This document shows positions 1-64,000 of a DNA stretch of 64,000 nucleotides, piece by piece; the first letter of the stretch is position 1, and each line of letters begins with the position of its first letter. The notes beneath the pieces were generated by a model. It ran no database searches. It saw nothing but the letters and a program-made list of their open reading frames with translations, and was not told the DNA's origin. This stretch comes from Candidatus Saccharimonadota bacterium (lineage in GTDB: Bacteria; Patescibacteriota; Saccharimonadia; Saccharimonadales; Saccharimonadaceae), in contig JAFWHO010000004.1 of NCBI GenBank assembly GCA_017515105.1, positions 124,001-188,000 on the forward strand, given 5' to 3'. The position numbers were made by a program, and so were the translations under genes.

Positions 1-375
1 AGTGGCTATACCGGTAAGCTCAAAACTTCATATCTTACTGGTCCGAATTTGACCGAAACCAGTATCGCTGACCTAATCAAGGGCCACGGTATTGGCGACG
101 CAACCCATATGCTAAAGGATATTGACGGCGTGGTTGATGCTAGGATTGACGGTTCGTTCCCATGGGTAAGCACCGTGCCAGGTGATACGAACAAGATTAC
201 TGTATATCTCGAAGTGAAGGACCAGAACGGGAATAAGGTTGAGCAAAAGAATGAGGACGAGGAATCTAAGGACTCCAAAGATTCTAAGGATTCGGAAAAA
301 TCTGACGGTTCGGAAGAATCAAAAGACGAGGAAGACAAGAATAAGAGCGCGGATAAAAAATCCGAAAAGAATTAA
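1..375 (+). CDS. C-terminal part of an unidentified protein with an acidic tail
   Basis: The reading frame is open from base 1 to the TAA at 373-375, so the N-terminus lies outside the window. The visible part is a small folded region containing a GVVDARIDG stretch and a hydrophobic strand-like segment. It is followed by about 45 residues made almost only of K, D, E, S and N with repeated SKD units, probably disordered. I recognise no family. It lies 16 nt upstream of the RuvX-MltG fusion on the same strand, so the two are probably co-transcribed. The in-frame ATG at 49 is unlikely to be the true start because the frame continues upstream. Confidence 0.7.
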   Translation, partial: SGYTGKLKTSYLTGPNLTETSIADLIKGHGIGDATHMLKDIDGVVDARIDGSFPWVSTVPGDTNKITVYLEVKDQNGNKVEQKNEDEESKDSKDSKDSEKSDGSEESKDEEDKNKSADKKSEKN

Positions 376-391
376 CGGGGACTAGTCGAGA

Positions 392-1885
392 ATGAAGATT
401 GTAGGCCTTGATGTAGGCGAAAAACGGATCGGAGTGTCTAAGGCAGACTCAGACACTCGGATTGCCGTTCCGGTCGGTTTTATTGAAGTAGACGGCACAG
501 AGTGGCAAGAAATAGCCAGAGTTGCGAGGCTAAATAACACCAACCTGTTTGTACTCGGTATGCCGCGCAGCAATGAAGGCAATGAGACGGCACAATCTGT
601 ATATGTGCGGAACTTCGCCAAGGTCCTAACCGAGAAGATTCCTGGGGCCAGGATTAAATTCCAGGATGAATCTTTGACTTCGGTGATGGCGGAAGAACGC
701 TTGAAGGCTAGTGGTAAAAAATACGAAAAAGGTGACATAGATGCGGAGGCAGCTACAATTATCTTACAGGATTTTCTTGAAGGGCTCGGAAACGCTTCGC
801 AGGTCAATAATGCGGCTAATGCAGATCTCGCTGAAGATAACGCCTCTGACACAGAGAATTCAGGACTTGGCGGAAATATTAAAACTGCCATCGTTGGAGC
901 TGGTTCAGCGGTTGGCAACGTCGCCAAAAAGGAGGCCGGTAGAGCCAAACTTAATTCAGCAAAAGTCAAACATAAGGTAAAAACTTCTACGAAAATGATT
1001 TCTGGATTTGGTATCTTACTTATTTTGATAGCTGGTGCCGTCGGTGGCTATTTTGTAGTGAACCACATTAGAGAAGAAAACGCCAGAAAACGCGCCGAAG
1101 AATATGCCAGGCTGGAAGCCGAAATGAAGGCGGCGACCTTTGATTTTACGATTCGTCCAGGTGAGACTATTTATGATATCAGGGATAATTTAATGAAAGT
1201 GGACCGCGGCGTATCAAACGAGACTCAGGAAAAATTCCCAAATTACACCACGGAAGAGATTAATGCGGCTTTTACAGCGAAATATGATTATGCATTCCTG
1301 GATGGACGACCGGAGGGGGCGACCCTCGAGGGTTTTTTATATCCTGAGACCCTAAATTTTTATGGCGAGAGCACGGTTCAAGAGGTGCTAGATGCGTTTC
1401 TTAAAGAAATGGGACGAGTAATTAGTGAAAATGACCTGGTCAACAAGTATAGCGCCCAGGGGTTATCTCTGTTTGAGGGCGTAACACTGGCCTCGGTAGT
1501 GCAAAAAGAAGCACCTTCGCCAGAACAGCCCACAGTGGCGCAGGTTTTTATGTCTAGACTGGCCTATGGGATACCTATGGGTAGCGACGTGACGGTCACT
1601 TATGCGCTTGACACCGTGGACCCTAACAGGGAGATTTATGTCGATAATCAGAGTGCGCTTAAAGTCAATTCTTGCTATAATACGAGGGTTTATGCAGGAC
1701 TTCCTTGCGGTCCTATCTCTAACCCAGGACTTTCGGCTTTACTCGCAGTGGCGGCGCCATCCGATACAGCTTATCTTTACTTCTTGACAGGAGACGATGG
1801 TATGATGTATTATGGTTATACAGAGTCTGAGCACATCCAGAATATTTACAACCATTGCAAAGAGCTCTGTAATGTATCATTATGA
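392..1885 (+). CDS. ruvX-mltG: RuvX (YqgF) nuclease fused to MltG-type lytic transglycosylase
   Basis: One 497-aa ORF joins two families. Residues 1-130 are YqgF/RuvX, a RNase H-fold nuclease of the Holliday-junction/pre-16S rRNA family: the first acidic residue is D7 in GLDVGEKRIGVS, followed by GMPRSNEG, QDESLTS and IDAEAA. A low-complexity linker (about 131-200) leads to one membrane helix (about 202-224). Residues 250-497 are YceG/MltG, which cuts nascent glycan strands at the outer face of the membrane. Its LysM-like start (RPGETIYDI), EGFLYPET motif and catalytic glutamate E373 (ASVVQKEA) are present. In Bacillus the two genes lie in one cluster (yrrK, yrrL), so a fusion is plausible. 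The topology places RuvX in the cytoplasm and MltG outside. The next gene overlaps by 4 nt. Confidence 0.9.
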   Translation: MKIVGLDVGEKRIGVSKADSDTRIAVPVGFIEVDGTEWQEIARVARLNNTNLFVLGMPRSNEGNETAQSVYVRNFAKVLTEKIPGARIKFQDESLTSVMAEERLKASGKKYEKGDIDAEAATIILQDFLEGLGNASQVNNAANADLAEDNASDTENSGLGGNIKTAIVGAGSAVGNVAKKEAGRAKLNSAKVKHKVKTSTKMISGFGILLILIAGAVGGYFVVNHIREENARKRAEEYARLEAEMKAATFDFTIRPGETIYDIRDNLMKVDRGVSNETQEKFPNYTTEEINAAFTAKYDYAFLDGRPEGATLEGFLYPETLNFYGESTVQEVLDAFLKEMGRVISENDLVNKYSAQGLSLFEGVTLASVVQKEAPSPEQPTVAQVFMSRLAYGIPMGSDVTVTYALDTVDPNREIYVDNQSALKVNSCYNTRVYAGLPCGPISNPGLSALLAVAAPSDTAYLYFLTGDDGMMYYGYTESEHIQNIYNHCKELCNVSL

Positions 1886-2964
1886 CAAAACGCAAGAAGA
1901 AATTCGATTTTAAGAAAATTCAGGGGGTTTTACCTTATCTTTTGACCGGTATTGTTACCTTGGCCGTGGTTTTTGTCGGCTCTCTTGACAAACAGAACAA
2001 TGACATCAACCTGAGCCTTGATTCTTTTGCGGCTAGCGACTATAAAGTCTCTGTTGATCAATTATCTGAGCTATATGTAATTGCAGATTTATCGGATGCA
2101 CTGAGCCTCGCTAGCGCCTCGGACGCTGCTTCCAATTACGTCATTACTAACACCATGTATAATGCTGGTATTTCGCTAGCTGGTAAGATTGAAAAACCAA
2201 GCCTTACTAATATTTCGGCCTCGCGTGGTGTGGTTGAATATACGGTCGCTGAAGGTGACACAGTCGATTCAATTGCTGCGAAGTATAATATTTCGGCTGA
2301 TCAGGTGCGCTGGTCAAATGGTCTCAAGACTAAAGATATTGAGGTTGGCAAGGTGTTGCTTATCCCAAGTCAATCAGGTATTGTTTATACTGTGAAATCT
2401 GGTGATACGATTGAATCTATTGTAGAGAAATATGGTTCAAATTCTGAGGAAATCATCGCTCTAAATGACCTAGAGCTTACTGGTATTACTGAAGGGGGCC
2501 ATATCTTGATTAAGGATGGTACCTTGCCAGAGAAGGAGCGCCCGGAATATGTAGCACCGGTAGTACAGAGGAGAACGACCACAACAACTTACACCTATAC
2601 TTACCTTGGCGATACGTCTGAAAGGCAAAATATTGAGGTCGTAGGTTACTACCGCATTGGTCGCGGTCAATGTGTGGACTGGGCGTCTTATATGAGGCCA
2701 GATCTCGGCGGATTGATGCTCGGTAACGCAAACGCTTGGGCACGTAACGCTGCCGCAAAGGGCTATACGGTAAACAGATCTCCTTCTGCTGGTGCAATCT
2801 TCCAGACTTCCTCTGGTTGGTATGGTCACGTTGGTTACGTTGAAGCCGTCAACGGGGATGGCTCTATTACCGTAACAGAGATGAACTATAGCTATGTTCC
2901 GTATCGTGTGATTCGGGCTATTATCCCAGCGGATAAAGTTGGAAACTTCAACTATATTCATTAG
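1882..2964 (+). CDS. membrane-anchored LysM-CHAP peptidoglycan hydrolase
   Basis: 360 aa. It begins with a basic stretch and one hydrophobic helix (about residues 16-34), acting as signal or anchor. Two LysM domains follow (about 118-162 and 167-212), each with a GDT motif, which bind peptidoglycan. A TTTTTYTYTY linker precedes a C-terminal CHAP domain (about 255-360). The probable CHAP catalytic pair is C264 in RGQCVDWA and H316 in YGHVGYVE. CHAP enzymes are cysteine amidases or endopeptidases that cut the stem peptide or crosslinks. Its ATG overlaps the stop of the RuvX-MltG gene (ATGA), so the products are translationally coupled. This fits a joint role of glycan-strand and peptide cutting in growth, division or host contact. 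Confidence 0.9.
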   Translation: MTKRKKKFDFKKIQGVLPYLLTGIVTLAVVFVGSLDKQNNDINLSLDSFAASDYKVSVDQLSELYVIADLSDALSLASASDAASNYVITNTMYNAGISLAGKIEKPSLTNISASRGVVEYTVAEGDTVDSIAAKYNISADQVRWSNGLKTKDIEVGKVLLIPSQSGIVYTVKSGDTIESIVEKYGSNSEEIIALNDLELTGITEGGHILIKDGTLPEKERPEYVAPVVQRRTTTTTYTYTYLGDTSERQNIEVVGYYRIGRGQCVDWASYMRPDLGGLMLGNANAWARNAAAKGYTVNRSPSAGAIFQTSSGWYGHVGYVEAVNGDGSITVTEMNYSYVPYRVIRAIIPADKVGNFNYIH

Positions 2965-3045
2965 AAGCCGATAAGATAATACTTCTGGCCTCTATTCTTA
3001 CTCGCGGTTCGCTTGCAATAACATAGGTCAGAGATTCTGCTATAC

Positions 3046-4697
<1,652 letters not shown>

Positions 4698-4733
4698 TTT
4701 CGTGTATGCTATAATTGTTAATGAAGGAGGAGA

Positions 4734-5261
4734 ATGAGTAATACTGAACAACTAAAAGGTTTTGCCAACGCGGAGGGGGCTCAAGATGAAAATGGCAATA
4801 AAATTTCTCCCGATGCTTTGGTTATGCCAAGTGGGGCAAGCACTCATTACAACGAAAAAAAGCAGATTAAGAAAAGGCAAGAACAAATCGACCAATCTAA
4901 GGCCGAGAGAAATGACTCATTGCATAAGATTTGGCGTAGGCTCGGATTTCTTGCGGCAACACTTGTGTTTTCTGGCGGTATTCTCTTAGCCGGTAAAGGC
5001 GACGAGAAGAAAACAGTGGGCGCAGAAAGACAGGCGCAAATTGAAGCAGAAAACCAAAACAATGGGGCAAAATTAAGTTTCAATATTCATTCTGATCCAA
5101 ATACTAATATAATAAGCGGCCAATTGGTTGCCCCGGATGGGCGGGTTTACTATTACGAGAGTACTCCTGGCGCAACCGAAGAAGAGGTAAAGAATCGGTT
5201 AGTGCGTATGATGGATGAGCATGACCAGAAGGCCGCTAAACGAAGCACGATCGAGTACTAG
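4734..5261 (+). CDS. single-span membrane protein of unknown function, upstream of trmD
   Basis: 175 aa. A hydrophilic K/E/Q-rich N-terminal half precedes one membrane helix (about residues 66-83, GFLAATLVFSGGILLAG). A domain of about 75 residues follows, with a SGQLVAPDGRVYYYES strand pair and a helical end. No family is recognised. The start at 4734 has a strong AAGGAGGAG ribosome-binding site, and a TGCTATAAT box at 4707-4715 supplies a short leader. The stop codon directly abuts the trmD ATG, so it is co-transcribed with trmD and recG. Confidence 0.8.
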   Translation: MSNTEQLKGFANAEGAQDENGNKISPDALVMPSGASTHYNEKKQIKKRQEQIDQSKAERNDSLHKIWRRLGFLAATLVFSGGILLAGKGDEKKTVGAERQAQIEAENQNNGAKLSFNIHSDPNTNIISGQLVAPDGRVYYYESTPGATEEEVKNRLVRMMDEHDQKAAKRSTIEY

Positions 5262-5915
5262 ATGATAAAATTTACGATAATTACACTGTTTCAAGATGCT
5301 CTAGAGCCATATCTTAAAACTTCCATGATGTGGAAGGCTACTGAGAAGGGGTTGGCTGAGTTTGATTTTGTGAATTTGAGGGATTTTGGCCTGGGGCCAC
5401 ATAAATCTGTCGACGATGCACCGTACGGAGGTGGAGACGGGATGCTGCTTCGCTGCGAACCGGTTTTTGCCGCGATTGAATCAGTGAAAGCAACCGATCC
5501 AGAGGCGAAAGTAATCTTGCCTACCCCTGTAGGCGAAATCTGGACACAGAAAAAAGCGAGAGAATTTGCTGGCACCACAAATGCTCATTACATTATTTTG
5601 TGCCCGCATTACGAGGGGTATGATGAGAGGATCCTGTCGATCGTTGATTACAAGATTTCGCTAGGGAAATACGTGTTGACCGGTGGAGAATTACCAGCAT
5701 TAATCATGATTGACTCCGTAGTAAGGCTTGTCCCAGGGGTGCTCGGTGGCGAGCAATCTGCCGAAATTGAATCTTTTTCGGATGGAGACAATTTAGAATA
5801 TCCACAATATACTCGCCCAGAAGAGTTTAGAGGAATGAAAGTCCCAGAGGTTTTGCTCTCTGGCAATCATGGCGAAATCGCCAAATGGCGTGAGGAGCAT
5901 AGTGGCACTGTCTGA
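5262..5915 (+). CDS. trmD: tRNA (guanine-37 N1)-methyltransferase TrmD
   Basis: 217 aa, slightly shorter than typical TrmD (about 240-255). It methylates G37 next to the anticodon using S-adenosylmethionine, preventing +1 frameshifting. SPOUT trefoil-knot features are visible: HKSVDDAPYGGGDGM, LCPHYEGYDERI and the cofactor loop LGKYVLTGGELPAL. The C-terminal helical part that grips tRNA is trimmed. It starts on the base after the preceding stop and overlaps recG. Confidence 0.95.
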   Translation: MIKFTIITLFQDALEPYLKTSMMWKATEKGLAEFDFVNLRDFGLGPHKSVDDAPYGGGDGMLLRCEPVFAAIESVKATDPEAKVILPTPVGEIWTQKKAREFAGTTNAHYIILCPHYEGYDERILSIVDYKISLGKYVLTGGELPALIMIDSVVRLVPGVLGGEQSAEIESFSDGDNLEYPQYTRPEEFRGMKVPEVLLSGNHGEIAKWREEHSGTV

Positions 5916-7959
5916 TCCGGTTGAGGAGCTTGCGGGGGTAGGCCCAAAAACGGCAGCGATTTTAAATAAATACGGCATTAAAACGGTCAAAGATTTTTTG
6001 TGTAATTTGCCGAGAGATTACGAGCAGTATGCGGCTCCTACCTCTATTTCGGAGATTAGGCCAGGCAAGGTGGTGATAAAGGGAAAAATCGATTCCTTGA
6101 CGAGTCGAAGGGCGAAAAAGAGGAATTTGTCGATCACCGAAGGTGTAGTCAGGGACACAACAGGGGCGGTAAAGGTGGTTTGGTTTAACCAAAAATACCG
6201 GACGAAACAGTTTTCCCCAGATAAGGAATATTATTTCACCGGACTTTATGAGCTCAGAAATGGGCGTTATAGCATCGTTTCGCCTTCCGCGGCTGAAGTA
6301 GCCGATATTGACCCAAAAACCGGCCTCGCGCCCGTCTACGTGGCTCACGGAAGCCTTAAATCCAATGATTTTAAGCGTTTGATGAATAAATCGCGCGATG
6401 TTTTTGCCTCGATACCCGATTTGCTACCTTCGGTGGCGCACGGAACGAGGGCGAAAGCGCTCTACTTCGCGCATTTTCCAAATTCTATGAAATCTATAAA
6501 CGGGGCGCGGGATTATTTGGCCTACGAGGAGCTATTTGAGCTGATACTGGCGGCGAGGCTAAATCGCAAAGAAAATGAAAAACTAAAGGCTGTATCAGTG
6601 CCGTTCAATCAGGGGAAAGTCCAGGAATTCGTGAAGGGACTACCGTTCAAATTAACTGATGCACAGAGGCGGGCAGCTTGGGAGATTTTCCAGAATATGG
6701 AAAAAGCTACGCCGATGAACCGGCTACTTCAGGGAGATGTGGGGTCCGGTAAGACCTTGGTGGCGGCGCTTGCGGCCTTTGCTGTCGCAATTGCGGGCGG
6801 ACAGGTGGCGGTGCTTGCCCCGACGGCGATCCTAGCGGCTCAGCACTTTGCCAGTTTTTCACAAGTTTTAGAGAGATTTGGCGTTAGGTTGGCGCTACTT
6901 ACCGGGGCGACCAAGAAAAAAACCGAGCTTAAAAAACAAATTCTCGCGGGCGAAATTGACATCGTGATTGGGACGCACGCGCTCCTTACGGATGATACGG
7001 AGTTTCGCCAGCTAAACCTTGTAGTGATTGACGAACAGCACAGATTTGGGGTTGAACAGAGACAGAAATTGATGCTAAAATCACCGGCTGGGCTGGCGCC
7101 TCATCTGTTATCTATGACCGCCACTCCTATTCCACGTTCTTTGCAATTGACGGTGTTTGGCGACCTCGATGTGTCGATCTTGAACGAGCTGCCGGCGGGT
7201 AGGCAACCGGTTACGACGCGCATTTTAACAGGGGTGGAGACTAAGGAGCGGCTATATCCTATGATGCGCGAAGTTTTGAAATCTTCGCCCGATGCGAAAA
7301 AACACGGCGACTTGGCGCGCGGTCAGCAGATTTACTGGATTTCGCGGGCGATTGATGAAAATGGCGACATTGGTTCCGAGATTACCTCTGTAAAAACCAG
7401 GACCAAGAGGCTTCGGGAGGTTTTCCCTGAATACAAAGTGGAATTTTTGCATGGCAAGATGAAGCCGGCCGAGAAGGATACCATTATGGAGCAGTTTGCC
7501 TCTGGCGAGATTGATATTTTGGTCTCTACGACAGTGGTGGAAGTGGGGGTGGATGTACCAAATGCTAATTTGATGGTGGTCGAAAACGCCGAATCGTATG
7601 GTTTGGCGCAGTTGCACCAGCTGAGAGGGCGTGTGGGGCGCGGGGCGAGCCAGGCGTATTGTTATCTTTTGACCTCTGGGGATACTTATCCATCGAAGCG
7701 GCTGCGCGAGCTCGAAAAATCAAACGATGGGTTCTATCTTGCCGAGGTGGACCTCAAGCTGCGCGGCCCAGGGGAGATTTATGGAGCCCTGCAGCACGGA
7801 GCGCTGGACCTTCGTATCGCCTCTCTCTCTGATACTAAGCTGATCAGCCGCGCGCAGGTGGACGTGATGGAATTTATGCGTGAGCCTGTTAAAATGGGCG
7901 AATACAAGGAACTTATGGCGGGGATTTCCAAGTATCAACAGATCACAACTTTGAACTAG
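5902..7959 (+). CDS. recG: ATP-dependent DNA helicase RecG
   Basis: RecG regresses stalled forks and processes Holliday junctions. The wedge domain (LAGVGPKTAAIL onward) is followed by the helicase core: Walker A GDVGSGKT, DEQH box (VIDEQHRFGVEQR), TATPIPR motif III and GRVGRG motif VI. The length is normal at about 685-696 aa. The frame also allows an ATG at 5869, overlapping trmD by 47 nt. I prefer GTG 5902 because GAGGAG lies 5 nt upstream at 5892-5897 and the protein then starts just before the conserved wedge motif. It ends the trmD operon. Confidence 0.92.
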   Translation: MALSDPVEELAGVGPKTAAILNKYGIKTVKDFLCNLPRDYEQYAAPTSISEIRPGKVVIKGKIDSLTSRRAKKRNLSITEGVVRDTTGAVKVVWFNQKYRTKQFSPDKEYYFTGLYELRNGRYSIVSPSAAEVADIDPKTGLAPVYVAHGSLKSNDFKRLMNKSRDVFASIPDLLPSVAHGTRAKALYFAHFPNSMKSINGARDYLAYEELFELILAARLNRKENEKLKAVSVPFNQGKVQEFVKGLPFKLTDAQRRAAWEIFQNMEKATPMNRLLQGDVGSGKTLVAALAAFAVAIAGGQVAVLAPTAILAAQHFASFSQVLERFGVRLALLTGATKKKTELKKQILAGEIDIVIGTHALLTDDTEFRQLNLVVIDEQHRFGVEQRQKLMLKSPAGLAPHLLSMTATPIPRSLQLTVFGDLDVSILNELPAGRQPVTTRILTGVETKERLYPMMREVLKSSPDAKKHGDLARGQQIYWISRAIDENGDIGSEITSVKTRTKRLREVFPEYKVEFLHGKMKPAEKDTIMEQFASGEIDILVSTTVVEVGVDVPNANLMVVENAESYGLAQLHQLRGRVGRGASQAYCYLLTSGDTYPSKRLRELEKSNDGFYLAEVDLKLRGPGEIYGALQHGALDLRIASLSDTKLISRAQVDVMEFMREPVKMGEYKELMAGISKYQQITTLN

Positions 7960-7997
7960 TCGTGGCTTAGTGTGGGCGTTTAAAATATCATTCATGA

Positions 7998-8003
7998 TAT
8001 AAT
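7998..8003 (+). promoter_or_regulatory. -10 box of rsmD
   Basis: TGATATAAT ends 9 nt before the rsmD ATG, so the leader is at most a few nucleotides. The preceding AAAGGG is too close to the likely transcript start to serve reliably as a ribosome-binding site. Confidence 0.6.
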
Positions 8004-8012
8004 TAAAGGGTA

Positions 8013-8534
8013 ATGACAAAAAATAGTATCAAAATCACCTCTGGAATTTATAGAAGTAGAGCCATTACCACACCTGGCGGCAAGACTCACCCGATGGGCG
8101 AAAGGGAAAGGCTGGCGCTTTTTAATATGATTTCGGATTATATTCCGGGAGCCGTTTTGTTGGATGCTTTTGCGGGTTCTGGTTCTCTCGGCATAGAGGC
8201 ACTCTCTCGCGGGGCCGAAGAGGTAACATTTATCGAAAACAACTCTAATGCGATCAAAACAATCAAAGACAATCTCGCTGCGCTTGGGGCGGAAGGGGAA
8301 GTGGTTGGCTCTAAGGTGTCTACCTTTTCTACCGACAAGGTTTACGACGTAATTCTAGCTGACCCACCTTATGATGATTTCAAAATAGGCGAAGTAACCC
8401 ATCTTTTACAGTTTTTGAAAGAGGGTGGCGTATTCGTGCTTTCTCACCCTGGCGAAGTGCCGGATCTGCCTGGAATGGAGCTCGACAAGAGCCGTAAATA
8501 CGCTGGTGCCACCATCTCGATCTATTTTAAATAG
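8013..8534 (+). CDS. rsmD: 16S rRNA (guanine-966 N2)-methyltransferase RsmD
   Basis: 173 aa, a Rossmann-fold methyltransferase of the RsmD/YhhF family. The cofactor motif LLDAFAGSGSLGIEALSRGA and the catalytic motif DPPYDD are both present. The N-terminal GIYRSRAITTPGGKTHPMGERER region matches the family entry segment. It modifies G966 of 16S rRNA in the small subunit. It has its own promoter and no co-directional close neighbour. Confidence 0.93.
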   Translation: MTKNSIKITSGIYRSRAITTPGGKTHPMGERERLALFNMISDYIPGAVLLDAFAGSGSLGIEALSRGAEEVTFIENNSNAIKTIKDNLAALGAEGEVVGSKVSTFSTDKVYDVILADPPYDDFKIGEVTHLLQFLKEGGVFVLSHPGEVPDLPGMELDKSRKYAGATISIYFK

Positions 8535-8654
8535 TAAAATATTTTCTTGTTTTGTCAATGGGTTATAACTTGTTGATTATTTCTAATTTCATGTCATAAA
8601 AGTATTTGCTTTTTCTGCCATTGTGTGATATAATTATAGGATAAGGAGTTATTT

Positions 8655-9140
8655 ATGTATTACCAGGGAGAAACTGATAAAAAAGAGCGACGTAAAATTA
8701 TTGCCATTGCTACGGCTGCCGTCGTCATAATTCTAATTTTGATCGTTGCGATCATTGTAGTTGCAACAAGGAAATCCACTAAAACCGTTTCGGTACCGAG
8801 CGAAACTTCAAATACAGAGGTGGTTGTTGATGAGAATATCGACAAGTCTGAGAAGACTGACGAGTCTGCGAAAACCGAAACAACTGAGAAAACTGAGGCT
8901 ACGGAAAACGCCGAAAAGACCGATAAAGAGAAAAGTGATTCGAGCGTCGGTAGCTTATCTACTGAGACCGAGAAGAAATCAACCGGCACTAGCACTATTT
9001 CGACCAGTCGCGCAACCGAAAAAAGCGACAATATGCCCAACACCGGCCCAGAAGAATTTCTCCCTATTGCTTTAATCGCTGGAATGCTAGTTACTTATCT
9101 TTCTTCACGCGTTATGGTAAAACGCTCGCTTTTTCGCTAA
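8655..9140 (+). CDS. small surface protein with an MPNTG-type sorting-like tail
   Basis: 161 aa. An N-terminal membrane helix (about residues 16-38) is followed by about 80 residues of T/E/K/S-rich low-complexity sequence with KTE and TEKTE repeats. The C-terminus reads NMPNTGPEEF, then a hydrophobic helix, then VKRSLFR. That order (PxTG-like motif, hydrophobic span, basic end) is the layout of a sortase signal, but the motif is not canonical LPxTG and no sortase is in the window. It may equally be a two-span membrane stalk. AAGGAG precedes the start, and TGATATAAT lies at about 8625-8633. Confidence 0.75.
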   Translation: MYYQGETDKKERRKIIAIATAAVVIILILIVAIIVVATRKSTKTVSVPSETSNTEVVVDENIDKSEKTDESAKTETTEKTEATENAEKTDKEKSDSSVGSLSTETEKKSTGTSTISTSRATEKSDNMPNTGPEEFLPIALIAGMLVTYLSSRVMVKRSLFR

Positions 9141-9162
9141 ATTCGTGATAATATAGTAGCAG

Positions 9163-9247
9163 GCCCGGGTGGTGGAATTGGTAGACACGTATGCCTTAGG
9201 AGCATATGCCATTCGGTGTGCAGGTTCAAGTCCTGTCCCGGGCACCA
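9163..9247 (+). tRNA. tRNA-Leu (anticodon UAG), CCA encoded
   Basis: The acceptor stem pairs GCCCGGG (9163-9169) with CCCGGGC (9237-9243), followed by A and the encoded CCA (9245-9247). The anticodon loop is CTTAGGA with anticodon TAG, flanked by TATGC/GCATA. The long variable arm and the TTCAAGTC T-loop are as expected for a class II leucine tRNA. Its last 21 nt are repeated twice downstream. Confidence 0.95.
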
Positions 9248-9416
9248 AGCACATCTATCGATGTGCTTTAAAAAGTTAGTCTTGTTCTTCGAATCAAGTC
9301 CTGTCCCGGGCACCATTCGAACCTGATGCCTCTAGTGGGCATTTTTTAGTTGGGACTTGAATCTTCGATGCAAGTCCTGTCCCGGGCACCAAGCACACTT
9401 GATAGTGTGTTTTTTG
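9227..9416 (+). repeat. three copies of the tRNA-Leu 3' end, each followed by a different terminator
   Basis: The 21 nt ending the tRNA gene (9227-9247) recur without mismatch at 9295-9315 and 9371-9391. Each copy is followed by its own hairpin and T-tract: AGCACATC/GATGTGCT (9248 on), GATGCC/GGGCAT then T6, and CACACT/AGTGTG then T6. The spacers are themselves related (agtt, cttg and cttcga blocks at similar positions). Duplicated tRNA 3' ends are the usual attachment-site scar of tRNA-targeting integrases. No integrase gene is visible here. Confidence 0.85.
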
Positions 9417-9424
9417 GACTTGAA

Positions 9425-9483
9425 CCTGTTCTACCACAAAGGTAAATAAAAACTGCGTGTCTTTCAGAGCAATCAGCCAAACC
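9425..9483 (+). repeat. left 59-bp inverted repeat of the two-gene cassette
   Basis: Pairs in reverse complement with 13694-13752 over 59 nt with 51 identities. The outer 27 nt match 26 of 27, and the inner part ends in a perfect 9-nt AGCCAAACC block. All eight differences are transitions. The remaining gene-free bases up to 9510 show nothing further. Confidence 0.85.
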
Positions 9484-9510
9484 TTTACATGATCTTAGGT
9501 AAATAGTTTG

Positions 9511-12500
9511 TTATGTTGTAGAGATTTCTCTTTCAGCTCGTTGTATAATACTACTGATATCATCAATCGAGAAGCCATCGGCAAACATCGCTGGATTCTT
9601 TGCGTATAATCTACGCACCAAATCCTCTACAGTTTTAAATGAATAATCATTTCCTGCAAGCGATCTACTCTTATTCGTGGAGGCACCGTATGGGCCATCC
9701 ATTAGCTGCATATCGACATCTAGATTATAGCCACGTTGTATCATGTCGTTAACCACTCCACCACCACCAACCGCTATCATGCAACCATCTTTGTCTTTAA
9801 CATATTCGAGCTGAGTATCTGGTAGATCCATCCAGTTCTCGGCTTTCCTGCCATCATGCTCCAGTATAGTCGCATGAGTGATTGTATTTGGTTCGACTCC
9901 GCCATTTTCTTCACGCGTTGCCTCCATTGTGAGTGTTCCGAGCAACACTATCGGATCATCGGGATTAGACTCGTTGCGACGATGAACTGCTTCATGCATA
10001 GTTTTTTCAACTCCGAAGTTCGTTCCACCAGTTACTATGAAAGTAGTATCCGGATTGAGGACATCGGCTAGAACCTGCATGGTCAATGCGATATTTCTTT
10101 GGTCTTTTGGCGTAATATTTGGCCAATTACTCTTCGAAGCGCCGGTTATCATAACTGGAATTTTCCCATCGGTTGCTTTTTCCACCTCTTCAGAATTTGT
10201 TATAATTCCAATCTTTTCGAGTCTTTCGTCTAGTTGTCTTGCGGCTTCAGCTTTCTCTGCGGCATATCTTTCAGATACAGCTCGACTATATCTTGGCTGA
10301 CCATCTGGCGTGGAATAGACGACATTATCATACAAAGGGTTAACGTCGTCAAGACGTGGATGGCTCATCTCTCTTTCGGTTGCCTTTGCTAAAACCTTAG
10401 CCTCAGTTTGCCTCATCTTTTCAAAATCTTCTGGTTCTAGACCAGCCGCAGTCGCAAGTAAGGCTTCTTGCTCCCCAGCTGTTGAGTAAAGTCCGCCACC
10501 GTCTGTGCCTAAAACTACATCAACGCCAGCATCGAGATATTTTTTGATTGGAATTTCAGCAATACTGTTGATATTATTCAAGGCCAAGTTGGAGCTAATA
10601 TTGAATTCAATAATCGCGCCCATTTCTTTTGCGAGTTGAATTGTTTCTTCGTCCACGCCATATAAGCCATGCCCAATCCTAACTCTAGGCATAGGATACT
10701 CTTGCCCATCAGCTTCTTCACGAGCCCTGTGTTCGTCATAAATTATACGAAGCGTATCTTTTACGTTGTCCTTGAACATTGGGTTTTCGCCGGCATGAAC
10801 GCGTATAGTAAAATCAGGGTCTTCCGACATGGTATATTTTGCTAGTGCCTGAAGCTCATCTTTGAATGTTTCGGTAGAGTTAGTTTCATGGCCCATAAAA
10901 TCAACCCCAACTATATATGGACTACGGGCTATACCTATAATTCTGTCCGTATCATCCATATTCCATTCTTTGTCAGAGTGTCGCCATAAACCAGCTACAA
11001 AACGTAATTTCACGCCAGTTTCAGCCTCGATTTCAGGCACATTCTGGTTGATCATTTCCATGTAATCACGATCACTAATGAATGACGAATATGACAACTC
11101 GGCGTACTCTATGCCAGTATCTCGATACGTTTCTGCAAGAGAATGGAGCAAATCAGGGAACAGCTCCTTGTTTTTCGTGAATGGACCACGCAAGGCATAA
11201 ATATCTTCCATTTTATTAAATGTTTCTTGGGTAACTGGAGAAATCATTAGTCGTGCTTTAAGCGCGTCAAGGTCGCCATCGTTAACCGAAGATAATTCTA
11301 TGTTGCCATTTTCGTCTACTATATATTTGCTAACGTCAACGCCGGCTTTTGCTAGGTATTCTGCTGGGTATGAGATATTGTGTTTTTTGCCAACTTCAAT
11401 TAAAGAATCAGGAGTAATTGCGCCAGCAAAATGAGTATGTAAGTCCGTCTTTGGTCTAAAATCGGTTAGTTTTTCTCTAGAAAATGGAACCCCATTTTCT
11501 TTTCCTTGTGCCAACGAGCGAAGCTCAAAAGAGGTGAGCTTATTGACGCTTTGAATATCGCCAGTAGAGCGACTGACATCTATAAATATAGTATCTCTAA
11601 TGGAGAATCTCCATATATCTTCATCTTCAGTAGGTGAAATTGAAGAAATATCTCGTAGATTCTCGACGATTTTGCGGCTTAAATATTCATCGTTATTTGA
11701 ACACTCAAGGTCATAATCCATACCTTCTTCGGAAGCCTCGAAAACAACCTTCAATATGTTGCTGTAGTCCAAAAACGCTTCTGAGATTCGTTCTTTGTCT
11801 TTCTCGTATTTGCTTTCGTCAAGCGAAGAGTGCTCTTCCACATTTGATTTTGGCTGAAATGGCACTTTTTTGCCTATATTATCCCGCGTAGTTTCACTAG
11901 ATTCCGAAGTTTTGTTTACATCCTCATGATAGTCGTTGGTATTTGTATCCTTGTTTTCCCAGCCTGTTGATTCTGGCTCAGTGTTGCCATCAGTCGATGT
12001 ATTATCTATCTGCTTTATATCCTCTATAAAACCATCCACACTTCCTTCAAGAGGCTTTTCGGCTGTTATGCCAGAGTTAGATTCATCTGCTTTATCAGCT
12101 ATGTTGTCCCAAGTAGTTGGTTCCTCCATCGCTGGCGCTTCAGCTGCTGAAGTCTCTCCAGAACGACTATAGGTGTCATAGAAATCTCTCGGATTAATAG
12201 CATACATGTCATCTGGATTGGTAATATTGATGAAACTACCTTTAGGCATGTTCATCTCTTCTCCCCATTGCGAAATAGTGAGAGCTTCTTTTGTTTCGAC
12301 AAACTTTTGTGGACCGCCTACAGGCTTAAATATATCTGGGTGCTCAGGGTCAACCTCATATTTCTCGCGGAATGTCTTATTGTCAATAATCCATTGGTTT
12401 ACGTGGCCATTTTTGTCGACTATCGGGTTACCCTCGGCATCCGTTTTAGTTGCAATCCATCCAGTTTCGCCAGTTTCTTCATCTGCCGTTACGGTAGCGA

Positions 12501-12741
12501 CTTTTTCCTGAATCGGATTGCCGTCTTCATCTTCGCTCCAAGAAATGACTTCTTGTCCGGATTCGCCTTTGACCGCACCAATGCGAGCGTGCTTTGCCGC
12601 TTCGAATACTTCCAAACTGCCGTCGGCTAAGCCAGCCTCGACATATTCTTTTGTATTAACTTTGCGATATTCCATTTTTTCCCAACCGGTATTACTAGTA
12701 TTTTCACTATCATTAGTAAGGATTGTCTCTTTCGAGTTCAT
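9511..12741 (-). CDS. PGDYG-like / adenosine-deaminase-like / SLOG-like multidomain protein
   Basis: 1076 aa. Residues about 25-195 hold two short PGDYG-like units: GWIATKTD then FREKYE, and GSFINITNP then DFYDTY. A disordered S/E/T-rich linker (about 195-330) leads to an adenosine-deaminase fold (about 428-800). It has HTH metal ligands (H435, H437), HAGE (H649, catalytic E652), IGHG (H691) and GTDGGG (D747). The second Asp of the usual TDDP motif is Gly748. Residues about 870-1045 look like a SLOG/LOG Rossmann domain: MITGASKS, VTGGTNFGVEKTMHEA and VGGGGV (1002-1005). SLOG domains bind or process nucleotide ligands in several bacterial conflict systems. It has no signal peptide, so it is cytoplasmic. 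GGAGGA precedes the start, with a TGATACAAT-like box upstream. A nucleotide-sensing deaminase is my inference; purine salvage is the alternative. Confidence 0.8.
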   Translation of the reverse strand: MNSKETILTNDSENTSNTGWEKMEYRKVNTKEYVEAGLADGSLEVFEAAKHARIGAVKGESGQEVISWSEDEDGNPIQEKVATVTADEETGETGWIATKTDAEGNPIVDKNGHVNQWIIDNKTFREKYEVDPEHPDIFKPVGGPQKFVETKEALTISQWGEEMNMPKGSFINITNPDDMYAINPRDFYDTYSRSGETSAAEAPAMEEPTTWDNIADKADESNSGITAEKPLEGSVDGFIEDIKQIDNTSTDGNTEPESTGWENKDTNTNDYHEDVNKTSESSETTRDNIGKKVPFQPKSNVEEHSSLDESKYEKDKERISEAFLDYSNILKVVFEASEEGMDYDLECSNNDEYLSRKIVENLRDISSISPTEDEDIWRFSIRDTIFIDVSRSTGDIQSVNKLTSFELRSLAQGKENGVPFSREKLTDFRPKTDLHTHFAGAITPDSLIEVGKKHNISYPAEYLAKAGVDVSKYIVDENGNIELSSVNDGDLDALKARLMISPVTQETFNKMEDIYALRGPFTKNKELFPDLLHSLAETYRDTGIEYAELSYSSFISDRDYMEMINQNVPEIEAETGVKLRFVAGLWRHSDKEWNMDDTDRIIGIARSPYIVGVDFMGHETNSTETFKDELQALAKYTMSEDPDFTIRVHAGENPMFKDNVKDTLRIIYDEHRAREEADGQEYPMPRVRIGHGLYGVDEETIQLAKEMGAIIEFNISSNLALNNINSIAEIPIKKYLDAGVDVVLGTDGGGLYSTAGEQEALLATAAGLEPEDFEKMRQTEAKVLAKATEREMSHPRLDDVNPLYDNVVYSTPDGQPRYSRAVSERYAAEKAEAARQLDERLEKIGIITNSEEVEKATDGKIPVMITGASKSNWPNITPKDQRNIALTMQVLADVLNPDTTFIVTGGTNFGVEKTMHEAVHRRNESNPDDPIVLLGTLTMEATREENGGVEPNTITHATILEHDGRKAENWMDLPDTQLEYVKDKDGCMIAVGGGGVVNDMIQRGYNLDVDMQLMDGPYGASTNKSRSLAGNDYSFKTVEDLVRRLYAKNPAMFADGFSIDDISSIIQRAEREISTT

Positions 12742-12834
12742 TATAAGTGTTCCTCCGGTTAAGTTATTACTTTTATTGTATCACAGAATTATGTGGTTGT
12801 GAGCCTATACATCTTTATTGAAGATTGAATTTTT

Positions 12835-12867
12835 AGAAAAGGGAAAAGGCAGCTCCGAAAAGCTGCC
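12835..12867 (-). terminator. terminator of the 202-aa cassette gene
   Basis: On the minus strand GGCAGCT-tttcgg-AGCTGCC is followed by a T-rich run (TTTTCCCTTTTC). It lies about 35 nt past the stop of the upstream gene, so the two cassette genes are probably separate transcripts. Confidence 0.75.
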
Positions 12868-12902
12868 TTGGTAGGTTTTTCTGAGACTACCGCTCAGTTC
12901 AA

Positions 12903-13511
12903 TTACTCGTTCCAGCCTGCGCCGAGAACTTCGTCAGCCGGTCCGTAGGCCGCAAAGTCGTTTTCGCTCAGGATATAGCGATCGCCCTCGGCGAGGTTGT
13001 CGGGGTCTTCCTTGTAGTAGGGGGCGCAGAAGTAACATTTTGCATCGCCGTTCTGCGGACCACCCCAAGGTGCTTCGATTTCCACGTCTTCGCCGGTGTC
13101 ATTTTTGATGATCCTTGCCATACCCTTAGCGCGATATACGCCAGGCTCATTTGTGGGTTCATAGCGCTCATGGAATGTCGCATCCGGAATAGCATAGTTG
13201 TTTTCGTGATCGGTTTCCCAAGCTTTGGGATTGGTTGCGATCCACTCTCCAACTTCGACAGTGCGGGTGTCTTCCAGCTCAGCGCTGCGAACGCAGCCCT
13301 TGCCTTCAACAGGAATCTCGCGCATCACGTATGTGTCGATCACATACTTGCCTTTTTCGTTGTCGAAACGAACGTCTTTGTCGGCATATTCGCCAGCTTT
13401 GAGTCCGTCCTCCGTGATCTGCACGGCTTTGATGACACCTTTCTTGGCGTAGATGGCCGCTGCTGCAAACTGGTTGGTATATTCCTCGGTGTTCAGATTG
13501 ATCTTCTTCAT
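12903..13511 (-). CDS. PGDYG-like protein related to the N-terminus of the deaminase-SLOG protein
   Basis: 202 aa, cytoplasmic. The order of motifs matches residues about 90-195 of the neighbouring 1076-aa protein: GEWIATNP, then FHERYEP, then WGGPQNGD (GGPQ is also in the large protein), then DRYILSENDFAAY. The N-terminal 85 residues form a separate part beginning MKKINLNTEEYTNQFAAA. A CYFC pair lies in the second unit. GC content is clearly higher than in the surrounding genes, pointing to a different origin. A strong promoter and a folded leader of about 110 nt precede it, with AAGGAG before the ATG. A partner, inhibitor or sensor for the large protein is an inference from shared domains and linkage. 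Confidence 0.75.
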   Translation of the reverse strand: MKKINLNTEEYTNQFAAAAIYAKKGVIKAVQITEDGLKAGEYADKDVRFDNEKGKYVIDTYVMREIPVEGKGCVRSAELEDTRTVEVGEWIATNPKAWETDHENNYAIPDATFHERYEPTNEPGVYRAKGMARIIKNDTGEDVEIEAPWGGPQNGDAKCYFCAPYYKEDPDNLAEGDRYILSENDFAAYGPADEVLGAGWNE

Positions 13512-13622
13512 GGTAGCGTCTCCTTTCTATGGATACAATTTTTGAAAAATGCCATAGCACTACTTACGAGTAATTCAGATTTGTAAGGTGCTATTGTAAG
13601 ATTAAGCATTTTTTAATCTTAT
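13512..13622 (-). promoter_or_regulatory. structured 5' leader of the 202-aa cassette gene
   Basis: The predicted leader is about 110 nt. It can form AAGATTAA/TTAATCTT near its 5' end, then a longer arm with ATAGCAC/GTGCTAT enclosing CTTAC/GTAAG. AAGGAG sits about 8 nt before the ATG. This contrasts with the leaderless style of most genes here and suggests RNA-level control. Confidence 0.55.
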
Positions 13623-13628
13623 CTGCAT

Positions 13629-13657
13629 ATTATAGCATACTTTATCTGTGATGTCAA
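13629..13657 (-). promoter_or_regulatory. consensus promoter of the 202-aa cassette gene
   Basis: On the minus strand TTGACA (13657-13652), a 17-nt spacer ending in TGC, and TATAAT (13634-13629). Both boxes match the sigma-70 consensus exactly, making it the strongest promoter seen in the window. Confidence 0.85.
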
Positions 13658-13693
13658 TTCTTATAACATATTATCTCTTTCCGTCCCAGATAT

Positions 13694-13752
13694 GGTTTGG
13701 CTAATTATCCTAAAAGACATGCAGCTTTTATTTACCTTTGTGGTAAAACAGG
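13694..13752 (-). repeat. right 59-bp inverted repeat of the two-gene cassette
   Basis: Reverse-complement partner of 9425-9483, equal in length and ungapped. It lies upstream of the 202-aa gene promoter and 20 nt inside a degenerate copy of the tRNA-end/terminator unit. Confidence 0.85.
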
Positions 13753-13763
13753 CTCTAGCGATG

Positions 13764-13804
13764 TCGTAAAGTCGCACCAAGTACACTTTGCAGTGTGTTT
13801 TTTT
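13764..13804 (+). repeat. degenerate tRNA-end plus terminator, right edge of the island
   Basis: The stretch gcaccaag-t-acactt-tgc-agtgtg-T7 (13774-13804) repeats the third left-hand copy at 9386-9416 (gcaccaag-c-acactt-gat-agtgtg-T6). The preceding aaagtc looks like a tRNA end from which about 10 nt were lost. It works structurally as an intrinsic terminator. It probably marks the right junction of the insertion behind tRNA-Leu. Confidence 0.65.
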
Positions 13805-13824
13805 ATTTTCTTGGAGGTGTTTGT

Positions 13825-13830
13825 TATAAT
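13825..13830 (+). promoter_or_regulatory. -10 box of the GH25 gene, leaderless
   Basis: TATAAT with the GTTATAAT context ends 7 nt before the ATG at 13838. Confidence 0.65.
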
Positions 13831-13837
13831 TGTAGTT

Positions 13838-14641
13838 ATGGCTAAGCTTGGCTTTATCAAATTTAAAACCATTGTGATCAATTTGTTTTTGATTGCAGCG
13901 CTGATCGGAGTCGGATTCTTCGGTTATATGCTGATTAAAGAGCGGAAACTTTTTGTGAATGAATGGTTTATCGGTAACGCTCTTAAGGGCGTGGATATAT
14001 CGAGCTACCAGGGCGATGTTAATATGAAAAGTTTATCGAACCAAGGGGTGCGGTTTGCCTACATTAAGGCGACCGAAGGGAGCAGCCATGTGGATGAGAA
14101 ATTTGAGGCAAACTGGAAAAATGTCGAGCAAACTGATATAAAATCTGGTGCGTATCATTTTTTCTCTTTTAAGAGCAGTGGGGAAGACCAGGCCGAGAAC
14201 TACATATCTACAGTCGGGGATTTGAAGGGGCGGCTGATTCCTGCGGTGGACATCGAAATGCATGAGGGGGCCGAGGGCGAAGCGCCAGAGAAGGACTCTT
14301 TGATAAGGCAACTCAAAATTTTTATGGCGGTGCTCGAAGACGAATATAAGACGAAACCAATGATTTATGCACAGAAGGATTTTTATGATAAGTATTTGAA
14401 AGAAGATTTCTCCGGCTATCCGGTTTGGGCACGCAATGTATATTTTCCGGTTTACATTGAGTTTGGCGGGGATTGGACACTTTGGCAATATAAGGACCGC
14501 GGTGAGCTAGAAGGCTATTCTGGTGGGGAAAAATACATTGATTTAGATATTTTGAATCCAAATAAAAACCTCGATGATCTTATCGTAAAAGATAGTAGGA
14601 GCCACGACGACTCTGAGAAGGACGCCGAAAACCAAAACTAA
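13838..14641 (+). CDS. membrane-anchored GH25 muramidase (lysozyme)
   Basis: 267 aa. A signal-anchor helix (about residues 10-32) precedes a glycoside hydrolase family 25 barrel. Motifs include GVDISSYQGDVN at strand 1, FAYIKATEG, the acidic pair in AVDIEMH and WTLWQYKDRG near the end. GH25 enzymes cleave the MurNAc-GlcNAc bond. The tail is acidic and charged. The frame is open further upstream, but the ATG at 13838 sits 7 nt after TATAAT and directly before the basic and hydrophobic anchor, so it is the likely start. An externally displayed lysozyme could act on its own wall or on that of a host. Confidence 0.9.
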   Translation: MAKLGFIKFKTIVINLFLIAALIGVGFFGYMLIKERKLFVNEWFIGNALKGVDISSYQGDVNMKSLSNQGVRFAYIKATEGSSHVDEKFEANWKNVEQTDIKSGAYHFFSFKSSGEDQAENYISTVGDLKGRLIPAVDIEMHEGAEGEAPEKDSLIRQLKIFMAVLEDEYKTKPMIYAQKDFYDKYLKEDFSGYPVWARNVYFPVYIEFGGDWTLWQYKDRGELEGYSGGEKYIDLDILNPNKNLDDLIVKDSRSHDDSEKDAENQN

Positions 14642-14664
14642 CTTTACACCTGTAGCCTATAGTG

Positions 14665-14670
14665 TATAAT
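14665..14670 (+). promoter_or_regulatory. -10 box of the DUF1653 gene, leaderless
   Basis: GTGTATAAT ends 6 nt before the ATG at 14677. This spacing decides the start: an upstream GTG at 14662 in the same frame would lie inside the promoter. Confidence 0.65.
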
Positions 14671-14676
14671 AGAGGC

Positions 14677-14958
14677 ATGAAGGAGGTTAGGGAGTTAGTA
14701 ATACACGGGGTGTATCGGCATTTCAAAGGAAATTACTATCTTGTTGAAGATATTGCGACACACTCAGAAACCAAGGAAGATATGGTGGTTTATCGTCCTT
14801 TATATGGTGATGGACACCTATACGTGAGGCCGGTCGAAATGTTCCTCAGCCGAGTGGACACCAACAAATATCCAAACATGAATCAAGTGTGGCGCTTTGA
14901 GCTTCAAGAGAAGAGAATTAAGGTTAAACTGGGCGAGAAAAAACGTCGAAAAAAATAA
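14677..14958 (+). CDS. DUF1653 family protein
   Basis: 93 aa. The central GVYRHFKGNYYLVEDIATHSET...VYRPLYGDGHLYVRPVEMFL matches the DUF1653 pattern of a small beta-rich domain of unknown function, often near nucleotide or wall genes. A basic tail (KLGEKKRRKK) is added. The following hydrolase gene starts 17 nt downstream, so they are probably co-transcribed. Confidence 0.8.
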   Translation: MKEVRELVIHGVYRHFKGNYYLVEDIATHSETKEDMVVYRPLYGDGHLYVRPVEMFLSRVDTNKYPNMNQVWRFELQEKRIKVKLGEKKRRKK

Positions 14959-14974
14959 CAAAATGGAGGGCAAA

Positions 14975-15532
14975 ATGGATATCAAATATTTGGGGCACGC
15001 GTGCTTTAAGATAAACGACGAGCTCATAATCGATCCATATAAAGATGGGTCTGTGCCGGGACTTGCGCCCCTTAGGGAATCAGCGGCTAAGGTTATTTGT
15101 ACGCACGGGCATGCAGATCACAGCGGGGTGGAATGTGTGACGATCACGCCCGGGGAATGTGAACTTAAGATTGAAGAAGTGGCAAGTTTTCACGATGATC
15201 AAAACGGGGCACTTCGGGGCCCGAATACGATTTTCGTGATCACTTCTCCGTCCGGCGAGAAATTGGTGCATCTTGGTGATTTGGGGCATTTTCCGAATGA
15301 GGAGCAATTAGCCAAGATTTCTGATGCGGATTATTTGCTGATCCCGGTGGGTGGATTCTTTACGATCAATGCCGCGCTTGCAGCCGAGATTTGCCTCGCG
15401 GCGAGACCAAAGTGTATTATTCCGATGCATTATCGAACCGAGAACTCTGGGTATTCGGAACTTGCTATGGTGGATGATTTCTTGAAGATTTGCGAGGAAA
15501 ATGGAACTATTGATAAAGTTAAGGTAATGTAA
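14975..15532 (+). CDS. metallo-beta-lactamase-fold hydrolase (UlaG-like group)
   Basis: 185 aa. Zinc-ligand motifs of the fold are visible: THGHADHSG, a HLGDLGH motif and a later PMHYRT histidine. The N-terminus MDIKYLGHACFKI is typical of the UlaG/COG2220 group. The substrate cannot be told from sequence; relatives include lactonases and nucleases. ATG 14975 is chosen because GGAGGG lies 4 nt upstream and the family motif begins at once. An ATG 12 nt earlier is possible. Confidence 0.85.
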   Translation: MDIKYLGHACFKINDELIIDPYKDGSVPGLAPLRESAAKVICTHGHADHSGVECVTITPGECELKIEEVASFHDDQNGALRGPNTIFVITSPSGEKLVHLGDLGHFPNEEQLAKISDADYLLIPVGGFFTINAALAAEICLAARPKCIIPMHYRTENSGYSELAMVDDFLKICEENGTIDKVKVM

Positions 15533-15542
15533 ATTTGGCATC

Positions 15543-15570
15543 AAAAAACGCCCCTTCTGGGGCGCTTTTT
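15543..15570. terminator. bidirectional terminator between convergent genes
   Basis: AAAAAA-CGCCCC-ttct-GGGGCG-CTTTTT. It serves the hydrolase gene on the plus strand and the LiaF-like gene on the minus strand. Confidence 0.9.
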
Positions 15571-15572
15571 GA

Positions 15573-16280
15573 TTATTTACCTTCTTTATCGGTGATTGAG
15601 AGCCCACCGAAACCGCCGCCGGCGTCTAGATAGATAGTATATTTACCCTTATTGTCGCCGCTTTTTCGCTCATCGGAAATGCCACCAAAGATGAAGCCTG
15701 ATTTGATTTTGACTTGGACATCTTTTGGAACCTTGATGTCGATACCGCCGAAGAGGCAGAATGCCTTAATCACGGTATCCTTTTCAAATTTTGCCTTCCT
15801 GAGATCAAGATCTACGCCGCCAAAGATCGCGACTAGATTAGAGCCCGAGAATACTTCGTCATTGTAGATTCTGTCGCTCCCCGAGAATACGGCTGTTTGA
15901 GAATCCATACCTTTGCCGTCTTTCATCCCTTCGATTTTTTTGGCAACTTCCTTGTCGTTTTTGTTATGAAAAAGGCTCTTTACGATGATACTGAGACCAA
16001 TCAAGATTAGGAATACCGCAAGAGCAGCTTTCCAAGCCACGTCATACGAGAAGACGTCCTGAGCGGCAAGGAGCAGAATAACCCCTACAGCGAGGAAGCC
16101 AAGGCTGGCGATTTTGTCTTTTTCGGTAATGAGGCTAATTACGCTCGGGACAATAATAAATAGTGTCCACCAGCCGTCAAAGAAAACGTTAAAGTTAAAT
16201 AAGCCGATGGCGTTACCGCCGAAGATTACACCTAGGGCGATAATCGCGATCCCCCAGATAATTGGTTTTGCTTTTCTCAT
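15573..16280 (-). CDS. LiaF-like membrane protein
   Basis: 235 aa. The N-terminal half has about four hydrophobic helices. The C-terminal half carries repeated short beta units (VAIFGGVDLDLRKA, CLFGGIDIKVP, GFIFGGISD, GGFGGLSI), the beta-helix-like domain of LiaF/YvqF proteins. Those proteins modulate cell-envelope stress signalling in Firmicutes. No LiaRS-type kinase or regulator is adjacent, so a role in stress sensing is only by homology. TGTTATAAT and AAAGGAG lie upstream. Confidence 0.8.
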   Translation of the reverse strand: MRKAKPIIWGIAIIALGVIFGGNAIGLFNFNVFFDGWWTLFIIVPSVISLITEKDKIASLGFLAVGVILLLAAQDVFSYDVAWKAALAVFLILIGLSIIVKSLFHNKNDKEVAKKIEGMKDGKGMDSQTAVFSGSDRIYNDEVFSGSNLVAIFGGVDLDLRKAKFEKDTVIKAFCLFGGIDIKVPKDVQVKIKSGFIFGGISDERKSGDNKGKYTIYLDAGGGFGGLSITDKEGK

Positions 16281-16337
16281 ATTTAATATACTCCTTTCGG
16301 GTTATTATAACATATGGTGACGCATCACAGGTGTTTA

Positions 16338-16501
16338 TATAATTCTCATGCAAATATTTTGAAAACTTGGGATTGTTTTTGTTGCTTTGATGTGTTTATA
16401 TTGCTGCGGGTTGGAGAAAGTTTTGTTTGGCGAGAAAAAGTAGATTCCCCTCGCGAAGGGCGAACCACTACATAGGTGCGGTGGGTTCGCCCCGAGAGGG
16501 G
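16338..16501 (+). other. gene-free stretch with a promoter-like box and a GC-rich hairpin
   Basis: TATATAAT at about 16336-16343 could start a plus-strand transcript. A two-tier hairpin follows. CCCCTC (16447-16452) pairs with GAGGGG (16496-16501), and inside it GGGCGAACC (16458-16466) pairs perfectly with GGTTCGCCC (16484-16492). No protein-coding signal is seen. Confidence 0.5.
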
Positions 16502-16579
16502 GGGATTTACGCGCGGTGATTCTAGATAACTTAGGTGGATGCCCCTGATTTGTTAGACAAAAACAGAAAGGAGGCTGCT

Positions 16580-16663
16580 ATGGAGATAGAGTTTTACTTT
16601 AGATTCAAGCTTAAGCCTAAAAACAAAAAAGTTACTCTTGTCGTAGAAGACGAGAGTAACTAA
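16580..16663 (+). CDS. 27-codon ORF with a strong ribosome-binding site
   Basis: The peptide begins MEIEFYFRFKLKPKNKK and ends VVEDESN. AAAGGAGG lies 6 nt before the ATG, one of the best sites in the interval. It alternates hydrophobic and basic residues and has no membrane span. Its last codons lie inside a hairpin that also works as a terminator on the opposite strand. It could be a real small protein, a leader peptide or chance. Confidence 0.4.
   Translation: MEIEFYFRFKLKPKNKKVTLVVEDESN
16626..16660 (-). terminator. minus-strand terminator inside the small ORF
   Basis: On the minus strand GTTACTCTCGTC-ttctac-GACAAGAGTAAC (12-bp stem, one wobble) is followed by TTTTTTG. It is the first hairpin with a T-tract downstream of the large surface-protein gene ending at 16785, so it probably ends that transcript. 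Confidence 0.65.
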
Positions 16664-16672
16664 CCCAACCAA

Positions 16673-16751
16673 GGCAAGTTTCTAGAGCTTGCCACCTGCT
16701 ACCATTATACTAATGGTAGCAGGTTCCGTCAAGAGGAGCTATTTTTGACGG
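16673..16751. repeat. three tandem hairpins downstream of the surface-protein gene
   Basis: GGCAAG/CTTGCC (16673-16693), a perfect 12-bp CTGCTACCATTA/TAATGGTAGCAG with a 3-nt loop (16696-16722) and CCGTCAA/TTGACGG (16726-16751). None has a T-tract, so they are not terminators themselves. They may stabilise the 3' end of the minus-strand mRNA or belong to a plus-strand RNA. Confidence 0.6.
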
Positions 16752-16784
16752 GGTTCATTGATTTAAGAAGCCGTTAGGCCGAGG

Positions 16785-18659
16785 TTATTTTTTGAAGCTT
16801 ATTGCACTGTTGTGTTTTACGAAGCGGATTACGAGTGCAAACCCTGCGATAGAGACTAGGGAAGAGATTAGGATTGCGACTACGTTGATGCTTCCACCGG
16901 TCGTATTGCCGGAATCATAATTCGATGAGTTGATCGAACCAGTGTTTGGTGCGTTAACGTCTGTACAAACTACATCGATGGTGCGTTTGCTAGTTACGTT
17001 CTCAAAGGAGTAAGTCGTTGGGAACTCATTAATATCTACCTCTTCACCATCTACCAGAATGCTTGCTAGATGAAATCCTTCATTACAAGAGTACTCGATA
17101 TCGTATTTCTCGCTTGCATCGACATAATCTACAATACTGTCAGTGATAGTACCGTTTTCGATGGAAGTGACGATGCCCTGCGTAATGTCTTCATCATCAT
17201 CATCGTCGTCATCATCATCGGGATCGGTTGCGGCTTCATCTGGACAATGAACTGCAACAGTATGTTCGTCTTCAGTGATGCCAGTAAAGGTGTAAGAGCT
17301 TTGGGAATCAACCAGAACTTCACCTGTAAGTGGGGCGCCATCCACAGTCACAGAATCTGGGCTGAAGCCGTTGTTGCAGGTATAGCTGACCATATAATTT
17401 CCGCCAGTATTAATACCGGTTTCGCTAGCAGTGATTACCCCATTCTCGATAGACGTAGTAACCGAAGCGGTATGCTCAGTTGGAGTTGCATTGTTTTTCA
17501 TTCTACCATACAATGTGGTACTTGCTGTCACTGTCATAGTAGTGCTGGTGTATTCGTGTGTCATATCTTTATCTGTGAACCATCCACTAAAACTATAATT
17601 GGAGTCGGCGGTGGTTGGGGTATTGTTCATTTTTAAGACGCTATACATCTTATAGCTATCATCTTTCTTGTCGTATGCTGCTACGGTATCCCATTTTCTG
17701 TAATTAAGATCTGCGGGTATATCGCCGCTAAGGTTATAGGTTACCGTTTTGGTCCCCATGAGGCTCTTGGAGCCGCGCTCAAATTTCGGATTTTTATAAT
17801 TCAAGAGCAATGGTTTGTCTGGGGTACTTTTAACTTCTACCCATAAGTCATCTTCGCCAACGCCATACCCATTTGGCACGTCCTCTTTCTTTCTACCTGA
17901 CATAATCCAGGTTTTCTCATCTGGGTGGACGATTGGGGTTTTATTTTTGCTATTAGCTCTCGGAAATGCACGCACGAGGTTCCTTTTAGCAATGGCATAG
18001 CCTTCACCAAAATCAAAATCACTAAAGCTAATAATACCTTTAAATTCTGACAATTCAGCACCCACTCCATCACCAGCTTTGTGCTTATAGAAATGCAACT
18101 CTCTGTGTATGTTATTTTTAGTATTAAGTGATAGATTTACTTCATCAGAAGTAATACCACCGTTATCTAGATTGCGGGCATACATGCCTTGCTTATCAAT
18201 CCAATCGTATTCTATTACGTCTATCCATTGATTTTCGTATATGGCTCCGTTATCGAATTCTACATAGGTAACAGGACTTCCACCCGACCCGTCTTGTTTT
18301 TCGGTATTAGTTCGGCAAAAATAGTTGCCTGTTCTTACTTTTTCGCTTTTTGCCTTTTTACACGTATCTTTAGTATCTTTAGGATGGGGATAGGCTTTGA
18401 AATTCGTATTTTTTACATAAACCATGCCTTTCGAATACTCTGGAGCAAAATAATGACCAGTAGCTTCATTCATTTGACCGTCTGTAACCGTCCACGTCTC
18501 TTTTTCATATGGATAAGTTGCACTTGACCAATCAATCATGTATATTTCGGCCATAACCTGGTTAATCGCTGAGGCGATGCCGGCGCCAGCCAGGCCTAGC
18601 CCCAAAAAGAGGGTTGCGACGCGAATCGCTGTCCTCGAATTCCTGCGTTTTATTTTCAT
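16785..18659 (-). CDS. large secreted adhesin-like protein with a PNTG-type tail
   Basis: 624 aa. A signal sequence (about residues 10-37) is followed by a long unrecognised region rich in W, Y and N (about 38-300). One InlB/Flg_new-type beta repeat comes next (about 300-390: YSFSGWFTDKDMT...TLYGRM). Two related domains (about 393-475 and 490-575) share TSIENG, CNxGF, VDG and a closing Cys. A run of nine Asp separates them. The end reads NAPNTGS, a spacer, a membrane helix and a basic tail, resembling a sortase signal. InlB-type repeats mediate adhesion in Gram-positives, so host attachment is a plausible role. AAGGAG precedes the start, and a GATATAAT box lies upstream. Confidence 0.85.
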   Translation of the reverse strand: MKIKRRNSRTAIRVATLFLGLGLAGAGIASAINQVMAEIYMIDWSSATYPYEKETWTVTDGQMNEATGHYFAPEYSKGMVYVKNTNFKAYPHPKDTKDTCKKAKSEKVRTGNYFCRTNTEKQDGSGGSPVTYVEFDNGAIYENQWIDVIEYDWIDKQGMYARNLDNGGITSDEVNLSLNTKNNIHRELHFYKHKAGDGVGAELSEFKGIISFSDFDFGEGYAIAKRNLVRAFPRANSKNKTPIVHPDEKTWIMSGRKKEDVPNGYGVGEDDLWVEVKSTPDKPLLLNYKNPKFERGSKSLMGTKTVTYNLSGDIPADLNYRKWDTVAAYDKKDDSYKMYSVLKMNNTPTTADSNYSFSGWFTDKDMTHEYTSTTMTVTASTTLYGRMKNNATPTEHTASVTTSIENGVITASETGINTGGNYMVSYTCNNGFSPDSVTVDGAPLTGEVLVDSQSSYTFTGITEDEHTVAVHCPDEAATDPDDDDDDDDDEDITQGIVTSIENGTITDSIVDYVDASEKYDIEYSCNEGFHLASILVDGEEVDINEFPTTYSFENVTSKRTIDVVCTDVNAPNTGSINSSNYDSGNTTGGSINVVAILISSLVSIAGFALVIRFVKHNSAISFKK

Positions 18660-18773
18660 CAGAATAGCTCCTTTTTGTTTTTATTATTTATATATAACCT
18701 TTATGCTTATATATTATATCGCGGCTTTTAAACTATGTCAAGCTTCTTTTAAGAAAATCGTGTTTTTGACTTA

Positions 18774-19256
18774 CTACTTCAGACTATCAGTCCAAACTTT
18801 TATTTCATCGTCGGTGGCGTCTTGATAGAAGCGGTGAGCCTCAAGCCATGTGCCCGTTTCCGCATCGGATTGGAGTAATTTGTCGCTGTCGCCAAGGCCG
18901 GAGGAGTGAGATGTACAGAATGGGATGACGGTTTTACCAGTAAAATCTAATGCTTTGATAAACGAGTTTGTGGGCCAGGCAGCAATACCATACCAGATAG
19001 GATAGCCAATAATAATAGCGTCGTAGTCTTGCCAGTTTGGAATGTCGGTGGTAGCGAGCGCGACATTTCTTAGTGATTCGTCAGCGTGTTCGTGTGAGAC
19101 ACGAGAATCGTTATTGGTCCAGTCGAGATCCACTTCTTCGTATTTTGATTCTGGCATAATTTCAAAGATATCCGCGTTCAAGTTTTTGGCGATTTTTTCG
19201 GCGATAGTCTTAGTGTGGCCTTGCGCCGAATAATATATAACTAGAGTTTTTCCCAT
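18774..19256 (-). CDS. flavodoxin-family protein
   Basis: 160 aa. The FMN phosphate loop YYSAQGHTKTIAEKI is at residues 8-22. The second loop (IIGYPIWYGIAAW) and third loop (PFCTSHSSGLGDS) are also present. This is the single-domain flavodoxin type that carries electrons or reduces quinones. A TGCTATAAT box and GGAGGAG precede it; the next gene diverges. Confidence 0.9.
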   Translation of the reverse strand: MGKTLVIYYSAQGHTKTIAEKIAKNLNADIFEIMPESKYEEVDLDWTNNDSRVSHEHADESLRNVALATTDIPNWQDYDAIIIGYPIWYGIAAWPTNSFIKALDFTGKTVIPFCTSHSSGLGDSDKLLQSDAETGTWLEAHRFYQDATDDEIKVWTDSLK

Positions 19257-19344
19257 TCTCCTCCTTTTCTAATTATTATAATTATAGCACGGAGCTGAGA
19301 TGAGGTATAATAGATATAAGATCCGTAAACTATGAAAGGATGAT

Positions 19345-19845
19345 ATGGATAAATTTGTAAAGCAAAGTATTGACGCGCGAAAAAACGCCATGGCGGCAAG
19401 CTACAATCTTGATGCAAACGCTAAGAAAAAGGTTGACACACTATTTGTCGATATTGAGGAATTAGGAGAAAAATGTAAGGATGCAGCCGAGTTTGAAGCA
19501 GAGTTTCAGAAGAGTCCTTTGAACCAAAAATATTTGGATTTGTTTACAGAGATTGCGACCACTTCACAACCAAAGGCGGTAGCTTCAGCTGCTGATACGA
19601 AAAAAGTTAAAAGCGATCTAAAAAAACAAGTTGCTGGCGGCATGGTTGCCGGTGCAGCCGAAAGTGCTTTAAACCAGGCTGTTCACACTGTTGTACCAAC
19701 AAGGGCCGCAGTGCACCAGAAGGCTTATGACGAAGCGCGCGATATTCCGGTGGTGGGCGAAGCGATTGACGTGGCACAGAAAGCAAGCTATTTGGCGCAT
19801 CTTGGAAAGGTATTTGGGAAGAAAAAGAAAAAAGAGGAGGAATAG
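19345..19845 (+). CDS. helical cytoplasmic protein of unknown function
   Basis: 166 aa, mostly predicted helix, with a highly charged start and a KKKKKEEE end. Residues about 70-115 are alanine- and lysine-rich. No known motif, signal or membrane span is seen. The GNAT gene starts one base after its stop, so they form a pair. GGTATAAT and GAAAGGATG provide the upstream signals. Confidence 0.7.
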   Translation: MDKFVKQSIDARKNAMAASYNLDANAKKKVDTLFVDIEELGEKCKDAAEFEAEFQKSPLNQKYLDLFTEIATTSQPKAVASAADTKKVKSDLKKQVAGGMVAGAAESALNQAVHTVVPTRAAVHQKAYDEARDIPVVGEAIDVAQKASYLAHLGKVFGKKKKKEEE

Positions 19846-19846
19846 T

Positions 19847-20353
19847 ATGATTGAGCTCAGGAAGCCTTCACTTGATACTGCCGAGAAAGAGTGGAAACTC
19901 ATAAAAGACATTCCGGAAGAAGAGAATGGCCTTACAAACGAGTGGTATGGCGTATCATATGAAGACTATATCAATAAGACTATTCCTGGTTGGGCCGACC
20001 ATGAGAAGGGAATTAATCTGAAGCCGGGCTTCGTACCGGACTCACATTATTTCTTATGGGTTGACGATGAGCCGGTTGGCATTTATAGCTTACGCCATGT
20101 TTTGAACGATTTTCTAAGAAATGGCCCTGGACATATTGGATATGGTATCGCAAAGAGATTTAGAGGGAAAGGATATGCTACGGAAGGACTAAGACTCCTT
20201 ATCGAAAAGGCGCGCGAACTACCGATTGATACAGACGAAATATATTTGAGCGTGCACAAAACAAACCCAGCATCACTAAGGGTGCAGCAGAAAAATGGTG
20301 CTTATATCGTCGGCGAGAATGATAAAGAATATTTAACAAGGATAAAACTTTAG
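19847..20353 (+). CDS. GNAT-family N-acetyltransferase
   Basis: 168 aa. The acetyl-CoA pyrophosphate loop RFRGKGYATEGL and the downstream NPASLRVQQKNGA segment are typical of RimJ/RimL-like GNATs. The substrate is unknown. ATG 19847 follows AGAGGAGG with good spacing; the frame is open upstream within the previous gene, but that start is not supported. Confidence 0.85.
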   Translation: MIELRKPSLDTAEKEWKLIKDIPEEENGLTNEWYGVSYEDYINKTIPGWADHEKGINLKPGFVPDSHYFLWVDDEPVGIYSLRHVLNDFLRNGPGHIGYGIAKRFRGKGYATEGLRLLIEKARELPIDTDEIYLSVHKTNPASLRVQQKNGAYIVGENDKEYLTRIKL

Positions 20354-20369
20354 AGAAACTAGCTTGAAT

Positions 20370-21041
20370 ATGGTGGTAAAAAAAGCGCATTCTGATACAG
20401 AAAAGAATTTTAGGCATACCTGGCGGGATTTTATAAAAGGTCAGCCAAAGCTAGAAAAGTGGCAGTGGATAGGAACAATGCTGCTCGTGTTTGCGTTTGC
20501 TGGGTTTTTTGGATGGGTGTATGAGTTTATCTTTTATTATTTTGATGCGGGGACTGGTGAATTCTATATGCAGGGCGGGAACTATCTGCCGTGGATCAAT
20601 ATTTACGCCTTTGGGGCGCTGCTTATAACTGGGTGCTGCTTCAAGCTTCGGAAGTATCCGTGGGCGGTATTCTTGTTATCTATTTTGATATGTGGCGTAC
20701 TGGAATTTGTGGCCGGCTGGCTAGTTTACACGATCGGGAACGGCACTAGGTATTGGGATTATAATTCGGAGATTTGGAATTTTGGAAATATCGAAGGCTT
20801 TGTTTGTCTGCGCAGCGTACTGGTGTTTGGCTTTTCGGCTCTAATACTGATGTATTTAGTGGTACCGTTCTTCGCTTGGTTGTCTCAAAAAATGTCGAGG
20901 CGTACGTTCTTAACTTTAGCTATCTCCTTGTTTGCGTTGGTGATGATTGATGAGATATATAATTTATTGGCGTCTAAGGTATTTGGCTGGCCGGATGCAA
21001 TGGAATTCTATAAATCAAATGGTTGGAAATATTTAACCTAA
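20370..21041 (+). CDS. multi-span membrane protein, CmpB-type putative ABC permease family
   Basis: About 223 aa with five or six hydrophobic helices. The FFGWVYEFIFYYF motif and the LICGVLEFVAGWLVYTIG segment match the PF06541 (ABC_trans_CmpB) family, whose transport role is not firmly shown. No ATPase partner is adjacent. A TTG at 20364 in frame is possible, but ATG 20370 is more likely. Confidence 0.75.
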   Translation: MVVKKAHSDTEKNFRHTWRDFIKGQPKLEKWQWIGTMLLVFAFAGFFGWVYEFIFYYFDAGTGEFYMQGGNYLPWINIYAFGALLITGCCFKLRKYPWAVFLLSILICGVLEFVAGWLVYTIGNGTRYWDYNSEIWNFGNIEGFVCLRSVLVFGFSALILMYLVVPFFAWLSQKMSRRTFLTLAISLFALVMIDEIYNLLASKVFGWPDAMEFYKSNGWKYLT

Positions 21042-21076
21042 TTTTCTCGTGCTTTGATGTAGAGAATACGAACTCG

Positions 21077-21135
21077 TAGAAATCTAGGCGTTAGACCAAC
21101 TATCCTTTTTGCAGGAAAAAGGCCCTAGATTTCTA
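21077..21135. repeat. 12-bp perfect inverted repeat at a convergent gene end
   Basis: TAGAAATCTAGG (21077-21088) pairs with CCTAGATTTCTA (21124-21135), and a CCTTTTT/AAAAAGG hairpin lies in the loop. The right arm overlaps the stop codon of the minus-strand zinc-ribbon gene. It probably shapes the 3' ends of both convergent transcripts. Confidence 0.65.
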
Positions 21136-21468
21136 GGACCTGTTGGCTTTTTTGCGCTTTTCTTTGCGCTTTTCTTTGCGCTTGAGCCGAAAGAGGGCTC
21201 GCTTGTATTTCTCGCTGAACCGTCCCCGCTTTTTATCTTCGCACAGCTCTTCCCATTCCGAGATTGCTTTAGCGTCCAGTTCTTTGCCGCGCACGCCGGG
21301 TTTTATTTTGAACTTTTCAGTTGCAAAACCACAATCCAGGCAACAGACTAGAGCATAACGGCCTTCGCTCCCCTTGGCGACTGGCCCCCTATATCTCAAA
21401 CGGATGTTTCTGTCGAGCATCGCTTCGCCCCCACATTCAGGGCAAGGGCTTAATTCAACTTTTGCCAT
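21133..21468 (-). CDS. Lar-like zinc-ribbon protein
   Basis: 111 aa. CPECGG (from residue 9) and CCLDCG form a zinc ribbon, and KAISEWEELC echoes the AI..W ending of the Lar restriction-alleviation family. A basic tail with KRKEKRKEKRKK is added. Lar proteins relieve type I restriction and are mostly phage or island encoded. The match is to the fold pattern, so the function is uncertain. Confidence 0.6.
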   Translation of the reverse strand: MAKVELSPCPECGGEAMLDRNIRLRYRGPVAKGSEGRYALVCCLDCGFATEKFKIKPGVRGKELDAKAISEWEELCEDKKRGRFSEKYKRALFRLKRKEKRKEKRKKANRS

Positions 21469-21582
21469 CTTATTTCCCCCTTTCTATAAATTGCAATATG
21501 TATAGCTCTTATTATTATATCATTCTTCTCGTGTTTTGTCAATTTATGTCCGTTATGGTATAATGGCTCCAAAAGGAGGTTT

Positions 21583-21804
21583 ATGGAGTTTGTCAGATTG
21601 AAGTATGCGAACAACAAGCTGATCAATGCCGACATCAAAGAACATCGCGACGTCATCAATGAGTATGTCGAGAAAAAAGGCTTTGAGTATGTTGGGTTCG
21701 TACCTACTCTTTTTGGTCCAAACGGCAAAACTTTGGAAATCGATTTGATTTTCAAGAAGCCAGCCGAGAAGACTGAGTCTAAGCCAAAGCACGCTGAAAA
21801 ATAA
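21583..21804 (+). CDS. small protein of unknown function
   Basis: 73 aa with an alpha-beta pattern (INEYVEKKGFEYVGFVPTLFGPNGKTLEIDLIF) and a charged tail. It loosely resembles DUF4177-type proteins, but the match is weak. AAAGGAGG lies before the ATG, and a TGGTATAAT box sits about 20 nt upstream. The FAD oxidase gene follows after its own promoter. Confidence 0.65.
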   Translation: MEFVRLKYANNKLINADIKEHRDVINEYVEKKGFEYVGFVPTLFGPNGKTLEIDLIFKKPAEKTESKPKHAEK

Positions 21805-21815
21805 TATTTCTGTGT

Positions 21816-21821
21816 TATAAT
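21816..21821 (+). promoter_or_regulatory. -10 box of the FAD oxidase gene
   Basis: TGTTATAAT ends 10 nt before the ATG at 21832. No ribosome-binding site is visible in between. Confidence 0.6.
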
Positions 21822-21831
21822 CGTAAGCAAT

Positions 21832-23418
21832 ATGGGCAAAATTACTAAGTATCTAAATCAGCTCATTGTAGGTAATGTTTTTGATTCTCCAGAAATTCTT
21901 GACCTGTATTCAACCGACCGTTCGGCGCTCAAAATTAAGCCCAAATTTGTAGCCTTTCCAGAATCTACAGAAGATATCAGAAAACTGATGCGTTTCTTTA
22001 ATCAAATCGCGGCTAAGGAAATCCCTGTCACTGTCACGGTGCGTGGCTCTGGGCTAGATGAGACCGGCGCAGATCTCGGGACCGGATTAATTATCTCCAC
22101 CGAAAAGCTGAACAAGATGCTCGAAATTGATCCGCGTGAAAGGCTGGTACGCGTCCAAGCTGGAATTACCCTAAAGGAGCTTAACACTGCATTATCTGTG
22201 TCGGGCCTCACTATTCCGATCGGCGGGCACGATAACGAAACGATTGGTGGGCTAATCGCAAATTGTCCGACCGATGAGTATGGTGAAAAATATGGCGGAA
22301 TCTATAATTACGTTAAAAGGATTGAGGTAGTTCTTGCTAATGGGGAGATATTACAAACGATGCGGTATCGTAAATATGCCGCCGCTAAGAAAACAGCCGA
22401 GAGATCTCTTGAGGGGGATATTTATCGTAAGATTGCAAAACTAATTAGCAAAAACCCAAAACTGATCGAAAAACTACAAAATAATAAAGTCGAGCATGCA
22501 GGATACCCGAAGATTTGCGACGTAATGAAAAAAGAATCGATGGATCTTTTGCCCCTCTTTTTCTGCTCCCAGGGAACGCTTGGCGTGGTTTCAGAAGTGA
22601 TCCTAAGTGCAGTGCCGATTCCGAAGAAGCCAACCAGAGTGCTTGCCACTTTTAAGACGCTCGAAAGCGCAATTGATTATATGAACACAGTGCAGCCCCT
22701 ACATCCGCGCGAGCTTAAAATTTACGATCTTAAAATCGTACAGGAGGCACGCGAATCCGGTAAGAATTTAGATGGCGTGATTAAGAAGATCGATGACGGC
22801 TTCGTGGTTTATCTCACTTTTGACGAGCGCAAGAATTATCATATGAAGAAAATGACTATGATTATGGATCAGTTTTCACGTAATGGCAAATTTATTCTCG
22901 ACACACCGGAAAACCAATTAGTGATAAATGAATTCGAAAACTCTTTGGCTACTTATCTCAGCGGCGTAAGAAACGGCGAGAGGGTGCCAGTGCTAACCAA
23001 TTTTTATATTCCGGGTGAGAATTTAGAATTCTTCGTTAAGGATTTGGAAGTGCTGAAAACGAAACTCGAAATCAATTTGGAGCTATTTGGATCTTATGAT
23101 ACTGGTATCTATAGCCTACGGCCAAAGTTTAACCTCGAGGAAGAGGATTACAACAAAAAAATGACAACGTTCCTCAGGGCTGGCTCTTATATAATTAAAC
23201 GCCAGGGCGGTTTTCTTACCGGCGGTGAACCAGAAGGGCGCCTAAAGGCCGTGGTAACTAACACCGAAATGTCAGATTCTGAGAAAAGCCTTTACGGTGA
23301 TATCAAGAAGTTGTTTGATCAAAATAACATTCTTAGCCCAGACATCAAGCTCGGGGCGGTATCTAAGTTTACTCTTACCCACCTTCGGAATACGAATTCC
23401 ACGAGAATTATGTTATAA
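21832..23418 (+). CDS. FAD-binding oxidase/dehydrogenase (GlcD-like)
   Basis: 528 aa. The PCMH FAD domain is clear: PESTEDIRKLMRF, the VTVRGSGLDETGADLGTG phosphate loop, RVQAGITLKELN and GGHDNETIGGLIANCPTDEYG. The family oxidises 2-hydroxy acids such as lactate or glycolate. The C-terminal half is divergent and lacks an obvious Fe-S domain. The substrate is unknown; lactate would fit a fermenter. It ends just before tig, whose promoter overlaps its stop. Confidence 0.88.
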   Translation: MGKITKYLNQLIVGNVFDSPEILDLYSTDRSALKIKPKFVAFPESTEDIRKLMRFFNQIAAKEIPVTVTVRGSGLDETGADLGTGLIISTEKLNKMLEIDPRERLVRVQAGITLKELNTALSVSGLTIPIGGHDNETIGGLIANCPTDEYGEKYGGIYNYVKRIEVVLANGEILQTMRYRKYAAAKKTAERSLEGDIYRKIAKLISKNPKLIEKLQNNKVEHAGYPKICDVMKKESMDLLPLFFCSQGTLGVVSEVILSAVPIPKKPTRVLATFKTLESAIDYMNTVQPLHPRELKIYDLKIVQEARESGKNLDGVIKKIDDGFVVYLTFDERKNYHMKKMTMIMDQFSRNGKFILDTPENQLVINEFENSLATYLSGVRNGERVPVLTNFYIPGENLEFFVKDLEVLKTKLEINLELFGSYDTGIYSLRPKFNLEEEDYNKKMTTFLRAGSYIIKRQGGFLTGGEPEGRLKAVVTNTEMSDSEKSLYGDIKKLFDQNNILSPDIKLGAVSKFTLTHLRNTNSTRIML

Positions 23419-23440
23419 TATATTGCAAATAGGAGTTTTT

Positions 23441-24718
23441 ATGAAAACAAAGTACAAAAAAATATCTGATTCACGTGCCGAAATTACAGTTACTCTCGAC
23501 GCGGAGGATTTGAAAAAGGCCGAAAAGAAGGCATTGGAAAAATTAGCCAAAGAAATCAAAGTTGAAGGATTCCGGAAAGGCAAAGTGCCTACCGATGTAG
23601 CAAAGAAGTTTATTCCAGAAAATGATTTGAACGCCGAAACCATCGATTATGCCGTTCGTTCTACTGTAGTAGAAGCTTTCCAAAAAGAAGAGAAATCGCC
23701 ACTAGTTCTTCCTAGTGTAAACGTAACGAAGTACGTACCTGGTGAGCTCGCAGAATACACCGCTACCGCCGACATCGTTCCTGAAGTCAAACTTGGTGAC
23801 TATAAGAAACTCGACGTCAAAAAACCAGAGGTAAAGACCACCAAGAAAGATATCGACGGCGTACTAGAAAATATCGCTCAGTCATTTGCCGAAAAGAAAG
23901 CAATCAAGAGAGCCGCGAAGAAGACCGATGAGGTAATTATTGATTTCGTTGGCAAAAAAGACGGTAAGGAATTTAAGGGCGGTGCGGCCAAAGATTATAA
24001 ATTAGTCCTCGGTTCGGAGACATTTATCCCTGGATTTGAGGATGGCATCGTAGGCCATGAGCCTGGCGACAAGTTTGACCTTAAACTTACCTTCCCTAAA
24101 GATTACGGCGTAAAGGATTTGGCCGGTGCCAAAACCGTCTTTGAAGTGCTTTTGAAACAGGTAAATGAAGTAGTAAAGCCTGAAATCAATGACGACCTCG
24201 CTAAGAAGTGTGGTCCATTCAAGTCACTAGATGATCTAAAAAAGGATATCGAGAAGAATTTGACCGCTCAGAACGAGCAGCGCTTGATGGAGCAATACAA
24301 AGACGCTTTAATCAAAGCTCTCGTTTCGAAATCGAAGGTCCCAGCACCAGAAATCTTGATTGATGATCAGGTGCGCGCCGTCCGTGATGATATGACCAGA
24401 AACGCTGAATCACGTGGCATGAGTTTTGAAGATTTCCTCAAAGCTAACAACGAAACAATGGAAAACTGGGAAAAGCAGGCCAAAACTATCGCCACTGAGC
24501 GAGTAAAGGCTTCTCTCGCTTTGCAGACTCTAGCAGTAGAAAACAAGATCACCGTCTCCGATGATATTGTAAACGCGAAAATCGCAGAACTCCGCGATGT
24601 TTACAAAAAATCCCCAGAAGCCTTGAAGAGCCTCAAGGACCCAAACGTCAAAAATGACATCAAAAACCGCCTTATCATCGAAGCTACTATTGATTTTCTA
24701 GTAAAAGCTAATAAATAA
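23441..24718 (+). CDS. tig: trigger factor (ribosome-associated chaperone and prolyl isomerase)
   Basis: 425 aa with the N-terminal ribosome-binding domain (the FRKGKVP signature loop), the FKBP-type isomerase domain (about 150-235: DEVIIDFVGKKDGKEF...FEDGIVGHEPGD) and a helical C-terminal chaperone domain. It binds nascent chains at the ribosomal exit. ATG 23441 follows AGGAG. A TGTTATAAT box overlaps the end of the previous gene. Upstream in-frame starts lie inside that gene and are not supported. Confidence 0.95.
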   Translation: MKTKYKKISDSRAEITVTLDAEDLKKAEKKALEKLAKEIKVEGFRKGKVPTDVAKKFIPENDLNAETIDYAVRSTVVEAFQKEEKSPLVLPSVNVTKYVPGELAEYTATADIVPEVKLGDYKKLDVKKPEVKTTKKDIDGVLENIAQSFAEKKAIKRAAKKTDEVIIDFVGKKDGKEFKGGAAKDYKLVLGSETFIPGFEDGIVGHEPGDKFDLKLTFPKDYGVKDLAGAKTVFEVLLKQVNEVVKPEINDDLAKKCGPFKSLDDLKKDIEKNLTAQNEQRLMEQYKDALIKALVSKSKVPAPEILIDDQVRAVRDDMTRNAESRGMSFEDFLKANNETMENWEKQAKTIATERVKASLALQTLAVENKITVSDDIVNAKIAELRDVYKKSPEALKSLKDPNVKNDIKNRLIIEATIDFLVKANK

Positions 24719-24741
24719 TAGACATTTTAGTCAAGCTGTGG

Positions 24742-24826
24742 TATAATTTGGGTAAGAGTTTCAGCTGGTTTGTTATTGCTGTAAGCAAATCGGCACCATA
24801 TAATAAATTTTAATGAGGGAATTTTA
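24742..24826 (+). promoter_or_regulatory. promoter and structured leader of rpsL-rpsG
   Basis: TGTGGTATAAT at 24737-24747 gives a leader of about 73 nt. It contains a stem of GCTGGTTTG (24764-24772) with CAAATCGGC (24786-24794), including two wobbles. A second TATAAT at 24799-24804 is a possible closer start. Ribosomal-protein operons often use such leaders for autoregulation; here that is inference. Confidence 0.55.
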
Positions 24827-25240
24827 ATGCCAACTATTAATCAGTTGATTCGTAAGCCTCGCAAAAAGGCTCCGAAGAAATCGAAATCTCCTGCACTTGG
24901 TTCTATTGTCAATACTTTGAAAACCAAGCGTTATGAGAAGGCTGCGCCTTTGAAGCGTGGTGTATGTATCAAGGTTACAACCAAGACACCAAAGAAACCA
25001 AACTCAGCTATGCGTAAGGTCGCTCGTGTGCGTCTTACTAACGGTCAGGAAGTTTGGGCTTACATTGGTGGCGAAGGTCACAACCTACAAGAGCACGCTG
25101 TTGTTCTAGTACGTGGTGGCCGTGTGCCAGATTTGCCTGGTGTGCGTTATCATGTTGTCCGCGGTACACTTGATCTTCAAGGAGTCCAGGGCCGCAAGCA
25201 AGGTCGCTCCAAGTACGGTGCGAAGAAGGAGGGTAACTAA
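24827..25240 (+). CDS. rpsL: 30S ribosomal protein S12
   Basis: 137 aa. It carries [13 protein letters not shown] at the start, [17 protein letters not shown] in the decoding-centre loop and [17 protein letters not shown], all diagnostic of uS12. It sits at the A site and affects decoding accuracy. rpsG follows after 2 nt. The usual next gene, fusA, is not here but lies 37 kb away. Confidence 0.97.
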
Positions 25241-25242
25241 TT

Positions 25243-25719
25243 ATGCCACGTAAGACTACAAAATCTTTGCAGAGAAAAGTAAATCCAGATCGCAAATATC
25301 AATCGATCTTGGTTCAGAGATTGATCAACAAATCAATGCTTGATGGTAAAAAGCAGGTAGCTGAGCGCGCAGTTTACGCTGCAATCGAAGGCGCTGCTAA
25401 GAAATTAGAGTCGGAGAATCCGGTTGAAGTACTAGAGAAAGCAATCGCTAATGTTTCACCAGATTTTGAAGTTAAATCTCGCCGTGTTGGTGGTGCTAAC
25501 TATCAGATTCCGTTTCCAATTTCTGGTCACAGACAGCTTCACTTTGCTTTCTCGTGGCTAGTTCAATCAGCTCGCGCACGTGGCGGTATGCCTTACGCTA
25601 AGCGTCTTGAAGCAGAAATCGTCGATGCGTACAACGAGACTGGTGCTGCTTTCAAGAAGAAAGAAGATTGTCACCGCATGGCAGAAGCCAACCGCGCATT
25701 TGCACACTTTGCAAGATAA
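25243..25719 (+). CDS. rpsG: 30S ribosomal protein S7
   Basis: 158 aa, normal length. Signatures include NKSMLDGKKQVAERAVY, VGGANYQIPFPI and the C-terminal AEANRAFAHFAR. uS7 nucleates the 30S head. A strong terminator follows, so the operon contains only rpsL and rpsG. Confidence 0.97.
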   Translation: MPRKTTKSLQRKVNPDRKYQSILVQRLINKSMLDGKKQVAERAVYAAIEGAAKKLESENPVEVLEKAIANVSPDFEVKSRRVGGANYQIPFPISGHRQLHFAFSWLVQSARARGGMPYAKRLEAEIVDAYNETGAAFKKKEDCHRMAEANRAFAHFAR

Positions 25720-25726
25720 TCTATTT

Positions 25727-25758
25727 AAAAAACAGGCCTCTCGCGGGGCCTGTTTTTT
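25727..25758 (+). terminator. terminator of rpsL-rpsG
   Basis: AAAAAA-CAGGCC-tctcgcg-GGGCCTG-T6, a strong intrinsic terminator. Confidence 0.9.
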
Positions 25759-25860
25759 AATGATTATGCTATTGACCAAGAACCTCGTGCTTGATATAAT
25801 TACATCCAGACAAAAAGTAGTGTGGAGCTATCTTCTTTGTTAGAAACAGGAGAAAAATTA

Positions 25861-26172
25861 ATGAAAAAAATAACCCGTGGTGTTGTTGCGGCTGCTACTT
25901 TTGTATCTATCGCATCGACATCAATTTTACCGGCCTTTGCTGACCCAGCCAACCCAACACAAAACGAAACTACTTCGGTTGAAAAATCTGATAATTTCGC
26001 ATCGATAAATAACGGCTCTCTCGCCACCGATACCACTAATACACCAAACACCGACGCATCTGTTGATGGGGCGAGTGCGAGCGTAGTTAATAACACGGGG
26101 CTTCTCGTGACGATTGCGGTGCTCAGTGTTTTACTAACAGCTTATAGTTTGACAAAAATGATAAAAAGGTAG
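25861..26172 (+). CDS. small secreted protein with a C-terminal membrane span
   Basis: 103 aa. The signal peptide has a likely cleavage after LPAFA (about residue 25). About 45 N/T/S/D-rich residues follow, then an NNTG motif, a hydrophobic helix and a KMIKR end. This is the same layout as the PNTG/PDTG-tailed proteins elsewhere in the window, but with a weaker motif. AGGAGAAA precedes the ATG. Function unknown; probably a surface stalk or decoy. Confidence 0.7.
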   Translation: MKKITRGVVAAATFVSIASTSILPAFADPANPTQNETTSVEKSDNFASINNGSLATDTTNTPNTDASVDGASASVVNNTGLLVTIAVLSVLLTAYSLTKMIKR

Positions 26173-26186
26173 TTTTATAGATTAAC

Positions 26187-26217
26187 AAAATCTCCCAAAT
26201 CGGGAGATTTTTATTTT
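26187..26217 (+). terminator. terminator after the small secreted protein
   Basis: AAAATCTCCC-aaatc-GGGAGATTTTT. Confidence 0.85.
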
Positions 26218-26268
26218 TAATGAGGAATAGTGTGCTATAATAGGCATAAGTATATTGAGGAGGTAATA

Positions 26269-27273
26269 ATGGTAAAAATCGCAATTAATGGCTTTGGTAG
26301 AATTGGCCGCAATGCGCTCAAAATATTGCTCGAGAGACATGACGCGCAAGTTGTAGCGATTAATGATATCACTGATGCGAAGACTTTGGCGCATCTTTTG
26401 AAGCACGATTCGTCTTATGGTGTCTACGATAAAAAAGTCTCCTTTACAGACAAGTCTCTAATTATCAATACGCGTGAAATCCCGGTCTACGCAGAAAAGG
26501 ACCCAACAAATCTACCTTGGAAAAAGTTGGGCGTCGACGTAGTGATAGAATGTACCGGTTTCTTCACGAAGCCAGAAGACGCAAGAGCACACATCGTAGC
26601 TGGAGCAAAAAGAGTAGTAATTTCGGCGCCAGCGAAAGGTGATGGCGCCAAGACCGTAGTACTCGGTGTTAACGAAGACGTGGTTGAATCCGACGATGTG
26701 ATTTTGTCTAATGCTTCTTGCACCACTAACTGTATTGCTCCAGTCATGAAAGTACTTGAGGATGAGTTCGGTATCGAAAAGGCTATGATGACGACCGTAC
26801 ATTCGTATACTGGTTCGCAAAGAATTTTGGATGCGCCCGCCAAGGATCTCCGCGAAGCCCGTTCTGCCGCAGAAAACATCGTCCCAACAACAACCGGCGC
26901 CTCTAAAGCTGCTGCTCTAGCAATTCCTACCCTGAAGGGCAAGTTTAACGGCTTGTCTGTTCGCGTACCAACTCCGGTGGTTTCGCTGTCTGATATCACT
27001 GCTGTATTAAATCGTGACACGACCGTAGAAGAGTTAGTTGCCCTATTCAAGAAAGCCGCCAAGGAACCATATTATGAGGGCATTATTGGCGTAACAGAAG
27101 AGGAGTTAGTTTCTTCCGACTTTATTGGTGACCCGCATTCCTGTATTGTTGACTTGCCGCTGATTGACGTCGTGGGCGGCAATATGGTGAAGATCGTAGC
27201 CTGGTATGACAATGAGTGGGGCTATTCTAATAGATTAGTAGAATTGTCCGTCGATTTTGGAAAGGGATTCTAA
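26269..27273 (+). CDS. gap: glyceraldehyde-3-phosphate dehydrogenase
   Basis: 334 aa. NAD-binding NGFGRIGR is at the N-terminus, SNASCTTNC holds the catalytic Cys, and WYDNEWGYSNR is near the end. It makes 1,3-bisphosphoglycerate from the GAP produced by phosphoketolase or pentose reactions. ATG 26269 follows GAGGAGG; a TGCTATAAT box lies at about 26233-26241. It leads an operon with rpiB, rpe, a PfkB kinase and a LOG protein, with overlapping or abutting ends. Confidence 0.97.
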   Translation: MVKIAINGFGRIGRNALKILLERHDAQVVAINDITDAKTLAHLLKHDSSYGVYDKKVSFTDKSLIINTREIPVYAEKDPTNLPWKKLGVDVVIECTGFFTKPEDARAHIVAGAKRVVISAPAKGDGAKTVVLGVNEDVVESDDVILSNASCTTNCIAPVMKVLEDEFGIEKAMMTTVHSYTGSQRILDAPAKDLREARSAAENIVPTTTGASKAAALAIPTLKGKFNGLSVRVPTPVVSLSDITAVLNRDTTVEELVALFKKAAKEPYYEGIIGVTEEELVSSDFIGDPHSCIVDLPLIDVVGGNMVKIVAWYDNEWGYSNRLVELSVDFGKGF

Positions 27274-27722
27274 TGAAGATCTATATTGGCGCAGATTACC
27301 GCGGCCTTGAAAGAAAAAACCAACTGAGAGATTTTCTGCTCGGCAGTGGTTACGAAGTGTCTGACGAAGGCGCGTATGAATATCATGAGGGCGATGATTT
27401 CAATGATCCAGCTATCAAGGTAGCAAAAGCAGTACGTGAAGATCTTGGCTCGATGGGGATCTTGATTTGCGATTCAGCGCACGGCGTAACCATGCAGGCG
27501 AATCGCTTCAGAGGTATCAGGGCGGCCCATTGCGACAACACCGAATCCGCAACACTGGCAAGGGAGCATGATGATGCAAATGTTTTGTGTTTGTCGGCGC
27601 ATTTTATGGACGAGGATACTATGCAGGAAATAACAAAAGTGTTTCTTGAAACTAATTTTACGAATTTGGAACGCCGCGTAAGGCGAATTAATCGTTTAGA
27701 TGAAAGGGAGGACTATGATTAG
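27273..27722 (+). CDS. rpiB: RpiB/LacAB-family sugar-phosphate isomerase
   Basis: 149 aa. The RpiB fold is recognisable from MKIYIGADYRGLERK, ILICDSAHGVTMQANRFRGIRAA and AREHDDANVLCLSAH. The Cys base of the family is kept (ICDS). However, the usual SDHAG is ADYRG (His replaced) and the GTGIG loop is DSAHG, so the substrate or activity may differ from ribose-5-phosphate isomerisation. It overlaps gap by 1 nt and rpe by 8 nt. Confidence 0.8.
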   Translation: MKIYIGADYRGLERKNQLRDFLLGSGYEVSDEGAYEYHEGDDFNDPAIKVAKAVREDLGSMGILICDSAHGVTMQANRFRGIRAAHCDNTESATLAREHDDANVLCLSAHFMDEDTMQEITKVFLETNFTNLERRVRRINRLDEREDYD

Positions 27723-28371
27723 AACCGTTTCGATTGTCCCATCGATTTTAACAGATAACAAACAAGACTATCGTGCGCAGGTGGAGAGGATTAATACTTT
27801 TACACGCCGTGTACAAATTGATGTTACGGATGGGATTTTTACTCCAGCCCAGACGTTGGATATCACTAACGTGTGGTGGCCCAAGAACTGGGACGCTGAT
27901 TTACATTTGATGGTATCGAAACCATCGGAGCATATGGATACCGTTTTAAAGCTAGGGCCTTCGCTTTGTATTTTGCATGCAGAGGCGAGCGAGGATTTGA
28001 TGCCTAGCTTCGAGATGTTAAAAAATGCAGGGATCAAGGTCGGGGTTGCCCTCTTACCTTCAACTTTCCCGGGCAACGTCAAACAATACATTGATGCGGC
28101 TGATCATGTTTTGATTTTTGCCGGACAACTAGGTATACAAGGCTCCCAAGCAGATTTGATGCAAATGGAAAAGATTCCTTTGGTTCGCAACATGAAACCT
28201 GAACTCGAGATCGGTTGGGATGGCGGTGCCAATATCACCAATATACGTGCGATTGCGCATGCGGACGTCGACGTGATTAACGTCGGGTCAGCGATTTCTG
28301 GATCGCCCGATCCGGCGCAAACTTTTGATGAGCTTGTTGCCGAAATCGATAAAAACGGAGTTGTGATCTAA
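27715..28371 (+). CDS. rpe: ribulose-phosphate 3-epimerase family protein
   Basis: 218 aa, a TIM barrel. IVPSILTDN, VQIDVTDGIF, HLMVSKP, GWDGGAN and INVGSAI line up with the RPE strand ends, including the metal-binding and catalytic acids. It interconverts ribulose-5-P and xylulose-5-P, the latter being the phosphoketolase substrate. ATG 27715 follows GGGAGG inside the end of rpiB. The pfkB-type gene overlaps its stop by 1 nt. Confidence 0.85.
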   Translation: MIRTVSIVPSILTDNKQDYRAQVERINTFTRRVQIDVTDGIFTPAQTLDITNVWWPKNWDADLHLMVSKPSEHMDTVLKLGPSLCILHAEASEDLMPSFEMLKNAGIKVGVALLPSTFPGNVKQYIDAADHVLIFAGQLGIQGSQADLMQMEKIPLVRNMKPELEIGWDGGANITNIRAIAHADVDVINVGSAISGSPDPAQTFDELVAEIDKNGVVI

Positions 28372-29339
28372 TGGCTAGGATCGTATCTCTCGGATCAGCG
28401 CTTCAGGATATTTATCTAATCGATCATGACGATTTGGTCCCGACTAATATCGGTGATGCTGCAATTTTTGGTAAAGTAATTGTTGGCTCAAAAGTTGATA
28501 TTGACCGTATTTCGTACGAAGTTGGTGGGGGTGGGATTAATTCTGCGATTTGTTTTTCGAGACATGGACATGAAGCAGTTATCCTAGGCAACGTCTCACG
28601 TGACCCAGCCGGAATGGCAATCCTGAAAACCCTGGATCGCGAGTGCGTCGATACGAGTTATCTGAAGTTCCTCACCAGGAGAACCACTGGCACCTCTGTA
28701 GTACTTCTAGATTCAAAGAGCGGAGAAAGAACGATATTAACCTGCCGCGGTGCGAGCGAACAATTTGGAAATTTCGAGACTTCGGATCTTGATTCAATTA
28801 ACCCAGACTGGCTCTATGTCACTACTGTGCGAGGCGACATGGATACTTTGGGAAAATTCTTTAAATATGCTAAGAAAAACGGTATTAGAGTGATGTACAA
28901 CCCCGGCGTAAAAGAATTAGAGAAAACGAAAGAGTTGACAACTTTGCTAAAATATGTTGATATACTACTAGTAAATAAATCTGAGGCCTCTAAAATTGTG
29001 CCCGGCGTAACCTTGGTTGAGTTACTTTACCACCTTAATAATTATGTGCCGATCGCAATTATCACCGACGGTGCGATGGGTGGTATTGCTGGTAACGGTG
29101 AAAAAGTCTATCGTTTTGGTATCTATGAAGATGCACCAGTGAAGGATGCTACTGGCGCCGGCGATGCGTTTGGTTCTGGATTCTTGGCGCATTTATCGTC
29201 TGGGCATTCTTTCCGGGATTCACTAATCTTTGCGTCTGCCAATTCGACCTCCGTAGTAGGGAAGCTTGGGGCCAATAAAGGTATACTTTATGGACATGAA
29301 CCTTTACATCCAATGCCAATTCAAGAAATAAAATCATAA
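28371..29339 (+). CDS. PfkB-family carbohydrate kinase
   Basis: 322 aa, ribokinase fold. The N-terminal GGGGINSAI substrate motif and the C-terminal DATGAGDAFGSGF anion-hole motif with catalytic Asp are intact. It may phosphorylate ribose, fructose-6-P or a nucleoside; sequence alone does not decide. Its place after rpe suggests pentose entry into the phosphoketolase route. Confidence 0.9.
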   Translation: MARIVSLGSALQDIYLIDHDDLVPTNIGDAAIFGKVIVGSKVDIDRISYEVGGGGINSAICFSRHGHEAVILGNVSRDPAGMAILKTLDRECVDTSYLKFLTRRTTGTSVVLLDSKSGERTILTCRGASEQFGNFETSDLDSINPDWLYVTTVRGDMDTLGKFFKYAKKNGIRVMYNPGVKELEKTKELTTLLKYVDILLVNKSEASKIVPGVTLVELLYHLNNYVPIAIITDGAMGGIAGNGEKVYRFGIYEDAPVKDATGAGDAFGSGFLAHLSSGHSFRDSLIFASANSTSVVGKLGANKGILYGHEPLHPMPIQEIKS

Positions 29340-29350
29340 AAGGAGCAAAA

Positions 29351-30475
29351 ATGACCACAATTGAAGAAGATGTATTAAAAAAACTATCAATCGCCGACCT
29401 TGAGCGCGCAAATGCTTATGCAAAAGATTTGACCAGAGGTTTACAAATAATCCGTTCGTTCCCACAGGGTGTAACAATTTTTGGATCAGCAAGGTTACCG
29501 CAAGACTCGCCATATTGCGTATCGGCTTATAATCTTGGTAAAGCTCTGGCTGAAAATGGTCATGCTGTGATCACGGGTGGCGGTCCTGGCATCATGGAAG
29601 CGGCTTCGCATGGTTCGTATGATTATGGCGGAAGAACAATTGGGTTAAATATTACTCTCGCTCACGAGCAATTCCCGAACCCATATCTGACCGACTGTAT
29701 TACATTTGAATATTTCTTCGCACGTAAAGTATCGCTCGCTATGGCTTCGAAAGTTTTCGTTTTTTACCCAGGCGGTTTTGGTACTATGGATGAATTGTCA
29801 GAGCTCCTATGTTTAATGCAAGAGGGAAAAATGCCCAAAATGCCAATGTATCTAATTGGCGAAACCTACTGGAAAGGTTTCGATAAAATGATTGGCAAGA
29901 TGATATCACTCGGTCTTATCGCCGCCAAAGATACTAATATTTTCCATATCACTGATGATATTAACCACGTAGTAGAAGCCGCCAATAAGATTGGTCATCC
30001 GAAAGTGTCGGAGAATTTCTACGATGGGTTCCGCGAAGCAAGCTCTATCGAAAAAGATGCTGTAAATGACGCAATGAGCGCGATAAGCGCAGCCAATGAA
30101 GAGGCGGCTGATGTCGTTGCAAAAGAGGTACCCACGGAAGAAGTTGGGAATATCGAGAGAGAAGCACTTGTGGAAGGAGCTGAAACTGTTGAGGAGGAAG
30201 CACCTGTGGAAGAAGTTGAATCTACTGAGGAAACAATTGAAGACGAGACACCCGATGGAGTAGTCGAAGAAGATCCACCTGAAGTGGTAGACGACGGGAT
30301 CGATGAAGCCATTGACGACGAAGCAATCGGGGAAGGAATCGGTGACGATGAGGCGTCCGACGACGATGAGGCGTCCGACGACGATGAGATATCCAGCGAA
30401 GAAGCGGCTGAAGAAGAAGCGGTTGAGGAAGCTGAAGAAGAAGCGGTTGAGAAAGAAACCGAAGAAGACGAATAA
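29351..30475 (+). CDS. LOG-family protein with a long acidic tail
   Basis: 374 aa. Residues about 40-215 are a LOG (lysine-decarboxylase-like) Rossmann domain with VITGGGPGIMEAA and the family motif PGGFGTMDELSE. LOG enzymes hydrolyse nucleoside monophosphates to base and ribose-5-P, which would feed the pentose genes upstream. The last 125 residues are almost all D, E, A and V, including tandem DDDEAS units, and are probably disordered. AAAGGAG lies before the ATG, 11 nt after the kinase stop. Confidence 0.85.
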   Translation: MTTIEEDVLKKLSIADLERANAYAKDLTRGLQIIRSFPQGVTIFGSARLPQDSPYCVSAYNLGKALAENGHAVITGGGPGIMEAASHGSYDYGGRTIGLNITLAHEQFPNPYLTDCITFEYFFARKVSLAMASKVFVFYPGGFGTMDELSELLCLMQEGKMPKMPMYLIGETYWKGFDKMIGKMISLGLIAAKDTNIFHITDDINHVVEAANKIGHPKVSENFYDGFREASSIEKDAVNDAMSAISAANEEAADVVAKEVPTEEVGNIEREALVEGAETVEEEAPVEEVESTEETIEDETPDGVVEEDPPEVVDDGIDEAIDDEAIGEGIGDDEASDDDEASDDDEISSEEAAEEEAVEEAEEEAVEKETEEDE

Positions 30476-30503
30476 TCTTTTATAAAACATAATCTTAACA
30501 ACC

Positions 30504-31784
30504 CTAGAAAGGGTTGTTAAGTCCCAAGCGGGAATTTGTATCAGCGATACGAATCAGTTCGTTGTATTTGGCGATGCGCTCACTGCGAGAAAGTGAGCCA
30601 GTTTTGATTTGGCCAGTGCCAAGACCCACGGCTAGATGCGCGATTGAAACGTCTTCGGTCTCACCGGAACGGTGCGACATGACGGTGCGGTAGCCAGCAC
30701 GCTTGGCTGTCATTACAGCATCAATAGTCTCTGTGAGTGTACCAATTTGATTCGGCTTGATTAGGATTGCATTTGCGACACCTAGATCAATACCTTTTTC
30801 GAGTAGTTTAGTGTTGGTGACAAAAAGATCGTCGCCGACGAGCTGGATTCGGTCGCCTAAGCGGTTGGTCATGATCTTCCAGTTATCCCAATCGTTTTCG
30901 GCTAACCCGTCTTCGATAGAAACTACTGGATAATTATCGGCGATCCAAGTATACCAGTTGATGAGGTCATCTGCAGATTTCCAATCGCCATTAGTCTTTA
31001 GGACGTAGTGATCTTTATCATAGAACTCTGAAGCGGCGATATCCATAGCGATTGCGATGTCGTCACCAAATCTTAAATGCGCGCGTTCGACAGCCAACTT
31101 GATACATTCAAGAGGCTCGTTGTCACCTTCGCGAACACGCGGAGCATATCCGCCTTCGTCACCAACCGTAGTTGGGTAGTCGCGTTCTTTCAAAACGTCT
31201 TTTAGCGCATGAAAAACCTCTGCGCCATAACGCACGGCTTCAGCGATATTGCCAGCGCCCTTAGGTATAATCATATATTCCTGAAAATCAGTAGCCCAAC
31301 TTGCGTGCTCGCCGCCGTTCATGACATTCATCATAGGCATAGGGATAGACATTTCGTCAGTAGTACCAGTAAGTTCTGCAATATAAAGATAGAACGGCAT
31401 TCTCATGGCCCTAGCATTTGCTTTGGCGTTAGCTAGAGAAACCGCTAGGATAGCGTTGGCGCCAAGGTTGGTTTTGTTCTCGGTACCATCTAAGTCCAAC
31501 ATGAATTGATCTACAATCATTGGGTCGGAAGTATTGTCGACTAGGACATCACGAATTTTTGAATTAATGTTCCATACAGCCTTAAGAACACCTTTGCCGT
31601 TATACTTGTCCTTATCGCCATCTCTTAGTTCGAGGGCTTCACCGGAACCGGTTGAAGCGCCAGAAGGAACAATTGCACGACCAAAACCGCCGTTTGAAAG
31701 ATATACTTCTGCTTCAACGGTGGGATTACCACGAGAGTCTAATACTTGTCTTGCTTTGATGTTTTCTATTGTAAATCTATCCAT
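30504..31784 (-). CDS. eno: enolase
   Basis: 426 aa. ARQVLDSRGNPTVE, PSGASTGSGEALELRD, the metal ligands around SIEDGLAENDW and VGDDLFVTN, and MSHRSGETED are all present. It converts 2-phosphoglycerate to phosphoenolpyruvate. The frame extends 8 codons upstream, but ATG 31784 lies 6 nt after TATAAT, so the longer form would begin within the promoter. An AACAACCC/GGGTTGTT hairpin overlaps its stop and is shared with the convergent LOG gene. Confidence 0.96.
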   Translation of the reverse strand: MDRFTIENIKARQVLDSRGNPTVEAEVYLSNGGFGRAIVPSGASTGSGEALELRDGDKDKYNGKGVLKAVWNINSKIRDVLVDNTSDPMIVDQFMLDLDGTENKTNLGANAILAVSLANAKANARAMRMPFYLYIAELTGTTDEMSIPMPMMNVMNGGEHASWATDFQEYMIIPKGAGNIAEAVRYGAEVFHALKDVLKERDYPTTVGDEGGYAPRVREGDNEPLECIKLAVERAHLRFGDDIAIAMDIAASEFYDKDHYVLKTNGDWKSADDLINWYTWIADNYPVVSIEDGLAENDWDNWKIMTNRLGDRIQLVGDDLFVTNTKLLEKGIDLGVANAILIKPNQIGTLTETIDAVMTAKRAGYRTVMSHRSGETEDVSIAHLAVGLGTGQIKTGSLSRSERIAKYNELIRIADTNSRLGLNNPF

Positions 31785-31790
31785 ACCCCC

Positions 31791-31796
31791 ATTATA
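31791..31796 (-). promoter_or_regulatory. -10 box of eno, leaderless
   Basis: On the minus strand TATAAT is followed by GGGGGT and then ATG. The gap is 6 nt. Confidence 0.7.
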
Positions 31797-31856
31797 TAAT
31801 ATATTCATAAAACTTATGCTAAAATAATAATAGAAGTTAATATTAAGGAGTTATTT

Positions 31857-33146
31857 ATGGATGAGAATCCCGAGATTCAACCAAATCAGGTGGTGACCAT
31901 TGAGCCGTCAAACCCAGCTGGTCAGCCGATAGAACAAACTACTCCGGCCGAAACTACCGAAAAAAAACACTCAAAAAAGGGTTTATTAATTGGGATCATT
32001 GCTGGCATAGTAGTTTTGGTCGGTGGGATCATCGCGGCCGTCGTGGTTGCTCTAGGCTCAAACAGGCCAGATGCTATAGCTTTAGCGATTCAACGTATCA
32101 TGAACGGGGAAACCCCAACTAATTTATCGGTGAAAGGAGATATCAGCATTACATCAAACAATGAAGACCCTCCAATTAAACGTTTGAATATTAATTTGGA
32201 ATCCGAGCTTATGACCGGTTCACTAATCAATTCTTCGGCTGCAGATATAACCTTAACTACTAGTGCTGGTAAAGATCACCCTTTGAGGGTCGAGGAATTA
32301 TATGCAGCCGATGGGGACTCGTATTTAAAACTTGTGGGGCTTAAAAACGTAGTCAACGACCCTGAGCTAACTGGAATATTTATACCAAATTACAATAATG
32401 CCGTAGTTGACTGCTCCACTAACGGGGAAGGCTGCACAGAAGAGATTCTTGAAAAGAGCTCCCCGAGCTGCAATAGCGATGAGAAAGGTTGTGTGAGCGC
32501 TGATGTAGTGAGCGATGAACTAATTGAAGAGATAGATGATGTAATCGACTATTTTGAGGGTATATGGATTAGAATTCCACTAGACGACCTAAGTGGTTTC
32601 GCTGGAGATTTCGTCGAGCGGGATAGTCCATTGGCCTGCATGGCTAATACTATTAACAATCTAAACAAAAACAGCAATAAGACCGCCGAGCTATATAACA
32701 AACATCCATTTATTTCCTCCACGACTAAGGGCGTGACTCTGCCAAGCAAGGAAGGTCAGGTTTATTCTGTAGTGCTCGATAGTACGAATTTTACAGATTA
32801 TATTAACGCACTCAATAATTCTACTTCTTCCGAAAGTCTCTTCGCTTGCCTTGGGCTCGAAAGCAACGCAAAGCTCGACGAATCTCAGACAGCAGATTTA
32901 TTTGAAAAACTGCCAAATGTTTTTGTCGAGATCAACGAAAACAATGATTTCTCAAGAGTATATTTGGAGACAGAAGTTAATGAAGGCGTCACGCTGACAA
33001 TTGACTTAAGCTTCTCATATCCAAACAGCATCAACGTTACGGAGCCAGTGGAATACACGACTTTAGAAGAGATAACTAAAGACATTGATGAATTCTTCGA
33101 TGTCCCGGAAGGTCTTTTCGACGCAAAAACGGTTAGCAACCAATAG
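31857..33146 (+). CDS. membrane-anchored extracellular protein of unknown function
   Basis: 429 aa. A P/E/T-rich cytoplasmic start (about 1-40) is followed by one membrane helix (about 44-68) and a large outside domain. That domain has several Cys (around residues 185-215 and later), which could form disulfides, and mixed alpha-beta content. It reminds me slightly of LppX/LprG-type lipid carriers, but I cannot assign it. AAGGAG precedes the ATG. A TGCTAAAAT box lies upstream, divergent from eno. Confidence 0.75.
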   Translation: MDENPEIQPNQVVTIEPSNPAGQPIEQTTPAETTEKKHSKKGLLIGIIAGIVVLVGGIIAAVVVALGSNRPDAIALAIQRIMNGETPTNLSVKGDISITSNNEDPPIKRLNINLESELMTGSLINSSAADITLTTSAGKDHPLRVEELYAADGDSYLKLVGLKNVVNDPELTGIFIPNYNNAVVDCSTNGEGCTEEILEKSSPSCNSDEKGCVSADVVSDELIEEIDDVIDYFEGIWIRIPLDDLSGFAGDFVERDSPLACMANTINNLNKNSNKTAELYNKHPFISSTTKGVTLPSKEGQVYSVVLDSTNFTDYINALNNSTSSESLFACLGLESNAKLDESQTADLFEKLPNVFVEINENNDFSRVYLETEVNEGVTLTIDLSFSYPNSINVTEPVEYTTLEEITKDIDEFFDVPEGLFDAKTVSNQ

Positions 33147-33177
33147 AGGCATTATTGACGTATAAGCATAAGTATGG

Positions 33178-33183
33178 TATAAT
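33178..33183 (+). promoter_or_regulatory. -10 box of uvrC, leaderless
   Basis: TGGTATAAT ends 6 nt before the uvrC ATG. Confidence 0.7.
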
Positions 33184-33189
33184 CATACT

Positions 33190-34464
33190 ATGAATGAGGC
33201 CTTGAAACAAAAACTAACTAAGCTCCCGGCCAGTCCGGGGGTTTATTTTCATAAAAACTTGGAAGGGGAGATTATTTACGTTGGTAAAGCGGCTGTACTC
33301 AAGAACCGCGTCAGGCAGTATTTCCAAAAAACCAAAAAAGACCCCAAGACCGAGGCTTTGGTGCGGGAAATCACTGATACTGATTGGATCGTAGTTGACA
33401 CTGAGATGGACGCGCTATTTTTGGAGTCAGAGATGATTAAGCGTTATATGCCAAAATGGAATATTTTGCTCCGGGATGACAAGACGGTGTCCTATGTGCG
33501 CATCACCACAAATGAAGAAGTGCCTTATGTTTCGTTTACTAGAAACCCGGTGGACGATAAGGCTACCTATATTGGGCCGTTTTACGGTAAAAGCGCCGTG
33601 GAGAGAGCGGTGCGGACTCTCCGGAGAGTATTCCCGTATTACACTAAGCCGTATACTGGACATAAAACTCTCGATACCGACCTTGGGCTAACTCCGGGTA
33701 TCGAGATTGGGGCTTCCACGCCGAAGGATTATAAACGAAATCTAAGAAAACTGATTCGGTATCTTGAAGGTGATCGAGAAAAATTACTAAAAGACCTTGA
33801 AAAAACCATGAAGGATGAGGCTGCGAAGGAGAATTATGAGCTTGCAGCTGAAGCGAGAAACCAATTGATGGGCCTCAAAGAATTGAAGCGAAAAATTGTA
33901 TTTTCTGATAAGGAGTTTATGGATATTTCTTCGGATCAGGCGTTGAAGCAATTGCAGGACCTGTTAAAATTGCCGAAACCACCGCGCCGGATTGAGGGGT
34001 ACGATATTTCGCATCAGTCTGGGGAGAATACGGTGGGAAGTATGGTGGTATTCATAAATGGCACTGCAGCGCGGAACGAATATCGTAAATTCCGAATCCG
34101 CTCGTCACGAAATGACGATCTAAAGAGTATGAAAGAAATGATCGAACGAAGGTTAAAACATGAAGAGTGGGACTTTCCGGATTTGATTATTCTGGACGGC
34201 GGCATTACTCAAGTAAACGCTATTTTACCCCTGGCGTCGGCCTATAATATTCCGATAATTGGACGCGATAAATCTGGTGATCATTCGAAGAGCGCGATAG
34301 TAAAACTAATCATTCCGACCGCTTCGGAGGTAAAAGGATGGACCGAAGTAGAGCTTCCTTCCACCTCTCACATCTCGCGCCTCATCGCGAGAGTTGACGA
34401 AGAAGCGCACCGCTTTGCAATAACCTACCATTCTTTACTGAAAAGAAAAAGTATGCTAAAATGA
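33190..34464 (+). CDS. uvrC: UvrC excision nuclease subunit, minimal form
   Basis: 424 aa against about 600 in most bacteria. The GIY-YIG nuclease domain (about 10-95: GVYFHKN, IYVGKAAVLKNRVRQYF, ALFLESEMIKRY), the UVR helical pair and the RNase H-like 5' nuclease domain (RIEGYDISHQSGENTVGSMVVF, LIILDGG, EEAHRFAITYH) are present. The protein stops right after that domain, so the tandem helix-hairpin-helix module is absent. It has no cysteine at all, so the four Cys that bind an Fe-S cluster in other UvrC proteins are missing. It works with UvrB, encoded in this window, in nucleotide excision repair. Confidence 0.93.
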   Translation: MNEALKQKLTKLPASPGVYFHKNLEGEIIYVGKAAVLKNRVRQYFQKTKKDPKTEALVREITDTDWIVVDTEMDALFLESEMIKRYMPKWNILLRDDKTVSYVRITTNEEVPYVSFTRNPVDDKATYIGPFYGKSAVERAVRTLRRVFPYYTKPYTGHKTLDTDLGLTPGIEIGASTPKDYKRNLRKLIRYLEGDREKLLKDLEKTMKDEAAKENYELAAEARNQLMGLKELKRKIVFSDKEFMDISSDQALKQLQDLLKLPKPPRRIEGYDISHQSGENTVGSMVVFINGTAARNEYRKFRIRSSRNDDLKSMKEMIERRLKHEEWDFPDLIILDGGITQVNAILPLASAYNIPIIGRDKSGDHSKSAIVKLIIPTASEVKGWTEVELPSTSHISRLIARVDEEAHRFAITYHSLLKRKSMLK

Positions 34465-34483
34465 GTTTACACAGGAGTTATTT

Positions 34484-34711
34484 ATGAATATCGGAAGTTT
34501 TCTAGAAGTTGTTATCTTTGTGTCTGCAATCCTCACTATTCTTTTGGTGCTCTTGCAACAGCGTGGCGCGTCGCTCGGGGCTGGTTTTGGTAGCTCCGGC
34601 GAACTCTACACTACACGCCGTGGTCTTGAAAAATCATTATTCGTCGCAACTATTGTATTTGCGGTGATTTTCGTGTTATCAATTTTAGGAATATTATTAA
34701 TACCATCATAA
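34484..34711 (+). CDS. secG: protein translocase subunit SecG
   Basis: 75 aa with two membrane helices and the connecting QQRGASLGAGFGSSGELYTTRRG loop typical of SecG. It assists SecYE in export. AGGAG precedes the ATG. The solute-binding protein gene begins 2 nt after its stop. Confidence 0.93.
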   Translation: MNIGSFLEVVIFVSAILTILLVLLQQRGASLGAGFGSSGELYTTRRGLEKSLFVATIVFAVIFVLSILGILLIPS

Positions 34712-34712
34712 T

Positions 34713-36449
34713 ATGAAAAAAACTCTCAAAAAGCGTGGGCAAAAATTCTTAAGAAAGTTTTCCAAGGCTTCCATCCAGGCAAGCGAGGATAGTAAAGAGC
34801 ATATTAAAGAGAATTTTTTCGAGAGATTATCTCATATTGCGGATATCAGACTCCTTATCTTAGAGTGGGGGCTTTTAATCGTCGCATTAATTCTGCTTGC
34901 CGTGACGCAGGCGTTTTGGTTTGGGGATTCATTTGCGCAAGATGCTTGGACTAGCGGTGGGACTTATACTGAAGCAGTGACGGGTGAAGTGAATTCAATG
35001 AACCCGCTTTTTGCAACCACCAACAGTGAAAAGGTGTTGAGCCGCTTGATGTTTGCAAGAATTGTCACGATCGACTATTCTGGCCACCCGAAGCCGGAGA
35101 TTGCTAAAACCGTCAAAGCAAGCGAGGATGGTAAGGTATGGACTATCACGATTCGAGATGATTACAAGTGGTCAGACGGCGAGCCGATTACGCGCGATGA
35201 TGTGTTGTTTACGTTGGGGCTGGTTAAGAATCCTGCCGTAAATACCGCTTACGATGCCAATCTCGCAAATGTTAAAGTAACCGAAGGCGAGAATGGCGAA
35301 ATCGTATTTACTTTGCCGACTTCGTACGCCGATTTCATCTCGGCTTTAACAATCCCGGTGTTGCCAAAACACGTCTTAGGCGATTCTGATCCCAAAACTT
35401 TGATCGAGCACAGCTTCTCAAATGCGCCGATTTGTTCTGGGCCGTTCACTTTTAACGCTTTGCAGGGGAACACGTTGTCTAGCGAGAAGACGTTCTTCTT
35501 GTCGCGCAATGAGAGCTATGCTGGCGGCAGGGTACTACTTGGCAGCTTCGCCGTTAGAACATTTGCGGATCGGAAGGATATTATCGACGCACTCAATAAC
35601 AATACAGTCACAGCTTCAGCCGAATTGTCCGGGCCCGATTTAGATAAAGTCGGTAACAAACAAATGCTTCTTAAGAATTCTAGCCTCAATTCGGGTGCAT
35701 TTATATTCTTTAATACTGGTAGCGAGAATCTAAAAAGTGCGTCTGTCCGATCAGCAATTAGGCAGGGAATTGACGTGTCGGAACTTCGGGAAATCGCTCG
35801 CGATACGGAGCCACTGGATTATCCAATCCTGAAGTCTCAGTTAAAGCTTTCGAACTATCCAGCAATACCGGAATTCAATCTTGATGAGGCGAGGGCGAAG
35901 ATCAACGAGTTGGTCGGCGAAGAGAAGCCGACCCTTGAAATCGCTACGGTGAATGACGGGTTCTTGCCTGAAATTACTGACCAAATCGCCAAAGACTTAG
36001 AGGCTTTGGGATATGGGGTGAACGTTTCTAAATACGAAGAGAACCAGGAGTTTATTTCAAATATTCTATCAAAGCGAAGTTATGATATTTTGGTGTACGA
36101 AGTAGAGCTAGGGGCTGACCCTGATCCTTTGCCGTATTATCACTCTTCACAAGCCTCTTCTTCAGGCTTAAATCTCTCGAATTATCGCAACGCGATGGCG
36201 GATGATTTGCTGCTGGCTGGCCGCGAAACACTCGATGAAACCCTCAGAATCAAGAAATACGAGAGCTTCCTTGAGTACTGGGTATCCGGCGCCCCAGCGA
36301 TTGGGATTTATCAACCGAACTTGTCTTACTATTACAACAAAAACGTAAGGACCTTTAGCAATGATCTCCGTCTAGTAACGGCGCTAGATAGATTTGCGGA
36401 TGTCGAAGATTGGGCAGTAAACAAGACTACGAAAAATAAAACACCGTAA
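34713..36449 (+). CDS. family 5 extracellular solute-binding protein
   Basis: 578 aa. A long charged cytoplasmic start is followed by one membrane anchor (about residues 53-73), not a lipobox. The SBP_bac_5 fold follows: GEVNSMNPLF, DGKVWTITIRDDYKWSDGEPITRDDVLF, and a late WVSGAPAIGIYQPN. The family captures oligopeptides, nickel or similar ligands for ABC import. No permease genes are adjacent. Anchoring by a helix instead of a lipid is notable. Co-transcribed with secG. Confidence 0.88.
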   Translation: MKKTLKKRGQKFLRKFSKASIQASEDSKEHIKENFFERLSHIADIRLLILEWGLLIVALILLAVTQAFWFGDSFAQDAWTSGGTYTEAVTGEVNSMNPLFATTNSEKVLSRLMFARIVTIDYSGHPKPEIAKTVKASEDGKVWTITIRDDYKWSDGEPITRDDVLFTLGLVKNPAVNTAYDANLANVKVTEGENGEIVFTLPTSYADFISALTIPVLPKHVLGDSDPKTLIEHSFSNAPICSGPFTFNALQGNTLSSEKTFFLSRNESYAGGRVLLGSFAVRTFADRKDIIDALNNNTVTASAELSGPDLDKVGNKQMLLKNSSLNSGAFIFFNTGSENLKSASVRSAIRQGIDVSELREIARDTEPLDYPILKSQLKLSNYPAIPEFNLDEARAKINELVGEEKPTLEIATVNDGFLPEITDQIAKDLEALGYGVNVSKYEENQEFISNILSKRSYDILVYEVELGADPDPLPYYHSSQASSSGLNLSNYRNAMADDLLLAGRETLDETLRIKKYESFLEYWVSGAPAIGIYQPNLSYYYNKNVRTFSNDLRLVTALDRFADVEDWAVNKTTKNKTP

Positions 36450-36488
36450 TTTACGTATTTGGCACAAAATGTGTTATAATATTGTCAT

Positions 36489-36579
36489 GCGCCTGTGGTG
36501 GAATTGGTAGACACGCTACCTTGAGGTGGTAGTGGCCACATTTACGGCTGTGCTGGTTCAAGTCCAGTCAGGCGCACCA
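36489..36579 (+). tRNA. tRNA-Leu (anticodon GAG), CCA encoded
   Basis: Acceptor GCGCCTG (36489-36495) pairs with CAGGCGC (36569-36575), then A and the encoded CCA. The anticodon stem CTACC/GGTAG encloses TTGAGGT, giving anticodon GAG. The long variable arm is as in class II tRNAs. TGTTATAAT ends 8 nt before the tRNA, so a 5' trailer is minimal or absent. Confidence 0.95.
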
Positions 36580-36591
36580 GAATGAAGTCAT

Positions 36592-36614
36592 CAACCCTTT
36601 GGGGTTGTTTTTTT
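36592..36614 (+). terminator. terminator of tRNA-Leu(GAG)
   Basis: CAACCC-tttg-GGGTTG-T7. Confidence 0.85.
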
Positions 36615-36647
36615 ATAGACGTATAAGAATGCATCGGTAAACAAAGA

Positions 36648-36676
36648 AGCCGCGGCATACCAGCCGCGGCTTTTTG
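36648..36676. terminator. bidirectional GC-rich terminator
   Basis: AGCCGCGGC-atacca-GCCGCGGC-TTTTT. It lies past the stop of the minus-strand GNAT gene and after the tRNA terminator. Confidence 0.7.
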
Positions 36677-36690
36677 TTGACACAAAATGC

Positions 36691-37167
36691 CTATTTTAAT
36701 TGTTTGGACATCCGTAGCGTAGCGGTGGAATAGCCTGATTTTTCGTAGAATTTGATGGCGGCAGCGTTTTTAGCATTTACCATGACATCAATTCTGTCGA
36801 CTTTTTCTTTTTTGCAGTAATCCATAAATCCTTCAATCAGGCCCTTACTAACACTCTTACCACGGACATCAGGAGTTACATAAATATTCTCGAGATAAGC
36901 CGTGGTTAAATGGCGCGCGTCTTTCGGATTTGATGGCAGGATTTTGCCAATCAAAAATCCGACCGGGCGCTCATCCTTCTCGGCGATGAGTGTGATTTTT
37001 TCTTCGATGGCCTGTTTGTATTTTACTGCACCCTCTTCACTAAAAGGCCAGCTGGGGTCTAGCTCTTTGTCCCAGTTTTTACGTTCGTACTCTAAGAGGT
37101 CGTAGCCAAATTGTTGAACGGTTTTAAAATCTTCGATTGTTGCTTTTCTAATGATGACGTCTTTCAT
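36691..37167 (-). CDS. GNAT-family N-acetyltransferase
   Basis: 158 aa. MKDVIIRKATIEDFKTV at the start, the YVTPDVRGKSVSKGLIEG acetyl-CoA loop and NAAAIKFYEKSGYSTATLRM at the end are classic GNAT. The substrate is unknown. ATG 37167 lies 10 nt after a TGCTATAAT box. The frame runs 30 codons further upstream through the promoter, so the longer form is rejected. Confidence 0.88.
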   Translation of the reverse strand: MKDVIIRKATIEDFKTVQQFGYDLLEYERKNWDKELDPSWPFSEEGAVKYKQAIEEKITLIAEKDERPVGFLIGKILPSNPKDARHLTTAYLENIYVTPDVRGKSVSKGLIEGFMDYCKKEKVDRIDVMVNAKNAAAIKFYEKSGYSTATLRMSKQLK

Positions 37168-37300
37168 AATTAACATTATTATAGCATAGCTGTTACAACT
37201 CAGGTAAGCTTTAATCGGGTGGATAAATATGTTAAAATAACAGAGATGTGCAAGCATTGCTGTTTATAGTTTTTGGAGTTCAGGTCAGGAGGTGAAGTCT

Positions 37301-37693
37301 ATGTTAGATGGAAGAGCGGTGCATCTGGAAAAGACACTTAACGGAATTAGGCGTGATCTTGCTCGGGATCACTATGACATCTGTAACATTGTAAATGGTC
37401 CAACAATCGAGGCTTTAACCACCCTTCTTTTAGAAGGACTTGGAAGTTTTAGCGACGACGAGCCGCTATCAAGACCAAGCGTAGAGGCATTATTTAAAAC
37501 CTCGGACCAAAGCGAAAAAGAGGAATTTCTCAATGTCAAAACGGTTTACGCGGTCATTCGGATGGGTGACAAGTTTATTGTTACCGGTGGATTCTGGGTT
37601 GCACCAGACACCATTCGCGGATTTGTCGCGCATTATGACCCAAGGACGAGGGAAGGAAGACTTTATAAGGGATTCAGCTATTACCCTGCATAA
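37301..37693 (+). CDS. cytoplasmic protein of unknown function
   Basis: 130 aa, alpha-beta, ending FVAHYDPRTREGRLYKGFSYYPA. No family is recognised. ATG 37301 is 8 nt after AGGAGG. A GTG at 37292 in frame overlaps that ribosome-binding site, so it is rejected. A GTTAAAATA box upstream gives a leader of about 60 nt. Confidence 0.65.
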   Translation: MLDGRAVHLEKTLNGIRRDLARDHYDICNIVNGPTIEALTTLLLEGLGSFSDDEPLSRPSVEALFKTSDQSEKEEFLNVKTVYAVIRMGDKFIVTGGFWVAPDTIRGFVAHYDPRTREGRLYKGFSYYPA

Positions 37694-37774
37694 CTCTAGA
37701 AATCTCAAAAATCCCGGCCCTAGCTGGGATTTTTATTTGATTCTATGCTATAATTGAAGCATAAAGGAGGTAGA

Positions 37775-38791
37775 ATGAATAAGAGAGTAGCAACGGGGGT
37801 ACTGGTCGCATTGATGTTAGCGCTTTGTCCAGTTTTTTTGTTTAGCAGGATCGCGAGAGCCGAAGAAGCTAATATGGAGGCAGCAAGCGAGACCGAAGAC
37901 GCAGGGACAACCAACATAAGCTTGACCCCTGTCAGTAAAGTTTTACAGATTTCTTCTGGCTCGGTTTACGACAATACTTTTACCGTTAATAACGATGGTA
38001 GTAGGGAGCTCGAAATTGAGGTATTTGCCGCGCCTTATTCATACATTTATTCAGAAGAGACCGGAGCCTATCAACTCGGGTTTAACAACGAAAATTCGTT
38101 TACCCAGATGTCGCGTTGGATTACCTTTAAGAGCGATGATGGGAGCTACAAAGAGACCATCCGTGCGAAGATTGCACCAAATGACAAGAAGGATGTTGAG
38201 TATAGGATCACTACACCTGGCAGCATTCCTGGTGGCGGTCAGTATGCGGTGATTTTTGCCCGCACTGTTAACGGGGTGACTTCATCTAACGGTATCAAAA
38301 CCGAAGCAAGCCCAGGAATGGTGGTTTATGGACGTTCGCTCGAGGGTGAATCTGTAGTTACGAGCGAGATTTCGAATTTGATTATCAACCAGTCAATTAA
38401 TGATGGTGAGAAGACCAAAAACAATATCAATGCTATCGCCAAAGTCAAAAACACCGGTAACGTTGATTTTACCGCTGTCGGCAAAATGACTGTCGATGCG
38501 ATTATTGGTGGCGGGCATTACGAGACGCCCTCAAATCAGGGAAGAGTATCGATTATTCCGGAAGCAGAATTAACGGTGTCCGATGAATGGACTGAGACGC
38601 CTGGCTTTGGTATTTTCAAAGTAACGTGGACAGTGAGCGCAGCAGACAAAACAGAGACGACCGAAAAAATCGTAATTATCAACATTATCCCTGTCATATT
38701 AATAATCATAATCGTCTTGACAATTATTATAATTGGATGTATAATGGCGAGTAAGAAGCGTAAAGCGCGCCGTTCTAGATTGGCTGTCTAG
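37775..38791 (+). CDS. secreted DUF916-like surface protein with a C-terminal anchor
   Basis: 338 aa. A signal peptide with a probable cut after RIARA (about residue 31) is followed by an Ig-like region. That region begins ISLTPVSKVLQISSGSVYDNTFTVNNDGSRELEIEV and resembles the DUF916 domains of WxL-associated proteins that bind peptidoglycan or partner surface proteins. The end is a very hydrophobic isoleucine-rich helix and a basic KKRKARRSR tail. AAAGGAGG precedes the ATG, and a TGCTATAAT box lies upstream. The PDTG-tailed protein follows and could be a partner. Confidence 0.78.
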   Translation: MNKRVATGVLVALMLALCPVFLFSRIARAEEANMEAASETEDAGTTNISLTPVSKVLQISSGSVYDNTFTVNNDGSRELEIEVFAAPYSYIYSEETGAYQLGFNNENSFTQMSRWITFKSDDGSYKETIRAKIAPNDKKDVEYRITTPGSIPGGGQYAVIFARTVNGVTSSNGIKTEASPGMVVYGRSLEGESVVTSEISNLIINQSINDGEKTKNNINAIAKVKNTGNVDFTAVGKMTVDAIIGGGHYETPSNQGRVSIIPEAELTVSDEWTETPGFGIFKVTWTVSAADKTETTEKIVIINIIPVILIIIIVLTIIIIGCIMASKKRKARRSRLAV

Positions 38792-38864
38792 ATCGAATGC
38801 TACTCCAGAGTGTGGAGTCTTTACGAGTCAAAACAAATATCAAACATAAACAAGAGTGTAGAGT

Positions 38865-39764
38865 ATGAAAAAGACACAAAAGAAATGTTTGGGCTTTGTT
38901 GGCCTTAGTGCTGTTGTCGCCATGACTTCAGTAGCACTGGTTTTGCCAGGCCCGAACGCCTCAACAATATCAACAATCACCGACACTATCAATGTGAGGG
39001 TAGTCGGTGAGACTCCAAATGTCGATATTACTGGCATAGCGTCGGGATCAACGTTTGTATTACCAGAAAAAAACGTTAAGGTGACCTACGAACATGTGAA
39101 CACTATGAAGGTCACATTGCAATACACCGTCCTAGGTGGTGGCGCTGGATCTACATACACCCTGGTAGATGAAGCTGTAAGCGATGACCCTGGTGAGTAT
39201 AATTTTGCATTTGATTTTAATAATCCAGGATATGGGTACGGTAGCTACGTATTGACCGCGGAAGGTGTAGGTGAGGACGGCGCGAAAGACACAGATATTA
39301 TTGAGTTCACTTATTTACCATTTATCGCAACTTTGGATGAAGTAGATGAAAAGACATATGTAGATCTCGAATATGACAATGAGACCGGTGACAGCGAGAT
39401 TGATAAGTTCGTTATCGAAGTGCTCGATAAAAACGGGAATCTAGTAACGCCTTTGTCCCCAATTGAGGCTTTCCCGCCAGAGACACGCGTCAATATCCCG
39501 TTTGAAAAATACGATCTAGAGCCTGGCAAATATACGGTCAGGGTTATCGCGAAGAATGTAAGTGGTGAAGATTTATTCGTGAGAGATTTAGAAAAAGATA
39601 TTCCTGAAATCCCTGTACCAGGTACCGACACACCAGATACCGGTAGCTTCTTTAGGGGCGTCGGAGTCTCCCAAAGTGATTTCCTAATCAGTGGACTAGT
39701 TGTATTCTTTATTCTAGGAATCAGTGGTGTCGCTATCATCCTCCGCAAGAATAAGAAAGCCTAA
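38865..39764 (+). CDS. secreted protein with a TPDTG-type sorting-like tail
   Basis: 299 aa. A signal peptide (about residues 1-33, ending near GPNAS) is followed by two or three Ig-like beta domains with YxxxLEPGKYTVRVIAKN-type edges. The C-terminus reads PGTDTPDTGSFF, a spacer, a hydrophobic helix and RKNKKA. The TPDTG motif followed by a helix and basic end is the best sortase-signal match in the window. It probably is a wall- or membrane-displayed protein. Only a weak ribosome-binding site is seen. Confidence 0.78.
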   Translation: MKKTQKKCLGFVGLSAVVAMTSVALVLPGPNASTISTITDTINVRVVGETPNVDITGIASGSTFVLPEKNVKVTYEHVNTMKVTLQYTVLGGGAGSTYTLVDEAVSDDPGEYNFAFDFNNPGYGYGSYVLTAEGVGEDGAKDTDIIEFTYLPFIATLDEVDEKTYVDLEYDNETGDSEIDKFVIEVLDKNGNLVTPLSPIEAFPPETRVNIPFEKYDLEPGKYTVRVIAKNVSGEDLFVRDLEKDIPEIPVPGTDTPDTGSFFRGVGVSQSDFLISGLVVFFILGISGVAIILRKNKKA

Positions 39765-39800
39765 AAATTAGATAAAAAATTTTCATACTCAACTCGAAAA

Positions 39801-39836
39801 AATTCGGGCGCTACTGCGAGGGCGCCTGAGTTTTTT
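39801..39836 (+). terminator. terminator of the surface-protein pair
   Basis: AATTCGGGCGC pairs with GCGCCTGAGTT (two wobbles), then T6. Confidence 0.8.
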
Positions 39837-39849
39837 GTGCTAGAAAAGG

Positions 39850-39885
39850 GAACAAAAATAAACCACCCTTTGAAAGGTGGTTTAT
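39850..39885 (-). terminator. terminator of rpsB-tsf
   Basis: On the minus strand AAACCACC-tttcaaag-GGTGGTTT is followed by ATTTTTG. Confidence 0.8.
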
Positions 39886-39902
39886 TCTGTTTGTATAACA
39901 GA

Positions 39903-40499
39903 TTATTCTGTTACGCCAAGCTCAATGCGCTTGAACTGGCGGATGGTGATGTTTTCACCGGTTTTTGCGATAGCTTCTTTAATGAATTGCTCAACGGTCT
40001 TGGTGTCGTCCAAGATGTAAGGCTGATTCATGAGAACCTTATCGGAGAAAGCTTTTTTGATTTGGCCTTCTAGGATTTTTTCCTTCATATTCTCTGGGCC
40101 CTTGAAGTTAGCTTCGAGTTCTTTCATCTTTGCTTTGCGATCAGCTTCAGGAATATCCTCTTCGGAAACATAGAGAGGGTTCATTGAAGCGATTTGCATA
40201 GCAATTTGGTGAGCCAAAGTTTTGAACTCGTCAGTCTTTGCGACAAATGAAGTTTCACAGTTTACTTCTACGATAGCACCAAGGCGGCCGTCGTGGATGT
40301 AAGAGTCAACCAAACCCTCGCGAGTCTCGCGATCACCGCGTTTCTCAGCTTTGGTGAGACCTTTTTTGCGCATAGCTTCGAGAGCTTTGTCAAAATCACC
40401 GTCAGCTTCGACCAATGCCTTCTTGGCATCGGTAAGACCAGCACCTGACAATTCTTTAAGCTTTTTGATTTGTTCAATTGTAACTTCTGCTTTTGCCAT
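39903..40499 (-). CDS. tsf: elongation factor Ts, short form
   Basis: 198 aa against about 280 in E. coli. The N-terminal UBA-like domain (IKKLKELSGAGLTDAKKAL) and a single reduced core domain are present; the coiled-coil and second core subdomain are missing or shortened, as in some other small EF-Ts proteins. The EF-Tu contact motif, usually TDFV, is TSFV (83-86). It recycles EF-Tu-GDP. It follows rpsB on the minus strand. Confidence 0.93.
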   Translation of the reverse strand: MAKAEVTIEQIKKLKELSGAGLTDAKKALVEADGDFDKALEAMRKKGLTKAEKRGDRETREGLVDSYIHDGRLGAIVEVNCETSFVAKTDEFKTLAHQIAMQIASMNPLYVSEEDIPEADRKAKMKELEANFKGPENMKEKILEGQIKKAFSDKVLMNQPYILDDTKTVEQFIKEAIAKTGENITIRQFKRIELGVTE

Positions 40500-40516
40500 T
40501 TTTGCCTCCTATTATT

Positions 40517-41203
40517 TTATTTTTTACCTGCTTTAATTGCCTCAACAAAATAATCAAGGATTAGCTTGGTCGCCTTGATTGAATCATCGTTGGCTGGGAT
40601 AACGTGGTTGATTGGGGTAGGATCGATATTGGTATCCGTGATCGCGAACACTGGGATCTTCAACATGTTTGCTTCCTTGATAGCGTTCTTGTCCTCCTGG
40701 GCGTCCACTACAATAACGGCAGCAGGTTGCTCAGTCATATCTTTGATACCGCCATAGCGCTCGTTCAAGAGATCGATCTCTTCTTGGAAACGCTGAACTT
40801 CGAGCTTAGAGTAGTGCCTCTCGAGCTCACCCGAAGCCATGCGGCGCTCCAAGTCTTTGAGCTTCTTGATTTGACGGTTGACCGTCTCGACATTGGTAAG
40901 AGTACCGCCGATCCAACGCACAGTAACGTAAGGCATCTCGACAGATTCGGCTGCTTCTTTTACGACGTCTTTCATTTGCTTCTTGGTACCGACGAAAAGA
41001 ACTTTCTTACCGTTCTTGACGATGTCGGTGACCTTTGGCAAAGCCTCTTCGAGACTTTCGACAGTCTTTTCTAGGTTGATAATATGTGCTTCTCCACGCT
41101 TGCTGTGGATGTATGGCGCCATCTTGGGGTGCCAGCGGCTAGTTTTATGCCCAAAATGAGCACCAGCTTCTAACAGAGCTTTCATATCGACATTAATTGC
41201 CAT
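40517..41203 (-). CDS. rpsB: 30S ribosomal protein S2
   Basis: 228 aa. LEAGAHFGHKTSRWHPKMAPYIHSKR, VLFVGTKKQMKDVVKEAA, VRWIGGTLTNVETV and DTNIDPTPINHVIPANDDS are diagnostic of uS2. ATG 41203 follows AGAAAGGA. The frame extends 11 codons upstream into the folded leader, a less likely start. It is transcribed with tsf, the usual bacterial pair. Confidence 0.96.
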   Translation of the reverse strand: MAINVDMKALLEAGAHFGHKTSRWHPKMAPYIHSKRGEAHIINLEKTVESLEEALPKVTDIVKNGKKVLFVGTKKQMKDVVKEAAESVEMPYVTVRWIGGTLTNVETVNRQIKKLKDLERRMASGELERHYSKLEVQRFQEEIDLLNERYGGIKDMTEQPAAVIVVDAQEDKNAIKEANMLKIPVFAITDTNIDPTPINHVIPANDDSIKATKLILDYFVEAIKAGKK

Positions 41204-41309
41204 ATATGATTTCCTTTCTCTTCGTTTTTGGGCCAATTCGAACGCGTCATGCGCCCAGGAAACCTCCCAAAAACTGTTTCATTAATTAATATATGCTTCT
41301 ATTATACCA
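41204..41309 (-). promoter_or_regulatory. promoter and folded leader of rpsB-tsf
   Basis: A TGGTATAAT box on the minus strand (about 41302-41310) gives a leader of about 90 nt. Its main stem is GTTTTTGGG (41275-41267) with CCCAAAAAC (41232-41224), 9 perfect pairs, enclosing a GC-rich loop. rpsB leaders are autoregulated in other bacteria by S2; the same here is an inference. Confidence 0.6.
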
Positions 41310-41395
41310 CACTACGCGTCAAGATGCAAGAATCTAGTAGAAGTGGCGACCTGCTCTTTACATTTATTTTTTTATCTGATATAATAGGGCAAGTT

Positions 41396-41746
41396 ATGAG
41401 TAAAAGTGAATTACATCCTAAAGATTATCGGTTTGTCGTGTTCTCTGATGAGTCGGCAGGTTTTTCTTTTTTGACAAGATCGACCGCTCAAAGTGAAGAG
41501 ACAATCAAGTGGGAAGACGGGAATGAATATCCACTAGTTAAGATTCAGATTTCCTCTGCTTCACACCCATTCTTCACTGGCGAAGAGAAGATTATCGATA
41601 CCGAGGGTCGCGTGGATCGCTTCAAGGCGCGTGCCGCTAAGGCAGCCAAGATGAAAACTGCTCTTGAAAACAAAGCCAAGAAAGCAGCCAAAGAAGCCGA
41701 GAAGAAAGCCAAGGCGAACGATAAGATTGAAGAAACCGCAGAATAA
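41396..41746 (+). CDS. rpmE: 50S ribosomal protein L31, type B with a basic tail
   Basis: 116 aa. [53 protein letters not shown] and [12 protein letters not shown] match type B bL31. It has none of the zinc-binding Cys of type A. About 40 extra lysine- and alanine-rich residues extend the C-terminus. ATG 41396 lies 10 nt after TGATATAAT. The longer frame upstream lacks a start signal. Confidence 0.93.
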
Positions 41747-41753
41747 TCTCATA

Positions 41754-41780
41754 AAACGACCCACGATGGGTCGTTTTTTG
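41754..41780 (+). terminator. terminator of bL31
   Basis: AAACGACCC-acgat-GGGTCGTTTTTT. Confidence 0.9.
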
Positions 41781-41815
41781 TGTGTTATAATTAAGACATA
41801 ATTAAAGGAGTTTGT

Positions 41816-42361
41816 ATGTTTGACATCAAAGAAGATCGCAAAAAAATGGAAGACGTGATCGAGAGGTTTAGGGAAGGGATGAAAAAAGTGCGTACCGGTA
41901 GAGCACATCCTGATATGATTTCAGGAGTTAAAGTTGAAGTTTACGGGCAATTTATGCCGCTAAACCAGGTTGCGAATGTTACTGCAGCTGATGCAACTTT
42001 GCTCGTAATTACTCCTTTTGACCCGACTAATATCCAGGCAATTTCAGCAGCAATTAGAGCGGACCAATCTTTGGGACTTAATCCATCCGACGATGGTCGC
42101 ATAATCCGCGTACCAATTCCAGCGCTAACCGAGGAGCGCCGCAAAGAAATCGTGAAGACCGCGTCTGGTAAGGTTGAAGAAGCAAAGATCGCCATCAGGA
42201 ATGTACGAGAAGACGCTAGAAAGGCTATCAAGATCGCAACCGAGATGAGCGAAGACGTCAAAAAGCGCGCAGAGAAAGAGATCGACGAACTAACCAAAGA
42301 ATTTGGCGATAAAGTCGATGCTGAATTTAAGGCTAAGTCCGAAGAGATAATGAAGCTATGA
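41816..42361 (+). CDS. frr: ribosome recycling factor
   Basis: 181 aa, normal size. VRTGRAHPDMISGVKVEVYG, PFDPTNIQAISAAIRADQSLGLNPSDDG and the long helical bundle are typical. It splits post-termination ribosomes with EF-G. AAAGGAG precedes the ATG, with a TGTTATAAT box upstream. uppS overlaps its stop by 4 nt, followed by rseP, a common bacterial order. Confidence 0.97.
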   Translation: MFDIKEDRKKMEDVIERFREGMKKVRTGRAHPDMISGVKVEVYGQFMPLNQVANVTAADATLLVITPFDPTNIQAISAAIRADQSLGLNPSDDGRIIRVPIPALTEERRKEIVKTASGKVEEAKIAIRNVREDARKAIKIATEMSEDVKKRAEKEIDELTKEFGDKVDAEFKAKSEEIMKL

Positions 42362-43029
42362 GTTTAGTACATCTTGGTGTAATTGCCGACGGGAATCGCC
42401 GCTGGGCAAGGGAGAGGGGTCTACCCACAATCGAAGGTCACAGGAAGGGGCTCGACGCCATTGAGGCGTTAGTCGATGGCGCTATAGAAAACGGTATCAA
42501 GTATATTTCTTTTTACGTTTTTAGCACGGAGAACTGGGGTAGAAGCGAAACAGAAGTATCATATATTATGAAGCTGGCTGAGACCAAAATCGCCAAATAT
42601 GCCAAAAAACTAAAAGAAAAAAATGGCCGGATGCTAATCCTCGGTTCTAAGGACCGAATCTCGCCAAAACTCGCGAGCATTTTTGAGAAAGCCGAGGAAA
42701 CGACCAAGGATTGCAACGGCATAACGGTCTGTTTTTGCTTTAATTACGGTGGAGAGCTAGAGATTTCTGACGCCGCCAATAAGGCGCTCGAAACGGATGG
42801 CGAAATCACCCCTGAGTCTATCAGGAAACATTTGTATCATCCAGAGGTGCCAGACATTGATATGGTAGTCCGAACTTCCGGCGAAGAGAGAATCTCCGGT
42901 TTTATGTTGTGGCGCTCATCGTACTCTGAATTCCTGTTTGTCAAAAAATACTTCCCGGAGATGGCAAAAGACGATGTGGCGGATATCGTCAAGGAATACG
43001 AAAAGCGTAACCGAAGATTCGGAAAATAG
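42358..43029 (+). CDS. uppS: undecaprenyl diphosphate synthase (cis-prenyltransferase)
   Basis: 223 aa. The ADGNRRWARERG catalytic P-loop-like motif, FSTENWGR, and RTSGEERISGFMLWRSSYSEFLF are all present. It builds the C55 lipid carrier for peptidoglycan precursors. It is translationally coupled to frr by an ATGA overlap. Confidence 0.96.
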   Translation: MSLVHLGVIADGNRRWARERGLPTIEGHRKGLDAIEALVDGAIENGIKYISFYVFSTENWGRSETEVSYIMKLAETKIAKYAKKLKEKNGRMLILGSKDRISPKLASIFEKAEETTKDCNGITVCFCFNYGGELEISDAANKALETDGEITPESIRKHLYHPEVPDIDMVVRTSGEERISGFMLWRSSYSEFLFVKKYFPEMAKDDVADIVKEYEKRNRRFGK

Positions 43030-43032
43030 TGG

Positions 43033-43038
43033 TATAAT
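43033..43038 (+). promoter_or_regulatory. -10 box of rseP, leaderless
   Basis: TGGTATAAT ends 6 nt before the ATG at 43045. It overlaps the end of uppS, so rseP can be expressed separately. Confidence 0.65.
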
Positions 43039-43044
43039 AGGTTT

Positions 43045-44361
43045 ATGGATATTTTTCTAGGTGTGGTTATTGGCCTTGTTGTTCTAATGTTCCTCGTGAC
43101 AGCACACGAGTTCGGGCATTTTTTGGCGGCCAGAAGAAATAAAGTTGGAGTATTAGAATTTGGGATTGGATTTCCGCCAAGAGCGATTGCTTGGCGAAAG
43201 GACCCCAAGACCGGTAAATGGAAAAGGCTGCCACGAAGCGAATGGAAAAAAGACAACATCTCAAAGGTGGTTTACTCGGACGGGAAAGACAAGCATTTAG
43301 CCCAAAAGGGTATGATTTTTAGTCTTAACTGGCTCCCGATCGGCGGTTTTTGTCAAATGGATGGCGAATCGGCGGCGGATACCAGAGTAGGAACTTTTGG
43401 TAAGGCGAATTATTGGTCCAAAACTAAGATTCTCTTTGCCGGTGTGGCAATGAATTGGCTAATTGCAGTAATTATCTTTACGATTCTGGCTTGGACTGGT
43501 ATGCCGGAATTCCTGGATGGGCAGTTTACTGTGTCCGCCGACACAAAAAGAGATGCTACACCCGTCCAGATTACATCTGTGGCTGAAGATTCTCCGGCCG
43601 CTCGCGCAGGATTTCAGCCCAACGACTACATCGTGGCAGTTGACGGCAACGAGTTTACTTATTCCAGTGAAATAACCGACTACAACGAAGCACATGCTGG
43701 CGGCGAAGTTCATTACAAAGTTGAAAGAATGGTCGGCGGATGCGTCAACCAACCAGATTGCTATCAAGACCCGTGCCCATGCCTTGAAACTGGAGAGATT
43801 AAAACGGTCCTAGAGCTAACCGCTACATTAAACTCTGCGGATTCGGATTATCTACTCGGCGTCACCATGGCGTCTTCTCAAGCCTTGTCGTATTCTACCT
43901 GGTCTGCGCCAATTGTGGGCGTGGGACTCACTGCGCAACTTACGGGCGAGACTTTTAAAGGTATTGGCATCATGATTGGTAACTTAGTGTCTGGTACCGC
44001 AAGACTTTTTAGCCCCAGTTCAGAAGTGAGGGAAGAGGGGCAAGAAGCTCTAAACGAAGTAAAAGACTCGGTGTCCGGCCCGGTAGGGATCATTGGGGTA
44101 TTATTCCCAGCATTTACCTCAGCTGGGCCAACTAACTTAGCGTTCCTTGCGGCCCTTATATCAGTCTCGCTCGCCTGTATGAATGTGCTGCCAATTCCGG
44201 CCCTCGATGGTGGCAGATGGCTACTTATCACAATTTACAAGCTTCGTAAGAAAAAGCTAACCAAAGAGACTGAAGAAAAAATCGTCTCCAGAGCAATGAT
44301 TGTTCTTCTGGCTCTAATCGTTATCGTAACAATACTTGATATTTTCAGGATCGCAAATTGA
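43045..44361 (+). CDS. rseP: site-2 intramembrane metalloprotease RseP
   Basis: 438 aa. HEFGH (around residue 22) supplies zinc ligands and the catalytic Glu in the first helix, and NVLPIPALDGGRW the third ligand near the C-terminus. One PDZ domain (about 175-225) and a Cys-rich insertion with CVNQPDCYQDPCPC lie between. RseP-type proteases cut anti-sigma factors and leftover signal peptides inside the membrane. The substrate here is unknown. The next gene overlaps by 1 nt. Confidence 0.94.
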   Translation: MDIFLGVVIGLVVLMFLVTAHEFGHFLAARRNKVGVLEFGIGFPPRAIAWRKDPKTGKWKRLPRSEWKKDNISKVVYSDGKDKHLAQKGMIFSLNWLPIGGFCQMDGESAADTRVGTFGKANYWSKTKILFAGVAMNWLIAVIIFTILAWTGMPEFLDGQFTVSADTKRDATPVQITSVAEDSPAARAGFQPNDYIVAVDGNEFTYSSEITDYNEAHAGGEVHYKVERMVGGCVNQPDCYQDPCPCLETGEIKTVLELTATLNSADSDYLLGVTMASSQALSYSTWSAPIVGVGLTAQLTGETFKGIGIMIGNLVSGTARLFSPSSEVREEGQEALNEVKDSVSGPVGIIGVLFPAFTSAGPTNLAFLAALISVSLACMNVLPIPALDGGRWLLITIYKLRKKKLTKETEEKIVSRAMIVLLALIVIVTILDIFRIAN

Positions 44362-45212
44362 TGCAAGAAAAGAAAACGAAACCCACCAAAAAGAATGACG
44401 TTCCGAAAAGGGATAAATCTCCCTGGTGGAAGTTTGCATTAAAGATTTTGGCAATGTTGGTTTGGGCGGGCGCTTCGACGATAGTGTCTCAGCTCATTAT
44501 TGGGCGTTTGATGATTTTAATGATAGGAGTCGACAATTTCTTGCAACCCGTACCAACGGCTATTTATTCTGCACTATCATATATACTGGCGATGTTTATG
44601 ATCATCTTGTTGCCGCCGATCGTTATTTCTATTCAAAAATCAAGAGACGCTAAAAAGGCAGGGAAGAAGTCAACCTCAAAAGTGGTCGCCATAGATCGCA
44701 AAAAAATGCGCGAGGAGTTGGGCCTCAAAGGCCTTTTAACCTGGACAGATTTTGGTTTGGCGCCGGTTGGATTCGTCGTGTATCTGCTGGTCGCTGCTGG
44801 CATAACTGCTCTTTTTAGCGTCTTTCCTTGGTTTGACGCCAACGAAGCGCAAGAAGTTGGCTTCAATTACTACGTGAATGGCATAGACAGAATGATTGCA
44901 TTCGTGGTTCTCGTAGTAATAGCCCCTATAGCTGAAGAGATAATTTTCCGAGGGTGGCTGTATGGCAAATTAAGAAACACCATCCTTGGCAAGTTCTCCA
45001 ACACAGTTTCCGTCATAGCCTCAACGCTGCTTGTGTCGTTGGTCTTCGGAATTGTACATTTGCAGTGGAACGTTGGGGTAAATGTGTTTGCGATGTCTAT
45101 CGTTCTTTGCGTGCTTCGCGAGATAACGGGAACTATTCACTCCGGGATTCTACTTCATATCATCAAGAATTGTGTCGCGTTCTATTTGCTTTACGTCGTC
45201 GGTATAAGATGA
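44361..45212 (+). CDS. CPBP-family (CAAX/Abi) intramembrane metalloprotease
   Basis: 283 aa with about six to eight hydrophobic helices. The motif EEIIFRG (EExxxR) and the second motif FGIVHLQW are the catalytic signatures. Family members process prenylated proteins, bacteriocin-related peptides or anti-sigma factors. ATG 44361 overlaps the stop of rseP; a TTG just before is less likely. Two intramembrane proteases in tandem suggest a shared membrane-processing task. Confidence 0.88.
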   Translation: MQEKKTKPTKKNDVPKRDKSPWWKFALKILAMLVWAGASTIVSQLIIGRLMILMIGVDNFLQPVPTAIYSALSYILAMFMIILLPPIVISIQKSRDAKKAGKKSTSKVVAIDRKKMREELGLKGLLTWTDFGLAPVGFVVYLLVAAGITALFSVFPWFDANEAQEVGFNYYVNGIDRMIAFVVLVVIAPIAEEIIFRGWLYGKLRNTILGKFSNTVSVIASTLLVSLVFGIVHLQWNVGVNVFAMSIVLCVLREITGTIHSGILLHIIKNCVAFYLLYVVGIR

Positions 45213-45217
45213 TGTGA

Positions 45218-45223
45218 TATAAT
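45218..45223 (+). promoter_or_regulatory. -10 box of proS, leaderless
   Basis: TGATATAAT ends 6 nt before the proS ATG. Confidence 0.7.
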
Positions 45224-45229
45224 TAATCT

Positions 45230-46459
45230 ATGAGACTATCTAAAACTTTTATTAAGACTTTGAGGGAAGCGCCAAAAGACGAAGTGGCCAGAAACGGTGC
45301 TTTACTCACGAGAGCTGGTTATATTAATAAGGAAATGGCCGGGGTGTATGATTTCTTACCACTCGGGCTCCGCGTGATTGAAAACATCAAGGCTATAATT
45401 AGGGAAGAATTAAACAAAATTGGCTGCGAGGAAATACTCTTATCTTCTTTGCAAAACCCTGAACCGTGGGAGAAATCTGGGCGTTTTTCGGATCAGGAAG
45501 TAGATGTTTGGTTTAAGACCGAGCTTTCTAGTGGCGGCGAATTGGGACTTGCCCCAACACACGAAGAGCCGATCACCGAAATGATGAAGAAATACATCTC
45601 TAGCTATAAGGATCTGCCTCTGTATATTTATCAATTTCAAACGAAATTCAGAAATGAACTCAGGGCGAAATCCGGTATTCTGCGTGGGCGTGAATTCTTA
45701 ATGAAGGATCTTTATAGCTTCCATACTTCAGAAGAAGACCTTGACGCGTTTTATACTGAGGTCGAAAAGGCATATAGCAGAATATATGAACGCCTTGGGA
45801 TTGGCGACTGCACTTATGAGACTTTCGCGAGCGGCGGGATTTTCGCTAAGTATTCGCATGAGTACCAAACGATTTTGCCGGTGGGCGAAGATAAGGTTTT
45901 TTATAATACCGATAAATCAATCGTGCTAAACGAGGAAGTATATAACGACGAAGTCTTGGCCGATCTTGGAGCCGAGAATGAAAAGTTTGAGTCAACCAAT
46001 GCCGCAGAGGTAGGAAATATCTTTAAATTGAAGATCAAATATTCCGAGCCGCTTGGGCTGAAATTCATCGACGAAAACAATAAGCCGCAAACAGTCTATA
46101 TGGGGTGCTATGGGATTGGCGTTTCGCGTGTAATGGGTGTAATTGCGGAGAAATATGCTGACGATAAAGGGTTAGTGTGGCCTGAAACTGTCGCACCATT
46201 TAAATATTACCTGGTGGGGATTGGCGATAAAGGTACTGAGGAAGCAGAGAAATTCTATACCGGTCGCGAGGAAGAAGTTTTGTTTGATGATCGCAACAAG
46301 AGACCGGGTGAGAAATTTGCCGACAGCGAACTAATGGGTATACCGCTTCGTATCGTGATATCTGATAAAACTATGGATGAAAACGCCGCTGAGATTACTG
46401 ATAGGAAGACTGGCAAAACTTGGCGCGTGGATCTTAGTGAGCTATTTGAGAAGTTTTAA
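45230..46459 (+). CDS. proS: prolyl-tRNA synthetase without an editing insertion
   Basis: 409 aa against about 570 for the usual bacterial ProRS. Class II motifs are clear: LLTRAGYINKEMAGVYDFLPLGLRV, PTHEEPITEM, FRNELRAKSGILRGREFLMKD (motif 2), GCYGIGVSRVMGV (motif 3) and an anticodon-binding end. The YbaK-like insertion that removes mischarged alanine is not there. It charges tRNA-Pro. Confidence 0.94.
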   Translation: MRLSKTFIKTLREAPKDEVARNGALLTRAGYINKEMAGVYDFLPLGLRVIENIKAIIREELNKIGCEEILLSSLQNPEPWEKSGRFSDQEVDVWFKTELSSGGELGLAPTHEEPITEMMKKYISSYKDLPLYIYQFQTKFRNELRAKSGILRGREFLMKDLYSFHTSEEDLDAFYTEVEKAYSRIYERLGIGDCTYETFASGGIFAKYSHEYQTILPVGEDKVFYNTDKSIVLNEEVYNDEVLADLGAENEKFESTNAAEVGNIFKLKIKYSEPLGLKFIDENNKPQTVYMGCYGIGVSRVMGVIAEKYADDKGLVWPETVAPFKYYLVGIGDKGTEEAEKFYTGREEEVLFDDRNKRPGEKFADSELMGIPLRIVISDKTMDENAAEITDRKTGKTWRVDLSELFEKF

Positions 46460-46532
46460 TTTGTTATAAAGTCGGGGTTGACACAACTATTATTTTCATA
46501 TAAACTAGACCTTGTTTATAAATGGAGTAAAA

Positions 46533-46979
46533 ATGATTAAGAAAACTATAAGTCTTACGGCCGAAGGGAAGAAAGAGCTTGAGCGTGAACTAAAAGAGCT
46601 AATTGATGGGCGCCCGGCGATTTCTGAACGAATTGCAACGGCGCGGGCTTTTGGTGATCTTTCCGAGAATGAGGAATACAGTTCGGCGCGCAACGAGCAG
46701 AAAATGGCCGAAAGCAGGATTTTGGAGATCCAAGATATTTTGAAGAATGCTAAACTGATTCGTGGCGGCAAGAGGACTAAGGTTGAACTCGGCGCTTCCG
46801 TATCTCTAAATTTCGGCGGACGAAAGCTCGAATACACAATCGTTGGTCCGACTGAAGCAAACCCGCTCGAAGGTAAGATTTCCAATGAATCGCCAATCGG
46901 TAAAGCACTACTAGGCCACAAAGCTGGTGAATCATTCGATTTTAACGGCAAAAAGGTTAAGATTGTTGAAATTCAGTAA
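46533..46979 (+). CDS. greA: transcription elongation factor GreA
   Basis: 148 aa. The N-terminal coiled coil has the acidic tip region ARAFGDLSENEEYSSARNEQ, and the C-terminal FKBP-like domain has PIGKALLGHKAGESFDF. It rescues backtracked RNA polymerase. ATG 46533 follows TGGAG; the frame extends 7 codons upstream without a signal. A TTGACA at 46478-46483 with TATAAA at 46499-46504 is a possible promoter. Confidence 0.96.
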   Translation: MIKKTISLTAEGKKELERELKELIDGRPAISERIATARAFGDLSENEEYSSARNEQKMAESRILEIQDILKNAKLIRGGKRTKVELGASVSLNFGGRKLEYTIVGPTEANPLEGKISNESPIGKALLGHKAGESFDFNGKKVKIVEIQ

Positions 46980-46984
46980 CATGA

Positions 46985-46990
46985 TATAAT
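46985..46990 (+). promoter_or_regulatory. -10 box of lysS, leaderless
   Basis: TGATATAAT ends 7 nt before the lysS ATG. Confidence 0.7.
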
Positions 46991-46997
46991 AATAGAT

Positions 46998-48449
46998 ATG
47001 TTACTTGAAGATTATAGAAACGAAAGACTTAGAAAACTATCAGAGATTAGAGAGAGGGGAATCGACCCCTATCCTTCGAAATCTGAGCGAAACACCAAAA
47101 TAGCTGATATTGTTTCGCATTTTGATGAAAAGAAAAGCCAAGAGGTTTGCATTGCTGGCCGAATCATAGCGATTCGTTCGTTTGGTAAATTGGCATTTGT
47201 AAAAGTGCGAGATTATACTGGTGAAGTGCAGATTTTCATGCGAACCGTGCCAGAAGAAACGCCTGAATCGATGTTTGGCGTGAAAGATATCAAACTGCTT
47301 GATATTGGTGATTTTATTGAGGCAACCGGCATCGTCGATAAGACTCAAACTGGCGAGATTTCAGTATTCTCGAATTTTGTGAAACTGCTCACTAAGACGC
47401 TTCGTCCTTTGCCAGAAAAATTCACTAACAAAGAGGAAAGATATCGCCGACGCTACGTAGATATGAATGTAAACCCAGAAGTACGTGAAAGATTGGTGCG
47501 TAGATCTAAATTCTGGCAAGCAACGCGCGATTTTATGAACAAGCACGGATATATTGAGGTTAATATCCCGGTGCTCGAACATACGACTGGCGGCGCAGAC
47601 GCCGAGCCGTTTGTGACCCACATGAATGCTCTAGACGAAGACTTTTATCTTAGGATTTCACACGAGCTACCTTTGAAGCGTTTGCTTGGTGGTGGATTTG
47701 AGAAGGTCTACGATATTGGGCCAAGATTTCGCAATGAGGGTGTTGACGATGAGCATTTGCCAGAGCATATCGCCTTTGAGGCTTATGCAGCCTATGAGAA
47801 TTACGAAGATGGCATGAAATTCTATGAAGAGATGATGAAATATGTTTGCCGTGAAACTTGGGGAACTCTGCAGTTTAACGTAGGCGGATTTGAGATTGAC
47901 CTGGATTGCGAATGGCCGAGGATTAAGTATGCGGACCTTTTGAAAGAGAAATTTAATGTAGATGTGTTTAATCCTGACAGAGAACAACTGATTAAGATTT
48001 TGAAAGAGAACGGCGTGGAGGCCGATTTCGATATGACAACTCCGCATTTGATTGACCATGTCTGGAAGTTAATTCGCAAGACTTCGGCTGGGCCGTACTG
48101 GCTGATTGAAGAACCTTTGTCTTTGTCGCCCCTAGCTAAGAAATCTTCTGATAATCCTCTAGTAACCGAGAGGTTCCATCCAGTAATTGCTGGCACAGAA
48201 ATGGGAAATGGATTCTCAGAGTTAAACGATCCGATCGACCAATTGGAGCGCTTTGAAGAGCAACAAGCTGCGCGTGACGCCGGTGATGCCGAGGCGCAAA
48301 TGCTTGATATGGATTTCGTAGAAATGCTTGAATACGGTATGCCACCAGCCTGTGGATGGGGCAACAGTGAGAGAAACTTCTGGTTGTTTGAAGGCGTACC
48401 GGGCAGGGAAGCCGTACCGTTCCCAACGATGAGATCACTTGATAAATAG
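46998..48449 (+). CDS. lysS: lysyl-tRNA synthetase, class II
   Basis: 483 aa. An OB-fold anticodon domain (about 50-145) leads to the class II core: YRRRYVDMNVNPEVRERLVRRSKF, DIGPRFRNEGVDDEHLPEH (motif 2) and a motif 3 region GWGNSERNFWLF. Motif 3 departs from the usual GxGxDR spacing by one residue and lacks the typical LT segment, though the Arg is kept. It charges tRNA-Lys. Leaderless promoter. Confidence 0.92.
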   Translation: MLLEDYRNERLRKLSEIRERGIDPYPSKSERNTKIADIVSHFDEKKSQEVCIAGRIIAIRSFGKLAFVKVRDYTGEVQIFMRTVPEETPESMFGVKDIKLLDIGDFIEATGIVDKTQTGEISVFSNFVKLLTKTLRPLPEKFTNKEERYRRRYVDMNVNPEVRERLVRRSKFWQATRDFMNKHGYIEVNIPVLEHTTGGADAEPFVTHMNALDEDFYLRISHELPLKRLLGGGFEKVYDIGPRFRNEGVDDEHLPEHIAFEAYAAYENYEDGMKFYEEMMKYVCRETWGTLQFNVGGFEIDLDCEWPRIKYADLLKEKFNVDVFNPDREQLIKILKENGVEADFDMTTPHLIDHVWKLIRKTSAGPYWLIEEPLSLSPLAKKSSDNPLVTERFHPVIAGTEMGNGFSELNDPIDQLERFEEQQAARDAGDAEAQMLDMDFVEMLEYGMPPACGWGNSERNFWLFEGVPGREAVPFPTMRSLDK

Positions 48450-48477
48450 TTATCTTTGTTGTAAAATTTACAACAGT

Positions 48478-48693
48478 TTAGAATTCGATAGTTTTGTTGC
48501 GAGATTTGCTGCCGCGTGTCACCGCGATGGTGGTTTTTGGGACGTTGAAATGTTTTGCGAGGAGCTTAATAAGGGCAGCGTTAGCCTCGCCGTCATGCGG
48601 CTTAGCACGAAGATAGACGGTGAGCTCGCCCGGAGCGGATTCGATAATCTTTTCCTGTGATGAGCCGGGTTTAACGGTGATGTTATATTTCAT
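48478..48693 (-). CDS. DUF167 (YggU) family protein
   Basis: 71 aa. KYNITVKPGSSQ, LRAKPHDGEANAALIKLLAKHF and GSKSRNKTI match the YggU family, whose function is not known. A TATAAT box (48705-48700) ends 6 nt before ATG 48693 and directly abuts the ATG two codons earlier, so the second ATG is the likely start. It diverges from uvrB. Confidence 0.85.
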   Translation of the reverse strand: MKYNITVKPGSSQEKIIESAPGELTVYLRAKPHDGEANAALIKLLAKHFNVPKTTIAVTRGSKSRNKTIEF

Positions 48694-48699
48694 AGCCAT

Positions 48700-48705
48700 A
48701 TTATA
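48700..48705 (-). promoter_or_regulatory. -10 box of the DUF167 gene, leaderless
   Basis: TATAAT on the minus strand with a 6-nt gap to ATG 48693. It is back to back with the uvrB box 17 bp away. Confidence 0.6.
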
Positions 48706-48721
48706 TAATAATTTGGCGTGA

Positions 48722-48727
48722 TATAAT
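48722..48727 (+). promoter_or_regulatory. -10 box of uvrB, leaderless
   Basis: TGATATAAT ends 7 nt before the uvrB ATG. Confidence 0.7.
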
Positions 48728-48734
48728 AATAGAT

Positions 48735-50735
48735 ATGGCTAAATTCAAATTGGTGTCAAAGTTCCAGCCGACTGGCGACCAGCCTGCGGCTATCCAGCAA
48801 CTCGTCGAGGGGACTAATCGTGGTGTCCACGAACAGACACTTCTTGGCGTAACAGGTTCTGGTAAGACTTTCACTATGGCGAATATTATTGAGAAAACTC
48901 AGCGTCCGACTTTGATCCTGGCGCATAACAAAACTCTTGCAGCGCAACTATATTCAGAGTTTCGTGAATTTTTCCCAGATAACGAAGTGCACTATTTCGT
49001 GAGTTACTTTGACTATTACCAGCCAGAGGCCTATATCGCATCTACGGATACATACATCGAAAAGGATTCGGCGATCAATGACGAGATTGACCGACTCAGA
49101 CACGGCGCAACCGAGGCTTTGCTTACCCGGCGTGACGTAATCGTAATTGCATCGGTGTCCTGTATTTATGGTATCGGTTCGCCAGATCATTACACCGAGA
49201 TGTCGCTCCCTTTGTGGCGAAAAGAAAACGGCTGGAGTGGCGACGATGCGCAGCTATCTCAGCTAGATTTTATCCGTCGGCTCGTGGGAATGCAGTACCA
49301 TCGAAATGATTTAGCATTTGAGCGAGGAAATTTCCGGGTAATGGGCGATACGATTGATCTTTATCCCGCGAATGGAGAATTCGCGTATAGATTTGAATTC
49401 GGATTCGATACGCTCGAAGAAGTTAAGATCGTGGATCCTCTCACTTTTGAGCTACGCGAGAAGCCAGACCATGTGCATATTTTCCCGAATACGCATTACG
49501 CCACACCGATGGATCAGCTAGAGAAAGCTCTTGTTACCATCCGCGCAGAATATGAGGAGAGGTTAAAATACTTTGAAAAGCACCAAAAATATCTTGAAGC
49601 GCAAAGATTGTCGCAGCGTACTAAGTATGACCTTGAAATGTTAAAAGAGACTGGTTTCGTGAAGGGGATTGAGAATTATTCGAGACATCTTGATGGCAGG
49701 AAGCCGGGAGAACCGCCTGCAACTTTGCTCGATTTCTTCCCGAAAGATTTTCTGTTAATCGTGGACGAGTCACACATGACCCTGCCGCAAGTACGAGGAA
49801 TGTACAATGGCGACCATGCGCGGAAACTGAGCCTGGTTGAACATGGGTTTAGATTACCGTCGGCGCTTGATAACCGCCCGCTCACGTATGGGGAGTTTCA
49901 GAAGCATATTAATCAAGCGATTTACGTTTCGGCGACACCTGGCGACTATGAGCTGGAGGTTTCGCCAAAGCCAGCTGAGCAAGTGATTCGTCCGACCGGA
50001 CTGCTTGATCCGGAGATCGAAGTTCGTAAAACCGAGGGGCAAATCGATAACCTGATGGAGGAAATTGATCAGAGAATTGCGAAAGGCCAAAGAACTCTAA
50101 TCACCACTTTGACTAAGCGTATGGCGGAAGACTTGACGGATCATTTGAAAGAACGCGGAGTGAAGACTGCTTACATTCATTCCGATATTGACACCTTGGA
50201 GCGTGGTGATATCTTGCGAGACCTACGATCTGGCGTATATGATGTGCTGGTCGGGATTAATCTTCTTCGCGAAGGCCTGGATTTACCAGAAGTTTCACTA
50301 GTGGCAATTCTCGATGCTGACAAGGAAGGGTTCCTGCGCTCTGAGTCTGCTTTAATTCAAACGATCGGTAGAGCAGCACGTCATGAAGAAGGCAAAGTAA
50401 TAATGTATGCTAATTTCATTACTGATAGTATGGAAAAAGCAATTTCCGAGACCAATCGTCGTCGAGATATTCAAAAGGAATATAACAAGAAACATAACAT
50501 CACCCCACATTCGGTAAAGAAAGGTATCTCAAAGGGGCTTCGTGCGATTATTCCAGAAAAGGAGAAGGAAAACAAGTTAGATATCCGCCGTATACCAAAA
50601 GATGAACTTCCTGCTCTCGTAAAACAACTCACGTCCGAGATGCAACTGGCTGCTGCAAATCTTGATTTTGAAAAAGCTGCAATGATTCGTGACGAGGTGA
50701 AGAGAATAAAAGATTATATTGATGGCAATAAATAA
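48735..50735 (+). CDS. uvrB: UvrB excision nuclease subunit
   Basis: 666 aa, full length. Walker [16 protein letters not shown], the beta-hairpin [18 protein letters not shown] box, [35 protein letters not shown] and QTIGRAARH are present, and a C-terminal UVR domain ([18 protein letters not shown]) to bind UvrC. It verifies damage in nucleotide excision repair. The contrast with the reduced UvrC in this window is striking. Confidence 0.97.
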
Positions 50736-50744
50736 TACTTATGC

Positions 50745-50750
50745 TATAAT
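50745..50750 (+). promoter_or_regulatory. -10 box of the phosphoketolase pair, leaderless
   Basis: TGCTATAAT ends 6 nt before the ATG at 50757. Confidence 0.7.
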
Positions 50751-50756
50751 AATACT

Positions 50757-51875
50757 ATGAGCTCGGTGGGAATTGCTAAAATTGAAGAAATCCAAGAACG
50801 GATTCGATTGTGTGATTATTTGTGCGTAGCGCAATTGTTCCTTCGAGATAACTTCTTTCTCGAAAGAGAATTAACGTTTGATGACATAAAAGCCAGGCTA
50901 TTAGGCCACTGGGGGACTTGCCATGGCATTAACGTAGCAATGGCGAATCTCAAAGCTAAATATAAAGATGACAAGAATTATAGTTTTATATTGGGGCCAG
51001 GCCATGGATTCCCGGCGCTTAATGCCAATCTTTGGTTAGATGGTGAACTCGCTAAAATCGACAAAAAGGCGCAAGTTGATCTTACTGGTCTTGAATATTT
51101 ATGTAGGAATTTTTCTTGGCCAGATGGTTTTCCGAGCCATGCTAGCCCCATCACGCCTGGCGTAATAACCGAGGGCGGGGAACTAGGTTATGCGCTCGCT
51201 AATGCATATGGAGCCGCTCTCGGCCATCCTGAAAAGACTATTGCAGTCCTAATAGGCGATGGCGAGCTGGAAACCGCCACAGCCATTGACTCTTTAAACC
51301 TAAGAAACGTCCTGGCTGGAAGTAAAAATGGGACGATACTGCCAATTTTGCATCTTAATGGTTATAAAATTTCCGCACCTTCAATTTATGCTAGAAAGTC
51401 CGAGAGAGAATTAAATGAAATGATTCGTGGGTTTGGATTTACACCAGTTGAGCTTAACGGTGACGACACAGATTCGTTCCAGAAGGCTTTGGATGACGAG
51501 ATTGATTCGCCGTTTTATATCATGAAGACAGAAAAAGGTTATGGCGGGCCAAATCGTTACCATATGGCGCACCAAATTCCACTTAAGAATCCAAAGACTG
51601 ACGAGAAAGAATTAAAACAGCTTGAGGAATGGCTGAGGAGCTATAGGCCCAACGAGCTACTCAAGAATTTGTTTGGAAACAAAACAAGAGCTGAGCAGAT
51701 GGCTTCTATTGACACAGATCAAGCTGGCCCGAAAACAATTCTAGATGAAACTACCGCCGACACGCTAACTGCTCTAGATGAGGCGCTTGCCAATATCCCG
51801 CCAACGGAAGACGGGGTAAACCCTGAGACGTGGGCTTTGCTCGATGGTTTGCTTAACGAGGAGGATGAACAATGA
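50757..51875 (+). CDS. xfp: phosphoketolase, N-terminal half (thiamine-PP domain)
   Basis: 372 aa. LLGHWGTCHG, GPGHGFPALNAN, PDGFPSHASPITPG, TEGGELGYALANAYGAALGHPE, LIGDGELETA and LPILHLNGYKISAPS match the first half of XFP. This half binds the ThDP diphosphate. Phosphoketolase splits xylulose-5-P (or fructose-6-P) into acetyl-phosphate and GAP (or erythrose-4-P). The ORF ends in an acidic tail and TGA, with the second half starting in the same ATGA. So this is a gene fission, not a truncated copy. Confidence 0.92.
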   Translation: MSSVGIAKIEEIQERIRLCDYLCVAQLFLRDNFFLERELTFDDIKARLLGHWGTCHGINVAMANLKAKYKDDKNYSFILGPGHGFPALNANLWLDGELAKIDKKAQVDLTGLEYLCRNFSWPDGFPSHASPITPGVITEGGELGYALANAYGAALGHPEKTIAVLIGDGELETATAIDSLNLRNVLAGSKNGTILPILHLNGYKISAPSIYARKSERELNEMIRGFGFTPVELNGDDTDSFQKALDDEIDSPFYIMKTEKGYGGPNRYHMAHQIPLKNPKTDEKELKQLEEWLRSYRPNELLKNLFGNKTRAEQMASIDTDQAGPKTILDETTADTLTALDEALANIPPTEDGVNPETWALLDGLLNEEDEQ

Positions 51876-53044
51876 TAGAAAAAGTAGATAACCCTGGTGT
51901 AGGAAAATTCTCTCCCGCAATTAAAATCGGTGAGCTTTTGACTAAAGAATTCAGTAAAAACCCACAGTTCTATTTCTTCTCGCCAGACGAAACGACCTCC
52001 AATAAGTTTGATCAAATATTTGAAATTGAAAAAAGAGCCTGGGGTGATCTAAAGCAAGAATCGTGGGATTTGCCGGAGTCTGCGGGTGGTAGGATTATTG
52101 AGATGCTCTCTGAGAACGTGCTATTCTCAGTGATGTGTGGGCATTTATCAAACGGTGAAAAAGCAATGATGGGAAGCTACGAAGCCTTTTATCCCGTAAT
52201 CACTGCTCAGCTTTTACAACAGATTAAGTTTATTAAGCAATCCAAAAGAGTGAGTTGGCGAAAACCAATGCCAGCAGTAAACTTGCTGTCAACCTCAACT
52301 TGTTGGAGACAGGATCATAATGGCTTTACCCACCAATCTCCCGCTTTGATTTCGCAGCTTTTGTCTGTGCCTTCAAACCTGGCTAACTGTATTTTCCCGA
52401 TTGACGACGTTGCCGCAGAAGAAGCTTTTCACTTCATGATGAATTCAACCGATGTTGTAAATCTTACAACATTTGATAAGAACGACCGACCTAGGTACAT
52501 TGACTCCCATCACGCAAGCTTTGAGTTCAAAAATGGCGGCGCAAGTATTTATGAATTCATCTCGGATCCAGATCCCGACATCGTGTTTACTGCTTGTGGC
52601 GACATTGTAGCACACGAGACAATTGAGGCGATTAAGATACTGAAGAAAGATTTGCCAAAAATCAATATTCGCTTCGTATATATAAACTCTTTGTCGTATC
52701 GTGCAATTGGCACGACTGAACGCAAACTATCTCGTGAGAAGTTCATGGATTTGTTTACTAAGAATAGACCGATTATCGGGAATTTCCATGGTTACCCGGA
52801 AACGCTAGAGAACATTTTGGAAAACTATACTTTGCGTGGTAGATTGAGAGTGCATGGGTTCAACGAGGAGGGTTCTACTACAACCCCATTCGAAATGCTT
52901 AGAAAAAATGCCGCATCGCGTTATGATCTTGCTATTGATGTTGCAAGACTAGCGTGCCGCGATGATTTAGTAGAAAAATATGAGAAGATCTTAGCCGATA
53001 ACCACTCGCACGCTATACAATCTGGTGAAGATCTGGTAAAATAA
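51872..53044 (+). CDS. xfp: phosphoketolase, C-terminal half
   Basis: 390 aa. It begins with the second XFP segment: FFSPDETTSNKFDQIFEI, EMLSENVLFSVMCGHLSNG, SYEAFYPVITA, CWRQDHNGFTHQSPALI, CGDIVAHETIEAIKIL, NFHGYPETLENIL and EEGSTTTPFEMLRKNAASRYDLAIDV. These cover the pyrimidine-binding and C-terminal domains. Together with the upstream ORF (372 + 390 aa) it makes a near full-length enzyme. The frames differ by one step at the 4-nt overlap, so the products are separate but coupled. Confidence 0.92.
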   Translation: MIEKVDNPGVGKFSPAIKIGELLTKEFSKNPQFYFFSPDETTSNKFDQIFEIEKRAWGDLKQESWDLPESAGGRIIEMLSENVLFSVMCGHLSNGEKAMMGSYEAFYPVITAQLLQQIKFIKQSKRVSWRKPMPAVNLLSTSTCWRQDHNGFTHQSPALISQLLSVPSNLANCIFPIDDVAAEEAFHFMMNSTDVVNLTTFDKNDRPRYIDSHHASFEFKNGGASIYEFISDPDPDIVFTACGDIVAHETIEAIKILKKDLPKINIRFVYINSLSYRAIGTTERKLSREKFMDLFTKNRPIIGNFHGYPETLENILENYTLRGRLRVHGFNEEGSTTTPFEMLRKNAASRYDLAIDVARLACRDDLVEKYEKILADNHSHAIQSGEDLVK

Positions 53045-53052
53045 TTTTTGAC

Positions 53053-53745
53053 ATGGAAATTGCAATATTAATTATAGTTTTGATCATTTTGGCGGAGACG
53101 ACATTTTTGATGCTGAGAAAGCGCCTTACGATGCGCTCTGGCCAAAGAAAGATATATGTAGATACTTCTGTCCTGATTGACGGGAGAATCTTAAACGTGG
53201 CTCGGACCGGATTTATTGACGGAGATTTAATCGTATTAAAAAGCGTTCTAAGGGAACTGCAGCTAATTGCCGATAGCAAAGATAGCGAAAAAAGGACCCG
53301 AGCTCGGGCTGGCCTCGACAATGTGTCGGAGCTCGAACGTATTATCGAAGTCAACACTGAGGTAGTCGATGACGGAGATGAAAACAAAAAAGTTGACGAA
53401 CAACTTTTGAAATACGCAAAAGAGAATCGCGGCGTCGTGTTAACTATCGACTACAACCTTATTAAAGTAGCCGAGGCGGAGAGAATCGACACTCTTAACA
53501 TTAACGATTTAGCTCTTGCCGTCAGAACCGAATTCTTGCCTGGTGAAAAAATGCGCGTCAAAATTACCGAGAAGGGCTCTGGTCGCGGACAAGGTGTAGG
53601 CCATCTATCTAACGGCGCCATGGTGGTCGTAGACGGAGCCGGAAATAGAATCGGTAAAGAAGTAGAGGTGGAATTCTTGAGATTTCATGAAACTTCTTCC
53701 GGAAGAATGATTTTTGCAAAGCTCGTTCGAAGAACTAGAAAATAA
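53053..53745 (+). CDS. membrane-anchored PIN-TRAM protein (YacL-like)
   Basis: 230 aa. One N-terminal membrane helix is followed by a PIN nuclease domain (about 35-160; acidic residues in YVDTSVLIDGRI, LRELQLIADS and LTIDYNL) and a TRAM RNA-binding domain (about 168-230). YacL-type proteins have four helices; only one is kept here. It is probably an RNase at the membrane. It starts 8 nt after the phosphoketolase stop. Confidence 0.88.
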   Translation: MEIAILIIVLIILAETTFLMLRKRLTMRSGQRKIYVDTSVLIDGRILNVARTGFIDGDLIVLKSVLRELQLIADSKDSEKRTRARAGLDNVSELERIIEVNTEVVDDGDENKKVDEQLLKYAKENRGVVLTIDYNLIKVAEAERIDTLNINDLALAVRTEFLPGEKMRVKITEKGSGRGQGVGHLSNGAMVVVDGAGNRIGKEVEVEFLRFHETSSGRMIFAKLVRRTRK

Positions 53746-53770
53746 AATAACCCCTAGGGGTTATTTTATT
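53743..53770. terminator. bidirectional terminator
   Basis: AAAATAACCCC-TAGG-GGTTATTTT between two convergent genes. Confidence 0.9.
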
Positions 53771-53786
53771 TAGGAGATACCTGTCT

Positions 53787-56537
53787 TTAGTTCTTCTTTT
53801 TAGTACTGTCGTCAACCTTTTGCTTCGGAGTGAGGTTCATTTGAGTGGAAGCAACATATCCCGCTGAGTCGGAAACCATGAGTTTGATGGCGGACTCGGT
53901 CCCATTCAAAGTGTAACCGTTGATCTTGCCGTCGCCACTGACAGAGATGTTATTGTAGTCGGTTGTGTTGCCGTTCACGGTGACTTGGAGGGTATACCCA
54001 GCGATATCGTTGGTACCTTTTTTGACGGATGCAATGATATCGTTGCCACTGGTTGACAATGATACTTGCGGCGGTGTATATGAACAGGTATCGCTTGCGT
54101 CGCGGTTGTATGGCTCCGGAACGTTATATACGTCTTTCCCGGTCATAGGATCGGTAACCTTGGTAACCTCTACTTCGATCTTATAATCTTCAGGCGTACA
54201 TTCTGCTGCTAATAAATGGTTATAGCGGTTGAAGGTGAGGGTTTCTTTGGAAACACCAGAGTTCTTGGAAGCGTTGAACCAACTTGGCCAGATATCTGTC
54301 TTACCATTGACAGTGAGGGTCTGAATACCGGCTGGGCGAGCTGGCTGATCACCAGAGTGCCAACGGCCATCGGGTTCGTAAACCTCCTTATGGACGCGTT
54401 CCATGTAAGTACCGACTGTGTTCCTGGCTACATCATTAGCGTTTGATGATAGACCAGCACCATCGTGGTTACCGTTCCAAACGAAAGTAGAGACGGCAGT
54501 GGAATAGCTTTCGATTAGGGAGTCCTTGGTAACTGCAGAGTTTGTAGTAGTGGTGGTGCCAGTCTTGGTGGCTGTCCATACGCCCGGAACTACGTAACCG
54601 TAACTCTGCGAGCCGCCTGGAGCGTAAATACCAAAGCGCGCGCTTGGGTCTGCCAAGATGTTCGAAACCATGTAAGCTACTTGGTCGTCTACCACACGAG
54701 TAGCTTCGGTGTCGGTCCAAGCATCGATTGTCTCGCCGGATGAATTCTTAACCTCAAGTACGTATGCTAGATCTTTGTATGAACCGCCGCGCGCTAGAGA
54801 TGCGTAAGCATTGGCGTGTTCTACCATCTTGACGCCACAACCGGAACCGATTGCGATAGAAAGGCCATAGCCTTCACGACCCTCACAGTAAGATGTGTCA
54901 CCTAAGGCGTGAGCAATTTCGAGGGAATTATCGATACCGTTAATATAAAGCGCCTTGACTGCAGCGATGTTTAGAGAGTGACCGAGTGAGAAACGAATAG
55001 TGACTGGGCCATAGAATTGACCTGTAGCGTTTGTAAGTGAACAGCTACCTGAATAACCTGCACAATATAGGCTATTGATATTCTCATCTCTCAAAATACT
55101 ACCTGGACCATAGTTAATACCTTCACGCTGCATAAATAGCGGTGAGTAATCAAGAATAGGCTTAATAGATGAGCCCGGCTCAATCAATGAATCGGTAGTA
55201 ACATTCAATTCGCCATATGTAGGGTTAAAGAAGTCGGCAGAACCAACCATAGCTACGACCTGCGAAGTCTCGACGTCAACTGAAACCAGGGCCACGTTAT
55301 CACTCTTGTTTTTGTAGGTATAACCCATGCCAACTTGGACTGCATCTTCGGCGATCTTCTGGGCGCGGAGATCAAGAGTTGTCTTGATGGTCCAACCACC
55401 AGCACGCATAGTCGAAATACCATATTTGTCTTCGAGCTGTTTCTTAACTTCTAGTACGAAGTGCGGAGCCAACATACCGGCGTATTGGTTAGACTCAGGC
55501 TGAATGGTATCGAGAATAGCAACTTCTTTGGCCGCCTTAGCCTCGTCTTCGGTGATATAACCCATGGAAACCATGTCGTCCAAAACTTTATGCTGACGTT
55601 CAATTAGCATTTCATTGCCATATATATTATATGGGTTCAAAACGGCAGGGTTGTTCGGGATAGCAGCAAGAAGAGCGGATTCGGCAAGAGTCAAATCTTT
55701 AGCGGATTTACCAAAATAAGTCTGTGCAGCGGATTCTACACCGTTACGACGTCCGCCATATGGAGATTGGTTGAGGTACATGGTAAGAATCTCTTCCTTG
55801 GAATACATTTTCTCAAGCTCGACGGACAGAATTAACTCTTTGATCTTACGCTGAAGACCACCACGGTTCGCACTGGCAGCTTCATCGGAGAAATAAACCT
55901 GTTTGATGAGCTGTTGGGTCAAAGTAGAACCACCTTGGACACCATGGCCGCCTACCGTAGACAAAGTAGCACGGATCAAAGCGAAGAAATCTACGCCATG
56001 GTGATTGTAGAAGTTCCTATCCTCGATAGCAACAGTGGCTTTGTACATATAATCCGAAATATCGTCGCCACTTACCACCAAACGATAGTCTTCGTTACCG
56101 GTATCTTTCCAAAGCAGCTCGCCGTTACGATCAAGATAAGTATTTACGGTCTCAGAAATAGACATCTCGTCGAGGCGAATTTCCTCGAGATCTTTCTTGT
56201 AATAAAGGAAAAGACCACCAATGAAGATAATACCGATTAAGAAACAAGCGGCTAGAAATTTCAAAATGGCTTTCTGGCCACGCCAAGAGAACCACCATTT
56301 AGCAACACGCTTTGGATGGAGTCTTGCGAAGAAGCGCTTGACTGGCTCCTTTGGAAGTTTGGCAAGTTCTTCGGCACGACGGCGTGCGGTTGCCTCCTTC
56401 TTAGCTCGATGCTTGTAACTCAAGCTCGAGTAAAGATTCATATTCTTGTTCTTATTCGCAGTTTTTTTAGATGATTTCGTCTTATTGGACTTCTTAGCAT
56501 CCTTCGGCAAAATCACCTCAGATTTCTTTTTAGTCAT
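53787..56537 (-). CDS. ponA: class A penicillin-binding protein (PBP1A type)
   Basis: 916 aa. A lysine-rich cytoplasmic tail (1-88) leads to one membrane helix (about 91-112) and a GT51 glycosyltransferase domain with E162 in EDRNFYNHHG and GGSTLTQQL. The transpeptidase domain carries S446xxK449, S511LN513 and K648TG650. The last 130 residues are Ig-like and T/S/N-rich. It polymerises and crosslinks peptidoglycan from lipid II, which MurJ, encoded next door on the opposite strand, exports. Confidence 0.95.
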   Translation of the reverse strand: MTKKKSEVILPKDAKKSNKTKSSKKTANKNKNMNLYSSLSYKHRAKKEATARRRAEELAKLPKEPVKRFFARLHPKRVAKWWFSWRGQKAILKFLAACFLIGIIFIGGLFLYYKKDLEEIRLDEMSISETVNTYLDRNGELLWKDTGNEDYRLVVSGDDISDYMYKATVAIEDRNFYNHHGVDFFALIRATLSTVGGHGVQGGSTLTQQLIKQVYFSDEAASANRGGLQRKIKELILSVELEKMYSKEEILTMYLNQSPYGGRRNGVESAAQTYFGKSAKDLTLAESALLAAIPNNPAVLNPYNIYGNEMLIERQHKVLDDMVSMGYITEDEAKAAKEVAILDTIQPESNQYAGMLAPHFVLEVKKQLEDKYGISTMRAGGWTIKTTLDLRAQKIAEDAVQVGMGYTYKNKSDNVALVSVDVETSQVVAMVGSADFFNPTYGELNVTTDSLIEPGSSIKPILDYSPLFMQREGINYGPGSILRDENINSLYCAGYSGSCSLTNATGQFYGPVTIRFSLGHSLNIAAVKALYINGIDNSLEIAHALGDTSYCEGREGYGLSIAIGSGCGVKMVEHANAYASLARGGSYKDLAYVLEVKNSSGETIDAWTDTEATRVVDDQVAYMVSNILADPSARFGIYAPGGSQSYGYVVPGVWTATKTGTTTTTNSAVTKDSLIESYSTAVSTFVWNGNHDGAGLSSNANDVARNTVGTYMERVHKEVYEPDGRWHSGDQPARPAGIQTLTVNGKTDIWPSWFNASKNSGVSKETLTFNRYNHLLAAECTPEDYKIEVEVTKVTDPMTGKDVYNVPEPYNRDASDTCSYTPPQVSLSTSGNDIIASVKKGTNDIAGYTLQVTVNGNTTDYNNISVSGDGKINGYTLNGTESAIKLMVSDSAGYVASTQMNLTPKQKVDDSTKKKN

Positions 56538-56544
56538 ATAATAT

Positions 56545-56550
56545 ATTATA
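56545..56550 (-). promoter_or_regulatory. -10 box of ponA, leaderless
   Basis: GTGTATAAT on the minus strand ends 7 nt before the ATG at 56537. Confidence 0.65.
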
Positions 56551-56604
56551 CACTATGTTTTAAAAAACATAAATATTTAATGTGTGTTATTATTATATAC
56601 ATAA

Positions 56605-58245
56605 ATGAGAAAATTTAAGTTTAAGTCCGTGGTGGCACTGGCCAATATGAAGTTGTCTGTGAAATCGGCAGCTATTGTTTTGGCTTCTTCGACGCTAATT
56701 TCGGCGTTACTTGGGCTGTTCCGCGACCGGCTTTTGAACTCTTATTATCTCGGGACTTATCCGACTGGGATCGATGCTTATACGGCAGCTTTCACGATTC
56801 CTGATTTCATGTTTTTCATTTTAACTTCTGGGGCTCTCGCCGTATCATTTATTCCGGTATTTAATCAAAGACTTGCTACCGGTAACAAGAAGTCGGCCTG
56901 GGAAATGTCTTCTAGCCTAATTAATTTATTGGCACTTTTGACTCTAGTTGCCAGTGTCTTAATTATGATTTTTGCAGACCCATTGATCCGCTACGTAGTA
57001 AGCCCGGGACTAGATGAATCTGGTATGGTGCTCGCTATAAATATGACGCGTGTGATTGCAATTAATCCGTTCCTGTTTAGTATCGCGACGGTTCTCACTT
57101 CTATGCAGCAGGCAGTGGGACGCTTTATTTTCTACGCATTTGCGCCCGCTATATATAATATAGGTATTATTATTGGTATTACTTGCTTCACAGGTGGAAT
57201 TAATCTCTTTGGAGTACAGGTTTTCGAAGGCGGTATTATGGGTGTGGCACTTGGCGTGATTCTTGGCGCAATAATGCAACTAATTGTTTCTTTGATCGGG
57301 CTATTCGGGCTCGGCTTTGACTATGTTTTCAAGATTTACTGGCGGAACCAAGGTTTCAGAACTATTCTAAGACTCTTGCCGCCGCGCTCTTTGGACCAGG
57401 GAATTGATTACGTAAATGCTCTTGTAAGTACAAACCTTTCTTCCAGAATGGGGGCCGGGGCAGTCCGTTCGTTTGACCAGGCCACGACGCTTCATACTGT
57501 ACCAGTTAGCTTGGTTGGGGTGGCGATTTCAACGGCATTTTTCCCGAAATTAACTGAAGAGCTAGGTAATGGCGATAAACGTAAATTTAACGACACCTTT
57601 AGGCAAGCACTTAGAATGATTATTTGGATTGCTTTGCCGATTTCGATCATTGCGTTCTTTGGACGCGGTTATGTGACAAGCTTTATTTCAAACATTGGTA
57701 ATAATGATAGTAACGGCACGATTTCTTCGATTCTCGGTACTTTGTGTATTGCGATATTTGCAAAATCGGTATTTCATATTGCATCGCGTGGTTTTTATGC
57801 ATACCAGGACACGAAGACGCCGTTTCTAGTATCGATCGTGGCAATTGGTTCAACTATTGGGCTGATGGTCCTTTTCTCGATACTTGGTTGGGGCGTTGAT
57901 GGGCTAGGCATCGCGCAATCAATTGGCGCGGTGTTTGAGATTATCATCCTGCTTGCGATTTTGCAGCGACGCTCCAGGGGGGTGTTACTCGATAAGGCTT
58001 TTTGGCAGGGAATGATTAGGATGTTAATTGCGACCGTCATTACTGGCTGTGTTGCGTTCTCTATGACGAAGTTCGTGCCTTTGATGGCGACCGATAATTC
58101 GCTCGTGATTACAATTCCTAAATTCTTGCTGATTTCAATCGTTTCGATTATCGCATATCTTTTGGCAAGTTATTTCTTGAATATCAAAGAATCTAAACCG
58201 ATTTTTGAATTTATCAAGAAAAAACTCTTTAAGAACGTCAAATAG
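56605..58245 (+). CDS. murJ: lipid II flippase MurJ
   Basis: 546 aa with about 14 hydrophobic helices of the MOP superfamily. RDRLLNSYYLGTYPTGIDAYTAAF near the start, FNQRLATGNKKSAWEMSSSL, and the GAGAVRSFDQATTLHTVPVSLVGVAIS segment match MurJ/MviN. It flips undecaprenyl-PP-MurNAc-pentapeptide-GlcNAc to the outside. The promoter region is AT-rich and the leader is short. Confidence 0.95.
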   Translation: MRKFKFKSVVALANMKLSVKSAAIVLASSTLISALLGLFRDRLLNSYYLGTYPTGIDAYTAAFTIPDFMFFILTSGALAVSFIPVFNQRLATGNKKSAWEMSSSLINLLALLTLVASVLIMIFADPLIRYVVSPGLDESGMVLAINMTRVIAINPFLFSIATVLTSMQQAVGRFIFYAFAPAIYNIGIIIGITCFTGGINLFGVQVFEGGIMGVALGVILGAIMQLIVSLIGLFGLGFDYVFKIYWRNQGFRTILRLLPPRSLDQGIDYVNALVSTNLSSRMGAGAVRSFDQATTLHTVPVSLVGVAISTAFFPKLTEELGNGDKRKFNDTFRQALRMIIWIALPISIIAFFGRGYVTSFISNIGNNDSNGTISSILGTLCIAIFAKSVFHIASRGFYAYQDTKTPFLVSIVAIGSTIGLMVLFSILGWGVDGLGIAQSIGAVFEIIILLAILQRRSRGVLLDKAFWQGMIRMLIATVITGCVAFSMTKFVPLMATDNSLVITIPKFLLISIVSIIAYLLASYFLNIKESKPIFEFIKKKLFKNVK

Positions 58246-58265
58246 ATGCTATAATTATTAATGTT

Positions 58266-58553
58266 ATGGAAATAAAACGCGAGGATATTCTACATCTTGC
58301 CGATTTATCGGAATTTGCTTTGGATGAGAAAGAGACCGAGTCTCTGGGTGGAGATTTGCAAGAGATTATTGGTTATATTTCTCAGCTTGACGAATTAGAT
58401 ACCTCTGATATCCAGCCCACTTATCAAGTGTTTGAGATGGAGAACATTTGGAGGGATGATGAGATTTTGCCACAAGACGCTACGCGTGAGCAGCTTCTGG
58501 CGCTTACTAAGAATGAAAAAGATAATCAAATAAAGGTTCCAAAAGTATTATGA
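58266..58553 (+). CDS. gatC: Asp/Glu-tRNA amidotransferase subunit C
   Basis: 95 aa. KREDILHLADLSEFALDEKE, LGGDLQEIIGYISQLDELDT and a KVPKVL end are typical GatC. It stabilises GatA and links it to GatB. TGCTATAAT ends 10 nt before the ATG. It overlaps gatA by 4 nt. Confidence 0.93.
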   Translation: MEIKREDILHLADLSEFALDEKETESLGGDLQEIIGYISQLDELDTSDIQPTYQVFEMENIWRDDEILPQDATREQLLALTKNEKDNQIKVPKVL

Positions 58554-60019
58554 AAATAGCAGATAAGAGCACGAGTGCCGAGAAACTCGTAAGGGATGCG
58601 CTGGAAAAAGCAAAGAAATACGCCGAGTATAATATTTTTACGTTTTTGAATGAAGAAGGCGCTCTTAAGAAGGCTCGCGAAATTGACGCGCGAATTAAAA
58701 AAGGTGAGAAAGTCGGGAAGCTAGCCGGCGTGCCGTATGCTTTAAAAGATAATTTCTTGTCGCCAGAAGGCGAGACGACGGCTTCGGCACATATTTTGGA
58801 GGGATTTGTTAGCCCAATTACGGCTACCGCAGTCGCTAAGCTGGAGGCAGAAGGCGCGATCATGATTGGGCGCACTAACTTGGACGCATTCGCGCATGGA
58901 TCTTCGACCGAGAACTCTTACTTCGGTCCGACATTGAACTCGCGCGACAAGAAAAGAGTGGCCGGTGGCTCATCGGGCGGCTCTGCGGTGGCGGTGGCGC
59001 TTGATATCGTAGAATTTGCAACCGGAACTGATACTGGTGGCTCGATTCGCCAACCAGCATCGTTTAACGGTGTTTATGGCTTAAAGCCAACTTATGGTTG
59101 CATTTCGCGTTATGGCGTCGTCGCAATGGCATCATCAACGGACTGTATTGGCTTCTTTACTAAGACTCCAGACGACATGGACCTCTTAATGAGCATTGCT
59201 TCGGGTCAAGATCCGAAGGATATGACTACGTTGCCAGATTATTATAATACCGACGCGGACACTGAATTAAGCGATTTGAGGCCGTCCTGGGCAACGGGAG
59301 CGGATAGAGCGCCGGAGCCCCGTAACGACGGGCGCGAAGGCGCGTGCCGAGGATCACTTAATTCTAGTGTCCGCATTGGCATCATAAAAGACTTCGACAA
59401 CGAGTCGGTGGATTCGGATATTCGTGAAGCATTGAAGAAGAAAGTCGAATTGTTGAAGTCAAAAGGTCATGAGATTGTGGAGCTTGAAATGCCGGCTCTT
59501 AAATATGGTTTGGCTGCATACTATATCATCGTACCAGCCGAAGTTGCTAGTAATCTTTCGAGATATGACGGCGTGCGCTATGGCTTCCGCTCGGAGAAAT
59601 CTGACGATCTTGATGCTTTGTACTATAACACGCGCTTTGAAGGGTTTATGCCTGAGAATAAGCGCCGCATCATGATTGGGAACTTTGTGCTTTCATCTGG
59701 ATTTTATGATGCATATTTCTTAAAAGCAGCTAAGGCGAGAACTATGATTATTAACGAATACGAGAAGGCCTTCTCGGAATGTGACTTCATTTTGACGCCG
59801 GTATCACCAAATCCAGCCTTTAAACTAGGCGAAAAGGTTAACGACCCGGTAGCGATGTATCTAGAAGATGTGATGAGTGTTTCTCTTAACCTAGCTGGCG
59901 TACCAGGACTTACGATCCCAGCTGGCGAGACCAAGGATGGACTCGCAGTTGGCTTACAGCTGGTTGGCCCAAGGCGTAGTGACAAGGCGTTAATTGAATT
60001 TAGTAAGGAGTTAGCATGA
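58550..60019 (+). CDS. gatA: Asp/Glu-tRNA amidotransferase subunit A (amidase)
   Basis: 489 aa. The amidase signature and Lys-Ser-Ser triad are intact: K66 in YALKDNF, the Ser pair in GGSSGGSAVAVA (141-145) and S165 in DTGGSIRQPASFNG. It releases ammonia from Gln for GatB. An insertion of about 30 residues (about 242-271; R/G/P/A-rich) interrupts the protein, encoded by a very GC-rich patch at 59273-59362 with a palindromic core. The next gene overlaps its stop. Confidence 0.95.
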   Translation: MKIADKSTSAEKLVRDALEKAKKYAEYNIFTFLNEEGALKKAREIDARIKKGEKVGKLAGVPYALKDNFLSPEGETTASAHILEGFVSPITATAVAKLEAEGAIMIGRTNLDAFAHGSSTENSYFGPTLNSRDKKRVAGGSSGGSAVAVALDIVEFATGTDTGGSIRQPASFNGVYGLKPTYGCISRYGVVAMASSTDCIGFFTKTPDDMDLLMSIASGQDPKDMTTLPDYYNTDADTELSDLRPSWATGADRAPEPRNDGREGACRGSLNSSVRIGIIKDFDNESVDSDIREALKKKVELLKSKGHEIVELEMPALKYGLAAYYIIVPAEVASNLSRYDGVRYGFRSEKSDDLDALYYNTRFEGFMPENKRRIMIGNFVLSSGFYDAYFLKAAKARTMIINEYEKAFSECDFILTPVSPNPAFKLGEKVNDPVAMYLEDVMSVSLNLAGVPGLTIPAGETKDGLAVGLQLVGPRRSDKALIEFSKELA

Positions 60020-60438
60020 TGGACGGCGGAGTAGTAACGCTTTATATTGCGATTTTTATAGTGGTGGCACTAGTTTTTGTGGCGGTACTTCTGACCGGCA
60101 AGCGTAAACACCATTTTAATGTTGAGCAGTATCAGACGAGGTTTCTCGAAATCGAAAACAGTCTCAAAAAAGAGAACACTTCGAGTTACATTACGACGAT
60201 TATTAATGGAGATAAATTACTCGACAGAGCTATGATTGAGGCGGGTATTCCTGGTAAAACCATGGGCGACAGATTAAAGCGCGCCGGCGATAAATTTAGC
60301 GACATAAATGCAGTTTGGCGAGCCCATAAACTGCGCAACGCCATCGCGCACGAAGCCGATTTCGAGATTGGATACAAACAAGCGTCAAACGCTCTTGCGA
60401 TTTATAAACAAGCGTTAAAGGATTTAGGAGCAATATGA
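60016..60438 (+). CDS. membrane protein embedded between gatA and gatB
   Basis: 140 aa. One N-terminal helix (about residues 7-27) is followed by a helical cytoplasmic domain. It contains GDRLKRAGDKFSDINAVWRAHKLRNAIAHE, an RNxIAHE ending seen in HEPN-like and other helical proteins. It overlaps both gatA (4 nt) and gatB (4 nt), so it is tightly coupled to the amidotransferase. I know no functional link. It may anchor or regulate GatCAB or be an unrelated passenger. Confidence 0.75.
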   Translation: MMDGGVVTLYIAIFIVVALVFVAVLLTGKRKHHFNVEQYQTRFLEIENSLKKENTSSYITTIINGDKLLDRAMIEAGIPGKTMGDRLKRAGDKFSDINAVWRAHKLRNAIAHEADFEIGYKQASNALAIYKQALKDLGAI

Positions 60439-61847
60439 AATATTTACCTACGATCGGAATAGAATGCCACGTACAACTTTGTACTAAAACGAAGCTATTT
60501 TCTGAGGTGGACAATGACGCCAAGGATAAAGAACCAAATTCCTGTGTCTCGCCTGTTTGTTATGCACTTCCTGGGATGTTGCCGAGGCTAAATGGCGAAG
60601 CGATCAAGATGGCAATTTTGGCTGGGCGTGCAATGAACTGCGAAATTAACGCCCATTCGCGCTTTGATCGCAAACATTATTTTTACCCAGATTCGCCTAA
60701 AGGTTATCAGATTACACAATTCTATGAACCGATCATCGGCGAAGGCTTCGTGGAACTCCCGTCTGGGACCAAGGTCCGTATTGAGCACGCTCACCTCGAA
60801 GGTGATGCCGGAAAGTTGACGCATTTTGATACTTATTCATTGGTAGATTTGAACCGTGTTGATACACCTTTGATCGAAATTGTGTCGATGCCAGATATCC
60901 ACTCGGCTAAGGACGCACATGATTATTGTAAAGAGCTTTGGAGATTGATGTGCTACGCCGGGGTAACCAATGGTGATCTGTACAATGGAAACATGCGGTT
61001 CGATGTCAATATTTCGATCGCAGCAGAGGGCGCGAAAGAACTCGGAACCAGGGCAGAAGTCAAGAACTTGAACTCATTTAGAAGCGTCGAGCGTGCCGTG
61101 GAATACGAAATCAAGCGCCAAAGCAAATTGCTTGATGCTGGCAAAAAGGTTGTCCAGGAGACGCGCGGTTGGAATGATGCCAAGGGCGAAACCACTGGTC
61201 AGCGTTCTAAGGAAGAGGCTAAGGATTACCGTTATATGCCAGAACCAGATCTGCCACCGATTAACCTCAGTGCAGAGTTTATCGATGAGGAGTCAGCAAA
61301 GCTTCCTTTGATGCCAAAAGATTACCGCGAGGCGTTTGGTGGCGTGATTGCTGAGGATATTTTGGAAATCTTGCTAGATTATCCAAGTTTGATGCAGAAA
61401 TTGAAGGAAATTGATAACAAATATGTAAAGAGTGTTTCAAATCTGTTCGCTTCGGTACTTCTTGCCGAAGAGAAGTCGGCGGAGTATTTGAATGATTTGC
61501 CGAGTGCGGCCGATCTTAATGAACTCTCTTCGATGAACGAGAAGAAGGAACTATCCTCTACTGCTACAAAAGAGGTATTCCTAAGACTATTTGACCCACA
61601 AATGAAGGGAAGAGGCGCGAAAAACATCGCTAAGGAGCTTGGCCTAATCCAGGAAAACGATCTGGGCGCACTCGAGAAAATCGTCGATACCGTATTAGCT
61701 AAGCCGGAGACGGCCAAGGCGCAAGAAGATTTCAAAGCTGGGCAGGAAAAAGTCTTAGGGTTCCTGGTGGGGCAGGTGATGAAAGAGTCCCACGGCAAGG
61801 CTAATCCATCTGTAGTTCAGGATATTTTACGAAAAAAGCTAAGCTAG
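60435..61847 (+). CDS. gatB: Asp/Glu-tRNA amidotransferase subunit B
   Basis: 470 aa. GIECHVQLCTKTKLFSE, YALPGMLPRLN, RFDRKHYFYPDSPKGYQIT, VDLNRVDTPLIEIVSMPD and the C-terminal YqeY-like tail domain are diagnostic. It activates misacylated Glu-tRNA-Gln or Asp-tRNA-Asn and transfers ammonia to it. With gatC and gatA this forms one operon, implying that the cell lacks GlnRS and/or AsnRS. Confidence 0.96.
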   Translation: MKYLPTIGIECHVQLCTKTKLFSEVDNDAKDKEPNSCVSPVCYALPGMLPRLNGEAIKMAILAGRAMNCEINAHSRFDRKHYFYPDSPKGYQITQFYEPIIGEGFVELPSGTKVRIEHAHLEGDAGKLTHFDTYSLVDLNRVDTPLIEIVSMPDIHSAKDAHDYCKELWRLMCYAGVTNGDLYNGNMRFDVNISIAAEGAKELGTRAEVKNLNSFRSVERAVEYEIKRQSKLLDAGKKVVQETRGWNDAKGETTGQRSKEEAKDYRYMPEPDLPPINLSAEFIDEESAKLPLMPKDYREAFGGVIAEDILEILLDYPSLMQKLKEIDNKYVKSVSNLFASVLLAEEKSAEYLNDLPSAADLNELSSMNEKKELSSTATKEVFLRLFDPQMKGRGAKNIAKELGLIQENDLGALEKIVDTVLAKPETAKAQEDFKAGQEKVLGFLVGQVMKESHGKANPSVVQDILRKKLS

Positions 61848-61898
61848 TTTATTGCCATTGTATGGTAAAATGAAGATATACTAACACAAGGAGGTTTT

Positions 61899-62396
61899 AT
61901 GGCAAAAAACAAAACTGGTCTATGCGTAGGCATTGCCGCGGTGATCGTTGTGGTTGCGGTGGTCGTAGGGGTGATTATTGCAAATAATAACAAGGCTGGT
62001 AACGGCGACAACGGCGGGAATGGCGGTGGTGACACTTCGCAAACGACTGGGCTCAGCGCTGCAGATTTGGCAAATGTTGACGAAACTATTACTTTCGGTG
62101 ATTTTGATGCTATGCAAACTTTGTCAAAGAGCATCCAGAATGGCGAAAAAACCGGGAAGGTAGTGAAGATTGACGGGCTAGTATCAAAGCCAGGTACCAC
62201 TTATAGTATCGTCCAGGAAAACGAAGGTGGTACCAAGAAGATCGGCACGAAATTCGTGATTGAAGGCGCAGACACTTCTGCTTATCCGAAGGAAGGCGAC
62301 CACGTCGTGATTACCGGTAAGGTAATTGAAGATCCAAATACGGCATTGTCATTCTATATCGAGACTATCGCAGAGAAGGTCGAAGTAAAAGAATAA
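61899..62396 (+). CDS. membrane-anchored OB-fold-like protein
   Basis: 165 aa. One N-terminal helix (about 9-28), a glycine/asparagine-rich linker (GDNGGNGGGD) and a beta-rich domain (about 75-165) with VVKIDGLVSKPGTTYSIVQ, TKFVIEG and DHVVITGKVIED strands. The spacing suggests an OB fold of the tRNA-anti-like or DUF3127 type, but I cannot name it. It is exported and tethered. GGAGG precedes the ATG. Confidence 0.7.
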   Translation: MAKNKTGLCVGIAAVIVVVAVVVGVIIANNNKAGNGDNGGNGGGDTSQTTGLSAADLANVDETITFGDFDAMQTLSKSIQNGEKTGKVVKIDGLVSKPGTTYSIVQENEGGTKKIGTKFVIEGADTSAYPKEGDHVVITGKVIEDPNTALSFYIETIAEKVEVKE

Positions 62397-62409
62397 TCTG
62401 ACTTCAAGA

Positions 62410-62440
62410 AAGCGAGCTCTTATATAAGGCTCGCTTTTTT
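62410..62440 (+). terminator. terminator of the OB-fold-like gene
   Basis: AAGCGAGC-tcttatataag-GCTCGCTTTTTT. Confidence 0.88.
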
Positions 62441-62475
62441 GTTGCCATGGATAGCTTAGATTAAGCAGAAACATC

Positions 62476-62503
62476 TTGACTTTTTATCAGAGTGTGCTAT
62501 AAT
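62476..62503 (+). promoter_or_regulatory. promoter of the second structured RNA
   Basis: TTGACT (62476-62481), 16-nt spacer, TGTGCTATAAT with the -10 box at 62498-62503. Like the RNA at 4.5 kb it has a real -35 box. Confidence 0.75.
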
Positions 62504-62509
62504 ATTGGT

Positions 62510-62738
62510 GAGGGATTTATTTTGTACCCTAAATTTGCTCTTTTAAAGGAAAGGTGCGCAAAAATATGTGCGCCAATGGAGTGTCGACTATCTGTCGACT
62601 TGATAATCGATAATATCTTACTCCATTCTTTTCATGGTCCGCCATGTTACTTTCCCAGCGACATGTCATTAACCTGAAAAGAATAAGTTTTCTTCCTTTT
62701 TTGACCTCGGGGTTACCCAACCCCGAGGCCTTTTTTTC
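62510..62738 (+). ncRNA. second structured small RNA candidate, family unknown
   Basis: A transcript of about 220 nt bounded by its own promoter and a strong terminator (CCTCGGGGTT-accc-AACCCCGAGG, then T7). Stems: GGTGCGCA/TGTGCGCC (62553-62574); AATGGAGT (62575-62582) with ACTCCATT (62620-62627) enclosing a GTCGAC/GTCGAC hairpin; and ATTCTTTTC (62625-62633) with GAAAAGAAT (62676-62684) enclosing CATGG/CCATG. The last two long stems share ATT, so they stack or compete. No convincing coding frame is present. The shape is not the single long bulged rod of 6S RNA, and the SRP, RNase P and tmRNA core motifs are absent. Confidence 0.65.
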
Positions 62739-62753
62739 TTTTTAAAAGTGTGC

Positions 62754-62829
62754 TATAATGTCAGGAATCAGTCTTGTTTTTTAAGCGCAAAGCTTGAAAA
62801 CAACAAAATAATAATAGTAAAAGGAGCAT
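62754..62829 (+). promoter_or_regulatory. promoter and hairpin leader of fusA
   Basis: TGCTATAAT with -10 at 62754-62759, then a leader of about 65 nt. The stem TTGTTTTTTAAGC (62774-62786) with GCTTGAAAACAA (62792-62803) is interrupted by a small bulge. AAAGGAG lies just before the ATG. This is one of the few genes here with both a leader and a ribosome-binding site, as expected for a highly expressed factor. Confidence 0.6.
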
Positions 62830-64000
62830 ATGGCTACTGGAATTAAAAGTTTGGCTGATATGCGCAATATTGGTATCATTGCACATATTGACGCCGGTAA
62901 AACTACGACTTCGGAGGCGATTTTGTATCGCACCGGTCTTAAACATAAAATCGACCTAGTGAAGGGTGGCACTGGTGGTGCTGATACCGACTGGATGGAG
63001 CAAGAGAAGGAACGTGGTATCACGATTACTTCTGCTGCTGTGACCGTTTATTGGAAAAATCATCAAATTAACATCATCGATACCCCGGGACACATCGACT
63101 TTACCGCAGAGGTGGAGCGTTCTCTCCGTGTCCTAGACGGTGCTGTCGTGGTGTTTGATGGTAAAATGGGCGTCGAAGCTCAGTCTGAGACTGTATGGCG
63201 CCAGGCTACCAAGTACGGCATTCCACGTATTTGTTTCGTAAACAAAATCAACCAAATCGGTGGCGATTTCTACAAATCTCTCGATTCGATCCACAAGCGT
63301 TTGTCAAAGAACGCTGTTGCGATTCACCTCCCAATTGGTTTTGAGAAAGATATCTGTGGTGTTGTTGACCTCGTTGATATGAAGGCTTACACCTACAAAG
63401 ATTACGCTGATCACGAGCTTACCGTTGGCGAAATTCCAGCCGACATGGTCGAAAAGGCCAAGAACGCTCGTTCGATGCTCGTTGAAGAGGCTGTACAGGC
63501 TGACGAAGAATTGATGAACAAATTCTTTGAAGAGGGCGAAGATGCCATCACTGTAGATGAACTCAAATCCGCTCTCCGTAAGCGCGTGCTCGATGGCGAT
63601 TTCTTCCTAGTCACCGGTGGCGACGGTCGTGGTGTAATCGTCGAGAAGGTACTTGACCTTATGACTGATTATTTGCCATCACCGCTTGATCGTGATCAGG
63701 GCCAAACCGTTGGCACCGATCCAAAGACCGGCGACCAAATCGTGCGCAAAGCCGACGATTCTGAGCCACTCACAGCTCTTGCCTTTAAGATCGCAACCGA
63801 TCCATTTGTGGGTAAACTCATCTTTATCCGCGTTTACGCTGGTAAATTGAAGTCTGGCGATACCGTGCTTAACGCTTCGACTGGCGACAAGGAAAGAATC
63901 GGTCGCTTGGTGCGTATGCACGCTAATGACCGTAAAGATATTAATGAAATCGGCGCTGGTGACATCGCTGCTGTGGTGGGTCTCAAGAACTGTACCACTG
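62830..64000 (+). CDS. fusA: elongation factor G, N-terminal part (runs off the window)
   Basis: 390 residues visible. G1 AHIDAGKT (18-25), switch [21 protein letters not shown]3 DTPGH (84-88) and the start of domain II ([18 protein letters not shown]) are clear. EF-G drives translocation and works with RRF in recycling. The G4 motif is NKIN (138-141) rather than NKMD, confirmed in the codons (AAC AAA ATC AAC). The gene is detached from rpsL-rpsG and has its own promoter. Confidence 0.95.

Follow-up and report, generated by a model that had tools for sequence, protein, structure and literature searches.

In the window, a 64,000-nucleotide stretch of a Candidatus Saccharimonadota genome, we found a minus-strand gene (9511-12741) encoding a protein of 1076 aa that joins a PGDYG-like module, a linker, a small domain, a deaminase of the ADA fold and a probable TRPM-type SLOG domain. 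We tentatively read this protein and its relatives (ADA-SLOG) as a rare, patchy and horizontally spread family of ligand-gated adenine-nucleotide deaminases, which may work like Cad1 and RADAR while being a member of neither, although we rate this reading as possible rather than probable. A defence function is, for now, only inferred. The same parts recur, differently combined, in unrelated gut bacteria, and this suggests a nucleotide-controlled, possibly anti-phage, enzyme system that has not been described before.

A two-gene cassette in a variable tRNA site

The interval had been said to hold two minus-strand genes, and two ORFs were indeed found there: the main gene and a second gene (12903-13511), which encodes a PGDYG-like protein of 202 aa. 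Both lie downstream of a tRNA-Leu(TAG) gene (9163-9247, plus strand) and are enclosed by inverted repeats. The repeats had been described as 59 bp long; the pair is present, but its arms measure 65 nt (9419-9483, plus strand, and 13694-13758, minus strand; 85% complementary). Their alignment scored 80, whereas the best of 300 shuffled versions reached 27, and no third copy was found when the genome was searched. Just beyond the arms lie the two copies (87%) of a 30-nt direct repeat (9386-9415 and 13774-13803, both plus strand), the left copy comprising the end of a tRNA copy and a terminator-like hairpin. The tRNA-end duplications noted earlier correspond to two extra copies of the tRNA-Leu 3' end, at 9294-9315 (22/22) and 9370-9391 (21/22), both on the plus strand.

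We then asked whether the cassette is a fixed core locus, using rsmD as the synteny marker; the downstream lysozyme gene was dropped for this purpose, as it was non-syntenic. In genome G910, the gene order at the tRNA site is identical and the insert is absent, and other genomes carry different cargo at this site, in one case a DUF3800 protein, for which PADLOC returned a candidate-defence match. The locus is thus not fixed in relatives, and it has two features of a tRNA-targeted integrative element, a duplicated tRNA 3' end and a content that varies across relatives. No integrase gene is encoded within 9248-13803. A serine recombinase adjoins the Alphaproteobacterial ADA-SLOG locus (L003). 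A search for att-like direct repeats flanking the L003 and L004 cassettes yielded nothing beyond chance-like repeats. Overall, the cassette looks mobile, as had been proposed, and occupies a variable site behind the tRNA.

The deaminase domain departs from canonical adenosine deaminases

Residues were compared across 17 family members, seven of which form the core of the family, and domain alignments and scans were performed on five members. The deaminase (residues 425-796; 10354-11469, minus strand) matched Pfam A_deaminase (PF00962) at 3e-24; its score of 86.1 bits is far above the curated cut-off (27) and places it in this superfamily. In Foldseek, its AlphaFold2 (AF2) model matched solved ADAs (6n9m, 1.2e-11) as well as Cad1 (8z3k, 7.5e-9). 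The metal and catalytic set that we tested for the superfamily (HxH, HAGE, GHG and D) is represented by H435, H437, H649, E652, H691 and D747, and it is invariant in 17/17 members.

The claim of a purine deaminase held for the fold, the metal site and the catalytic glutamate but not for the two substrate-binding aspartates of canonical ADAs. D19 and D296 of mouse ADA are replaced by A439 and G748 in the main gene, and by A/S/N and G, respectively, in all 17 members. In addition, the score against TIGR01430, the model of adenosine deaminase proper, was 78.1 bits, well below its equivalog cut-off of 216.55. Because both aspartates are missing throughout the family, as in Cad1, free adenosine is an unlikely substrate, judging from these residues.

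The C-terminal domain resembles TRPM-type SLOG domains

The proposed C-terminal SLOG domain (residues 855-1052; 9586-10179, minus strand) was supported at the sequence level by matches to the LSDAT families and to TRPM2. As a single sequence, it matched LSDAT_prok weakly (E=0.08, or 0.0085 with the domain alone), and its 15.8 bits remain under the curated LSDAT cut-off of 25.4. Four of the five members scanned matched both LSDAT_prok (best 4.3e-4) and LSDAT_euk (best 2e-3), again below the Pfam cut-offs. These were the sole Pfam families to match the domain, and its PDB matches were chiefly TRPM chains. With the family profile, the best of these were TRPM2 channels (best E=0.012, individually not significant), over the TGGTNxGV loop. 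The AF2 model of the domain alternates alpha and beta elements; the Foldseek matches of the large model were mostly ADA, and none was significant against viral structures.

The TGGTNxGVE loop and E912 are kept in 7/7 core members, whereas the TRPM2 match has a methionine at the E912 position. E912 is spaced like the catalytic glutamate of LOG enzymes (GGxGTxxE motif), and a catalytic instead of a sensory role would also fit this residue.

PGDYG-like modules are linked to the deaminase in several ways

The N-terminal part of the main protein consists of the PGDYG-like module (residues about 14-209; 12115-12702, minus strand), followed by a low-complexity linker predicted to be disordered (residues about 210-316; 11794-12114, minus strand). 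Residues 1-316 were modeled with a pLDDT under 50 (AF2). The small alpha/beta domain that comes next (residues 316-402; 11536-11796, minus strand) is poorly conserved, yet it is present in 5/5 aligned members.

That both proteins carry PGDYG-like domains was borne out by leave-one-out profiles, which recovered every copy: the 202-aa protein (6e-8), the N terminus of the main protein (1e-20), the Alphaproteobacterial neighbor (3e-49) and a C-terminal fusion (1e-30). The window copies did not match PF14083 in Pfam, and the L003 copy, with 22.3 bits, fell short of the cut-off (27). Significant homology to established PGDYG proteins was seen all the same: an NCBI-annotated PGDYG protein of Robbsia matched the L003 copy at 7e-17. 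Standalone homologs of the N-terminal module (68% identity) occur in genomes G744 (L087) and G1467 (L088), and further PGDYG homologs are present in large phages; in XacN1, they adjoin NADAR, NMNAT/Nudix and NAPRT genes. Our literature search returned no paper using the name PGDYG.

PGDYG and ADA-SLOG also meet outside the window, as a C-terminal fusion in the Clostridia relative G1380 (L070) and as an adjacent gene in Alphaproteobacteria (L003), in addition to the N-terminal fusion seen here. In genome G198, the sole PF14083 match adjoins ADA-SLOG. A PGDYG-like 239-aa gene downstream of ADA-SLOG at L004, noticed by eye, failed independent profiles and was not counted. Given these three arrangements, and given that PGDYG is recognizable in 3/7 core members only, the link to the deaminase is real but not obligatory.

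The 202-aa gene is preceded by a TG-extended promoter, TTGACA-N17-TATAAT (13629-13657, minus strand; 12/12), and separated from the main gene by a terminator-like hairpin (12846-12869, minus strand). Its product had no Pfam match, its only recognized homology being to PGDYG; its structure model had a pLDDT of 54, and Foldseek gave nothing below 0.001 against viral structures. The sequence-only reading had taken it for a small cognate partner, and this claim was weakened: orthologs stand alone (loci L094 and L093) in G025 (68% identity) and G767, where searches for ADA-SLOG found none. We therefore rejected the cognate pair as a firm claim. Moreover, the G767 ortholog has a similar promoter upstream and a similar hairpin downstream, indicating that these elements are not specific to the window pair.

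Discussion

We propose that the SLOG domain would bind a nucleotide signal, most likely ADP-ribose-like given the TRPM2 precedent, the MHR1/2 region of TRPM2 being known to bind ADPR (PMC11479946). Once bound, it would switch on the deaminase, which might act on an adenine nucleotide carrying a 5' phosphate, for instance (d)ATP. The PGDYG module could tune or localize the response. During infection or conflict, this would poison the nucleotide pool, as Cad1 and RADAR do. In a stricter form, which we consider rather doubtful, ADA-SLOG would be a stand-alone immune effector in which the TRPM2-like SLOG senses ADP-ribose-type signals and directly activates an ATP/dATP-poisoning deaminase, with PGDYG as regulator or infection sensor. 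Several findings count against a ligand-gated enzyme. PGDYG is absent from 4/7 core members, ADA-SLOG was absent from the phage, plasmid and viral-contig collections searched, and its loci have no neighboring nuclease, known defence gene or enzyme that would make a signal. The SLOG scores, all under the Pfam cut-offs, and the possible catalytic role of E912 also weigh against it. Furthermore, besides relatives with 40-44% identity in Clostridia and Alphaproteobacteria, there is a divergent Clostridia branch in which the SLOG loop is altered and the gene adjoins the core genes ffh and trmH-like.

The core-gene neighbors of that branch would suit a house-cleaning or salvage enzyme, in which the ADA domain deaminates, and the SLOG domain, LOG-like, hydrolyzes the N-glycosidic bond of, odd or damaged purine nucleotides, to the benefit of a nucleotide-scavenging epibiont or gut bacterium. 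We regard this as unlikely, though still worth some weight, since the conserved E912 points the same way and LOG-clade SLOG enzymes are known to cleave the adenine-ribose bond (PMC9503650). However, the family is rare and patchy (core members in 1/198 genomes of the own-family sample and 1/393 of the class sample), it occupies a variable tRNA site, and salvage genes were not found beside it. It is improbable that the deaminase is purely metabolic, its extra domains being unrelated to it and its PGDYG neighbors coincidental: PGDYG is frequent in the bacterium's own family (27/285 genomes) and missing from most core members, but coincidence is opposed by the independent fusions at either terminus and by the sole PF14083 match of G198 lying next to ADA-SLOG.

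The mobile look of the cassette would also agree with a signal-destroying counter-measure, in which SLOG binds ADP-ribose-type immune signals and their adenine is inactivated, shielding a mobile element or parasite from host defences. Such processing has been proposed for viral SLOG domains (PMC9503650), and the PGDYG homologs of large phages, with the XacN1 neighborhood, fit it. Nevertheless, we judge it quite unlikely, as the phage, plasmid and viral collections held no ADA-SLOG and just one phage neighborhood suggests NAD metabolism. Finally, the 202-aa protein might confer immunity to the large protein or inhibit it, being produced in excess because of its strong promoter and downstream terminator, and able to mimic the fused module through the PGDYG domain common to both. 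Gene order is in agreement with this, but the standalone orthologs and the similar promoter and terminator in G767 make it very improbable.

Returning to the ligand-gated deaminase, deaminase effectors such as Cad1 and RADAR have only recently joined the repertoire of bacterial immunity, and every one known has a different sensor. If our reading is correct, ADA-SLOG would add a third sensor type, kin to the ADP-ribose-sensing part of the animal TRPM2, offer a first clue to what the PGDYG domain does and place such a system in ultra-small epibiont and gut bacteria. The stand-alone effector, if true, would join NAD-derived signaling to purine deamination within one protein. Were the function metabolic instead, ADA-SLOG would nonetheless constitute a family of non-canonical deaminases.

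Cad1 belongs to type III CRISPR and consists of an adenosine deaminase fused to CARF. Like Cad1/CAAD, ADA-SLOG fuses a Rossmann-type domain to an ADA barrel and departs from canonical enzymes at the D19 and D296 positions. However, the Cad1 substitutions are G and N rather than A/S/N and G, and its sensor is an N-terminal CARF domain, whereas the window protein has PGDYG and linker at its N terminus, and a probable TRPM-type SLOG at its C terminus. TaqCad1 differs at the same two positions (Gly264 and Asn549) and, with its sensor domain bound, deaminates ATP and not adenosine (PMC12669630). CARF_ADA was the sole PADLOC defence model matched, in 5/5 members scanned, its positions 229-556 of 605 aligning to residues 397-763 of the window protein and so covering little more than the ADA half; this single partial match did not amount to a complete PADLOC system, and no Cas genes were recognized among the ORFs beside the core loci upon inspection. 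RADAR likewise combines an ADA-fold nucleotide deaminase, RdrB, which acts on ATP and dATP (PMC9994260), with a second protein, RdrA. Unlike RdrA, the 202-aa protein is not an AAA+ ATPase by Pfam; the additional domains differ, and RADAR had no PADLOC match. The PGDYG-like copies share homology with the annotated PGDYG protein and the large-phage proteins, but they are divergent, below the Pfam cut-off and fused to or adjoining a deaminase. Canonical adenosine deaminases share the fold, metal ligands and catalytic glutamate but retain D19 and D296. TRPM2 MHR1/2 and prokaryotic LSDAT SLOG domains share the TGGTNxGV loop and its flanking pattern; TRPM2, however, is a channel with a methionine where ADA-SLOG, a soluble enzyme, has a glutamate.

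Two minus-strand genes encode a deaminase-SLOG protein and two PGDYG-like modules

The genome containing the window comprises 811 kb in four contigs, which together with its genes suggests Patescibacteria/Saccharibacteria, and the interval 9511-13511 is filled by two minus-strand genes. The larger one (9511-12741) encodes a 1,076-aa protein in which a PGDYG-like module, a low-complexity linker and a small domain of low conservation lead up to an adenosine deaminase (ADA) barrel (PF00962, 3e-24), with an alpha/beta domain after it. In the AF2 model, pLDDT was below 50 at residues 1-316 and 70 to 90 over the greater part of the ADA barrel and the C-terminal domain. Foldseek ranked solved adenosine deaminases best, with Cad1 structures lower in the list. 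The smaller gene (12903-13511) encodes a second PGDYG-like protein of 202 aa, which by itself found no match in Pfam.

As single sequences, all SLOG domains scored under the Pfam cut-off. LSDAT_prok and LSDAT_euk were matched by four of five members of the deaminase-SLOG (ADA-SLOG) family, and Pfam reported no family other than LSDAT for the window's C-terminal domain. The PDB chains with the common SLOG loop were TRPM2 and TRPM7 (TGGTNTGVMK there versus TGGTNHGVEK in ADA-SLOG), at individual E-values of 0.012 and up, which taken singly are not significant. The SLOG (LSDAT) assignment thus relies on the agreement of independent searches rather than on any single E-value.

PGDYG homology was tested by leave-one-out profiles, which matched the 202-aa protein (6e-8), the large protein's N terminus (1e-20), a neighbor of ADA-SLOG at locus L003 (3e-49) and the C-terminal module at L070 (1e-30). 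The observation made in the sequence-only reading was confirmed.

ADA-SLOG is patchily distributed across phyla

Scans recovered relatives first in an alphaproteobacterial (L003) and a Clostridia (L004) metagenome-assembled genome, and further scans added genomes G337 and G588, then G1380, G1368 and the divergent G1397. The 895-aa ADA protein of G1397 (L072) has a strongly altered SLOG-like C terminus and lies directly 3' of the ribosomal protein L9 gene. Between phyla, the ADA-SLOG core is 40 to 44% identical to the window's. Within the window's own family it was detected in 1 of 198 genomes, and within the class in 1 of 393, each time the window's own genome. This patchy distribution suggests horizontal transfer, the direction of which is not proven by the ADA-domain tree, where the window, L003, G588 and G1397 are left without a resolved order. 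The tree sets apart (100/100) a branch of nine ADA-SLOG-like proteins from nine Clostridia genomes (L061-L069; about 815 to 840 aa) with the SLOG loop altered to VIGHKxxGYEK; their neighbors include ffh or a trmH-like methyltransferase gene, and no PGDYG was found in the loci examined.

PGDYG modules are fused to, beside or apart from ADA-SLOG

PGDYG was joined to or beside ADA-SLOG in three of the seven core loci. It is fused N-terminally in the window and C-terminally in G1380 (L070, 1,006 aa), and is encoded at L003 by a separate gene adjoining ADA-SLOG upstream, the sole PF14083 match of that genome. None was found near the ADA-SLOG genes of G337, G588 and G1368. At L004, a 239-aa protein directly 3' of ADA-SLOG (8450-9169) appears PGDYG-like by eye, fails the profiles and was not counted; it could be a very divergent PGDYG relative.

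Across the window's own family, 27 of 285 genomes carry PGDYG, at the loci examined in genes without ADA-SLOG. Standalone proteins of G744 (L087) and G1467 (L088) share 68% identity with the N-terminal module of the large protein, as does the standalone protein of G025 (L094) with the 202-aa protein. In G767 (L093; also L101), the gene for the 202-aa orthologue is found by itself some 280 nt behind tRNA-Leu(TAA); its promoter and terminator resemble those in the window, and it forms a one-gene unit at another tRNA-Leu. In the simplest history, an ADA-SLOG gene would have been acquired and joined to a PGDYG gene of local origin, the 202-aa gene being an independent unit.

The standalone PGDYG proteins of L087-L100, at times two in tandem (L090, L091), have no conserved neighbors; one gene adjoins a DinJ/YafQ-like toxin-antitoxin pair (L087) and another is near a serine recombinase (L089). 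In the large Xanthomonas phage XacN1 (L026), a PGDYG-like gene lies amid NADAR, NMNAT/Nudix and nicotinate phosphoribosyltransferase genes.

The genes occupy a tRNA-Leu(TAG) site

Both genes are bracketed by 65-nt inverted repeats (85%), of which no further copies were found elsewhere in the genome, and a 30-nt direct repeat (87%) lies immediately outside. The cassette encodes no integrase. Two additional copies of the tRNA 3' end adjoin tRNA-Leu(TAG). The rsmD-tRNA-Leu(TAG) arrangement was also present in 17 further genomes of the genus, in which the DNA after the tRNA mostly differs; a tRNA-end copy of the same kind was seen in two of them (L043, L047). G910 shares the recG-rsmD-ORF-tRNA-Leu order of the window, followed directly by a metallo-beta-lactamase-like gene (67% identity) that in the window is located beyond the cassette. 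Since the gene order is the same and the cassette absent, we took G910 as the unoccupied reference site. Elsewhere this site carries a DUF3800 gene with a PADLOC PDC-M04A match (G739, L085:1906-2538) or HD_4-like and weakly Fic-like genes (G834, L084), so that it may be a hotspot prone to acquire defence genes.

Upstream of the 202-aa gene lies a 12/12 sigma-70 promoter, and between this gene and the large one is a terminator hairpin; therefore, the two genes probably do not form a simple operon. Promoter sites overall were no more numerous than in shuffles, but the one before the 202-aa gene matches perfectly and is seen again at the orthologue in G767.

Active site, proposed mechanism and known systems

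The metal ligands and the catalytic Glu were retained in all 17 family members aligned, and the positions of mouse ADA Asp19 (A, S or N) and Asp296 (G) were changed in 17/17, which at the level of the alignment establishes the enzyme class and the absence of both Asp residues. TaqCad1 harbors Gly264 and Asn549 at these positions and deaminates ATP but hardly adenosine, and its variants with Asp restored did not react with ATP (PMC12669630). Because ADA-SLOG parallels TaqCad1 here, its substrate is likely 5'-phosphorylated, a parallel that does not say which substrate it is.

In the best-supported model, SLOG would act as the sensor, ADA as the effector on an adenine nucleotide and PGDYG as a regulator, with an outcome resembling Cad1/RADAR; we infer the ligand, the substrate, the mode of regulation and the role in defence. 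The main rival is an enzyme of salvage or house-cleaning whose SLOG domain would itself be catalytic, in favor of which the SLOG Glu is found at LOG-like spacing. The sequence-only interpretation of a nucleotide-triggered deaminase with a cognate partner was partly supported: its deaminase, SLOG and PGDYG-like domains are supported and PGDYG recurs at ADA-SLOG loci (3/7), and the cognate pair is weakened, since the 202-aa orthologues are standalone.

The sensor-effector model would make ADA-SLOG similar in outline to Cad1, a sensor-fused nucleotide deaminase. However, the CARF domain of Cad1 is absent from the window protein, and ADA-SLOG is therefore not a Cad1 member; nor is it RADAR, because the ATPase partner of that system is absent here. 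The window protein would belong, as a variant, among the sensor-fused nucleotide deaminases.
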